Below are positions 1 to 42,648 of a DNA stretch of 42,648 nucleotides, piece by piece. The translations under genes and the position numbers were made by a program. This stretch comes from Candidatus Poribacteria bacterium (GTDB lineage Bacteria > Poribacteria > WGA-4E > WGA-3G): contig JAJEAG010000046.1 in assembly GCA_022824265.1 (NCBI GenBank), forward strand, positions 1-42,648, in the 5' to 3' direction. The first letter of the stretch is position 1. Every line of letters begins with the position of its first letter. The notes below the pieces were generated by a model. That model was not told the origin of the DNA. It saw nothing but the letters and a program-made list of their open reading frames with translations, and did not search any database.

Positions 1-205
1 CATAAGGTGTTTTGAGATCAACGAGTTTGCTTCCCACTCTGCGGGTCCCTTTTGGGAGGTGTTTGAACTGCGAGTTATTTGAACTTCGCACCAGTCAGGC
101 GAAGATGGAACACACTATTTATGCCGAGTGCGTCATGAACAAGTCAACCCTATACTATAAGTATTTTATCAAGTCTGACATATTTTGTCAAGAAAAATAT
201 AGGAT
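1..205. other. Leader region with no assignable gene
   Basis: No complete gene is recognised. Reading from base 2 gives a short open frame that enters from outside the window and stops near base 82; it looks protein-like and could be the 3' end of an upstream gene or a decayed remnant. A near-duplicated motif TTTGAACTNCG occurs at about 62 and 78; the 16-base offset would shift the reading frame if this was once coding. A start at base 12 also gives an open frame, but it lacks a convincing ribosome binding site. Confidence 0.3.
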
Positions 206-247
206 CGGGCATTCCTCCCAAGCATAAAAACTTGGGCTTCCTGCCCG
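206..247 (+). promoter_or_regulatory. Two-tier stem-loop just upstream of the lptD-like gene
   Basis: An outer stem CGGGCA (206-211) pairs with TGCCCG (242-247), and an inner stem CCCAAG (217-222) pairs with CTTGGG (231-236), separated by an internal loop. No T-run follows, so it does not look like an intrinsic terminator. It ends 19 bases before the GTG start and 7 bases before the GGTGAG ribosome binding site. It may be a 5'-UTR structure or a copy of a dispersed hairpin repeat. Confidence 0.5.
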
Positions 248-266
248 AAACGTTGGTGAGAAATCT

Positions 267-3200
267 GTGCAGAGAAACGATGACAACCTACCTATGAATA
301 TAATAGAACCTGCGGCATCAAATCTGTTCCAGATAATTAATCTCAGATTTACTACAGCAGATAATAAATACACTATTAGCAGACTAACTTGTGGTCTATT
401 ATTAACATTCTTAGTGTTAACTTGCTTTCTGTTTTCAAATCTGTCAATTGATGCCCAGGAACCACAGCAAAACGAACAAACCCAACCTTCTGATAATGCT
501 GATGATACAAATCAGAATTCCGATTCTGCTAAAGAAATCTTAAATCCTGAGACAATGATACCTGATCCTGACACTGTCATCGGAGATGGGGACGAGGTTA
601 TATTACAGGATAACTTCGTGCAGATACACGGTAATGCGCTCATCAAATTTGAAGATGTGGTTTTACGAGCAGATCACGTGTGGGCAGACTTCAACGAAAA
701 TATAATGCGTGCTGCTGGGAACGTATATCTTAAAGTTGGCAGTGAAGAAACCTATTCGGACGAACTTGTTTTTAACCTTGAAACCAAGAAAGGAATTGCA
801 AGAAACGGCTATACTTTTAGCGATCCGTGGTACTTCGGTGGAAGTGAAATCTTCAAAATTGAGGACAATAGATCTTATATCCGTGGTGGTAGTTTAACGA
901 CTTGTTCCCTTAAGCATCCTCACTATCATTTTAGTGTTTCTGAAGTCATTATTAAAATGAACCAAGAGATGATTGCTAAGAACATTGTCTTGCGTATTGG
1001 TGGAATTCCACTTTTCTATTTTCCAGCAATTCGACGTGATCTACGTAAAGGTAAAGTGGCAAAGATTATTGTAAGAGTTGGTACAGATAGTTATCAAGGA
1101 CCAAACATCGGTATTATACTGCCGATAGCACGCAAGAGACGTTATGACGGTGCCCTGTTATATGACAGAAGTGCACGTAGAGGACAAGGATACGGTTTTG
1201 AAGGAAAATATAGATTCAATGATACACAATTCAAGGAAATATATATACCTATCCCAGCCGAGGCAACTCCAGCCCAACGTACAAAATTGGAGGAAAAGGC
1301 AAAAGAATTACATGACCGTCTTGAAGGTGATTACGATAGGTATTGGTTAAAACAGATCTTTTTTGAATACTCTATCACTGATGAGGATGCTGAGCGTGCA
1401 AAAGAAGAAGTGGAAAATATCCTTCAACGATTGAATGAAGAAAATTCGGACTTTACACAAATTGCTCAAGCTGAATCTGATCACTCGGATACTCGGTACG
1501 ATGGGGGAGATATGGGATTCATCGTTCGTGGAGAGATAGATGAAGAGGGTAATCCATTACTTGATCCGATATTAGAAGAAGCAGCGTTTGCTCTCAAGGA
1601 AGGGGAGATTAGTTCAGTATTGAGAACTGAGTCTACTTTCCATATTCTTAAAGCAGAACGTGTACTTGATATCTACGGTATTCGTGAGATAAAACTCCTG
1701 CGAATAGATAAAGCTATAAGTGCAAGTGATGAAACTCAACAGTCTGTACGTGCAATTGCTGATAAAGTTCATGAACGTGCATTTGCTGGAGAGACATTTG
1801 AGCAACTTGCAAGTGAATTCTCTGAAGCAAAAGTATCCGAAATTAATGATGGTGCCGGATTACCGCTAAATGAGATGGATACAAGATGGCAGTATTCTGT
1901 CAGACGTATGGAAAAACCGGGAGATATAACCCAACGAAGTCCTGTTTTTTCACCGGAAGGACTATATATTTTCCAATTAATTAAAAAAGATGAAACACCA
2001 AAGTTTGAGGAAATTGCTGAACAGTTTGAAGCAGAATGGAAAACCATTGAGAAAGAGATATTCGCTCCTCCTAAGAAAGAAGGAAAAACAGAAACCAATG
2101 AGCTGTCTGAGGATACTACTGAAACAGACAGTCCATCACTACCTGAGTCAACCGATGATACTGAAATTGATACATCTTCGCAACTACCTATAATAGATGA
2201 AACAGTTGATGAAACAGAGGAATCAGATCCAGAAGAAACAACTGTTGGAGCGGAGGATATTGTTGAGGAAGAGGAGCTTAAAGTCTATCGCAAACACGGT
2301 TTTCGAGGACGATGGGAAGACCCAAGACAGGTTGCATCCGAAGCACAAAGTTTGTATGCTGGTGAATACAGTAGAGTAATAAATACAAAAAAATCGTATC
2401 GACTTGTTAAAGTAGATAAGAAACGAAGTTATTACGGGGATATATATTTTTACGGTGCAGATGAGTACTCTTTTAGTAGAGATGACGCAACCCGCATTGG
2501 TAGACGTTGGAATATGCGATGGGGACATAGGCAATCATTCTACACACCTTGGGATAGTCGACAAGCTGGACGTAGACCTATAAGTTTCGTTGGACGGACT
2601 GCTTGGCGTGCTATCCACTATAAAAAAGACTTAAATCTTCCAAGTGAGTCTACTCTTAATTCTTTTGGTATATTGACTTACGGTTCAGCAGTCTCTGCGT
2701 CAAGTTTAGATGATGTTGATGATGACGGGAATCTAAGATATTCCAGAGAAACTATAGGTGACATCACCAGTAGACTTGAAGTTCGTCATATTCATGATTT
2801 TTCCGATGAGGGTAACACTTCACTTCAAAAATTACCGCAATTTACATTAAACTTCTCACGCATGCGGTTTAGTAGACTTCCAGTATTTGAGACCATTAAC
2901 GATGGATTGGTTTCTGTCTCTGAAAAATTCAAATCAGACAAACCTATTCTCTCACTTCTTGCTTTTCCCACGCTTGAAGACACGAGTTTTGATTTGGATA
3001 TAGAATTTGGTAACTTTTATAGACAGACCTATCGTGGCAAGCACGGTGAAGAGACTAATGTATTTCTACAAACCCTTGATTTAGGGTTTGACCTTCGTAA
3101 ACAATCCAACCTATTTATTTCACCATTACGCGAGATAAAATTAAGTGCGAATCTCAATACAAACGCAATTTGGCACGCGAAAGATCAGGACCAGAATAGA

Positions 3201-4106
3201 AACATTATACGCGGTGTTTATAGCGTTCGAACACAAGCAACGAATACATTATTCCGTATCTACAATACGAGATTTATTCCGGGTGTGCGTAAATTACGTC
3301 ATGAATTGCAGAATTCTTTAAGCTTTGATTATCAACCACCTATTGATAAAGATAACAACTTGTATCCTTTCGGACCAAGTACTTATTTTTATGAACGTAA
3401 AAGAGTGACTTATAATTTTAATACTAATATTGAGATTAAAACCAGACGGAGTCAATCTGCACACCGTATTTTTCATTTTGATACACGTCTAACAGCTGAT
3501 TTCACAGAATTTGAATCTCTATATAGACGGAAATATGAACCGATAGAAAGTGATTTTACAATAGTCCCTCTCCCCAGTCGTAATTTAAATATGACTGTTC
3601 GTGTGACTCATGACCCAAATCCGCATCCTGTAGATGGACAAATATTTAAGATGGTAGGCATACGGACTAATATAAGATATACCCGTAAGAGTTGGTTTGT
3701 GAGTGTTGGCAATTCATTCAGCAAACGGCATACATCTCTACGTGCCGCACGATCAATGACTGCAAATGGACGTTACCGTATTAGTAAAGATCTTGAATTG
3801 GATTTTAATCTTATTTACTATCCGATTGAAGGACAATTTTATTCACAGCGTGTCAGCATTAATCGTAACCTACATGATTGGAATTTACGTATTTCTTGGA
3901 GTCGTGTGGGAATTAAACGTGATCCACCGTTTAATACCGTTCGACAAGACTTTACATTTCAAGTTAACTTAATCGGTGAAACTGCAGTGTCTATGGGTGT
4001 TGGCTTTGATGCAACTACCGACACGTGGGGACTCCACACATTGCCTGCTGGTGTGCCGTATAATGCGTTTGGAACGGGTAATTCACTTGGTCGTTCCTTC
4101 TTCTAA
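267..4106 (+). CDS. lptD: LptD/OstA-like outer membrane LPS assembly protein with two internal parvulin domains
   Basis: LptD is the outer-membrane barrel that inserts lipopolysaccharide into the outer leaflet together with LptE. The protein is 1279 aa, while typical LptD is about 780-900. In order it has: an N-terminal hydrophobic segment (about 40-62) ending in a signal-like site; an OstA/LptA-like beta-jellyroll (about 105-300); a first parvulin-type prolyl isomerase domain (about 358-465, with GGDMGFIVRGE typical of PpiC/SurA); a second more diverged parvulin-like domain (about 470-585); an acidic Glu/Asp/Thr-rich linker (about 600-670); and a C-terminal beta-barrel (about 715-1279) ending in aromatic FF, a BAM-type signal. 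The start is GTG at 267 behind GGTGAG; an in-frame ATG at 294 is an alternative. It is monocistronic as far as visible. The LptD call rests on domain order and the barrel; the parvulin insertion accounts for the extra length and is unusual. Confidence 0.8.
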   Translation: MQRNDDNLPMNIIEPAASNLFQIINLRFTTADNKYTISRLTCGLLLTFLVLTCFLFSNLSIDAQEPQQNEQTQPSDNADDTNQNSDSAKEILNPETMIPDPDTVIGDGDEVILQDNFVQIHGNALIKFEDVVLRADHVWADFNENIMRAAGNVYLKVGSEETYSDELVFNLETKKGIARNGYTFSDPWYFGGSEIFKIEDNRSYIRGGSLTTCSLKHPHYHFSVSEVIIKMNQEMIAKNIVLRIGGIPLFYFPAIRRDLRKGKVAKIIVRVGTDSYQGPNIGIILPIARKRRYDGALLYDRSARRGQGYGFEGKYRFNDTQFKEIYIPIPAEATPAQRTKLEEKAKELHDRLEGDYDRYWLKQIFFEYSITDEDAERAKEEVENILQRLNEENSDFTQIAQAESDHSDTRYDGGDMGFIVRGEIDEEGNPLLDPILEEAAFALKEGEISSVLRTESTFHILKAERVLDIYGIREIKLLRIDKAISASDETQQSVRAIADKVHERAFAGETFEQLASEFSEAKVSEINDGAGLPLNEMDTRWQYSVRRMEKPGDITQRSPVFSPEGLYIFQLIKKDETPKFEEIAEQFEAEWKTIEKEIFAPPKKEGKTETNELSEDTTETDSPSLPESTDDTEIDTSSQLPIIDETVDETEESDPEETTVGAEDIVEEEELKVYRKHGFRGRWEDPRQVASEAQSLYAGEYSRVINTKKSYRLVKVDKKRSYYGDIYFYGADEYSFSRDDATRIGRRWNMRWGHRQSFYTPWDSRQAGRRPISFVGRTAWRAIHYKKDLNLPSESTLNSFGILTYGSAVSASSLDDVDDDGNLRYSRETIGDITSRLEVRHIHDFSDEGNTSLQKLPQFTLNFSRMRFSRLPVFETINDGLVSVSEKFKSDKPILSLLAFPTLEDTSFDLDIEFGNFYRQTYRGKHGEETNVFLQTLDLGFDLRKQSNLFISPLREIKLSANLNTNAIWHAKDQDQNRNIIRGVYSVRTQATNTLFRIYNTRFIPGVRKLRHELQNSLSFDYQPPIDKDNNLYPFGPSTYFYERKRVTYNFNTNIEIKTRRSQSAHRIFHFDTRLTADFTEFESLYRRKYEPIESDFTIVPLPSRNLNMTVRVTHDPNPHPVDGQIFKMVGIRTNIRYTRKSWFVSVGNSFSKRHTSLRAARSMTANGRYRISKDLELDFNLIYYPIEGQFYSQRVSINRNLHDWNLRISWSRVGIKRDPPFNTVRQDFTFQVNLIGETAVSMGVGFDATTDTWGLHTLPAGVPYNAFGTGNSLGRSFF

Positions 4107-4368
4107 ATATCACTCAATTCACTATATATCTCTGAAGTCATATTGAGTTAAACCTATAAATATCGTGATATAAAGATATATAAACAATAATGTAGGTGCT
4201 ATTTTTTTCTTATAGGTTCTCTGATGGCTGACGCGACTGAAAAACAACACAATACCGCACCGGATGCTACAAGAAACTAAAAATTACCCAATTAAATTCT
4301 TAATCTTCATTTAGTTTGTGTCCTGAAGGATTACAACCATAGTAACCGTAAATGAGACAATAATTTAT

Positions 4369-4425
4369 AGAAATGATATAACATTTAGAAATGATATAAC
4401 ATTGATATTGAAAATATAGTATAAT
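4369..4425 (+). promoter_or_regulatory. Tandem 18-bp repeats and -10 box upstream of the toxin-antitoxin operon
   Basis: AGAAATGATATAACATT occurs twice head-to-tail with an 18-bp period (4369-4385 and 4387-4403). A TATAAT at 4420-4425 lies 17 bp before the toxin start; no good -35 is placed 17 bp upstream of it. Tandem sites beside a toxin-antitoxin promoter are the usual arrangement for autorepression by the antitoxin, so an operator role is inferred. The rest of the spacer from 4107 holds no recognisable gene. Confidence 0.5.
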
Positions 4426-4442
4426 GTTATCGGAGAACAATA

Positions 4443-4799
4443 TTGGCAAAAGAAATAAAGGATGTAAAATGGATTGGGGATTCTCGACAGAAAGTAAGGA
4501 ACTTCCCCAAAGCCGTAAGAAAAACAATAGGTGATGCCTTAAATTTTGCTCAGCAGGGATATAAACACCCAAATGCAAAACCGTTATCAATAATAGGGTC
4601 AGGTGTATTAGAAATTACTGCACGTTACGATACAAACACATATCGTGCTATTTATGCTATCAAATTAGGTGAAAATATCTATGTTCTTCATGCATTCCAA
4701 AAGAAATCAACTCGTGGAATTAGCACTCCTAAAAAAGAAATTGACTTAATAAAACGACGCCTGAAAATGGCGCGAGAAATTGAGGTAAAAAATGAGTGA
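4443..4799 (+). CDS. HigB/RelE-superfamily toxin (Gp49-like, DUF891)
   Basis: This is a small basic protein of 118 aa of the phage Gp49/HigB type, expected to be an mRNA interferase acting at the ribosome. The family signature is seen in the central YRAIYAIKLGENIYVLHAF strand region followed by FQKKS and a Lys/Arg-rich C-terminal helix (KKEIDLIKRRLKMAREI). The start is a TTG at 4443, with GGAG 7 bases upstream; no ATG gives the conserved N-terminus. The stop overlaps the downstream antitoxin by 8 bp, so the two are translationally coupled, toxin first, as in HigBA operons. Function comes from family resemblance and gene context; activity is not tested. Confidence 0.85.
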   Translation: MAKEIKDVKWIGDSRQKVRNFPKAVRKTIGDALNFAQQGYKHPNAKPLSIIGSGVLEITARYDTNTYRAIYAIKLGENIYVLHAFQKKSTRGISTPKKEIDLIKRRLKMAREIEVKNE

Positions 4800-5121
4800 A
4801 GAATCCAAATTTGAAGAAAGTTCGGGGAATGTTTTCTTAGACATCGGTTTTTCTCAAGAAGAGGCAGAACGCGAACTTCTAAGATCAAATCTTGCCCTTA
4901 AAGTATATCAACTTCTTGAAGAACATAAATTAACACCTACAGATGGAGAGAAACTTTTTGGAATTAATCAGTCTGATGTGGTTCGCATACAGAATGGGAA
5001 TTTTGAGGACTTTAGTGTGGAATATCTATTCACACTACTGAACAGATTAAATCAAAACATCGAAATTTACATTTCTCCCTCTGAAAATACAGTTGGATAT
5101 CAACGAATTGTTGTAACATAA
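4792..5121 (+). CDS. HigA-type XRE-family antitoxin
   Basis: This 109 aa protein carries a helix-turn-helix of the HigA2/HTH_37 type in its middle (about residues 45-85; LTPTDGEKLFGINQSDVVRI, then the recognition region). It is expected to neutralise the preceding toxin and to repress the operon by binding the tandem repeats upstream of it. It starts with ATG inside the last codons of the toxin gene, behind GAGGT. The N-terminus has the 'FLDIGFSQEEAE' stretch common in this subfamily. The pair forms a complete two-gene module with no other phage genes nearby. Confidence 0.85.
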   Translation: MSEESKFEESSGNVFLDIGFSQEEAERELLRSNLALKVYQLLEEHKLTPTDGEKLFGINQSDVVRIQNGNFEDFSVEYLFTLLNRLNQNIEIYISPSENTVGYQRIVVT

Positions 5122-5166
5122 CTTAATCACTTCGATTAATGCTCAATTGGTCAATTTGTAATCCCT

Positions 5167-5178
5167 GTGATATATCAC
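5167..5178. promoter_or_regulatory. Perfect 12-bp palindrome GTGATATATCAC
   Basis: A perfect dyad lies 46 bp downstream of the antitoxin stop and 47 bp upstream of the dehydrogenase start. It resembles a dimeric repressor operator; the TGTGA half-site recalls CRP sites, but the 4-bp spacing differs from the usual 6. No regulator is encoded next to it. Confidence 0.3.
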
Positions 5179-5224
5179 TGTCTCAGCAATCTTTATAGCA
5201 CAATTTATTCACATTACAATTTTT

Positions 5225-5998
5225 ATGCTTCTCAAAAACCGTGTCTGCATCGTGACTGGAGCAAGTTCAGGAATTGGACGCGGAATTGCTCTTGAATTCG
5301 CTCGCGAAGGTGCACATATTGCTATAGCAGATATACAGGAAACTCCTCTGCAAGGTAAATATCATGAACAGGATGTTACAACCACAACGGTTCATGAAAT
5401 TGAGAATTTAGGGGCAGATGGAATCTTCATCAAAACTGATGTATCAGACGAGAATCAGATTGATGAGATGATTCATCAGGTAATTGCTCACTTTGGTGGA
5501 TTGGATATCCTTGTGAACAATGCTGGTATTCATATTCCTGGCAATTCACAAGAAATATCTATCGCTGAATGGGATAAGGTTTTAAGTGTAAATCTGCGTG
5601 GTGTTTTCATTTCAACGAAACTTGCTATTCCTTACTTAAGAAAGTCAAAATTTGGTCGGATAATCCAAATCGCTTCTGTCCATGCTTTTGGTGGTGGTGC
5701 TGGACCTGCTTATGCATCTGCAAAAGCAGCAATTGTCAACATGGTCAAGGATACCGCTTTGGAAGTAGGTAAAGACAGAATAACTGTAAACGCAATCTGT
5801 CCGGGATATATTGAGACAGCAATACAGGATTACCTAACACCAGAACAGATTGAATCCTCATTGGAAAAAAACCCTTTGCAACGATTAGGGTTACCCAAAG
5901 ATATCGGACGTGCAGCAGTATTCTTCGCATCAGATGATGCGGAATGGATTACAGGTACTTCTCTACTCGTTGATGGTGGTGCGAGTGCCAAAGCATAA
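5225..5998 (+). CDS. Short-chain dehydrogenase/reductase (SDR) family oxidoreductase
   Basis: This is a classical SDR of 257 aa. It has a Rossmann fold with the cofactor motif TGASSGIG at 11-18, NNAG at 98-101 and the catalytic set N123, S151, Y163 and K167 (YASAK). The C-terminal WITGTSLLVDGGASA is typical of the glucose/ribitol dehydrogenase and FabG-like branch. It should catalyse NAD(P)-dependent oxidation or reduction of an alcohol/carbonyl; the substrate cannot be read from sequence. An insertion at about residues 40-55 lengthens the loop after strand 2. No strong ribosome binding site is seen upstream of the ATG. The next gene starts 29 bp downstream on the same strand. Confidence 0.9.
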   Translation: MLLKNRVCIVTGASSGIGRGIALEFAREGAHIAIADIQETPLQGKYHEQDVTTTTVHEIENLGADGIFIKTDVSDENQIDEMIHQVIAHFGGLDILVNNAGIHIPGNSQEISIAEWDKVLSVNLRGVFISTKLAIPYLRKSKFGRIIQIASVHAFGGGAGPAYASAKAAIVNMVKDTALEVGKDRITVNAICPGYIETAIQDYLTPEQIESSLEKNPLQRLGLPKDIGRAAVFFASDDAEWITGTSLLVDGGASAKA

Positions 5999-6027
5999 TA
6001 TAGTTGTAACCGTTTTGTAAGTAGACA

Positions 6028-6579
6028 ATGCCAGAGAAGACTCACACTACAGCAGTAGTTCTCATCCCTCCAGAATCCATTCAACCGCAAATACAATCCA
6101 TACGAGAGAAACATGATCGTAATTATGTGCGTTGGATGCCGCACATAACGCTCCTCTACCCGTTCGCACCACAAGATATATTTCAAGAGATAATTCCATC
6201 ATTGGCAAAAGTCGCTCAACAAATAAAGCCATTTTCAGTTACATTTACGTCCTTCAATGTTTTCAAACACCGTAAATCTTGCACTCTTTTCCTTGTTCCA
6301 GAACCCAAAAACAGCATCATTGATTTACATAGCAAACTCATCAAGCAGCTTCCCGACTATGATGACACAGCAAGATTTTCAGGAGGATTTAATCCCCATC
6401 TGTCAGTAGGACAATTCATACACCAAGAAATATATGATGCACAACAAAGACTACAAGCCGAATGGAAACCGATCCAGTACGAAGTGGAATCTATGTCACT
6501 TATATATAGGTCCTCAGAGACAAATGACAGGTTTGTCGTAGCAGAGAACTTTTTCTTTAATAATGGAGGAGTAAGTTGA
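6028..6579 (+). CDS. 2'-5' RNA ligase / 2H phosphoesterase family protein
   Basis: This 183 aa protein has the two signature motifs of the 2H phosphoesterase superfamily: H39-I-T41 (MPHITLLYPF) and H124-L-S126 (NPHLSVGQF). Members such as LigT/ThpR act on 2',5'- or 2',3'-cyclic phosphodiester RNA ends. It is probably a cytoplasmic single-domain protein. The next gene's TTG start overlaps this stop codon, so the two are probably cotranscribed, although their functions do not obviously match. Substrate unknown. Confidence 0.85.
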   Translation: MPEKTHTTAVVLIPPESIQPQIQSIREKHDRNYVRWMPHITLLYPFAPQDIFQEIIPSLAKVAQQIKPFSVTFTSFNVFKHRKSCTLFLVPEPKNSIIDLHSKLIKQLPDYDDTARFSGGFNPHLSVGQFIHQEIYDAQQRLQAEWKPIQYEVESMSLIYRSSETNDRFVVAENFFFNNGGVS

Positions 6580-7745
6580 AAACAAATACTATTACAGTGT
6601 TCTTTTTATCCATATTTATTGTATTGACAATATCATTTTCAGGTTGCGAAAAAATAAGTCAAATGATTCCGTCTGATACCATCTCAACTATAAAGGTTGG
6701 TGTTATTCAACCTTCTGGACTTGCTCCAAGTTTTACAAAAGGTGCAGAACTTGCGAAGACTCAGATCAATAATAGTGGGGGGTTGCTCGGCATGCAGGTT
6801 GAATTTATTGTGATGGATAATCAGGAGATGCGTGATTTCCCGGACCCGAATGAAAGTGTCAGAATTGCGAGAATACTCATTGAACAAGAGGGAGTAACTG
6901 CAATTTTAGGTCCTCTACTCTCAACAAATTCCACACAGGTTGGACCTGTTGTCACCGAGTTAAAAACACCTATTATTACTGGTTCATCAGGACATCAGGT
7001 AACTGCAACAGGTGATTATGTCTTCATTGCCGTTGCTCCATCCTCAATACAAGGTGCGACGACTGCACAATTTGCGATAGATTCTAACGAGCTAAATGCA
7101 AAAACCGCTGCAACGATACGACAGGAAGGGGACGTGTATTCTAACGCTGTTGCAGATGCCTTTGAAACCAGTTTTCAAAACCTCGGAGGAGAAGTTGTTG
7201 CTACAGAATATTATCAACATGGAACAAGGGATTTTGACATACAACTTACAAAGATTAACAATGTTATTCCAGATGTGCTGCTTATTGCCGGTTTTATACC
7301 TGAAGTGCCATTAATTGCAGCACGCGCAAGGGAAATGGGTATTAAAGCAACATTTATCGGGACTAATGCATGGGATATTCCGAATGAACTTTTCAATGTA
7401 TTAGATGACAACACCCCTTTAGAAGGTGCTTTTTTTACAAGAGACTTTAGCGTTGAATCACCCGATGCAGCTCCTTTTGTTGAAGCATATTCGGAAATGT
7501 ATATGGAACAACCAGATGGTCCTGCTTCTTGGGGTTACGATGCGATGTCTTTATTGGGAATCGCAATTACAAATGCTGGAACACTTGATTCAACTGTAAT
7601 ACGAAATGAATTAACGAAAATCACTGACTACCAAGGCGCATCTACTATTTCACATTTTGATGAGAATCGTCACCCAGTCAAAAGTCTATTGCTGCATACT
7701 ATTCGTGACGGGGAGATTGTCTTATATAAGAAAGTTGGTCCATAG
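6576..7745 (+). CDS. Branched-chain amino-acid-type ABC substrate-binding lipoprotein
   Basis: This 389 aa protein belongs to the periplasmic binding protein type 1 (LivJ/Peripla_BP_6) family. It has a lipoprotein signal with lipobox FSGC (Cys24), then two alternating alpha/beta lobes; typical segments are KVGVIQPSG near the mature start, AILGPLLSTNS, and PDVLLIAGF in the second lobe. It should bind a small ligand (amino acid, amide or similar) outside the inner membrane. It starts with TTG at 6576 behind GGAGGA and overlaps the previous stop. No permease or ATPase genes follow, so it is an orphan binding protein that must work with a transporter encoded elsewhere or act as a sensor. Confidence 0.85.
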   Translation: MKTNTITVFFLSIFIVLTISFSGCEKISQMIPSDTISTIKVGVIQPSGLAPSFTKGAELAKTQINNSGGLLGMQVEFIVMDNQEMRDFPDPNESVRIARILIEQEGVTAILGPLLSTNSTQVGPVVTELKTPIITGSSGHQVTATGDYVFIAVAPSSIQGATTAQFAIDSNELNAKTAATIRQEGDVYSNAVADAFETSFQNLGGEVVATEYYQHGTRDFDIQLTKINNVIPDVLLIAGFIPEVPLIAARAREMGIKATFIGTNAWDIPNELFNVLDDNTPLEGAFFTRDFSVESPDAAPFVEAYSEMYMEQPDGPASWGYDAMSLLGIAITNAGTLDSTVIRNELTKITDYQGASTISHFDENRHPVKSLLLHTIRDGEIVLYKKVGP

Positions 7746-7780
7746 CTAAGTGACGTTCAATTGTAGCCAAGCACTTCTTT

Positions 7781-7824
7781 ATAGTAAAATTCGTAATTCC
7801 TTGGACACTTTGGTAGGTTCGGTT
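7781..7824 (+). repeat. Dispersed intergenic repeat, copy 1
   Basis: These 44 bases match 31751-31794 with one mismatch. The 3' end, GGTTCGGTT, begins a hairpin with AACCAAACC at 7829-7837 (one mismatch in the stem). It lies between convergent genes. Confidence 0.75.
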
Positions 7825-7865
7825 TTTTAACCAAACCCATAAGCGTCAATTTAGTGATTCTTGCT

Positions 7866-7998
7866 TGTCTGAATCTGCAATTCAGACATAATACATGTCG
7901 GAGGTTGTTTTGCTCGCTCTGACATACAGGGTTGTATGTCAGAATGCAGGCGAGGCGACCTCGTCCCTACGGAATGTGAGAGGCGCAATGAATTGCGC
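7866..7998. repeat. Array of three perfect hairpins between convergent genes
   Basis: Three separate perfect stems are seen: TGTCTGAAT/ATTCAGACA (7866-7888, 9 bp), TCTGACATACA/TGTATGTCAGA (7918-7943, 11 bp) and GCGCAAT/ATTGCGC (7983-7998, 7 bp). Between the second and third lies GGCGAGGCGACCTCG, a motif that recurs in related form near 41730-41760. The array sits between the 3' ends of the binding protein and the dehydratase, and probably represents REP-like elements that may also stop transcription. Confidence 0.6.
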
Positions 7999-8035
7999 GA
8001 CTACGAACCGAATATTTCTAAATTGGTATGTTATA

Positions 8036-8060
8036 TTTTAGAAATGGTATTACATTGATA
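8036..8060 (+). repeat. Second copy of the AGAAATG-type motif seen before the toxin-antitoxin operon
   Basis: TTTAGAAATGGTATTACATTGATA differs at only a few positions from the motif at 4386-4407. This copy overlaps the 3' end of the minus-strand dehydratase gene. It could be a stray operator or part of a dispersed repeat family. Confidence 0.4.
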
Positions 8061-10716
8061 CTCCTAACAATCCCCGTGTCAGCTGGAAGTCTGTGTTTCC
8101 CAAACCATGTAACCTTGGTGTATATCTACGCGAAGCTACCTCTGTAATTAATGATAACATCTCATCAACATCAACTGATGTAAGATCTAAATCCTTGCCA
8201 TATTTTTCTATTGTCTTGGAATCAGTGGATGTCTGAATCAGCGGTACCATTACATGTGATTGCAGTGGTGCTCCGACGATATGTGCAAAGGCTAACTCTA
8301 CGCCTGTCGCTCCCAAACCCGTTAATGTCTCGGTTGGTTGATGTGTAGGATTCTCCATAATATGGAAACCCCTTTTTTCTACCTTTTGACCATACGCCAG
8401 AGTTGGTGAAGAAGCCAATGTTTCTGATAAAAATGTGGCATTTGAAGGCACAACAACAGTGCCACCTGTATTGACGATAATGGTTGCAACCTGCATGAGT
8501 GCATTGATAACAGATCCACTCACCTTACCGACTGAGGTTAATGCTATACATAGATGTTCAAGATCTGCATCGACAATCTGAACAGTTGACTGGTTCACGA
8601 GTTCATTGGCAAACCACTGTTTTACTTTCTCAATAACAGAGTCAATACCTCCATCCAACTGCACACTTGCCCAACCGTAATCTTCTGGGGCAATACCCAT
8701 ATTTTGCATTTCATTTCGTATATGGTCATTGTGGGTCTTTTCACAACCGTGTTCAAGTAGCAATCCAATTGCTACTGTGGGATGTGTCAGATGTCCAATC
8801 ATAGTGCGAGTGTATATCTCTTCGGAACGTCCACCAGACACTCCACAACCTTCTGTGTGTGCAAGAGCGACAAAGCGGGAAATACCTTGTGGTTTTCCGA
8901 TACCTTCATGGTTGCAGCGATGTGCAATCATCTGTGCAATTTGTCCCGAACATAGACTTGTTGGTAAGATTAGGGCGAGTTGATTGCTACGACAACCATC
9001 TGCGGTCTGAAAAGCACGGAATGTGTATTCATTGAGAGTCTCGACTTCATTATCTAATGCAATTTGCACTGGGTCGCCTGACAAAACCTTGGATGTTTCA
9101 AGGAACGGTGTTAAATCAGTAGGACCTGTCTGTTTCCAATCACGCCACAATGAAACTTGTGAGTGACCTGCTTTTTCACCTACAGACTGCACACCTGATG
9201 CGACATTGACTGTCTGATTAAGCATCTCTTCACCGAGTTGATCCATCGGCGTGCCATCAAGGTAGGCACCAGCATTCACATCCATATCCTTTTCAAGCAA
9301 TTCGTATCGACCGGTTGTTGTAACAATCTTTATTGTTGGAACAAAAGGAAAATTCGTGATTGAACCGTTTCCAGTGACAAAAAAGATCATATTTGATCCG
9401 GATGCGACCTGTCCAGCAATGCTCTCTAAATCGTTTCCTGGACTATCCATAAAATAGTATCCCGGTTTGTCCATCAATTCACTATATTTGATGACATAAT
9501 CAAGACAGGCTTCAGGATGACGTTTCATTGCTGCACCGATAGATTTTATAGCGATATTATATAAACCACGGTAGTTATTCCCACCAGATGGATTTCCTTC
9601 TGCGGAATGACCATGCCATCCAACGCGTTCCTTAAATGTTTCTATAGTGTTGAGGAATTTCCGCGCTGTTTGTATATCTTTGACGTTCTGAAGTAGATAT
9701 TCCTCCGCGCCGATAAGTTCATCAGTTTCAGCGAGGTTTGCACACCCACCATAACGAATTACCTCTTTTGCTACGTAAGCTGCCAGCGGATTGCCTGATA
9801 CTCCGGAAAAAGCATCTGAACCACCACACTGCAATGCTATTTTAAGATGTTCTAACGATTGTTCAGTCCGTGAGCAATTATTGACTGAATCAAGCCATCC
9901 ATTGATTATCTCATGCCCTTTCGTTAGGTTAGCATCAAAAGGACCTTGTAAACGAAAGAAATGGTGTATGACATTATTAAGGTTATATCCTTCGCGCACC
10001 ATATATTCTTTGAGCATGTCATTTGTTACTGCCTCAGTACCGTAGTCAACAAGTAGAATCGCACCGATATTCGGATGTACTGTAAATCCTGCTAATGTCC
10101 GTAGCAACAGGTCTATATTATTGGGTGTGTTCTCTTCTCCTCCTTCAGTATGGGTTACTGAAACGATACCGTCTATATTTGAGTAATTACTTTCACACCC
10201 CAAACATTTTTCAGCAAGCCGTTTTGCAAAACCGGATGTTCTGGATGTTGTACCCATCACAACAATGTAGTTTCGCGTGCCTACCCCTCGCTTCCCATTG
10301 CGTTTAAATCCGTGAAAATATCGCTTATCAGTGTGGCGTTCCATCTGTTTACCCGTCTTAAATGATGTTTCATCTAAAAGATAAGGTTCCATCTTGTCCA
10401 AAAAGTTAGGAGTAATCGGTAACGAAAAATCCAGATTACGTATTGACAAGGAATCTATCATCTTCTGATTGCAAACATAATTACCGGGTGCGATTAGTTG
10501 TGAAGCATAACCGAAGGGCAAACCCCATGATAATAGCGGTGTGCCTTCATCAATAGGTTGTATGGCAAATCGATGACCTTCCAACACTGTATGGGATAAT
10601 GAAAACCGGTTTTCATTATGACGAATCTGTGTTTCTGCATCTAATCTTTGTGTAGCAATTGCAACGTTATCACCTTCTGAAGGTAACCGAGCAACATCTA
10701 TGAAGTTATATTTCAT
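8050..10716 (-). CDS. UxaA-family altronate/galactarate dehydratase-like protein with duplicated core
   Basis: UxaA/GarD enzymes dehydrate sugar acids such as altronate or galactarate. This 888 aa protein has an N-terminal SAF-type domain (about 11-90), the UxaA hallmark GKRGVGTRNY (about 141-150), and the C-terminal-type segments CGGSDAFSGVSGNP and NNYRGLYNIAIKSIGAA. It is far longer than the usual 380-520 aa because a second UxaA-type core begins at about residue 570 (GCRSNQLALILPTSLCSG). In the first core the conserved Cys positions read EGGEEN and DYGTEA; in the second they read EGCGVSGG and EHGCEK. The metal/cysteine site therefore seems kept only in the second copy. It lies 22 bp after the methyltransferase gene on the same strand, probably in one operon. 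The exact substrate is unknown. Confidence 0.8.
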   Translation of the reverse strand: MKYNFIDVARLPSEGDNVAIATQRLDAETQIRHNENRFSLSHTVLEGHRFAIQPIDEGTPLLSWGLPFGYASQLIAPGNYVCNQKMIDSLSIRNLDFSLPITPNFLDKMEPYLLDETSFKTGKQMERHTDKRYFHGFKRNGKRGVGTRNYIVVMGTTSRTSGFAKRLAEKCLGCESNYSNIDGIVSVTHTEGGEENTPNNIDLLLRTLAGFTVHPNIGAILLVDYGTEAVTNDMLKEYMVREGYNLNNVIHHFFRLQGPFDANLTKGHEIINGWLDSVNNCSRTEQSLEHLKIALQCGGSDAFSGVSGNPLAAYVAKEVIRYGGCANLAETDELIGAEEYLLQNVKDIQTARKFLNTIETFKERVGWHGHSAEGNPSGGNNYRGLYNIAIKSIGAAMKRHPEACLDYVIKYSELMDKPGYYFMDSPGNDLESIAGQVASGSNMIFFVTGNGSITNFPFVPTIKIVTTTGRYELLEKDMDVNAGAYLDGTPMDQLGEEMLNQTVNVASGVQSVGEKAGHSQVSLWRDWKQTGPTDLTPFLETSKVLSGDPVQIALDNEVETLNEYTFRAFQTADGCRSNQLALILPTSLCSGQIAQMIAHRCNHEGIGKPQGISRFVALAHTEGCGVSGGRSEEIYTRTMIGHLTHPTVAIGLLLEHGCEKTHNDHIRNEMQNMGIAPEDYGWASVQLDGGIDSVIEKVKQWFANELVNQSTVQIVDADLEHLCIALTSVGKVSGSVINALMQVATIIVNTGGTVVVPSNATFLSETLASSPTLAYGQKVEKRGFHIMENPTHQPTETLTGLGATGVELAFAHIVGAPLQSHVMVPLIQTSTDSKTIEKYGKDLDLTSVDVDEMLSLITEVASRRYTPRLHGLGNTDFQLTRGLLGVSM

Positions 10717-10738
10717 AGTTCCCCCTCACCAGTTTGGA

Positions 10739-11308
10739 TTAGCGACGATAGATACTCACCTCAATGGCATCTTTTTTCACCCACGGTAAATTAATGTCAA
10801 ACCAATGCGTTTCTGATTCATAGTGAGAACGGACATGTTCAAGGTAATCCGCCATGGCATCTGCACCTATCCCAACGTTATCTGCTAATACGGTTGCTGG
10901 ATTTGTCAATTGGGATTCAATCGCTTGAAAACAAGGAAAATAGTTATCAAAGTTATTATCAAGCAGTAGAAAATCGACAGGATCTGTAATGCTTTTTAAT
11001 ATCTTCTGTGCGTCTCCAATACGAGAATCAACGAGATCATCAACACCAGCATTTTTAAAACTTGTTCGAGCTTGTTCTGCTCTGTTTGAGTCTATTTCTA
11101 TAGTAATCAAACGTCCATGTCCTATATTCTTTAAGACACGCAACATCCACAATCCAGAATAGCCGATAGCCGTTCCGCATTCAACAATCAGAGACGGTTT
11201 TGCTTTCTCTACACAATTAGCGACAAATTTAGCTTTTTCTGGTCCTAACATTGGTATTCTTTCTTCTCTACATTTTTCTTCTACCTCTTTTAATACATCA
11301 TCAAACAT
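10739..11308 (-). CDS. Class I SAM-dependent O-methyltransferase-like protein
   Basis: This 189 aa protein has a Rossmann-type methyltransferase core: motif I VECGTAIGYSG, acidic strand-2 end ITIEID, VDFLLLDNNF after strand 4 and ADNVGIGA after strand 5. The order resembles the catechol O-methyltransferase-like family (Methyltransf_3/24). A strong AGGAGG lies 5 bases before the ATG. It heads a two-gene minus-strand operon with the UxaA-type dehydratase, fed by the promoter at 11410-11438. The methyl acceptor is unknown; pairing with a sugar-acid dehydratase does not by itself define it. Confidence 0.8.
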   Translation of the reverse strand: MFDDVLKEVEEKCREERIPMLGPEKAKFVANCVEKAKPSLIVECGTAIGYSGLWMLRVLKNIGHGRLITIEIDSNRAEQARTSFKNAGVDDLVDSRIGDAQKILKSITDPVDFLLLDNNFDNYFPCFQAIESQLTNPATVLADNVGIGADAMADYLEHVRSHYESETHWFDINLPWVKKDAIEVSIYRR

Positions 11309-11344
11309 ATAATCCTCCTATGTAAATAGAGTATTGCCATTGTA

Positions 11345-11374
11345 TTGACACTGATAAAATTGATATGGTAATAT
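11345..11374 (+). promoter_or_regulatory. Possible sigma-70 promoter towards the ECF sigma gene
   Basis: TTGACA (11345-11350) is followed after 18 bp by TAATAT (11369-11374). It lies 266 bp upstream of the sigma factor start, inside the 5' leader of the divergent operon, so a real role is uncertain. A separate TGAAAC at 11582-11587, near the sigma gene, resembles an ECF -35 element and could mean autoregulation. Confidence 0.35.
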
Positions 11375-11409
11375 CTTTATACAGAATTGAAGTATTTTGA
11401 AATGAGGTT

Positions 11410-11438
11410 ATCATACACGAAATATAGATTAGGGTCAA
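11410..11438 (-). promoter_or_regulatory. Sigma-70-type promoter for the methyltransferase/UxaA operon
   Basis: On the minus strand, TTGACC is followed after 17 bp by TATGAT. The predicted start near 11403 gives a leader of about 95 nt before the methyltransferase ATG. Confidence 0.55.
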
Positions 11439-11639
11439 GTTGTTGGGAAGTAGTGAGCATGTAAAGTTGTTTGCATAGAAATACCACTGGAAATACACTT
11501 CCCAAGACTTTTAATACCATTACCTACTGATGGGTGTGAATAATTATAGTTTTTACTATAAAACTTAAATTTAGAAATAATTGAAACCGATTTTGCTGTT
11601 AGGTGTGTATTAGTTTGAAAGCATCTCCGGAGGTGCCTG

Positions 11640-12248
11640 ATGCCAGAATTAGATGATGAATTAATGCAACGCTTCCAAAAAGGCGATGAGGAAGCATTTA
11701 ACCTCATAGTACGCCGTCATCAGCATCCACTTATCAATTTTATTACAAGATTTACTGGCGATAAGGACAATGCCGAAGACTTGGCACAAGAGACTTTCAT
11801 TCGAATGTTTAAAGCAGCTAATCGATATAAACCGGGACGTGCTCAGTTTAAAACTTGGATGTATTTTATTGCAAAGAACTTATGCAAGAATGAAATTCGT
11901 AATAGAGGACGGAGGGACCGCTATCGGGTTGATAATATAATAACTGAAGGCAATTCGAACAATGATAATGAGGATGAGATTGACCTTATTGCAAGTGCCC
12001 CTGCAGACATTGCATTGCAGCCTGAAGTTGCACTTGAACGTAAGGAACTCAACAATGTTATTCAAGATGCCATTGCAGAATTACCTGAACAATATCGATT
12101 CCCACTAATATTACGTGATATTCAAGGTCTTAGTTATGATGAAATCAGTAAAATACTTGAATTGCGAAATGGCACTACAAAATCACGTATTAACAGAGCA
12201 CGAGTAATGCTCAAAGACAAATTAAAACCGTATATGGAGATGTTATGA
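11640..12248 (+). CDS. ECF-type RNA polymerase sigma factor
   Basis: This 202 aa sigma-70 family protein has only regions 2 and 4. Region 2 contains DLAQETFIRMFKAANRY (about 51-67) and the adjacent FKTWMYFIAKN. Region 4 (about 140-195) contains LPEQYRFPLILRDIQGLSYDEI followed by the DNA-binding helix. It should direct RNA polymerase to a stress- or envelope-related regulon. The start is ATG at 11640 behind GGAGGT. The stop overlaps the anti-sigma gene start by 4 bp (ATGA), a typical sigma/anti-sigma coupling. A TGAAAC 52 bp upstream could be part of its own promoter. Confidence 0.92.
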   Translation: MPELDDELMQRFQKGDEEAFNLIVRRHQHPLINFITRFTGDKDNAEDLAQETFIRMFKAANRYKPGRAQFKTWMYFIAKNLCKNEIRNRGRRDRYRVDNIITEGNSNNDNEDEIDLIASAPADIALQPEVALERKELNNVIQDAIAELPEQYRFPLILRDIQGLSYDEISKILELRNGTTKSRINRARVMLKDKLKPYMEML

Positions 12249-12796
12249 ACTGTCTACAGGTTGAAGAGAACTTCTCTGCACATTATGAAGATATGCTTGA
12301 TTATGATCTGTTACAACGTTTTGAGTCACACTTATCGGAATGCGAAGCATGTCAAGAAGAGTATACGCAATTTAGAGAATCTGTCAAATCTTCACAACTA
12401 TTACCTCAAGTTGAACCTTCATCTTTATTTATATCAAAATTACAACAACGTTTGTCGGAAGAACAACACGAAAAGATTACATTTTGGCAGAGACTACAAC
12501 TCTTTATTAATACACCTAAATTGGCATTCGGTGTGGTAATGTTACTGATTTTGGCTACTGCTGGAACATACATATATCAAAACGATTTGTTCAATTCTGA
12601 TATTCAATCCAATGATGGTGTTGATTACATTACTACATCCGGATCTCAGTCTCCTTTAGACAGCAACGACTTATTACAGCCTCGTGGTTTAGATAGTGTT
12701 GATCCTTTAACAATTTTTTCATCCGAACCTATGCAAAAACACTATATCTTGAAGCAAGTTAGCTACACAACCGCATCCACAGCAGGTGGTTTATAA
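12245..12796 (+). CDS. Zinc-finger anti-sigma factor, membrane-anchored
   Basis: This 183 aa protein begins with a zf-HC2 anti-sigma domain: H29-x3-C33-x2-C36 (HLSECEAC). It then has a helical linker, a single transmembrane helix (about 93-111, LAFGVVMLLILATAG) and a short extracytoplasmic tail. It should hold the upstream sigma factor inactive at the membrane until a signal releases it. It overlaps the sigma gene by 4 bp and is followed 53 bp later by an HtrA-like gene, suggesting a sensing unit for envelope state. Confidence 0.88.
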   Translation: MNCLQVEENFSAHYEDMLDYDLLQRFESHLSECEACQEEYTQFRESVKSSQLLPQVEPSSLFISKLQQRLSEEQHEKITFWQRLQLFINTPKLAFGVVMLLILATAGTYIYQNDLFNSDIQSNDGVDYITTSGSQSPLDSNDLLQPRGLDSVDPLTIFSSEPMQKHYILKQVSYTTASTAGGL

Positions 12797-12849
12797 CAAT
12801 TAGGATTGGAAACCGATGGATATGAAAATTCTCTTGAGAGGATAAATGC

Positions 12850-13920
12850 ATGTATAATCAGATACTAATTAATACATTAGATTCCAACAAAATACACAAT
12901 TATCTATATAAGGTTCTGGTTTTTTGCCTTCTAATACTTCTTGGTGCATCTATACCGAGTTATGCAAAGGACAACGTGCTACAACTGCTTGAAAAAGAAT
13001 TCAAGAAAGTAGTAAAGAATTCAAGTCCTGTTGTTGTCAAAGTCATTGCCACAATAAAACCTTCCGCCCAATTACCGACCAATATTCGCAGCAAAATCAT
13101 CCCTCAACAGAGTATTAGTTCAGGTATTATTTTTGACAAGGATGGACATATTATTACGACAACGTTTGATATGCCTCCATCTAACATAGAAATCATTTAC
13201 AACACAAGAAAACGTATTCCCGCAAAAATCATAGGCATGGACGATTTGACTGACCTTGTTGTCCTTAAGTCTGAACAGAAATTACCACTTCAAGTTAAAA
13301 GCGGTGATTCTAATAAGATTGATACAGGTTCATGGGTTATCACTGTAGGGAATTCACGTGGACAAAAACCAATTATCTCATTTGGTATTGTAAGTGGGAG
13401 GGAATATTTACCTGATCGTCCTTGCAGTGATTTGATTAAAATCAATGCCCCAATATCCCCAGGCAACAGTGGAGGGGCAGTTGTAAATACATCTGGGGAG
13501 GTAATAGGAATGATTCTGGGGACACTGACTGAACCCAACATACAGAATCCATTTTCTATACAACTACCACAGCAAATAATGAATAGACCTGAGATTATAT
13601 TTGCTATTCCGATTGAAACAGTAAAATCTGTTGCTACAGAAATAATTAAACATGGCAAGATGCCGCGCGGATGGCTCGGTGTTAATATATATTCAAATGA
13701 GTTAGGTGTTTTCGTTACCCGAGTCACTGAGAATAGTCCCGCACATTTAAACGGACTTCTGCCAAAGGATATAATACTTGAATTTAACGGTACACCTGTG
13801 AAACATTATTCCGAATTATTAAGATGTGTTGGAATAACTCCTCCTCATACTGAAATCAAGCTTAAAATTCAAAGAAACGGACAGGACAAAAATTATTCCA
13901 TAAAACTTGGTGAACGGTAG
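12850..13920 (+). CDS. HtrA/DegP-like S1C protein with PDZ domain, catalytic His missing
   Basis: This 356 aa exported protein has an N-terminal signal/anchor (about 19-39, VLVFCLLILLGASIPSYA), a trypsin-like domain (about 55-240) and one PDZ domain (about 272-354, GWLGVNIYS). Aligned to HtrA, Asp is present at D135 (DDLTDLVVLK) and the nucleophile Ser at S207 (SPGNSGG). At the usual TNNHV histidine the sequence reads TTTFD, placing F106 at the His position. The protein is therefore probably inactive as a protease or uses another residue; H100 aligns with a non-catalytic position. It may act as a chaperone, adaptor or ligand sensor. It is likely cotranscribed with the sigma/anti-sigma pair. 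Confidence 0.85.
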   Translation: MYNQILINTLDSNKIHNYLYKVLVFCLLILLGASIPSYAKDNVLQLLEKEFKKVVKNSSPVVVKVIATIKPSAQLPTNIRSKIIPQQSISSGIIFDKDGHIITTTFDMPPSNIEIIYNTRKRIPAKIIGMDDLTDLVVLKSEQKLPLQVKSGDSNKIDTGSWVITVGNSRGQKPIISFGIVSGREYLPDRPCSDLIKINAPISPGNSGGAVVNTSGEVIGMILGTLTEPNIQNPFSIQLPQQIMNRPEIIFAIPIETVKSVATEIIKHGKMPRGWLGVNIYSNELGVFVTRVTENSPAHLNGLLPKDIILEFNGTPVKHYSELLRCVGITPPHTEIKLKIQRNGQDKNYSIKLGER

Positions 13921-13934
13921 AATTAAGGTATATT

Positions 13935-15017
13935 CTATTTCAGTCTGTTAAACTCATTGAGATAAGCACTAACAATATCCTTATTATGTTTGATTATCAA
14001 CAGATTCTCACTATTGCGCATCTCAGCATTTCGTGAGAAGTTATAAGAACCTGTAATGACTGTCTCCTCATCAATTATAATCACCTTGTGATGCATTTTT
14101 CCTGAGGTTTCATCTATTTTTACATTCATTCCTATTTCTTTCATCGGTTCATATTCGGAATATTTTACATTTTGAAATTCATCAAATATCCCCTGGACAT
14201 TTATTCCTGAATTATAACATTCTCGCATAGCTTCTCCCAGTTTATCGTGCGTAAAAGAAAATGCCATAAAATAAATGAATTTTTCTGCTGAATTAATCTC
14301 ATTTAATAATGGAGAAATCGTATCATTTTCAGGTGAGAAATAGGTAGAAATCAGTGTTCCATCATTTAATGTAACTTGTGGGTATGGATTATGAGGATTA
14401 GCGGATTTATCAAATTGCCTTAATTCAAACATTTCACGAAATTCTTGTGTAAAATTAGCTGCCAATGCTTCAGAATCAATCCAGACAACGTTATTGTCGT
14501 CTTCATGTGCACTTTTAATAGTTGTATTATACGAACCTGTCCAGACATAACGTCTATCAACAACAAAAAATTTGTGGTGCATATAGCCATCATTGTCCTC
14601 ATCATCACGGACAGAAATACCTTCCCTAAGTAAACGTTGAATATCAGGTTTTTCAGCATTATCATTTTCAGTCATTACTTGTACATTTACACCTTTGTTA
14701 TGTGCCTTAATTAAGGCATCGGTTACCTGTTTGGAATCCAGATGATATAATGCAGCATCAATTTTCTCAGATGCCATAGCAAGTTTTAGGACGAGTATCT
14801 GCTCTAATGAACTATCACTATTAGTTCCGTTGACTTTGCTAAAATATACCTCTAATCCACCTTGATGTGGGATTACTTGTTGCTTGGTATAATAATGTCT
14901 GATAACAAGACCGATTGACACAGCAAAAAGTAATATGAGAAAAAACGGAATGAACTTTGCGTTTCTGCTCTTCGGTTTTGTCTCATGTCCATTATTCATG
15001 TCTATATTCTCCATCAT
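13935..15017 (-). CDS. Membrane-anchored phospholipase D-like protein
   Basis: This 360 aa protein has an N-terminal transmembrane anchor (about 22-40) and two PLD domains, each with an HxKx4D motif: H147/K149/D154 (MHHKFFVVD) and H309/K311/D316 (MHHKVIIID), each followed by TGSYN. Members of this type are phospholipases, cardiolipin synthases or Nuc-like nucleases; the small paired-domain form facing the outside of the membrane is also seen in secreted nucleases. It begins 12 bp after the PhyH gene and is the last gene of a minus-strand operon. It converges with the HtrA-like gene with a 14-bp gap and no visible terminator. The substrate cannot be decided from sequence. Confidence 0.85.
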   Translation of the reverse strand: MMENIDMNNGHETKPKSRNAKFIPFFLILLFAVSIGLVIRHYYTKQQVIPHQGGLEVYFSKVNGTNSDSSLEQILVLKLAMASEKIDAALYHLDSKQVTDALIKAHNKGVNVQVMTENDNAEKPDIQRLLREGISVRDDEDNDGYMHHKFFVVDRRYVWTGSYNTTIKSAHEDDNNVVWIDSEALAANFTQEFREMFELRQFDKSANPHNPYPQVTLNDGTLISTYFSPENDTISPLLNEINSAEKFIYFMAFSFTHDKLGEAMRECYNSGINVQGIFDEFQNVKYSEYEPMKEIGMNVKIDETSGKMHHKVIIIDEETVITGSYNFSRNAEMRNSENLLIIKHNKDIVSAYLNEFNRLK

Positions 15018-15029
15018 AGTAGGAATCCA

Positions 15030-15920
15030 TTAGACACCCCACCTTTTGCGCGATTCTTCTAACGACTCAATCTTGGCATTCTTCTTTTTCCACGCGTAAT
15101 GTCCCTTCGGTTTCTCACCTACCCACCGTTCATCTATCGCTTCTGATGCAAGTTGATAGCGAGTGTCCGCAGTAATACGGATTTTATTAGATGTGTTGAC
15201 GAGAGAGGCATGCATAAGAAACATACTGAATATGATTACGTCACCTGGTGAAAAGGTCGTGGTTGCCCAGTGTCCACCAAATTTCTCAACGATTTCAAGT
15301 GGATTATCACTGAAATGTCCTTGAATAAGGTCGCGGTCTACATCTGATTGTCCATAGGTTTCACGCACTTTATCAAAGCGGTTTGATCCGATACAGAAAA
15401 CAATCGGTCCCATATCCAAAGAAACATCCCCAAATGGAGTCCAGCAAGAATATAAGTCTTGCGTGCCTCTACCCATAAAAACAATATCGTAATGGATAGG
15501 AGAACCGGAGCCGGGACCGGCAGTACGTAGCCATTTGAAATCAAAGGTACACGCCTCACCACCAAGAAAATGTGCAAAAAAGGTCATTATCGGTTCACCT
15601 TCAACAACAGCTTTGAACTCAGGCAATTGTGTCAATTCTATATTTCCCATTGAACCTGTTGAGGTAGGATCTGGAAAATCTGGATTAAATATACCGTCCA
15701 TTAGAGACGTATTTGGTGCGATCATCCCTTTTGATTCCAGTTTTTGTAGAATCTTTTGTCTCGCTGATAGTACTGTGTTCTTGTCATGTAACCCACGAAT
15801 TAATAGGTAACCGTCCTCAGTAATTCTATCATGTAATGCTTGTGAATTATCTAAAATGTCGTTACTTTCACGTAAATCTGTATTGACATCTACTTCCTGA
15901 TGTATGAAGGGAAGTTTCAT
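15030..15920 (-). CDS. Phytanoyl-CoA dioxygenase (PhyH) family protein
   Basis: This 296 aa protein is an Fe(II)/2-oxoglutarate-dependent oxygenase of the PhyH type. The metal triad is H143-x-D145 (PIHYD) and H237 (LMHAS), with R248 (IRITADTRY) as the likely 2-oxoglutarate ligand. It should hydroxylate a small organic substrate; in bacteria of this family the substrates are diverse. It starts 1 bp after the stop of the sialidase-type fusion gene and is translationally coupled to it, which hints that it acts on a related compound. Confidence 0.85.
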   Translation of the reverse strand: MKLPFIHQEVDVNTDLRESNDILDNSQALHDRITEDGYLLIRGLHDKNTVLSARQKILQKLESKGMIAPNTSLMDGIFNPDFPDPTSTGSMGNIELTQLPEFKAVVEGEPIMTFFAHFLGGEACTFDFKWLRTAGPGSGSPIHYDIVFMGRGTQDLYSCWTPFGDVSLDMGPIVFCIGSNRFDKVRETYGQSDVDRDLIQGHFSDNPLEIVEKFGGHWATTTFSPGDVIIFSMFLMHASLVNTSNKIRITADTRYQLASEAIDERWVGEKPKGHYAWKKKNAKIESLEESRKRWGV

Positions 15921-15921
15921 C

Positions 15922-17949
15922 TTAGTTCCTCACTTCCGATGGCGGAGTTTCTTTCAACCATGCATAGTTAAACCGATAATGTTGTTTACTGCTGATCAGG
16001 TGAATTATTCCGTTTTTACCTTGGCAAACAGCAAGATAACCACCCGGTTCAGCACTATTTAATCCCATTATGAACGGGTGTCCATCCATCGTCTCAATTT
16101 CTCGGTCAGGACCATCATCTGTAATGAGACGGATATTAGACCACGATTCACCGTCATCATAAGAGAGTGCCCCGAAAAGTCCTGTAACATGCCGTTCATT
16201 TCCAGATTCGTCCATAAGCGGCATCGTCTCAGGTGTCTTGCGACTACCTGTAAACGAGGCAAGAAAAATGGGGCCTTCCTGAAGTCTTAAAAATACACAC
16301 CTTTGTCCCCCAGAAACAACAGGAAACGGACTTGCACTGTAATGCCATGTTTTACCACTATCGTTAGAAACACTTTTTGGCATGCGACCGTCAATCGTAT
16401 CCCCGCGACCATACGCCATCAACCGTCCATCAGACAGTTCTACAACCGCAGCATGTATCCCCGCAATCCATCCGCCACTATTACCAGCTGCAAAATCAGG
16501 AATCGGTTGTCCTGCTCCAGGATCGTACCACGTTTCACCATCATCATTGCTTAACCAGATTGCTGTGCCACCGTTACCACCACTGACGGCATCGCAAGCG
16601 AGTAGAATTGAACCATTCTGTCTACGGAAAACCGATGCGATTGGCATTTGACGGAGTTGGTGCTCTGGTGAGATAAAACGCGGTTTTGACCATGTTGCCC
16701 CATTATCGTCAGAATAACGCAGGACCAGTGCCAAAGGACCCCAGGTCGCAGCTGCTGATAATCCGTTGAAATGATAAATACGTCCTTTCTCATTGCGCCA
16801 TAGACTTGTAGCGTGATTATTTCTATCAGGTGGACCCCAGAAGGGTTCTGCAGGTTCCCATTCAGTCTGACCTAATCGTAATCGACTTGCAGCAACAGTT
16901 AATTCCCGTCCACGTTCTGTTACACAAGAATACCATGCTGAAAACATGTCACCATTCGGACATTCAACAATTGCTGGGACATGGTTATGTCTTGAAAACA
17001 GTGGTCCATTCGTGCCTTCTGGTATTCGGACAAATGGGATCGGTTCAGCAAAATATGCTGATTCTGGTGCAGGTGCTGTTTTAGAATCTTGTTTAACATT
17101 CTTACCCCATAACGCTACCTTCGTAGACAGTAATAACGAAGATGTCTCTGGCATTTCGCCACATACAACACGGAAACCGATATACCAATGTTTATCTTCT
17201 GGTACTGCTCCCATCCGATTAGCGGAACGTAGATAACACAGTAACGTCGAATGGCTGCCTCCTCGCGTCACACGATACAAACCATTTTCTCGTCCACAAG
17301 GATCAGTCTGTGGTTGTGGTTCATAAGGTCCATACCAATCTTGACACCACTCTTCAACATTGCCATGCATGTCGTATAGACCCCAGGCATTTGGTGTCGT
17401 TTTTCCGATATGCAGTGGTACAATCTCTTCTTCTCCACGACTCCGTCCCGCATCTGGGTACCAACTTTCTCCTACGTTCTTTTGAAACTCCTCTGGCAAA
17501 GTATTACCAGTATGGTAATGTGTTGTGGTTCCTGCTCTGCATGCATATTCCCATTCTGCTTCGGTTGGCAATCGATAAGGCAGACCTTCCTTTTCGGACA
17601 ACCACTTGCAGAAATTAGTTGCATCGTGCCAATCTACAAAGACAACTGCTTCATCATCGTCCTGTGAGAAACCTACTTTACCGCGTAGTTTATTATGTGA
17701 GGTTTGAAATTGCTCATATTGTACATTTGTTACTTGATATATACCGATGTAATACGGATTGCTAAGTGTTACCTGATGAATTGGTTGTTCATCCCAATCT
17801 CCATCTCGTAGGTATTCCTTGCCTGCTGTTATTTCATCTGTAAGATTAGCGTTTGCGGAACCCATCATAAATGTACCGAGTTCAATTCTTACGAACTGCA
17901 TTCCAATGGAATTTGTGAAAGTCTCATCTCTTAATATCTGTTGTTGCAT
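15922..17949 (-). CDS. FGE-like (SUMF1) domain fused to a sialidase/BNR-repeat domain
   Basis: This 675 aa protein has two parts. Residues about 8-250 are a formylglycine-generating-enzyme/sulfatase-modifying domain (MQFVRIELGTFMMGS, RLPTEAEWEYACRAGTT, DMHGNVEEWCQDWYG, TRGGSHS, GFRVVCGE). Residues about 290-660 are a six-bladed-type sialidase domain with four Asp-boxes of the form SxDxGxxW (SDDNGATW, SNDDGETW, SNDSGKTW, SYDDGESW). The RGGS region has His where Trp is usual and only one of the paired cysteines, so true formylglycine formation is doubtful; the domain may bind or structure instead. No signal peptide is evident. It is the first gene of the operon under the consensus promoter at 18001-18029. 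Confidence 0.85.
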   Translation of the reverse strand: MQQQILRDETFTNSIGMQFVRIELGTFMMGSANANLTDEITAGKEYLRDGDWDEQPIHQVTLSNPYYIGIYQVTNVQYEQFQTSHNKLRGKVGFSQDDDEAVVFVDWHDATNFCKWLSEKEGLPYRLPTEAEWEYACRAGTTTHYHTGNTLPEEFQKNVGESWYPDAGRSRGEEEIVPLHIGKTTPNAWGLYDMHGNVEEWCQDWYGPYEPQPQTDPCGRENGLYRVTRGGSHSTLLCYLRSANRMGAVPEDKHWYIGFRVVCGEMPETSSLLLSTKVALWGKNVKQDSKTAPAPESAYFAEPIPFVRIPEGTNGPLFSRHNHVPAIVECPNGDMFSAWYSCVTERGRELTVAASRLRLGQTEWEPAEPFWGPPDRNNHATSLWRNEKGRIYHFNGLSAAATWGPLALVLRYSDDNGATWSKPRFISPEHQLRQMPIASVFRRQNGSILLACDAVSGGNGGTAIWLSNDDGETWYDPGAGQPIPDFAAGNSGGWIAGIHAAVVELSDGRLMAYGRGDTIDGRMPKSVSNDSGKTWHYSASPFPVVSGGQRCVFLRLQEGPIFLASFTGSRKTPETMPLMDESGNERHVTGLFGALSYDDGESWSNIRLITDDGPDREIETMDGHPFIMGLNSAEPGGYLAVCQGKNGIIHLISSKQHYRFNYAWLKETPPSEVRN

Positions 17950-18000
17950 AGTGTTCTCAATTCGGTAGTTTTGATTTCAATTTGTTTATGAATATAAAGC

Positions 18001-18029
18001 ATTATATATGGTTTGTCCGATATTGTCAA
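18001..18029 (-). promoter_or_regulatory. Perfect consensus sigma-70 promoter for the FGE-sialidase/PhyH/PLD operon
   Basis: On the minus strand, TTGACA is followed after exactly 17 bp by TATAAT, both matching the consensus fully. The start near 17994 gives a leader of about 45 nt before the first gene. Confidence 0.8.
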
Positions 18030-18450
18030 TTATTGTAAGTATATACCCAGAACCTTTTACTTATCAATATCTTACGATTTTAATAATAATCCTTCCGTTG
18101 TAGGAGCAATTTTCTGGTCGCGATCTTTCTGAATTACTGAACGCATGGAAGACGCGGAAGGGGGTACTGATATGTCTATGCGGTATTCATAGGATTAGTT
18201 TTCAGCATGATATAGGAATACTACCGTCTTCTGTGTCTATTGTGATTTCAGACAATTAATATATCTATATATTGACACATACCAGAGGTTACTTTGCTCG
18301 CTCCGACCGACAAAATAAATTGTAAATAAAAAGTTTTCATTTCGACAGGCTAAGAGGTCGATCCTACAGAGGAAGACTTTATTTTGAAAATCATTTTATT
18401 TGGAAAACTGAATGGATCTGGTATATCCGCTTTGTCTTATAAACTTTGAT
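18030..18450. other. Intergenic region between divergent operons
   Basis: No gene is recognised. The stretch 18240-18375 has segments such as 'gaggttactttgctcgctcc' and GGTCGATCCTACAG that resemble the spacer repeats near 7900 and 41520, so it probably carries a decayed copy of the same family. Confidence 0.4.
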
Positions 18451-18480
18451 TTGTTATTCAAAACACAGACATGCTATAAT
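18451..18480 (+). promoter_or_regulatory. Extended -10 promoter for the TPR/ABC-2/glmM cluster
   Basis: TTGTTA, an 18-bp spacer and TGCTATAAT (an extended -10) end at 18480. The expected start near 18487 lies downstream of the ATG at 18483, which argues that translation begins at the ATG at 18504. Confidence 0.5.
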
Positions 18481-18503
18481 CAATGTTAGATAAGAGGTTG
18501 TCT

Positions 18504-19157
18504 ATGCTAAAACGCAATGGTTTTTCAAAATTAGCATCACTGATGTTAAAAAACTATGCAGATACTGAAAGTTTGAAAGCACAACTAACATCAGAATATA
18601 CTGAAGAAGATCTGATATCCTATCTACAAAATGAAGATCCACTGATTGGACGTGCTGCAGCGACTGCCCTTGGAATAGTAGGGGATATGAACGTAGTTCC
18701 TGCCTTAGTCGCAAACCTAAAAAACGAAGATTTTCGAACGTCAATCATTACGGAAGCAGCATTGTGGAAAATATGGTGTCGTTCAGGAGATGAATCTGTG
18801 GATGAAATGCTGATTGCTGGTAAGAGGTATTTGGAAAATGAGAATCTTTTGGAAGCGGTAAAACAATTTACTGCAGTTATAGAAGCATCACCAGATTTTG
18901 CTGAAGGATATAACCAACGCGCTGTTGTCTATTATGTAATGGAAAAATGGAACAATGCACTTGAAGATTGTTTACAGACAGTAAAACTTAATCCCTATCA
19001 TTTTGGTGCTTATGCTGGAATGGGACACGTATATCTCAGATTAAGACAAATAGATAAGGCAGTTATTGCCTATAGGCATGCCCTTAACATTAATCCAAAT
19101 CTTATCGCTATTGCCAATTCACTTCGGCAGTTACAGCATGTATTGCATGAGGTATAG
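18504..19157 (+). CDS. HEAT/TPR-repeat protein
   Basis: This protein of about 217 aa starts with one HEAT-like helical repeat (LISYLQNEDPLIGRAAATAL, then the NVVPALVANLKNED partner helix). Two to three TPR units follow (LEAVKQFTAVIEASPDFAEG, ALEDCLQTVKLNPYHFGAYA, AVIAYRHALNINPN). Such repeats mediate protein-protein contacts; no enzymatic motif is seen. An in-frame ATG at 18483 would add seven residues, but it lies upstream of the predicted transcription start. The ATG at 18504 has AAGAGG six bases before it. It is probably cotranscribed with the downstream membrane protein and glmM. Confidence 0.8.
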   Translation: MLKRNGFSKLASLMLKNYADTESLKAQLTSEYTEEDLISYLQNEDPLIGRAAATALGIVGDMNVVPALVANLKNEDFRTSIITEAALWKIWCRSGDESVDEMLIAGKRYLENENLLEAVKQFTAVIEASPDFAEGYNQRAVVYYVMEKWNNALEDCLQTVKLNPYHFGAYAGMGHVYLRLRQIDKAVIAYRHALNINPNLIAIANSLRQLQHVLHEV

Positions 19158-19166
19158 AAACAGTTG

Positions 19167-19952
19167 ATGGATACAAAATTGACACTTTTTTCTGATATGA
19201 CATTTTACAAAAAGACCTTAGTTTGTTTCTGTATTGCGAGTTTTCTACAGTTTGTAACCTATCAATTGTTTACGCTTGCTAAACTTGGTTCACCTGATGT
19301 TTGTTATGCTCTTGCACAGACTGTCGTTATTCTTTTAGTAGCACCCTACATTGCAGCCTTAAGTGCAGAACTTGATCTGAAGTCAAAATTACATTCACAT
19401 TTACTATTACTTACACCAATCCATATCGGTAGAAGTTTGTTAGTACGACTTTTCAGAAGTCAGGCTGTGCTTATGTGCTGGATTGTTGTATCAACAGCAT
19501 TTGCTATTTTAATGTGCAACATGCCAATCATAAAAGCATTGAAGTTGGTGGTTTTATTAGGAATTTATAGTATATCCGCTGGAGCAATTGGTATGTGGTG
19601 GAGCCGAGCATTTAAGGATGTCATCTTTGGAACAGTATGCACATATTTTATTTTAGGTGTATTTATTGGAAGTGCATTTTTATTAATGCCTATTGAAAGA
19701 TATATTGACAACTTACGACCGGTAATTCAGCCAGTACTTCACTTGAACCCACTCATTGCTGTGTGTAATATCTTTGATGGATTGGATATTTTTAGAATAC
19801 CAATATTATATGGGATTACACCGATTACATTTTATAATTACTCATATCCGTCATGGTATATTAATGTATTCTGGCAACTGGTGATTGGTATATGCTGCTT
19901 TTTGTGGACATGGGGAATGAGTAGGTCATCAAAAATTACTGCTATATATTAA
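19167..19952 (+). CDS. ABC-2 type permease-like integral membrane protein
   Basis: This protein of about 261 aa has around six hydrophobic helices (near residues 16-36, 42-62, 92-113, 120-140, 150-172 and 236-255). Between helices 2 and 3 it has a cytoplasmic loop containing ELDLKSKLHSHLLLLTPIHI, a pattern common in ABC-2 permeases (the 'LLLTP' coupling region). It would need an ATPase partner, but none is adjacent. TTG at 19164 is an alternative start two residues... one codon upstream and would sit closer to the upstream GAGG. It lies a few bases after the TPR gene and ends 29 bp before the preferred glmM start. Export role and substrate are unknown. Confidence 0.7.
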   Translation: MDTKLTLFSDMTFYKKTLVCFCIASFLQFVTYQLFTLAKLGSPDVCYALAQTVVILLVAPYIAALSAELDLKSKLHSHLLLLTPIHIGRSLLVRLFRSQAVLMCWIVVSTAFAILMCNMPIIKALKLVVLLGIYSISAGAIGMWWSRAFKDVIFGTVCTYFILGVFIGSAFLLMPIERYIDNLRPVIQPVLHLNPLIAVCNIFDGLDIFRIPILYGITPITFYNYSYPSWYINVFWQLVIGICCFLWTWGMSRSSKITAIY

Positions 19953-19981
19953 AGTTGGTTGCTATTCAAATGAGAGATTCC

Positions 19982-21388
19982 ATGAATAAGTTAAAAGACC
20001 CAATTATTAGTGTTTCAGGGGTACGTGGACAGGTTGGTATATCGCTTGATGCGCGGACAATAACACGGTTTGCAATGGCATTTGGCACATTTGCCGATGG
20101 AAAAACCGTTGTGATTGGACGAGATTCACGCACATCCAGCCCTATGATTCGTCATGCAGTTCTTGCTGGTCTTTTTGCTACTGGATGCCACGTTATAGAT
20201 GTTGGATTATGTCCAACTCCTACTGTATTGATGATAACAAAGCACCTAAATGCAGCTGGAAGTATTACGATTACTGCGAGTCATAATCCGGTAGAATGGA
20301 ACGGCATAGAATTTGCTTCAAAAGCAGGAAAGTTGTTAACACAAACAGAACGGGACAAATTGATGGGTATCTATGATACTGAGAATTTTACCCTCGCTGC
20401 TTGGGATAAACAGGGAACCCTTGAAGAATACAAAGAACCAACTGCCCACCATCTCACACAGATATTCAATTCTCAGTGGCTTGATGCTGATTTAGTTCGA
20501 AACGCCAATTTAAAGGTAGCACTTGATTGCGGTAATGGTGCTGGATGTGTTATTAGTCCTTCTCTGCTACGGGAACTTGGATGTGAGGTAGTAGAAATAA
20601 ATTGTGTGTTAGATGGCAACTTCAATCGTCCTGCGGAACCTACCCCTGATGCATTAAGTCAACTATGTGAAACAGTGCTTGAAACAGATGCGGATATTGG
20701 TTTTGCACATGATGGAGATGCTGACCGGGTTGTAGTTGTTACTGATTCAGGTGTGGCATTAAGTGGGGAATGGACTTTAGCATTTGTTGTAGATTTTATA
20801 TTGAATAAAATAAAGGGAGACATCGTTGCCACTGTAATTACAAGTCGTATGATAGACGATATTGCTGCAAAACACGGTGTGTCTCTGCATCGTACGAAAG
20901 TCGGTGTGGGATGGGTCGTTGAAAAGATGCACGAAGTGAATGCTGTTATCGGTGGTGAAGGCACAGGTGGTGTGATATATCCATCTCTCAACTATACAAC
21001 GGATGGTATCGCCTCAATTGCAGCAATTGTTCAATACCTTGCTGAATCCAAGAGTTCGGTGACTGAACTTGTTGATGCAATGCCAAGATATGAGATGTGT
21101 CGCAAGAAAGTAGAGATCCCATCCCAAGAGGTAGCAACAAAACTTGTTGAGCTTGTATTGAAGGAGTATGAAGCAGAATGCACCACAGACATAGAATCAA
21201 TACAACACCTTGATTTAACAGACGGTATCAAATGTGTCTGGGATGACCATTGGATCAACATTCGTAAATCAGGAACAGAACCAGTAATTCGGGTCTTTAG
21301 TGAAGCACCATCTGAAACACAAGCAGAAGAACTTTGTAATCAGGAAGTTGATCGTTTACAGACCTTAATGAAACAGATAAACCTTTAA
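19982..21388 (+). CDS. glmM: Phosphoglucosamine mutase / phosphohexomutase
   Basis: This alpha-D-phosphohexomutase of about 468 aa contains the phosphoserine loop TASHNP, the metal loop DGDADR, the sugar loop GEGTGG and the phosphate-binding RKSGTEPVIRV. GlmM converts glucosamine-6-phosphate to glucosamine-1-phosphate on the way to UDP-GlcNAc, for peptidoglycan and LPS. Phosphomannomutase activity cannot be excluded from motifs alone. The likely start is ATG at 19982, behind GAGA, giving MNKLKDPIISVSGVRG; in-frame TTG 19955 and ATG 19970 lie upstream. It is followed by YvcK/GlmR, another UDP-GlcNAc pathway protein, which supports the GlmM assignment. Confidence 0.85.
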   Translation: MNKLKDPIISVSGVRGQVGISLDARTITRFAMAFGTFADGKTVVIGRDSRTSSPMIRHAVLAGLFATGCHVIDVGLCPTPTVLMITKHLNAAGSITITASHNPVEWNGIEFASKAGKLLTQTERDKLMGIYDTENFTLAAWDKQGTLEEYKEPTAHHLTQIFNSQWLDADLVRNANLKVALDCGNGAGCVISPSLLRELGCEVVEINCVLDGNFNRPAEPTPDALSQLCETVLETDADIGFAHDGDADRVVVVTDSGVALSGEWTLAFVVDFILNKIKGDIVATVITSRMIDDIAAKHGVSLHRTKVGVGWVVEKMHEVNAVIGGEGTGGVIYPSLNYTTDGIASIAAIVQYLAESKSSVTELVDAMPRYEMCRKKVEIPSQEVATKLVELVLKEYEAECTTDIESIQHLDLTDGIKCVWDDHWINIRKSGTEPVIRVFSEAPSETQAEELCNQEVDRLQTLMKQINL

Positions 21389-21469
21389 CTGCGTTATTTG
21401 TCATAAATATATACGTTAATGTAAATTAAAATACAAACAAGAACCACTATCTTGACGGTTGGAGTAATT

Positions 21470-22720
21470 ATGTCTTTGAAAATTGCCTGCATCGGCGGCG
21501 GAAGCGGATTATCCGCGCTCCTTAGCGGGATTAAGTATTTTTCTGATATGGAATCGGGTAACGAAAAGATTATTGATCTGGATAGTTTGTCAGCAATCGT
21601 TACCGTATCAGACGATGGAGGAAGTTCTGGTCGTCTGGTTGAGGAATTTGATGTCCTTCCACCTGGAGATATACGCAGGTTGTTGTATACTCTATCCGAT
21701 GCAGAAGAACTTGCAGGTCTATTTGAATACCGGTTTTCCAGCAATGGTGATCTTGGTGGACATACAATTGGAAACCTATTATTAACTGCACTCTCAGAAA
21801 TAAAAGGTAATTTTCCTAAAGCTATTCAAGCAGCATCACGACTACTCTCTGTACGCGGACAGATCATTCCAGTTACCTTAGATTACACCGTCCTTTGTGC
21901 CGAACTCGCTGACGGTGAAATTGTTCGAGGTGAGTCGACCATCCCAATACGCGAAAATAGAGAACCTATTAAACGTGTGTTTTTTGAGCAGCGTGAAAAC
22001 GGTAAAACACCCCATGATATAGACGAAGTTTATGAATGCCAAGCACATCAATCAGCGATAGATGCGCTTGTCAACGCAGATGCAATTATCATTGGTCCGG
22101 GAAGTCTGTACACCAGTATTATGCCGAATCTTGTGATAAAAGGTATAGTAGAAACAATACAACGGTCTAATGCTGTGAAAATATATGTCTGCAATGTGAT
22201 GACACAACCCGGAGAAACCGACGGTTATGCTGTGACAGATCATGTCAACGCTATATTTGACCATGCAAAGATCCCTATCAATTATGTATTGGTCAATAAC
22301 CAACCAGCCCCCAAGGAAATAATGCAAGGGTATGTAAGGAATGAATTGGTTTCTCAGCTTACCCGAATTCGATCTCTATCTGAAGAAGGACTTTCAATGC
22401 TTTCAGAGGACAGTGAGCATTTAAGGCAAGTACTGAATCTCGCAAAAGATATATCGGACTTATCTACAGAAACAATACAGCTTGCAGATGCCTCGAAAGT
22501 GCAAGTTTGCTACAACCGTGAACAGGAAAGACTTGAAGAACAAGACATAACGATTGTTGAAGCAGACCTTATTAGGGACATGGTTGTCACTGAAATCGGA
22601 ACATGGATGGGTGGCGCACAGATGAACGTTATTAGACATGATCCTGAAAAGTTGGCTACTAATCTTGTTGAGATATTCAGGAAGCATCCAAAACTGAGTG
22701 AAGCAATTAAACAGAAATGA
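21470..22720 (+). CDS. yvcK: YvcK/GlmR family (CofD-like) UDP-GlcNAc-binding regulator
   Basis: This protein of about 416 aa has an N-terminal IACIGGGSGLSALL nucleotide-binding loop, VSDDGGSSGRLVEEF, PPGDIRRLL and a central IIGPGSLYTSIMPNL; these are all hallmarks of the YvcK branch of the CofD-like family. In Bacillus the homologue (GlmR) binds UDP-GlcNAc and tunes GlmS and cell-wall precursor supply. It lacks the GTP/lactyl chemistry expected of true CofD, based on the family. The ATG at 21470 has GGTTGGAG just upstream; a TTG at 21452 is in frame. It lies 81 bp after glmM and is followed by a terminator starting at its stop codon. Confidence 0.88.
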   Translation: MSLKIACIGGGSGLSALLSGIKYFSDMESGNEKIIDLDSLSAIVTVSDDGGSSGRLVEEFDVLPPGDIRRLLYTLSDAEELAGLFEYRFSSNGDLGGHTIGNLLLTALSEIKGNFPKAIQAASRLLSVRGQIIPVTLDYTVLCAELADGEIVRGESTIPIRENREPIKRVFFEQRENGKTPHDIDEVYECQAHQSAIDALVNADAIIIGPGSLYTSIMPNLVIKGIVETIQRSNAVKIYVCNVMTQPGETDGYAVTDHVNAIFDHAKIPINYVLVNNQPAPKEIMQGYVRNELVSQLTRIRSLSEEGLSMLSEDSEHLRQVLNLAKDISDLSTETIQLADASKVQVCYNREQERLEEQDITIVEADLIRDMVVTEIGTWMGGAQMNVIRHDPEKLATNLVEIFRKHPKLSEAIKQK

Positions 22721-22749
22721 GGGTAATTTTCATAGAAAACTACCCTTTT
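22720..22749 (+). terminator. Intrinsic terminator after yvcK
   Basis: AGGGTAATTTTC (22720-22731) pairs with GAAAACTACCCT (22735-22746) with one mismatch and a 3-nt loop, followed by a short T-run. The stem starts at the last base of the yvcK stop codon. Confidence 0.7.
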
Positions 22750-22784
22750 GAGTTATTGAGACTAATAAGTTTTTCTATTTCTAT

Positions 22785-22997
22785 TTATTTGAATTCCAGA
22801 TGAGAAACGTTGTTAGATTTAATGTGAGAGGCAAATTTATCACAGATATACGATAGGTTGTCAATGAAATTTTCCCAATGAAATTCTTCTTCATGTGCCT
22901 GTACTGCAGCAAAATATACCGCTAATTCATAATAACCTAATTTTCGATCATCTGTTAGATGCGTTTCAGTGGTATGTGGTGTTTTAACTTTAGGCAT
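22785..22997 (-). CDS. Small hypothetical protein, 70 aa
   Basis: No family is recognised. The protein is His/Glu-rich in the middle (AAVQAHEEEFHWENF) and predicted helical, with no membrane segment or signal. GGGGGT lies 5 bases before the ATG, which supports real translation. It stands alone between the yvcK terminator and glnS, on the opposite strand to both. Confidence 0.5.
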   Translation of the reverse strand: MPKVKTPHTTETHLTDDRKLGYYELAVYFAAVQAHEEEFHWENFIDNLSYICDKFASHIKSNNVSHLEFK

Positions 22998-23160
22998 CCT
23001 ATACCCCCAAAAAAATAAATTGTGTTATCCACGTATAATTTAAACGTCTCTCAAGAACAAGGGTTTCAACTTTTTATACTTATTCTAAAATTATATATTA
23101 CAGTCTTTTTAATTTTACAGTTCAGATTGGCGTTATAATTCAATATTCGTAGGAGAATTC

Positions 23161-24897
23161 ATGAACCATACAAGAACTAAATCAGACCATAACAAAATCA
23201 ACACTAAAGAGGAAGACAATAATCCTCCTGATACAAATTTTATCAAGCAAGCAATTGAAGAAGATATAGCATCAAATAGATTTGATAGTAGGGTACATAC
23301 CAGATTTCCTCCAGAACCGAGTGGATACCTGCATATTGGACACGCCAAAGCGATCTGCATCAGTTTTGGTATCGCTGAGAACTTTGGCGGTCTATACAAT
23401 CTAAGATTCGATGACAGCAATCCTATTACCGAAGAGCATGAGTTTGTAGAGGCGATCAAACGTGATGTCCATTGGCTTGGTTTTGATTGGGAAGACCGCG
23501 AATTCTATGCCTCCGACTATTTTGAAACACTTTATGAATATGCTATCAAACTGATAGAAAAAGAAAAAGCTTATGTCTGTGATCTAACCCCAGAACAGAT
23601 GCGTTCTTTCCGCGGTACATTAGTCGAACCCGGTAAAGACAGTCCTTTCCGTGAACGTTCTGTTGAAGAAAACTTAACTTTATTCAAAGGAATGCGTGAT
23701 GGTGAATTTCCTGATGGTTCTCGCACGCTACGTGCAAAAATAGATATGACAAGTCCGAACCTAAATATGCGTGATCCAGTGATGTACCGTGTCTTACGTT
23801 CTCCACACTATCGGCATGGTAATAATTGGTGCATTTATCCCACCTATGATTTTACACATGGACAATCTGATTCAATTGAAGGTATCACACATTCCTTATG
23901 TGATGTTCAATTTGAAGATCATCGTCCGCTTTATGATTGGTTTTTGGAGTCATTAGAGATATATGCTCCGAGACAGATTGAATTTGCCCGTTTGAATCTT
24001 ACATATACTGTTCTCGGTAAAAGGAAGTTAAAAATATTGGTTGAGAATGGTCATGTGAATGGTTGGGATGATCCAAGACTTCCAACCCTCGCGGGGATGC
24101 GTCGTCGCGGATATACTCCTGAATCAATCCGAGATTTCTGCAACCGTATAGGTGTCTCGAAGTCAGATAATCTCATTGAAATTAGTCAGTTGGAATACTC
24201 CATACGTGACGACCTAAATCGACGTGCACCACGTGTCATGGCTGTGCTCAATCCTGTCAAAGTAGTTATTGATAACTATCCAGAGGGTCAAGTAGAAATG
24301 ATGGATGCGGATAACAATCCTGAAGATGAAAACGCGGGTACAAGGGAAATCCCATTCTCACGAGAAATTTATATTGAACGTGATGATTTCATGGAGGATC
24401 CACCACGAAAATTTTACAGATTAGCACCCGGACGCGAAGTAAGACTTAAGCACGCATACTATATAACATGTGAAAACGTCATTAAAGATGAAAATACCGG
24501 AGAAATCCTTGAGATACACTGTACATACGATCCTGAAACAAGAGGCGGTTGGGCTGAAGATGGACGTAGAGTTCAGGGGACTTTGCATTGGGTATCTGTA
24601 GAACATGCTGTAGATGCTGAAGTGCGATTATACGATACGCTTTTTACTGAACGTGAACCAGAAAATTCAGCTGATGGCACAGACTGGGTAAAATATATTA
24701 ATCCTGATTCCTTAGAGGTGTTAGATGACTGTAAAGTTGAACCAAGTCTCTTGGATGGTGCCCCTGGGAACCGTTATCAATTCTTACGGATTGGATATTT
24801 TTGCATTGACCCAGACACATCAACAGAAAAATTAGTATTCAATAGAACAGTTGCACTACGGGATAGTTGGGCAAAAATTCAGAAAGGACAAAAATGA
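23161..24897 (+). CDS. glnS: Glutaminyl-tRNA synthetase
   Basis: This class I aminoacyl-tRNA synthetase of 578 aa has the GlnRS-type signature [16 protein letters not shown] near residue 50. The KMSKS-equivalent reads VLGKRKL (E. coli has VMSKRKL), and the C-terminal anticodon-binding beta-barrels contain [16 protein letters not shown] and [11 protein letters not shown]. It charges tRNA-Gln directly, so this organism need not rely wholly on transamidation. The start is ATG behind AGGAGA; a TATAAT at 23134-23139 is a possible -10. It overlaps gltX by 4 bp. Confidence 0.93.
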
Positions 24898-26390
24898 GCG
24901 ATACCGTTGTACCAAATGATAAAATAAGAGTACGTATGGCACCTTCACCTACAGGTTTTTTACATATCGGAGGTGCAAGGACGGCATTGTTCAACTGGTT
25001 GTTCGCAAAACATCACAACGGACAATTTATTCTGAGGATTGATGATACAGATATTGCACGTTCCACCGACGAATCTATGCACGAAATATATACTGCGTTG
25101 AAATGGTTAGGTCTTGAGTGGGACGAGGGTGGAGACAAAGGTGGACCTTATGCTCCCTATCTGCAATCAGAACGGAAAAGTATTTACGACAAATATGTAA
25201 AGCAATTACTTGAAAACGGTAATGCCTATTACTGTTATTGTTCAACTGAAGAGTTGGAAGCAATCCGAAAAGAGGCACGCAGCAATAAGTCAACACGATC
25301 CTACGATGGACGGTGCAGACATATATCATCAGAAACCAAAGAACGATATGTATCTGAAGGAAGAAAACCTACTGTCCGCATTAAAATGCCAGACAAACCT
25401 ATTCGTGTAGATGACATAATTCTCGGTTCACGTAACATTGACCCCGCCACACTTGAGGATGAAGTAATTGTTCGTTCGAACGGTATGCCGAATTACAATC
25501 TTACCTCAATCATTGATGATGCAGAAATGCAAATTACTCACGTAATCCGTGGAACTGAACACCTCAACAATACACCGAAACAGATCGCTATCGCTAACGC
25601 ACTTGGATTGCACTTACCCCAGTTTGCACACATTCCACTTGTACTTGACGATTCTGGTAGAAAACTAAGCAAACGTCATCATGGCGATCTTGTCGCAGTT
25701 AACCGATACCGCGAACAAGGATACCTACCCGAAGCGATGCTTAACTTCGTAGCACGACTCGGTTGGTCTTATGACGATAAACAGGAAATCTTCTCTGTTG
25801 CTGAACTTATAGAGAAATTTGACCTTGATCGGGTTGGTAAGAGTGGTAGTGTGTTTGACATTAAGAAGTTGGAATGGCTCAACGCTCACTATATCAACGA
25901 ACTTGATGTGTCTGCACGTACTGATGCCGTGATGCCTTTCTGGGAACAGGAAGGTTTGGTGGATTCCAGTACAAAGCGTGATTGGCTTGAGAAGATTGTT
26001 GAAGCAGTTGGTGAACGTCTTACAACGTTACAGGACATCATCCTTCAAACACGTTATTTCTTTTCGGATGATTTTGAATATGAGTCGAAAGCAGTCAAGA
26101 AATGGTGGGGTAGTTCAGACGAAAAGAAGGAAAAAACCTGTGAGATTCTTACCAATCTTGGACAGATTTTGCAGGAAGTTACTGAGTTTGACATTGAAAC
26201 TGTTGAATCTGCTATATGGAGATACACGGATGAAAACGACATCAAACGCGTTGCAGCAATGCAGGCAATGCGGATTGCTTTGACAGGAACATCGTTTGGA
26301 CCAAGTCTATTTGATATTGTTGTGCTGCTTGGTAGAGATGAAGTGTTGAAGCGGATACAAAGGGCTATAGCGTATCTCAATGTAATTTAG
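24894..26390 (+). CDS. gltX: Glutamyl-tRNA synthetase
   Basis: This class I synthetase of about 498 aa has [21 protein letters not shown] at its N-terminus (HIGH motif as HIGG), the GluRS-type [11 protein letters not shown] and KMSKS as KLSKRHH. The C-terminal helical cage (about residues 340-498) binds the anticodon. It makes Glu-tRNA-Glu. The ATG at 24894 overlaps the glnS stop (ATGA) and has AGGA upstream; an upstream in-frame start would only extend into glnS. The direct pairing of glnS and gltX in one operon suggests coordinated supply. Confidence 0.92.
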
Positions 26391-26445
26391 TACTTATATA
26401 TACTCAATCGAAACTACACTTTTCCTTAATATCAGTGATATTTCA

Positions 26446-26454
26446 TGGTATACT
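26446..26454 (+). promoter_or_regulatory. Extended -10 element upstream of the ATPase operon
   Basis: TGGTATACT (TGn plus a TATACT -10) lies 62 bp before the ATPase ATG. No clear -35 is seen, as is common for extended -10 promoters. Confidence 0.4.
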
Positions 26455-26515
26455 ATATTCCAATGATTGCCGACATATCAACAATATTCATAAATGAAGT
26501 TGAATAGGAGTAACG

Positions 26516-28132
26516 ATGCTTCACTCACTTGAATTAGAAAATTTTAAAGCGTTCGGGGAACGCGCACGTATCCCGTTTGCACCTATAACATTGATTTTTG
26601 GTGAAAACAGTGCTGGCAAAAGTTCTATCTTACAAGCACTAAATTTACTTAAACAGACACGAGAAAGCCGAGATGTCAGTGCCCCAATTGCACCTAGAAC
26701 TGAAAACGGTATTGTGGATCTTGGAAGTTTTAAGGAACTAATATTTGACCATGATCTGGAACGGACACTCTCAATGCGTATTGAGATTAAATTAGACGTT
26801 TATTTTTCGATTGAATTTAGATTTAAGAGACCTTCACTGACCGAGGAAGTTCTTTTAGACCAAGTAATGATTTATAAAAACAAAACTCCTAGATGTATTG
26901 CGAAATTTAAGCCAATTGACAAGCCTTTAGAATTTGAGGAAATTCGGAGGGGAACAAGATTTCTCTTTAATCCGTTTATCGTTGAAAAACAAGGTTATGC
27001 CCAATCAAGAATGCCTACATTAAAATGTGATTGGTTAACAAAAGCAAAATTGTTTTGGGAACATGAGTTTAATTGGTGTCAAGAGAATAGTGAGAAGGTA
27101 ATTAATTTGATAAAAGAAGAAAAAAATAGATTGGAGGAACACTTAAATCGTCTTAAAGAAACATACAAGAGAATTGATCAAAAAAAATCTGAAGACTCAT
27201 TTAAAGATTCATATAGACAAGAATTACAAGAACTTAAGTCTTTAAAGCAAAATATAGACTTCTTCACAAAAGAATACGATTTGAATGAATATATTAGTAA
27301 GAGACATGCAGATGAAATGAGAACAATCGTAGGATTGCAAGGATTCCTACCTGCTGCAATTGGATATCAAGAGAATATCACTAGGTCACTTTCATTTATT
27401 CACTACAGATCTTCTGATCCCCTTGACCTAGGCGAGATAGTGATGGATACAGCTAGTGCTTTGGAAACAACTTTGGAATCTCTTTTTCCAATGGGACCTT
27501 TTCGACGTCCACCTGAAAGATGGTATATCTTTACAGGTACCAGTCCCCAAGATGTTGGATATCGAGGAGATTTGCTCCCAGATTTACTATTTCGTCGACC
27601 TGAACTAGTTGAAGACACAAACAAATGGTTAGAAAGACTTGAAATTGGTTACCAGCTAGAAGTTAAACCAGTGGGGACCGATGCTGGGGATCTTTTTGAG
27701 GTTAGACTTATAGATACACGACGAAAAGAACGTGTAAATGTAGCACTGCCTGATGTCGGTTTCGGAATAAGTCAACTTCTTCCCTTTGTTGTTCAAAGTT
27801 TGGTTTCAGAAAAACAAATTATATCTATTGAGCAGCCTGAAGTTCATGTACATCCAAGGTTGCAGGCAGATCTTGGCGACCTCTTAGCTGCAGCTATTCA
27901 AAAACCGAGACAAAATCAATTTATTATTGAAACCCATAGTGAACATTTAATTTTACGGCTGCAACGTCTGGTCTATGAAAAGAAAATCAATCCTAATGAT
28001 ATATCGGTAATATATGTCAGCCGCGGTGCTGAAGGAGCAAAATCACAACGATTGCGTCTTGATGAAAAAGGCAATTTTATTGATAACTGGCCTAGCGGAT
28101 TTTTTACTGAACGTCTTAAGGAACTTAGATAA
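26516..28132 (+). CDS. AAA family ATPase with DUF3696-type C-terminus
   Basis: This 538 aa ABC/SMC-like ATPase of the OLD/AAA_15 kind has Walker A GENSAGKSS (29-37), a coiled-coil insertion (about 185-265, Lys/Glu-rich), a signature-like VGFGISQLLPFV, Walker B IISIEQPEVHVHP and the switch His in FIIETHSEHLILR. The C-terminus (RLRLDEKGNFIDNWPSGFF) fits DUF3696. Such ATPases commonly gate a nuclease in anti-phage systems, but also occur in other roles. AGGAG lies upstream of the ATG. It is followed 17 bp later by a partner gene with an MIT_C-like C-terminus, and the two appear to form an operon. Confidence 0.85.
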   Translation: MLHSLELENFKAFGERARIPFAPITLIFGENSAGKSSILQALNLLKQTRESRDVSAPIAPRTENGIVDLGSFKELIFDHDLERTLSMRIEIKLDVYFSIEFRFKRPSLTEEVLLDQVMIYKNKTPRCIAKFKPIDKPLEFEEIRRGTRFLFNPFIVEKQGYAQSRMPTLKCDWLTKAKLFWEHEFNWCQENSEKVINLIKEEKNRLEEHLNRLKETYKRIDQKKSEDSFKDSYRQELQELKSLKQNIDFFTKEYDLNEYISKRHADEMRTIVGLQGFLPAAIGYQENITRSLSFIHYRSSDPLDLGEIVMDTASALETTLESLFPMGPFRRPPERWYIFTGTSPQDVGYRGDLLPDLLFRRPELVEDTNKWLERLEIGYQLEVKPVGTDAGDLFEVRLIDTRRKERVNVALPDVGFGISQLLPFVVQSLVSEKQIISIEQPEVHVHPRLQADLGDLLAAAIQKPRQNQFIIETHSEHLILRLQRLVYEKKINPNDISVIYVSRGAEGAKSQRLRLDEKGNFIDNWPSGFFTERLKELR

Positions 28133-28149
28133 TAAATGGAGAGTAATAT

Positions 28150-29115
28150 ATGATTGTTAGTGTAGTTTTAGATCCGTCAGCATTCAATGAGAATTATTTT
28201 GACGAGACTTATACGTATCATGCGGAAGATCTTTTGAGAGGAATTCTAAGGAACGGGTTATTGATTGTTGATTCAGAAGAGATATTGAGAAAGGAATTAA
28301 AAAAGAAAATAATGTCTCTTCCAAGCACATTTGGGCAACAAATACAAACTCTATTCGCAGAATTATTAAAAAGTGATTCAACGCGAATCATCGCATGTTG
28401 TGTTGCATCAAAATTCAATTCAAAGGATAGACTCATAGATTTAGCTTTACAACTAAGAAGGAAAACTGATGCAGATACATTATTTGCTAGTGTAGACAGT
28501 GTAAAAACACTAATATCTGAACAAGAATACGACGAGAAAACAGTTCCTTTATCCGATTATCGTGATAGCGAGTTTGAAAAGATCCGTCAAAATTATGATA
28601 GAGGATTTGGTGCGATTGATAAACTATGTAAATCAGAAGTAGATGAAATCTTTATTCGCTCAATTCGTTTTACGAAATCATTACGATTTTACGATCCATA
28701 CATTGGTAGAGGGAACAATACAGACAAGTATTATAAAGCTATTGTATATATTTTAACCCTTTGGGAGAAACATGGTTATTTTGCATCTGAAAGGGGAATT
28801 GAAAGCGTCGAATTATATGCTTGTAAAGGTAGAAATATTCGGAAACAACATCAAAATATTATTAATGAAATCATAACCCCTTTAAAAAAGCAATTCCCGT
28901 GGTTGGTAAAGTTCTCCATAAAAGTTGACTATTCCGGTGAGAGTCGCATCTTTCATGCAAGGTATTTAGAGTCCCAGTACGCGATAATTAGAGTAGATAA
29001 AGGATTTGATTTATTTAATGAAAACGATGAGTTTAAACGTAATTTAATTTCTCTAAATATGGAAGAAAACATTCACTTAGAAGAATGTCGTGACTTGCAG
29101 GATGCATCTGTTTAG
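28150..29115 (+). CDS. Partner protein of the AAA ATPase with MIT_C/PLD-like C-terminal domain
   Basis: This 321 aa protein has no confident full-length family. The C-terminal half (about 170-310) reads like the MITD1 C-terminal (MIT_C) phospholipase D-like fold: LRFYDPYIG after strand 1, then a helical stretch, and FHARYLESQYAIIRVDKGFDLF, which matches the HDR...GRGLD pattern of that domain with Ala for Asp. The N-terminal half (about 1-110) starts VVLDPSAF and has LLIVDSEEIL; this could be a PIN-like nuclease fold, but that is weak. No membrane segment is seen. It lies 17 bp after the ATPase gene, and a GGAG-containing site precedes its ATG. A role as effector controlled by the ATPase is inferred from context. 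Confidence 0.6.
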   Translation: MIVSVVLDPSAFNENYFDETYTYHAEDLLRGILRNGLLIVDSEEILRKELKKKIMSLPSTFGQQIQTLFAELLKSDSTRIIACCVASKFNSKDRLIDLALQLRRKTDADTLFASVDSVKTLISEQEYDEKTVPLSDYRDSEFEKIRQNYDRGFGAIDKLCKSEVDEIFIRSIRFTKSLRFYDPYIGRGNNTDKYYKAIVYILTLWEKHGYFASERGIESVELYACKGRNIRKQHQNIINEIITPLKKQFPWLVKFSIKVDYSGESRIFHARYLESQYAIIRVDKGFDLFNENDEFKRNLISLNMEENIHLEECRDLQDASV

Positions 29116-29192
29116 GTTATTCATTATGATATATATGCTGAATAAGTGTTAATAATGTCTGTGAAATGAAAAGAAGTTGCGAAAAATTCTAT

Positions 29193-29227
29193 ATATCATT
29201 GATGATATGTAGTAATATACTACATAT
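29193..29227. other. Two overlapping palindromes after the ATPase operon
   Basis: ATATCAT/ATGATAT (29193-29208) overlaps ATATGTAGTA/TACTACATAT (29205-29227, 10-bp arms, 3-nt loop). Only one can form at a time. No T-run follows. The surrounding 29116-29467 holds no recognisable gene; a TATAAT at 29401 may serve the decarboxylase gene. Confidence 0.4.
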
Positions 29228-29467
29228 TGTTCAATATTCATACTTAATTCCTCAAAACTAAATATATTCACAAACTTATCCGACTTTCATCACAAGTGGG
29301 TTACTAAGACCTCTCTCATCATAATTAATCCCCATCCAAATTACATTTGTAATCACAAATCACATTGATAAAACGTAAAATAAAGTGTTATTATATTCGT
29401 TATAATACATACAAATCTCTTTACATTTATATCCTCGAAATTCTATTTCTTACCTGAGGCAACGAAA

Positions 29468-31099
29468 ATGACATACCGCAACATATTAGACAAAATCAGA
29501 CTTGCATTTCCACAACCGGTGTCTGATACAATCCATGATTCATACTTTATTCATTCTATGATGCGTGCATTAGACCAAGTAGACGATCTCAAAACACATC
29601 TTCCATTCCTCGGAAATATGGTTGAAACGGATTTTGATACTGCGAAAAAGACAACAATAGAAGATTCCATGTCCACGGTTGAAGAGGTAACCACAGACCT
29701 TGTAGGGTATCTACAGGGAATGACGATCTTCGGTCACCCTCGCACACAGCAGAACGTCGTTGCTCCGACAACAATCCCCAGCATGATAGGTGTTCTCCTT
29801 GCTTCTCTCCACAATCCTAATCTTGCTTGGGATGAATTCAGTCGACTTGTAGCATTAGCGGAAGTTGAGGTAATTGGTATGACATCACAATTGATCGGAT
29901 ATCAACCAGAACAAGCAAGTGGTGTGTTTACCTTTGGGGGAACAGGAACTACACTTTACGGTGTGAAAATGGGAATAGAGAAAGCTTGTCCGGGTTCAAT
30001 ACAACATGGAATACCTGATGATGTTGTCGTTTTTGTTTCAGATGCAGGACATTATTGTGCTGCCAATATAACCGGTTGGCTTGGTATAGGTACTGACAAC
30101 CTAATTACAATTCCAACAACAGTTGAAAACGAGATAGACCTTGAAATACTGGAACAGGAACTAAGACATGCACTCACAGATGGAAAAAAGATCGCAGCAA
30201 TTATCGCTACATTAGGCACAACGGACGCATTCGGTTTGGACAACTTAATGAAAATTGTGGTCATGCGAGAAACTCTCGTTGATGAGTTTAAACTTGATTA
30301 TCATCCACATATTCATGCTGATGCTGTCATTGGATGGGCATGGTCTGTTTTTAACCACTACGATTTTGAAAGTAACCCTTTAGGGTTTCGTCCGCGTACT
30401 GTACGTGCTTTGGCTGGTGCTTGTAGACGTATACGAGATCTTCATCTTGTAGATTCTGTGGGTATTGATTTCCACAAAACAGGTTTCACACCATACATTT
30501 CCAGTCTTGTGCTTGTAAAGGATAAGAATGATCTTGATCGCTTGAAACGCACACGGGAACAGATGCCTTATCTCTACCATTTTGGACAATACAAACCGGG
30601 TATGTATACACTTGAAACCTCAAGGTCTGGTACAGGTCCTCTTGCTGCACTTGCTAATCTCAAATTATTTGGAGAAGAAGGGATGCGTGCAATATTGGGT
30701 CATATTGTTGAAATGACACAACTATTGCGAGAACATCTGGAGGGACACGAAGGCACCACCGTACTAAACAAAGCAAATTTTGGGACTGTCACACTATTCC
30801 GCGCATATCCCGTCGGTGTGGATACATTTGAAATTAAGCGACAAGAATTTGAGGACGATGCCTTTAAGGATAGTTTACTCGCACATAATTCATATAACCA
30901 AGAAATCTTCAACTATGTTAATTCTGAAGCTATGGAAGGACGAGGTGTTTTCATATCAACAACAGATTGTTATCGGCACACCTCTTATGGTGAACCTATT
31001 GTTGCCCTGAAGTCATTTATCCTGTCCCCATTTGTTGATGAAGAGGATGTTGAAACGGTAGTAGAAAAGGTATTGGAAGCAAGAGAACACATGGCATAG
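29468..31099 (+). CDS. PLP-dependent group II amino acid decarboxylase
   Basis: This 543 aa fold-type I PLP enzyme belongs to the aromatic-L-amino-acid/tyrosine/glutamate decarboxylase group. Hallmarks are SDAGHYCAANITGWLGIG, the cofactor-binding HIHADAVIGWAW and the Schiff-base Lys337 in DFHKTGFTPY. It should remove the carboxyl group of an amino acid to give an amine; the exact substrate is not fixed by motifs. An N-terminal helical swap domain (about 1-90) is typical of the family. GAGG lies 8 bases before the ATG. It stands alone and is followed at once by a minus-strand tmRNA-like RNA gene. Confidence 0.85.
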   Translation: MTYRNILDKIRLAFPQPVSDTIHDSYFIHSMMRALDQVDDLKTHLPFLGNMVETDFDTAKKTTIEDSMSTVEEVTTDLVGYLQGMTIFGHPRTQQNVVAPTTIPSMIGVLLASLHNPNLAWDEFSRLVALAEVEVIGMTSQLIGYQPEQASGVFTFGGTGTTLYGVKMGIEKACPGSIQHGIPDDVVVFVSDAGHYCAANITGWLGIGTDNLITIPTTVENEIDLEILEQELRHALTDGKKIAAIIATLGTTDAFGLDNLMKIVVMRETLVDEFKLDYHPHIHADAVIGWAWSVFNHYDFESNPLGFRPRTVRALAGACRRIRDLHLVDSVGIDFHKTGFTPYISSLVLVKDKNDLDRLKRTREQMPYLYHFGQYKPGMYTLETSRSGTGPLAALANLKLFGEEGMRAILGHIVEMTQLLREHLEGHEGTTVLNKANFGTVTLFRAYPVGVDTFEIKRQEFEDDAFKDSLLAHNSYNQEIFNYVNSEAMEGRGVFISTTDCYRHTSYGEPIVALKSFILSPFVDEEDVETVVEKVLEAREHMA

Positions 31100-31116
31100 A
31101 TATTGAACAGAATAAA

Positions 31117-31201
31117 TGGAGGTGGCGGGAATTGAACCCGCATCCGATGGAAATTGAAAACAACCACGTTTTCTGTCCACCGTCGAAATCCTTTCACCCC
31201 C
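31117..31201 (-). ncRNA. tmRNA-like RNA reduced to the tRNA-like domain
   Basis: On the minus strand the 85-nt sequence begins GGGGGTGAAAGGATTTCGAC, the hallmark of tmRNA 5' ends, and finishes with a T-arm GCGGG-TTCAATT-CCCGC and CACCTCC-A. Acceptor pairing GGGGGTG/CACCTCC includes a G-U at the third pair, the alanine identity element. In place of the tag reading frame and pseudoknots there is only a capped helix: CGGTGGA/TCCATCG, then GAAAAC-GTGGTT-GTTTTC. CCA is not encoded. The order is not that of permuted two-piece tmRNA. It may be a functional tRNA-like domain or a deleted ssrA copy; the true ssrA may lie elsewhere. Confidence 0.7.
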
Positions 31202-31208
31202 ATGCCAG

Positions 31209-31214
31209 ATAATA
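31209..31214 (-). promoter_or_regulatory. -10 box for the tmRNA-like RNA
   Basis: TATTAT on the minus strand ends 7 nt before the first G of the RNA, the normal spacing to a start site. A TTGAAC lies 14 bp upstream, shorter than usual for a -35. Confidence 0.35.
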
Positions 31215-31359
31215 GGTTAACATATTAAGTTCAACTATTTCAAATAATAAACTGGATTATTTAGTTTTTTGTATTTCTGTGGTTGTCCCAATTTTACTGT
31301 CTGACCACTGAAAACTGAAACGGACATTAAACATATTGGATATATATTGTTATCAAATG

Positions 31360-31533
31360 CAATAACATTACAAAACAAAACGACCATCAAGTATAATATA
31401 ACCCAACATCTAACACACAACTTAGAAAATAGAGGAACACCGATGACAATCAACCAAATCCAAAAACGAAATTCTCAAATAAATCACACAAAACTTCTGC
31501 AATGCGAAGACAACATACCACACACAAAAACCG
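31360..31533 (+). other. G-depleted A/C-rich stretch with -10 box and ribosome-binding-like site
   Basis: The plus strand is dominated by A and C with very few G, so an RNA from it would have little secondary structure. A TATAAT lies at 31392-31397, and an AGAGGA with an ATG at 31443 opens a frame that would run through the downstream hairpin to 31604 (53 aa, Asn/Gln/Lys/Thr-rich). No family is recognised. It is either a small RNA or a short leader ORF. Confidence 0.35.
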
Positions 31534-31574
31534 AAAAAAAACAACTAAACGGTATGCTTTTAGTTGTTTTTTTT
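31534..31574. terminator. 16-bp perfect inverted repeat, likely bidirectional terminator
   Basis: A-rich arm 31534-31549 (A8 then CAACTAAA) pairs fully with 31559-31574 (TTTAGTTG then T8) around a 9-nt loop. The T-run on each strand makes it a plausible two-way terminator. The motif AAAAAACAACTAAA recurs at about 31648-31661, followed by two more short hairpins up to 31711. Confidence 0.6.
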
Positions 31575-31750
31575 AATTTTCCGTCAACAAAAATAACGAC
31601 TTAAACCCTTACTACTACAACATCGAGAACGCCTAATCAAAATTTAGAAAAAAACAACTAAAAAACACCTAAAAGTGTGTTTTATGCATTTACGCAGGTA
31701 AGAAAATGCATTAGAAATACCAAAAACTAAATAACGCGAGTCCGGAAATT

Positions 31751-31841
31751 ATAGCAAAATTCGTAATTCCTTGGACACTTTGGTAGGTTCGGTTAGGAAA
31801 CCGAACCTGTGTAAATAGTGCGGTTCCAATCGCACCTACCA
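31751..31841 (+). repeat. Dispersed intergenic repeat, copy 2, composite hairpin
   Basis: 31751-31794 repeats 7781-7824. Here GGTTCGGTT (31786-31794) pairs perfectly with AACCGAACC (31799-31807). Outer TGGTAGGT (31781-31788) can pair with ACCTACCA (31834-31841), and TGCG/CGCA forms another small stem. The fold looks like two hairpin repeat units joined. Confidence 0.65.
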
Positions 31842-31901
31842 TGGAGTGTGAACATATTTTCAGATTTCACTATAATAAACATAAATGACACAAGGATATA
31901 G

Positions 31902-31930
31902 TTGACTAACAAAAACAAACCATGTATAAT
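31902..31930 (+). promoter_or_regulatory. Sigma-70 promoter for the WD40-dockerin gene
   Basis: TTGACT is followed after 17 bp by a perfect TATAAT. The start near 31937 gives a leader of about 110 nt. Confidence 0.7.
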
Positions 31931-32047
31931 TTACTATAGTAGGACATAAAATATAATGTTAATATTACACATATATTTATGTCTTTATATTATAGTTCAA
32001 TTTATGATGAATGTTTATTTAAATATAACCAGAGAGGAGTATATTCT

Positions 32048-34627
32048 ATGAAAAAGACCTTGTTTAGTTTGTATTTGATGTTTTTTCTTTTCTCAGCACT
32101 TTTTTTACCTAATATTTTTGCACAAGACTCACCACAGTGGCACTTACCAGAAGGTGCAACAAAACGACTTGGTAAGGGATGGATATATGAAATTCAGTAT
32201 TCACCAGATGGTACTCGGTTTGCTGCTGCAGGCTCCACAGGAGTTTGGATTTATGATACTGCAACAGATAAAGAGATAGCTCTATTTTCGGGATATGGGT
32301 ATGCAGTTTCAGCACTCACCTATTCTCCTGATGGGAAGATACTGGCAGGGGGTAGTATAGATGGAACAATCCGTTTGTGGAACCCTGATACTGGAGAAGT
32401 CGTACATACGCTTGACCGACATTGGGCGAGTGTCCGTAGCCTTGCTTTTAGTACAGATGGTTCTATACTTGCAAGTGGTAGTAGAGACAGAACTGTCAGA
32501 ATATGGAATCCTGAAACAGGTGAACTTCTGACGACACTGAGAGGACATACAGATGGATTAAACTGTATAGCAATTAGTCCAGATGGTAATACTCTTATCA
32601 GTGGTGGAAGAGACGATACTATAGTTGTTTGGGATCTAAATTCCGGAGAACAAATACAGACCCTAACAGAACATCGTGATAACGTCCAAAGTGTTGTGTT
32701 TAACCCTGATGGAAAAACCTTTGCCAGTGGAGATCTGAATTCTTTAATCCATATATGGGATACAGAAACATGGACAGTCAAACGGACATTAACAGGACAT
32801 ACATCCCATATCCATCATTTGGTGTATAGTCCTGATGGTAATATTCTTGCAAGTGGAAGTGAAGATGACACCGTCCGGTTATGGGATGCAGCCACAGGTG
32901 AACACCATATTACGCTTGCTGGACATACCGCAGATGTGTATGGTCTTGCGTTTACACCGGATGGAAGTGTACTTACAAGTGGTGCATGGGATGCAACAAT
33001 GCGGTCATGGAATCCAATTACTGGTGAACATCTGGAAACAATCACTGGACATACCGATGCAGTTGTGAGTGTTACTTTCAGTGCCGATGGAACAATTCTT
33101 GCCACGCGTAGTTGGGATAAAACTATCAGACTGTGGGATGCTGACACTGGACAACTACGACATACCCTCATTGGTCACCAAGATGATGTGGATGTTGTGG
33201 TTTTCAGTCCTGATGGCAGAACACTCGCGAGTGGTAGCCAAGATAATACCGTTCGTTTATGGGATGCAATCACCGGTGAACATATAAAGACTTTAAGAGG
33301 ACATTACTCTTATCTGATAAGTCTCGCGTTCAGTCCTGATGGGAGTATTCTTGCAAGTGGTAGTGAAGACGACAGCATTCGTTTATGGAATGTTTCCACA
33401 GGAAGATATATCGGAGGGTTATGGGAACATGAAGCAGGTGTAGAAACATTAGCCTTTAGTCCTGATGGTACAATGCTGGCAAGTGGAAGTCGTGATGATA
33501 AGATTATCTTGTGGGATCTTGAAACACGCGATCCAATACATACTATCAGTGAACATGAGGATGATGTTTGGACTGTTGCTTTCAATCCGGAGGGAACACA
33601 ACTTGCAAGTGGTGGAAGAGATACTGTATCTTTATGGGATGTTGCTACTGCTGAACTATTACAGACATTTCGCAGACCGATTATAACGGATATAAACGTA
33701 TCTACACCAGAGGAATTATCTGGAGATACTCCCACTGACATTCCAGCAAATGCTACAAGTATTGTTTTCAGTCCAGATGGGAAAGTTTTAGTAACAGGTA
33801 GTTATGATGCCACTATACGTTTATGGGACATCGAATCAGGTGTACAACTTGCCACACTTGACGGACATACATTTTCTATAACAAGTGTTGCGGTCAGTCC
33901 GAATGGTTCAACGATAGCAAGTGGAAGTTTCGATGGAACTGTCCTACTTTGGGCATTCCCACTTCCAATGAGTGTCTCTCAAGTTTTAACAGTGTTCGCA
34001 GATGTGAACAAGGACGGAACTCTGAATATTTTGGATGTGGTACTTGTTGCATCAAATTTCGGTCAAACTGGAGACAATCCGGCAGACATCAACGGTGATG
34101 GGGTCGTTGACTTGTTAGATCTTTATTTGTTAGCGAATGCACTCAATCACATTGGATCGGCTCCTGACATACAGACCGTATCAAATGGGCAGCTAACACA
34201 GTCGCAGGTACAACAGTGGTTGAATTTAGCAAACCAACAGTCATCACAGTTAGTTTTTACCACAGAAACAGATTTACTTACATTCCATCGGGGTATACAG
34301 GTTTTGGAACAGATATTACAATCTTTAATTCCAACGACGACTGCATTACTACCTAACTACCCTAATCCCTTTAATCCTGAAACATGGATACCGTTTCAAT
34401 TAGCATCACCATCTGATGTAAGTATTACCATCTTTTCAGCGGATGGATCAGTTGTCCGAACATTAGAATTAGGACATCATGCTGCGGGTTTATATCAGAA
34501 CCGTAGCAGTGCTGCCTATTGGGATGGAAAAAATGAACTCGGTGAATCTGTATCAAGTGGCGTGTATTTCTACACACTCACTGCAGGTGATTTTTCCTCT
34601 ACTCGCAAAATGTTAATTTTGAAATAA
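32048..34627 (+). CDS. Secreted WD40-repeat protein with dockerin-like and C-terminal sorting-type domains
   Basis: This protein of about 859 aa has a signal peptide (MKKTLFSLYLMFFLFSALFL, cleavage after NIFA). It has fourteen WD40 repeats counted by the xxSPDG turn, probably two seven-bladed propellers, with an insert between the 12th and 13th. It has a dockerin-type pair of calcium loops (DVNKDGTLNILD and DINGDGVVDLLD) and a C-terminal FlgD/Ig-like domain containing NYPNPFNPETWIPF and ending SSTRKMLILK. The last part resembles type IX or related sorting domains. It should be an extracellular or surface binding protein. The start is ATG at 32048 behind AGAGAGGAGT; an upstream in-frame start at 31979 would spoil the signal peptide. 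Confidence 0.85.
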   Translation: MKKTLFSLYLMFFLFSALFLPNIFAQDSPQWHLPEGATKRLGKGWIYEIQYSPDGTRFAAAGSTGVWIYDTATDKEIALFSGYGYAVSALTYSPDGKILAGGSIDGTIRLWNPDTGEVVHTLDRHWASVRSLAFSTDGSILASGSRDRTVRIWNPETGELLTTLRGHTDGLNCIAISPDGNTLISGGRDDTIVVWDLNSGEQIQTLTEHRDNVQSVVFNPDGKTFASGDLNSLIHIWDTETWTVKRTLTGHTSHIHHLVYSPDGNILASGSEDDTVRLWDAATGEHHITLAGHTADVYGLAFTPDGSVLTSGAWDATMRSWNPITGEHLETITGHTDAVVSVTFSADGTILATRSWDKTIRLWDADTGQLRHTLIGHQDDVDVVVFSPDGRTLASGSQDNTVRLWDAITGEHIKTLRGHYSYLISLAFSPDGSILASGSEDDSIRLWNVSTGRYIGGLWEHEAGVETLAFSPDGTMLASGSRDDKIILWDLETRDPIHTISEHEDDVWTVAFNPEGTQLASGGRDTVSLWDVATAELLQTFRRPIITDINVSTPEELSGDTPTDIPANATSIVFSPDGKVLVTGSYDATIRLWDIESGVQLATLDGHTFSITSVAVSPNGSTIASGSFDGTVLLWAFPLPMSVSQVLTVFADVNKDGTLNILDVVLVASNFGQTGDNPADINGDGVVDLLDLYLLANALNHIGSAPDIQTVSNGQLTQSQVQQWLNLANQQSSQLVFTTETDLLTFHRGIQVLEQILQSLIPTTTALLPNYPNPFNPETWIPFQLASPSDVSITIFSADGSVVRTLELGHHAAGLYQNRSSAAYWDGKNELGESVSSGVYFYTLTAGDFSSTRKMLILK

Positions 34628-34656
34628 GCATTTCAATGTTGATATGATTTCATCAA

Positions 34657-34691
34657 GGTGGAAGGGAACAATGCCTTCCACCATTTTTTTT
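34657..34691 (+). terminator. Strong intrinsic terminator after the WD40-dockerin gene
   Basis: GGTGGAAGG (34657-34665) pairs perfectly with CCTTCCACC (34674-34682) around an 8-nt loop, followed by A and a run of eight T. Confidence 0.92.
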
Positions 34692-34890
34692 ACAAGGTGG
34701 TTTTGTCATCTATTGATTCTTATATATTGAATTAGGGACCGGGAGAACGCTCCATATAGTGAAGTGTCAATTTTCATTTAGAATTTACGGATAAGTTTTC
34801 ATTTTCTTTCATTAATGCATCCGATTTTGTGTTAAGTTAGACTTGTGAAGTATTGATAACATTTCTAACAACATTCTCTTGGAGGTATGA

Positions 34891-36165
34891 ATGACATTTA
34901 GTGAGATATTATCCTCGATTGCAGAGGAAGTGGAAACATGTAAAATAATTTCATGCAAAAATAACTTAGAAGAAATTGGTAATGGATTAAGAGCATACGA
35001 AAAGGAGCATAACGATTTACCCGAATGGCTTTCAGAACTACATCCTAAATATTTGACAGATTCAAAAACATTGATATGTCCTGCTGATGAAGATAATGGT
35101 GTACCGATTTTAACATATAACATAGATCCTAACTTACCTGTAAGTTACTACTACGAATTTGACCCAGATTATCGTGAATGGATGAATACGGAACGACGCG
35201 TATATGATGATGCGAATCCAGTTGTTAGATGCAATCACCATGCGAACATTGACTCTGAATCAACATTTGTAAAAAGTCTTCACATAAATCTGAGTTTCTC
35301 TAATTCTATATACTTATCAGAAATATTTTGGTATAAATGTCCAGAAAAAATGTATGGTAGTTTGCAAGCAGCAATCACCGGTTATGAAAGGTCAATTGAA
35401 CTTGAACCTGAAAATCCAGATTTCTTCAAACTATATCCAGAACTGATCCGACTATACGTCCATGCTGAACAGGACAAAGATGTTGTTTCCCTCATTGAAA
35501 AATTCAAAACTGTTATGAAACCTGATGAAGACATCATGCGGTTTCGTGACTATTTTACATTACTGGAGATGTTACGTGCAGGAAACAAACATACTGAAGC
35601 ACTTCAGCTCTGTAAGCATCTTGAAAAAACAGAACAAAAGAACCCGTGGCTAAAGAGTCTATATCGGGAATTTGCAGTGACCTTTGAAGAAATGGGTAAT
35701 ATTGAACATGCAAATACCTACTATCTAAAGTATGACTCTAAACGCGAGATGTTAGGAAAAACAGCACCTAACTTTTCTGCAACAGATATGGATGGGAATC
35801 CAATTTCACTTATGGATTATCGTGGGAAAATCGTAATATTGGATTTTTGGGCAACGTGGTGCGGACCTTGCATCGGTGAAATGCCGAATGTAATAAAGAT
35901 TTATAATGCGTATAATGAAATGGAACTGGAAGTCATTGGAATAAGTCTTGATCAGGATGAAGCTGAACCACGAGAATTTCTGGATAAATATCAGTTGCCA
36001 TGGCGACAAATATTCGACGGATCTAAAGGACCATTGAAAGAACTTTACCGAGTTGGAGGGATTCCTTCACTATGGCTTATTGACCGTGAGGGAACAATTA
36101 TATCCTACGGAATCAGAGGTGCTGCACTAAAAAAGCGGGTTGGTGAAATTATTGATGGAAATTAA
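34891..36165 (+). CDS. TlpA-type thioredoxin protein with pilin-like N-terminus and TPR region
   Basis: This 424 aa protein has three parts. About residues 15-75 resemble the soluble region of DUF1559/type II secretion pseudopilins (CKNNLEEIGNGLRAYEKEH, LPEWLSELHPKYL, LICPADED), but the N-terminal membrane helix of pilins is missing. About 160-285 are TPR-like helices. About 290-424 are a TlpA/AhpC-family thioredoxin domain with the redox motif WCGPC (FWATWCGPCIGEMP) and cis-Pro loop GGIPSLWL. It may act in thiol-disulphide exchange. No signal peptide is visible, which is odd for TlpA proteins. GGAGGT precedes the ATG. The gene is alone on its strand. Confidence 0.8.
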   Translation: MTFSEILSSIAEEVETCKIISCKNNLEEIGNGLRAYEKEHNDLPEWLSELHPKYLTDSKTLICPADEDNGVPILTYNIDPNLPVSYYYEFDPDYREWMNTERRVYDDANPVVRCNHHANIDSESTFVKSLHINLSFSNSIYLSEIFWYKCPEKMYGSLQAAITGYERSIELEPENPDFFKLYPELIRLYVHAEQDKDVVSLIEKFKTVMKPDEDIMRFRDYFTLLEMLRAGNKHTEALQLCKHLEKTEQKNPWLKSLYREFAVTFEEMGNIEHANTYYLKYDSKREMLGKTAPNFSATDMDGNPISLMDYRGKIVILDFWATWCGPCIGEMPNVIKIYNAYNEMELEVIGISLDQDEAEPREFLDKYQLPWRQIFDGSKGPLKELYRVGGIPSLWLIDREGTIISYGIRGAALKKRVGEIIDGN

Positions 36166-36184
36166 GAAAAATAATTGAAAATGA

Positions 36185-37378
36185 TCATAATTCTGCGGTT
36201 TGAAATACTGTTTCATCTGCGACTTTTATATCTACTTGTGTTAAATACTGACGAATTGCCTCAATATCTACATCTACCCCAAGTCCTGGCTGTTCTTTCG
36301 CTCGTACCATTCCATCATTATCAATTTGGAATGGATTCTTAACAAGCCGTTGAGATAATTCTGATCCAGCAGCAGGAAATTCCAGTAGGTTAAAATCTGG
36401 ATTTGTAGTAAAGACATGAAGTGCAGCAGCAAGACTTAGATGGCTTTTAAAGGTGTGATTGACATACTGGACACCATGTTTTTCTGCAAGTTGTCGGACA
36501 TGAAATGATGGTAAAATACCTCCGATACGTCCTGTGTCAATTTGAACATATTGAATTCCACCATGTAAAATCAGGTCTTCAGCCATGCGGAAGGTACTTG
36601 AACCTTCTCCTGCTGCGATGTTAACGGCTGGATTCATACCTGTAAGGGAACTGTATGCTTCTATAGCATCGGGAGCAAGTGGTTCTTCTAACCATGTAGG
36701 AGAAAACTGGGCAAATGCTTCTGCCCGTTGATAAGCAGTATTGTAGTCGGTACCCCAAACAACTCCAGCATCAATCATAATCTGTGCTGCAGATCCCATA
36801 CCTTCTCGTGCAGCACGGACAAGAGCAATGTCGTTTTCCTCACCGAATTTTCCCATCGGTCCCCAACCAAACTTTGCAGCACGAAATCCCTGTTCTCGAA
36901 GATTAACAGCAATCTGATATGTTGCATCAGAAGTTTCACCGAATAGGACTGAAGCATACGGTAACTTGGGGTGTAAGGTGTCAGATACATCAAACATCTC
37001 CGCAAGAAGTCTGTAGACAGGTTTATCAAACTTCTTTCCGATTATATCCCATAACGCGATTTCGGCACCACTGTAAGCATGTTGAATCTGTTGTATATCC
37101 AACCCATTCCGTAACACTTTTTCACTCAATCGAACCACATCTGATGTATCATTAAGTGTCTCTCCAATAAGTGTTTTACGAATATTGATTATATTTCCGT
37201 GGGACATTGGACAGCAATAAGCCGCAATACTGACCAAAGGAGATGCATCACACTCTCCCCAACCTTCAAATCCTTTATCGGTTCGAATTCTGACTAATAG
37301 CGTATCTTGAGTCCCATCTGCTGCAGATGTAATTTCGGACATCTGAAAATAGAAAGGATCAACTTCTGTGATTTTCAT
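36185..37378 (-). CDS. Mandelate racemase/muconate lactonizing enzyme family protein
   Basis: This 397 aa enolase-superfamily enzyme has an N-terminal capping domain (about 1-130) and a C-terminal TIM barrel. The three metal ligands are seen in IDAGVVWG (Asp), WLEEPL (Glu) and AAGEGSS (Glu). The barrel base positions include AAKFGWGP (one Lys, not the usual KxK) and VNHTFKSH (His). These enzymes abstract a proton next to a carboxylate in sugar acids or related compounds; here dehydratase or racemase remain possible. It overlaps the upstream small membrane protein gene by 4 bp (ATGA). It converges with the TlpA-like gene. Confidence 0.88.
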   Translation of the reverse strand: MKITEVDPFYFQMSEITSAADGTQDTLLVRIRTDKGFEGWGECDASPLVSIAAYCCPMSHGNIINIRKTLIGETLNDTSDVVRLSEKVLRNGLDIQQIQHAYSGAEIALWDIIGKKFDKPVYRLLAEMFDVSDTLHPKLPYASVLFGETSDATYQIAVNLREQGFRAAKFGWGPMGKFGEENDIALVRAAREGMGSAAQIMIDAGVVWGTDYNTAYQRAEAFAQFSPTWLEEPLAPDAIEAYSSLTGMNPAVNIAAGEGSSTFRMAEDLILHGGIQYVQIDTGRIGGILPSFHVRQLAEKHGVQYVNHTFKSHLSLAAALHVFTTNPDFNLLEFPAAGSELSQRLVKNPFQIDNDGMVRAKEQPGLGVDVDIEAIRQYLTQVDIKVADETVFQTAEL

Positions 37379-37881
37379 TCGTCATCTGGAGGATTTTCAT
37401 CAGTGTCTTCAATATCTTCTGTCAAGATTGCATCAACTGAAGTATCATTCTGTTCTATGGTTGAAACTGCAACTGCCCGTAGCACAGTAATAATAAACCA
37501 CCCAATTAATCCTGCGACAGCACCAATACAGACAGCTAATGCAGCACCTCTCGGTGATACAAATTCATCTAATGTTTCACTATCTACTGCACATGTAATA
37601 TTATTGATATTCTTCACAGAAATGCCGCGATTTTCACCGTACTGAACATATTCTAATGTGGGTGGTTCGTCTGCTTCAATTTTAACATTTGCGTTCCATT
37701 CATCGGTATTCACAGAGATGCTGCTCTCTCCCTGTTCACCGACCCATGAAGCTTTGACTCCCTTAGTGCCTTCATTATCTCGAATAGGTTCTACCCGAGT
37801 ACTTGACAAAACACGACTAAGAACATTAAGGGTCATATCTTTTGATTTTAAAAAGGCGTGTTTCAAATTACTTGTATCCAT
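37375..37881 (-). CDS. Hypothetical protein with one C-terminal transmembrane helix
   Basis: This 168 aa protein is of unknown family. Residues about 1-115 look like a beta-rich soluble domain with a Lys/Asn-rich start. A single hydrophobic helix (about 117-140, GAALAVCIGAVAGLIGWFII) follows, then a very acidic tail (EDIEDTDENPPDDE). AGGAG precedes the ATG. It overlaps the enolase-superfamily gene by 4 bp, so the two are translationally coupled, but no functional link is evident. Confidence 0.75.
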   Translation of the reverse strand: MDTSNLKHAFLKSKDMTLNVLSRVLSSTRVEPIRDNEGTKGVKASWVGEQGESSISVNTDEWNANVKIEADEPPTLEYVQYGENRGISVKNINNITCAVDSETLDEFVSPRGAALAVCIGAVAGLIGWFIITVLRAVAVSTIEQNDTSVDAILTEDIEDTDENPPDDE

Positions 37882-38105
37882 TTTTCTACTCCTAAATTAA
37901 AATTGACTTTTCCAATTCACATTGCTCAATATCAATAAATCAAAATTGTATGAAATGTGAAAAAACGTTTTGACATAGCATCGTAAAATACAATAGAATT
38001 GCTAATGTAGTTGAGTTGTACTCAGTTCTTCAATTTGTAGTGTTCGTTATAGTCGTATATATTCAAGAGTACAATTATTCAAACTACAGTCATTATATCA
38101 TATAA

Positions 38106-38878
<773 letters not shown>

Positions 38879-38879
<1 letters not shown>

Positions 38880-39926
38880 TTAGACAATATAACGAATTAA
38901 GTGTTTATTTTAGTTAGTCTCTGTTAAACTTGTTTTAATATCCATTTTGGAGGCTAACTCATGACCAGTTTTCAAACATTAAAAGACAAACCTAAAAGGT
39001 TTCTCGCACTGACAAGATATACGATAGAAGAGTTTTCTGAACTTTTCCCTTGTTTTTCAAAGTGTTTTTTAGAGTATGTTCAAACACATACCCTTGAAGG
39101 AAAACGACGCAAAAAACGGAGATATACCTCATATAAAAATCGTTGTTTTGATACGCTTGAAGATATGCTGTTATTTATCTTAATTTACTTACGACAAGCG
39201 ATGACACAAGATGTGCTGGGTGAACTCTTTGGTATGTCTCAACCCCTTACAAATAGATGGGTTCACTTACTTTTACCGATATTGAACCAAACTTTAGCAG
39301 AACTTGGAGAGTTGCCATCACGAGAAACAACACCCAGAACTTTTGGTGTGGCATCGGAGACTGTGTCTGATAATCAAAGGTCAAATCATTTTTTTTTATG
39401 ATAGCACTGAGCGTCCGATACAGCGTCCAAAAGACCCGCAAACTCAAAAAGCGTATTATAGTGGGAAAAAGAAACAACATACCATTAAGAATAATCTGAT
39501 AATCAATGCTGATAGCAAAGTTGTTTAATTGACACCCTCCTGTGAAGGTAGCATACACGACAAACGTATTGCTGATACTATAGGATATTGTGTGCCAAGT
39601 GGCACTGTTTTGTATCAAGATACCGGTTTTCAAGGGTTTACCCTTCCTGGAATAAAGATTATTCAACCTAAAAAGAAACCAAAAGGACGCGAACTGACTC
39701 TTGAAGAAAAAGAAAACAATCGTGTCATTTCATCCATACGCACACAGGTTGAACATGCGATAGCGGGTGTCAAAAGATACTGCATCGTCCAAGATAAGTT
39801 GCGCAACTACAAGAAAGGGTTCAGCGACATAATCATGGAAACTTGTTGTGGTTTACACAACTTTAGATTAAACTTCAGAACTTGGTGTTATCAAACACCT
39901 ATGATTAAATCATTGTAATGTCTAAT
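38879..39926 (+). mobile_element. Decayed IS5-group-like insertion sequence
   Basis: The element is about 1048 bp, bounded by imperfect inverted repeats: ATTAGACA at 38879-38886 and its complement TGTCTAAT at 39919-39926, with 13 of 16 bases matching over the extended ends. It encodes a DDE transposase with disabling changes. No clear target duplication was found. It abuts the bioD stop codon. Confidence 0.6.
38961..39918 (+). pseudogene. IS transposase (HTH_Tnp_4/DDE_Tnp_4 type), frameshifted and with an in-frame stop
   Basis: The N-terminal part (to about 39380) has a helix-turn-helix and 'TQDVLGELFGMSQPLTNRW'. At a run of nine T (about 39388) the frame breaks; the protein resumes in the +1 frame with FFYDSTERPIQRPKD, which carries the first catalytic Asp. 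At 39526-39528 a TAA interrupts the frame before TPSCEGSIHDKRIAD (the region next to the second Asp) and the last part with VEHAIAGVKRY (catalytic Glu). Transcript slippage at the T-run could mend the first defect but not the TAA. GGAGG precedes the ATG. Confidence 0.75.
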
Positions 39927-40100
39927 ATATAATCAACGATAAAAATAAAATCTTCTGATGGGATGTTGTTAGATATCCATATTACATGGAACACGGTTTA
40001 CTGATGTATGGGTGAGGAAACCCCGCCCATACGAGAGAATACCTCTTACTTCAGCGTCTTCAGTGCATTCAGTGCTTCTGATGACGTAATTGGCAAAAGG

Positions 40101-40124
40101 ACAGGTAACGCAGTGGTTACCTGT
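40101..40124 (-). terminator. Hairpin after the exported-protein gene
   Basis: ACAGGTAAC pairs perfectly with GTTACCTGT around a 6-nt loop. On the minus strand it is followed by CCTTTTG, a weak T-run, placing it 15 bp after the pseudogene's last codon. The adjacent 40030-40100 also reads as the end of a repeated coding remnant (minus strand, ...SSEALNALKTLK then stop). Confidence 0.5.
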
Positions 40125-40138
40125 CTGTGGAAGTAAGA

Positions 40139-40660
40139 TTAAGGAAACGGAATATGTGATTGCGTTTCAGATTTGGCTTTGGTAGTCGGATCAGTGCCTT
40201 TGGCAAATCCTTTCGCGTTACAATCAGCAATATTCAACTGATCTCCATCTTCAGGCGGCCTATGGATTACAACGATATCACGACTTTCGTCAAGAATTCC
40301 CCTAAATTTTCCTTTGATATGTCTTCTGACACCTTTTGCGACTGCTCTGACTTCAAACGAACCTGCATAATTCATATCACGACCGCCATATAAACACCAT
40401 GCCCATGCATCCCAATTATATGAAAGAACCGCATCGTCCTCATCCTCTGGAAATAAGTTTCATACTAACCATGCAGCTGTTTCTGCGCCTGAACTTAAAG
40501 GTCCATCTTGGTCATTTGCCCATCTTTCTACTCCTTGTGTAATCCAAGTCTCAATTTCTCCCTGGCCGAAAGTGTCATTAAATGAAGATATTTCAAGTTG
40601 AATTGCACAGAAACTTAATAACGCGATGAATAGCAATGTTCGGAATCTACGAGTTTTCAT
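40139..40660 (-). pseudogene. Exported hypothetical protein interrupted by an in-frame TGA
   Basis: One continuous minus-strand frame runs from ATG 40660 to the stop at 40139, but a TGA at 40460-40462 cuts it after GAETAAWLV. Beyond it the frame continues with NLFPEDEDDAVLSYNWDAW and DIVVIHRPPEDGDQLN. The first part has a signal peptide (TLLFIALLSFCAIQL). AGGAG lies 8 bases before the ATG. The break is probably a nonsense mutation (TGG to TGA is possible); selenocysteine is not supported by an obvious hairpin. Family unknown. Confidence 0.6.
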
Positions 40661-40698
40661 GAGATAATCTCCTTATTAATTTGTAATTTATGTAAAGA

Positions 40699-41487
40699 CT
40701 AACGTCTTTCTAACCCCAAGAATTCATAGGGATCAATACCACCATGATATGGCTTGATCTTAACCCCAGATGGTATATCTTCTTTGATCAAGAGAGGTCG
40801 CCTGCGTATCCTAAACTCGTCAGGCACCTCCGATTGACGAGCTTTTGCATTGCTTCTGATTTTATTTCCTGTTTCTGGATGAGTTGACATCCCTGAAATA
40901 TAACGTTTAGGTATTCCATTAATGTATGTCATTCCCCATTCTACATATACAACGTCTTTACTTATAAGTTTAATCAATCCTGTGCTGTCATCCATGCGTG
41001 CTCCAGGGTAAATAACGCCTGTATCTGAGAACATTTTCATTTGAAGACGTTCCATCAGCTCATGTTCAATTGAAGTATTATAAACGAATCCTTTGTCAGG
41101 CCATCCTGTCGGAATTTCAGGATAGGGACCTAAACCAAAAGGAGACATGCGAACGGGTTCTGTTGTTTCTGCTGCGATGTCTTTCCCGTTATCCAGATCG
41201 GATATGGTTTTAGTGGTTTTGTTGACAAGAGGCGTCTCAGTTGTGATTGATTTATCGGATGTGGTTTTCGTACTGCTATCCGTTGTGATATTACTGTTTG
41301 TCTCAGCGTTGACTATATCCGTTTTTTGTGATGTCTCTTGTTGGCGTTTTCGTTCTTCTGCCTTGGTGAGTTTGTGTCTATCCGCTGCTATATCATGCTG
41401 ATACCAGAGGACACACGCAACGGATAGCACTATCAGAAAACCGATAGCACTGAGAACCCATTTGTTGGTGAGATATTGGCGTAACAT
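40699..41487 (-). CDS. Hypothetical membrane-anchored protein
   Basis: This 262 aa protein has an N-terminal membrane anchor (about 11-28, VLSAIGFLIVLSVACVLW), then a low-complexity Thr/Lys/Ser-rich linker (about 45-110), then a globular domain (about 112-262). The globular domain contains SPFGLGPYPEIPTGWPDKGF and KDVVYVEWGMTYING. It probably faces the periplasm or exterior. AGGAGG precedes the ATG. No family is recognised. It is one of three minus-strand exported genes between two IS elements. Confidence 0.7.
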   Translation of the reverse strand: MLRQYLTNKWVLSAIGFLIVLSVACVLWYQHDIAADRHKLTKAEERKRQQETSQKTDIVNAETNSNITTDSSTKTTSDKSITTETPLVNKTTKTISDLDNGKDIAAETTEPVRMSPFGLGPYPEIPTGWPDKGFVYNTSIEHELMERLQMKMFSDTGVIYPGARMDDSTGLIKLISKDVVYVEWGMTYINGIPKRYISGMSTHPETGNKIRSNAKARQSEVPDEFRIRRRPLLIKEDIPSGVKIKPYHGGIDPYEFLGLERR

Positions 41488-41515
41488 ATAATACCTCCTT
41501 CTGCACTGACATTCT

Positions 41516-41545
41516 CGTAGGTCGGAGCGAGCATAGCGACCTACG
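41516..41545. repeat. Hairpin CGTAGGTCG/CGACCTACG
   Basis: Nine-base perfect arms enclose a 12-nt loop, in the spacer between two hypothetical genes. The arms resemble shorter motifs in the spacers near 7950 and 18350, so it probably belongs to a dispersed family. Confidence 0.6.
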
Positions 41546-41553
41546 ACATGTTT

Positions 41554-41711
41554 GTCTGAACCAGGATTTTCAGGATTACAGGATTTTCAGGATTAGGAGT
41601 TGGACACTATAGATCCGTTTCATAGCATAAACGCACACCATTGCAAAGAAACATGGAAATACAAACTCTTATCCTGAAAATTTTGGAAATCTTGTAAATC
41701 TTGGTTCGGAC
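41554..41711. repeat. Large imperfect inverted repeat with CAGGATT units
   Basis: The left arm 41554-41599 begins GTCTGAACCAGGATTTTCAG and has repeated CAGGATT units. The right arm 41666-41711 is its imperfect complement, ending GGTTCGGAC; about three quarters of the 46 bases match. The spacer between is 66 bp. It looks like a small non-autonomous mobile or structural repeat. A GC-rich motif GGGGGGACCTCGCCCCTACG follows near 41740. Confidence 0.65.
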
Positions 41712-41841
41712 GGAATATGTCGAAGGTTGCGTTGCGGGCGGGGGGACCTCGCCCCTACGATGTTGTCAGAATCGTGTGTTGTCTGAATCACAGATTACGT
41801 GGATTACTGAGTTTGACGTATCTGATCCCGTACTTCTCACA

Positions 41842-42507
41842 TTAGTTACACCAGGGGCATGGGACCATCGTATTGGAGTTATTATTATAAACTTCTCTAT
41901 ACCCCCAACATTTCCCGCAGTCCCAATCATAAGTGCTATCGTAACTGAATTTTGACGCGGCAGAATTTGCTTCGTTATCAGGTATGTCAGCACCTGGTGA
42001 TCCGCCTGTTATCCAACCGGTCGTTTCTGTATCAGATAGTCCGGCAAAGTAACGAAAGTTTTCTTGATGTCCGATTTTGTAGTCCGCTTTTGCCTTATCT
42101 CGTGCGATACCTTCCCACTGAATACCAGCTTTATCGGAGTCGGTATCCATCATCGCCTTCGCATAGACGCTATAAACCCCACCATATACTTGATAATCTT
42201 CGGGTGCATCTCCGATTATTTTTGACCACGCCTTATACTGTATACCGGGTCTTTGAAATTCCCACCAATCATCTTTTTCACAATCGACTTGTGCTTCTGT
42301 TTTTACGGAACCATCAACATCTTTTCCGCGAGCGCGAGCGAAGTGTTCGCGAACGGTGATCCTTTGCATATCCCGGTTATACGATACTTTTACTGTTCTG
42401 CCATCACGCAAAATAATTGTTTTCGGTGGTCGTAATGCCCAAAGCAGTGTGCTTGTTGTCAATAATATCATTGTTAAAAAGAGTGTGTAAACAATCCAGC
42501 GTTTCAT
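41842..42507 (-). CDS. Hypothetical exported protein with C-terminal CxxC pair
   Basis: This 221 aa protein has an N-terminal signal/anchor (about 4-25, WIVYTLFLTMILLTTSTLLWAL) and a central domain rich in Tyr/Trp/Asp. The extreme C-terminus carries CGKC, a 17-residue gap, and CPWC, a likely zinc ribbon or disulphide pair. No family is recognised. The ribosome binding site is weak. It lies just downstream, in the sense of transcription, of the second transposase gene on the same strand. Confidence 0.65.
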   Translation of the reverse strand: MKRWIVYTLFLTMILLTTSTLLWALRPPKTIILRDGRTVKVSYNRDMQRITVREHFARARGKDVDGSVKTEAQVDCEKDDWWEFQRPGIQYKAWSKIIGDAPEDYQVYGGVYSVYAKAMMDTDSDKAGIQWEGIARDKAKADYKIGHQENFRYFAGLSDTETTGWITGGSPGADIPDNEANSAASKFSYDSTYDWDCGKCWGYREVYNNNSNTMVPCPWCN

Positions 42508-42530
42508 AATGAACTCATAGCGAGTACGAA

Positions 42531-42648
42531 CTAAACATCGTTGAAAGTCACTCGTAAGTTTATCATTGAATATGCTAAATACCGAAACCCTAAACGGGTT
42601 TCTTTGAGTTTATCGTAGCTAATGGCAAGTTTCCTGTAAGTATCTTGC
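42531..42648 (-). CDS. C-terminus of an IS5-like transposase, cut by the window edge
   Basis: The minus-strand frame from 42647 down to the TAG at 42531-42533 reads QDTYRKLAISYDKLKETRLG then FRYLAYSMINLR, the typical end of IS5/IS427-type transposases (Arg-Lys, Tyr-Asp-Lys, Leu-Ala, Ile-Asn-Leu). It has 38 residues before the stop, and the rest is outside the window. It begins a second mobile element, so the exported-protein cluster lies between two insertion sequences. Confidence 0.65.
   Translation of the reverse strand, partial: QDTYRKLAISYDKLKETRLGFRYLAYSMINLRVTFNDV

What the first reader, a model, noticed from the sequence alone, without database searches (positions are those of the whole stretch)
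31117..31201. tmRNA reduced to its tRNA-like domain, with no tag reading frame
The 85-nt minus-strand sequence has the tmRNA 5' signature GGATTTCGAC, a T-arm and an acceptor stem with the alanine G3-U70 pair. The whole mRNA-like part and pseudoknots are replaced by a closed 6-bp stem with a GTGGTT loop. A TATTAT lies 7 nt upstream. If expressed, it would be an alanine-chargeable RNA without a tag template, possibly a competitor or regulator in trans-translation. If not, it is a neat ssrA deletion.
Basis: partly seen in the sequence, partly recalled or inferred. Interest (0 to 1): 0.8.

Follow-up and report, generated by a model that had tools for sequence, protein, structure and literature searches.

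The report
Conserved tagless mini-tmRNA beside full tmRNA
A Poribacteria lineage carries, next to its normal ribosome-rescue RNA (tmRNA), a second conserved 85-nt version that keeps only the tRNA-like end and has no tag message; similar mini-RNAs turn up, mostly unannotated, in many phages, so a tag-free branch of ribosome rescue, or an inhibitor of it, may be widespread.

Summary
Window 31117-31201(-) scores 66 bits against the Rfam tmRNA model with the whole middle deleted. It folds as acceptor stem (G3-U70), D-like loop, T-arm, and a 7-bp H2 helix closed by a 6-bp hairpin. It is not a decayed ssrA. The genome has a separate intact ssrA (tag ADQELALAA) next to smpB. The short form occurs in 10 of 18 genomes of the genus (Candidatus Poribacteria), in 9 of them at the same place beside a convergent PLP-decarboxylase gene. 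It is 92% identical between species where four-fold-degenerate sites of the neighbouring gene are 48% identical, with compensatory changes in three of its four helices. Scanning viral contigs gave about 90 distinct relatives: G3-U70 in every credible one, strongly covarying H2. They lie in tRNA arrays, beside capsid or portal genes, and in isolated Streptomyces and Pontimonas phages. Two Patescibacteria genomes also pair a full ssrA with a mini form. Precedents are mycobacteriophage DS6A and organellar tmRNAs. Most likely it is an alanine-charged, SmpB-binding tRNA mimic that competes with ssrA and moves stalled nascent chains without a tag. Expression and mechanism are untested.

The parts
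31117..31201 (-). mini-tmRNA gene, 85 nt to the discriminator A; CCA not encoded
   Evidence: RF00023 66.4 bits; model R1 104.6 bits; 10 genus members
31195..31201 (-). acceptor stem, 5' strand GGGGGUG (G3 of the G3-U70 pair at 31199)
   Evidence: sequence, fold; identical in all 10 relatives
31118..31124 (-). acceptor stem, 3' strand CACCUCC (U70 at 31120)
31182..31191 (-). tmRNA D-like loop signature GGATTTCGAC (GGATTCGAC in 8 of 10 relatives)
31176..31182 (-). H2 helix, 5' strand CGGUGGA
   Evidence: fold; pairs 98.6% kept, two with changes on both sides
31145..31151 (-). H2 helix, 3' strand UCCAUCG
31156..31173 (-). closing hairpin GAAAAC-GUGGUU-GUUUUC in place of the mRNA-like domain and pseudoknots; loop is GUGGUU in 9 of 10 relatives, AUGGUU in one
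31125..31141 (-). T-arm GCGGG-UUCAAUU-CCCGC
   Evidence: UA/CG compensatory pair in relatives
31209..31214 (-). TATTAT, possible -10 element (weak here; a better TTGAYA...TATMCT promoter stands at this place in several relatives)
   Evidence: promoter comparison
29468..31099 (+). convergent PLP-dependent decarboxylase gene (PF00282), conserved neighbour ending 17 bp from the 3' end of the mini-tmRNA
   Evidence: Pfam; synteny in 9 of 10

Best explanation
31117-31201(-) encodes a functional second tmRNA reduced to its tRNA-like domain. Shown: a tmRNA-type acceptor/T-arm/D-loop fold closed on H2, conserved with compensatory changes, alongside an intact ssrA-smpB operon. Inferred: RNase P and CCA addition mature it; AlaRS charges it through G3-U70; SmpB and EF-Tu carry it into the empty A site of ribosomes stalled at mRNA ends; it accepts the nascent chain but offers no tag template. 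It thereby diverts a share of stalled ribosomes (and SmpB) from ssrA tagging, leaving the chain with an added alanine and no degradation tag. In phages the same design would blunt or redirect host trans-translation.
For: Rfam match over model 1-374 with the middle absent and fold. Ten of 18 genus genomes carry it, beside the same convergent gene in 9. Identity 0.92, against 0.48 at four-fold sites of that gene and about 0.64 for force-aligned upstream DNA. 99% of cells paired, 11 double-change cells against 3.7 shuffled. Intact ssrA tag ADQELALAA and adjacent smpB. In viral contigs the search pattern did not ask for an acceptor stem, G3-U70, H2 pairing or the upstream GG, yet 91 distinct sequences have a full acceptor with G3-U70, H2 positions 1-6 pair in 83-97% (41-47% on shuffling), GG precedes TTCGAC in 89 of 91 and the discriminator is A in 90 of 91. 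A TLD-only molecule like that of phage DS6A inhibits tmRNA in E. coli (PMC4131195, PMC11915505). TLD fragments with SmpB act as tRNA mimics on ribosomes in vitro (PMC3929946).
Against: No transcript, charging or SmpB-binding data. Promoter evidence in this genome is weak and no terminator was identified. Not found in 8 of 18 genus members, so dispensable. The inhibition reported for DS6A-like RNA did not need alanine, which fits SmpB titration as well as peptidyl transfer.
Confidence: 0.6

Rival explanations
1. Template-free alanine tailing. Ala-mini-tmRNA with SmpB adds one or more alanines to chains on stalled ribosomes without any mRNA, marking them by an Ala tail, as RqcH does with tRNA-Ala, instead of by the ssrA tag.
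For: A TLD fragment with SmpB supports polyalanine synthesis without template in vitro (Shimizu and Ueda 2006, cited in PMC3929946). G3-U70 is universal among credible members although SmpB titration alone would not need charging. The genome has an NFACT/RqcH-family protein.
Against: Only an in vitro precedent with an artificial fragment. Nothing shows repeated rounds in vivo.
Confidence: 0.22
2. Pure decoy: the RNA titrates SmpB (or AlaRS) and never needs to accept a peptide.
For: DS6A-like TLD inhibits tmRNA whether or not it can be charged, perhaps by titrating SmpB (PMC4131195).
Against: Universal G3-U70 with discriminator A across phages whose other acceptor pairs vary freely argues that alanylation matters.
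Confidence: 0.3
3. A charged Ala donor for a non-ribosomal reaction (Fem-like ligase, lipid or peptide aminoacylation).
For: No anticodon and no template, G3-U70 kept.
Against: The tmRNA D-loop signature is kept, and the conserved neighbour is a decarboxylase, not a transferase. Phage copies lie beside capsid, portal, helicase and tRNA genes.
Confidence: 0.05
4. Non-functional relic: an ssrA copy that lost its middle, an attachment-site remnant or an assembly artefact.
For: The acceptor stem is identical to that of the genus's own ssrA, so an origin by internal deletion is likely.
Against: Ten separate assemblies, compensatory changes, identity far above neutral sites.
Confidence: 0.04

Closest known systems
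Canonical tmRNA, ssrA (Rfam RF00023)
   Same: Acceptor stem with G3-U70, D-like loop GGNTTCGAC, H2 start, T-arm; Rfam calls it tmRNA at 66 bits
   Different: No mRNA-like domain, no tag frame, no pseudoknots; about 85 nt instead of about 351; a second gene beside a full ssrA
Mycobacteriophage DS6A TLD-only tmRNA (Mao et al. 2009; PMC4131195)
   Same: [quoted passage not shown] a similar molecule inhibits tmRNA in E. coli
   Different: The present case is a bacterial chromosomal gene conserved across species
Mitochondrial tmRNA without mRNA-like region (RF02544; Jacob 2004, Hafez 2013)
   Same: tRNA-like domain without tag frame, thought to work with an imported SmpB (PMC11915505)
   Different: There it is the only tmRNA and usually permuted; here it is an extra, non-permuted gene
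CDS-less plastid tmRNA of Mallomonadaceae (PMC11915505)
   Same: Gene of about 65 bp without tag frame
   Different: Organellar reduction, not a paralogue
Artificial TLD fragments used with SmpB in crystals and in vitro (5' and 3' ends joined by a UUCG loop, PDB 2CZJ; described in PMC3929946)
   Same: The same architecture: TLD closed by a short hairpin
   Different: Laboratory constructs; here the design occurs in nature

Membership tests
tmRNA (RF00023), tRNA-like domain | 7-bp acceptor stem with G3-U70 and discriminator A | tested here: met
   10 of 10 genus members; 91 distinct phage sequences
tmRNA (RF00023), tRNA-like domain | GGNTTCGAC D-like loop and 5-bp T-arm with TTCRANT loop | tested here: met
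   one extra T in the D-like loop in this genome and G009
tmRNA (RF00023), complete molecule | mRNA-like domain with resume codon and tag frame ending in a stop | tested here: not met
   middle of the model absent; only H2 and a 6-bp hairpin lie there
tmRNA (RF00023), complete molecule | pseudoknots PK1-PK4 | tested here: not met
TLD-only (CDS-less) tmRNA, as DS6A and organellar forms | TLD kept, closed on H2, no tag frame | tested here: met
TLD-only (CDS-less) tmRNA, as DS6A and organellar forms | a partner SmpB is present in the cell | tested here: met
   smpB at G000:C42:51550-51963; 15 of 18 genus genomes
TLD-only (CDS-less) tmRNA, as DS6A and organellar forms | alanine charging, SmpB binding, effect on trans-translation | not testable with these tools
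   needs biochemistry
tRNA-Ala | anticodon arm with an Ala anticodon in a 7-nt loop | tested here: not met
   no ARAGORN call; loop GTGGTT closes a tmRNA-type H2

The most novel reading that the evidence does not exclude
Mini-tmRNAs are a widespread class of natural template-free rescue RNAs. With SmpB they append alanine to nascent chains on stalled ribosomes without an mRNA, giving a third fate beside ssrA tagging and RqcH tailing, used by many phages and by a few bacteria that keep the normal tmRNA as well.
Probability: 0.22. Interest if true: 0.93.

Novelty: new variant of a known kind. Interest (0 to 1): 0.8.

Why it matters
tmRNA without a message was known from organelles, where it is the only copy, and from a single mycobacteriophage. 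A bacterial chromosomal copy held under selection beside a working ssrA-smpB operon, and a large set of mostly unannotated phage relatives, turn that curiosity into a testable class. They bear on an open question: what a ribosome does when an alanyl-TLD-SmpB complex enters without a template. They also suggest that many phages may interfere with, or re-use, host trans-translation. The genes are easily missed: ARAGORN misses this one, and the main tmRNA database reports rejecting large internal deletions and truncated forms (PMC11915505).

Tried and rejected
Decayed ssrA: rejected, full ssrA present and short form conserved. Loss of the normal tmRNA in mini carriers: three carriers (G001, G004, G009) show no full ssrA, but they also lack smpB, which is adjacent where present, so a missing contig explains both. 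Loop GTGGTT pairing with the full tmRNA: no AACCAC/AACCAT in 16 genus ssrA genes. Poribacterial hairpin in viral contigs: no exact match, so a recent phage origin of this copy has no support; the acceptor identical to the genus's own ssrA fits an internal deletion of a duplicated ssrA. Most genome contigs pattern hits are 3' ends of ordinary tmRNAs or tRNAs without a matching acceptor and were discarded. Matches in cluster-K mycobacteriophages cover only the 3' part and may be attachment cores; not counted. DS6A record not in the phage collection; Mao 2009 not readable. MAFFT alignment A3 misplaces the 5' acceptor strand, so covariation of phage sequences was counted by anchors, not on A3.

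Full report
WHAT IS THERE. The 85 nt at 31117-31201 on the minus strand read as described. Rfam's tmRNA model matches 31114-31201 at 66.4 bits over positions 1-374 with the middle missing. ARAGORN finds nothing in the window. The RNA folds into acceptor stem, H2 with a stacked 6-bp hairpin, and T-arm; -34.8 kcal/mol, z -2.96. H2 is 7 bp, so the mRNA-like domain is replaced by H2 closed with a hairpin, not by the 6-bp stem alone.

IT IS AN EXTRA GENE, NOT A BROKEN ONE. The same genome has a full ssrA at C42:51168-51521 (193.5 bits), with tag ADQELALAA by ARAGORN, and smpB 28 nt upstream of it at C42:51550-51963. In the genus 15 of 18 genomes have smpB; the three without it (G001, G004, G009) are also the three mini carriers without a detected full ssrA, which a missing contig explains.

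CONSERVATION. Records of the same contigs are titled Candidatus Poribacteria. Ten of 18 genus genomes carry the 86-88 nt form; among the other genomes of the phylum (85 searched in all) only the weaker forms noted below were found. In nine it ends about 14-27 nt from a convergent PLP-decarboxylase gene (PF00282); in the tenth (G017) most of that gene is gone but the RNA stays. On a tree of the decarboxylase the carriers are clustered (3 changes against 5.5 shuffled), and the pair G012/G008, which falls outside the rest under midpoint rooting, lacks it; one gain and a few losses is the simplest account but is not proven. Over 36 species pairs the RNA is on average 91.6% identical, the decarboxylase 80.4%, its four-fold sites 48.1%, and the upstream flank 63.5% after forced alignment. 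Four pairs in H2, the hairpin and the T-arm show changes on both sides, 99.2% of cells are paired, and sliding the partners destroys this. The acceptor stem never varies within the genus, so it gives no covariation evidence there. The hairpin loop is GUGGUU in nine and AUGGUU in one, an unexplained conservation. A sigma-70-like promoter (TTGAYA or TTGAAA, 16-18 nt, TATMCT) stands 10-14 nt upstream in six relatives but is weak in this genome, G002, G004 and G009.

RELATIVES ELSEWHERE. With the acceptor checked afterwards, 91 distinct sequences form 7 of 7 pairs with G3-U70. The five 7/7 exceptions are two unrelated sequences (L288, L300) and three (L210, L243, L270) where, by inspection, the stem starts one base earlier and G3-U70 is restored. 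None of this was in the pattern. Pairs 4-6 of the acceptor vary freely while G3-U70 does not. H2 pairs in 95, 97, 89, 90, 92 and 83% at positions 1-6 against 41-47% on shuffling. GG precedes TTCGAC in 89 of 91 and the discriminator is A in 90 of 91. One of the 91 (L286, acceptor TTGGTAA) is doubtful. A covariance model made only from the ten Poribacteria finds nearly all of the tested viral ones at 28-56 bits, with ordinary tRNAs at or below about 23. The contigs are phage: nine have the gene before a major capsid gene, five before a portal gene, seven near a DnaB-like helicase gene (clusters, representatives identified); others lie in tRNA arrays (L163, L225, L262, L310). Isolated phages have it: Streptomyces phage LuckySocke between tRNA-Val and tRNA-Ser, unannotated, with close matches in GiJojo, pSt2308, BRock and Alone3, and Pontimonas phage phiPsal1 just before the capsid gene. 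Two Patescibacteria genomes carry both a full-length tmRNA match and a mini form: an Uhrbacteria genome (125 and 70 bits) and G328 (120 and 75 bits).

ORIGIN. The mini acceptor is identical to that of the genus's own ssrA and the core of the D-like loop (AGGATTCGACGG) is identical to that of two relatives' ssrA; no viral contig holds the Poribacterial hairpin. This favours duplication and internal deletion of the resident ssrA over a recent phage gift (inference).

MECHANISM. Shown: structure, selection, coexistence with ssrA-smpB. From the literature: the TLD binds AlaRS, EF-Tu and SmpB; TLD-SmpB mimics a tRNA in A and P sites; a TLD fragment with SmpB makes polyalanine without template in vitro (PMC3929946); a DS6A-like TLD strongly inhibits tmRNA, chargeable or not (PMC4131195; PMC11915505). 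Inferred: the mini-tmRNA is charged, enters stalled ribosomes with SmpB, accepts the chain and cannot offer a tag, so it competes with ssrA. Universal G3-U70 speaks for a role of alanine beyond SmpB titration. Whether one alanine or several are added, and how the ribosome is then freed, is open. The genome also has an NFACT/RqcH-family protein, so a second alanine-tailing route may exist.

NOVELTY AND LIMITS. Tagless tmRNAs are known from mitochondria, two plastid sequences and phage DS6A; a 2025 survey counts nine 'standard, no CDS' sequences and names two bacterial groups that may lack a tag. I found no description of a conserved bacterial paralogue or of a broad phage class, but only open-access papers could be searched. 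Transcription, charging and function remain untested.

Noticed in passing
L048:4885-4998 (G014) and L049:7925-7995 (G016): A different 71-nt element with the tmRNA acceptor stem and T-arm sequence but no TTCGAC loop; in G014 it lies inside a long inverted repeat followed by a T run (z -7.7), perhaps a mobile or regulatory element.
   Followed up: partly
L047:7792-7896 (G056): A 105-nt mini-tmRNA with a 6-nt T-loop on a 9.5-kb contig of another Poribacteria family; a nearby ORF matches a phage phosphoesterase family, so it may be a phage contig binned with the genome.
   Followed up: partly
L071:1414-1525; L361:1501-1639: Two Patescibacteria genomes hold a full-length tmRNA match plus a mini form; the first lies a few kb from apparent frr and glyS genes, the second near an apparent cysS gene, i.e. 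chromosomal (gene names by eye).
   Followed up: partly
viral loci L248, L252, L254, L263, L276, L293, L311, L235, L221; L330: In one phage group the mini-tmRNA sits just before the major capsid gene, as it does in Pontimonas phage phiPsal1; five other contigs have it before the portal gene.
   Followed up: partly
L269:5-85 and 1317-1396: One viral contig has two matches of the mini-tmRNA model 1.3 kb apart.
   Followed up: no
Streptomyces phage GiJojo PP725410.1:17025-17102: The mini-tmRNA is overlaid by an annotated hypothetical protein.
   Followed up: no
L206, L307, L309, L361: ARAGORN extends mini-tmRNAs upstream into longer tmRNA calls with improbable tag peptides.
   Followed up: no
L041 and L045 upstream of the mini-tmRNA: In G004 CRISPR-like repeats and in G004 and G014 a Cas1-like ORF (by eye) lie upstream, so the upstream side has been rearranged several times.
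   Followed up: no
window 31979-34627(+): 882-aa WD40-repeat protein with an apparent C-terminal sorting domain (by eye), 0.8 kb upstream of the mini-tmRNA; it varies in position among relatives.
   Followed up: no
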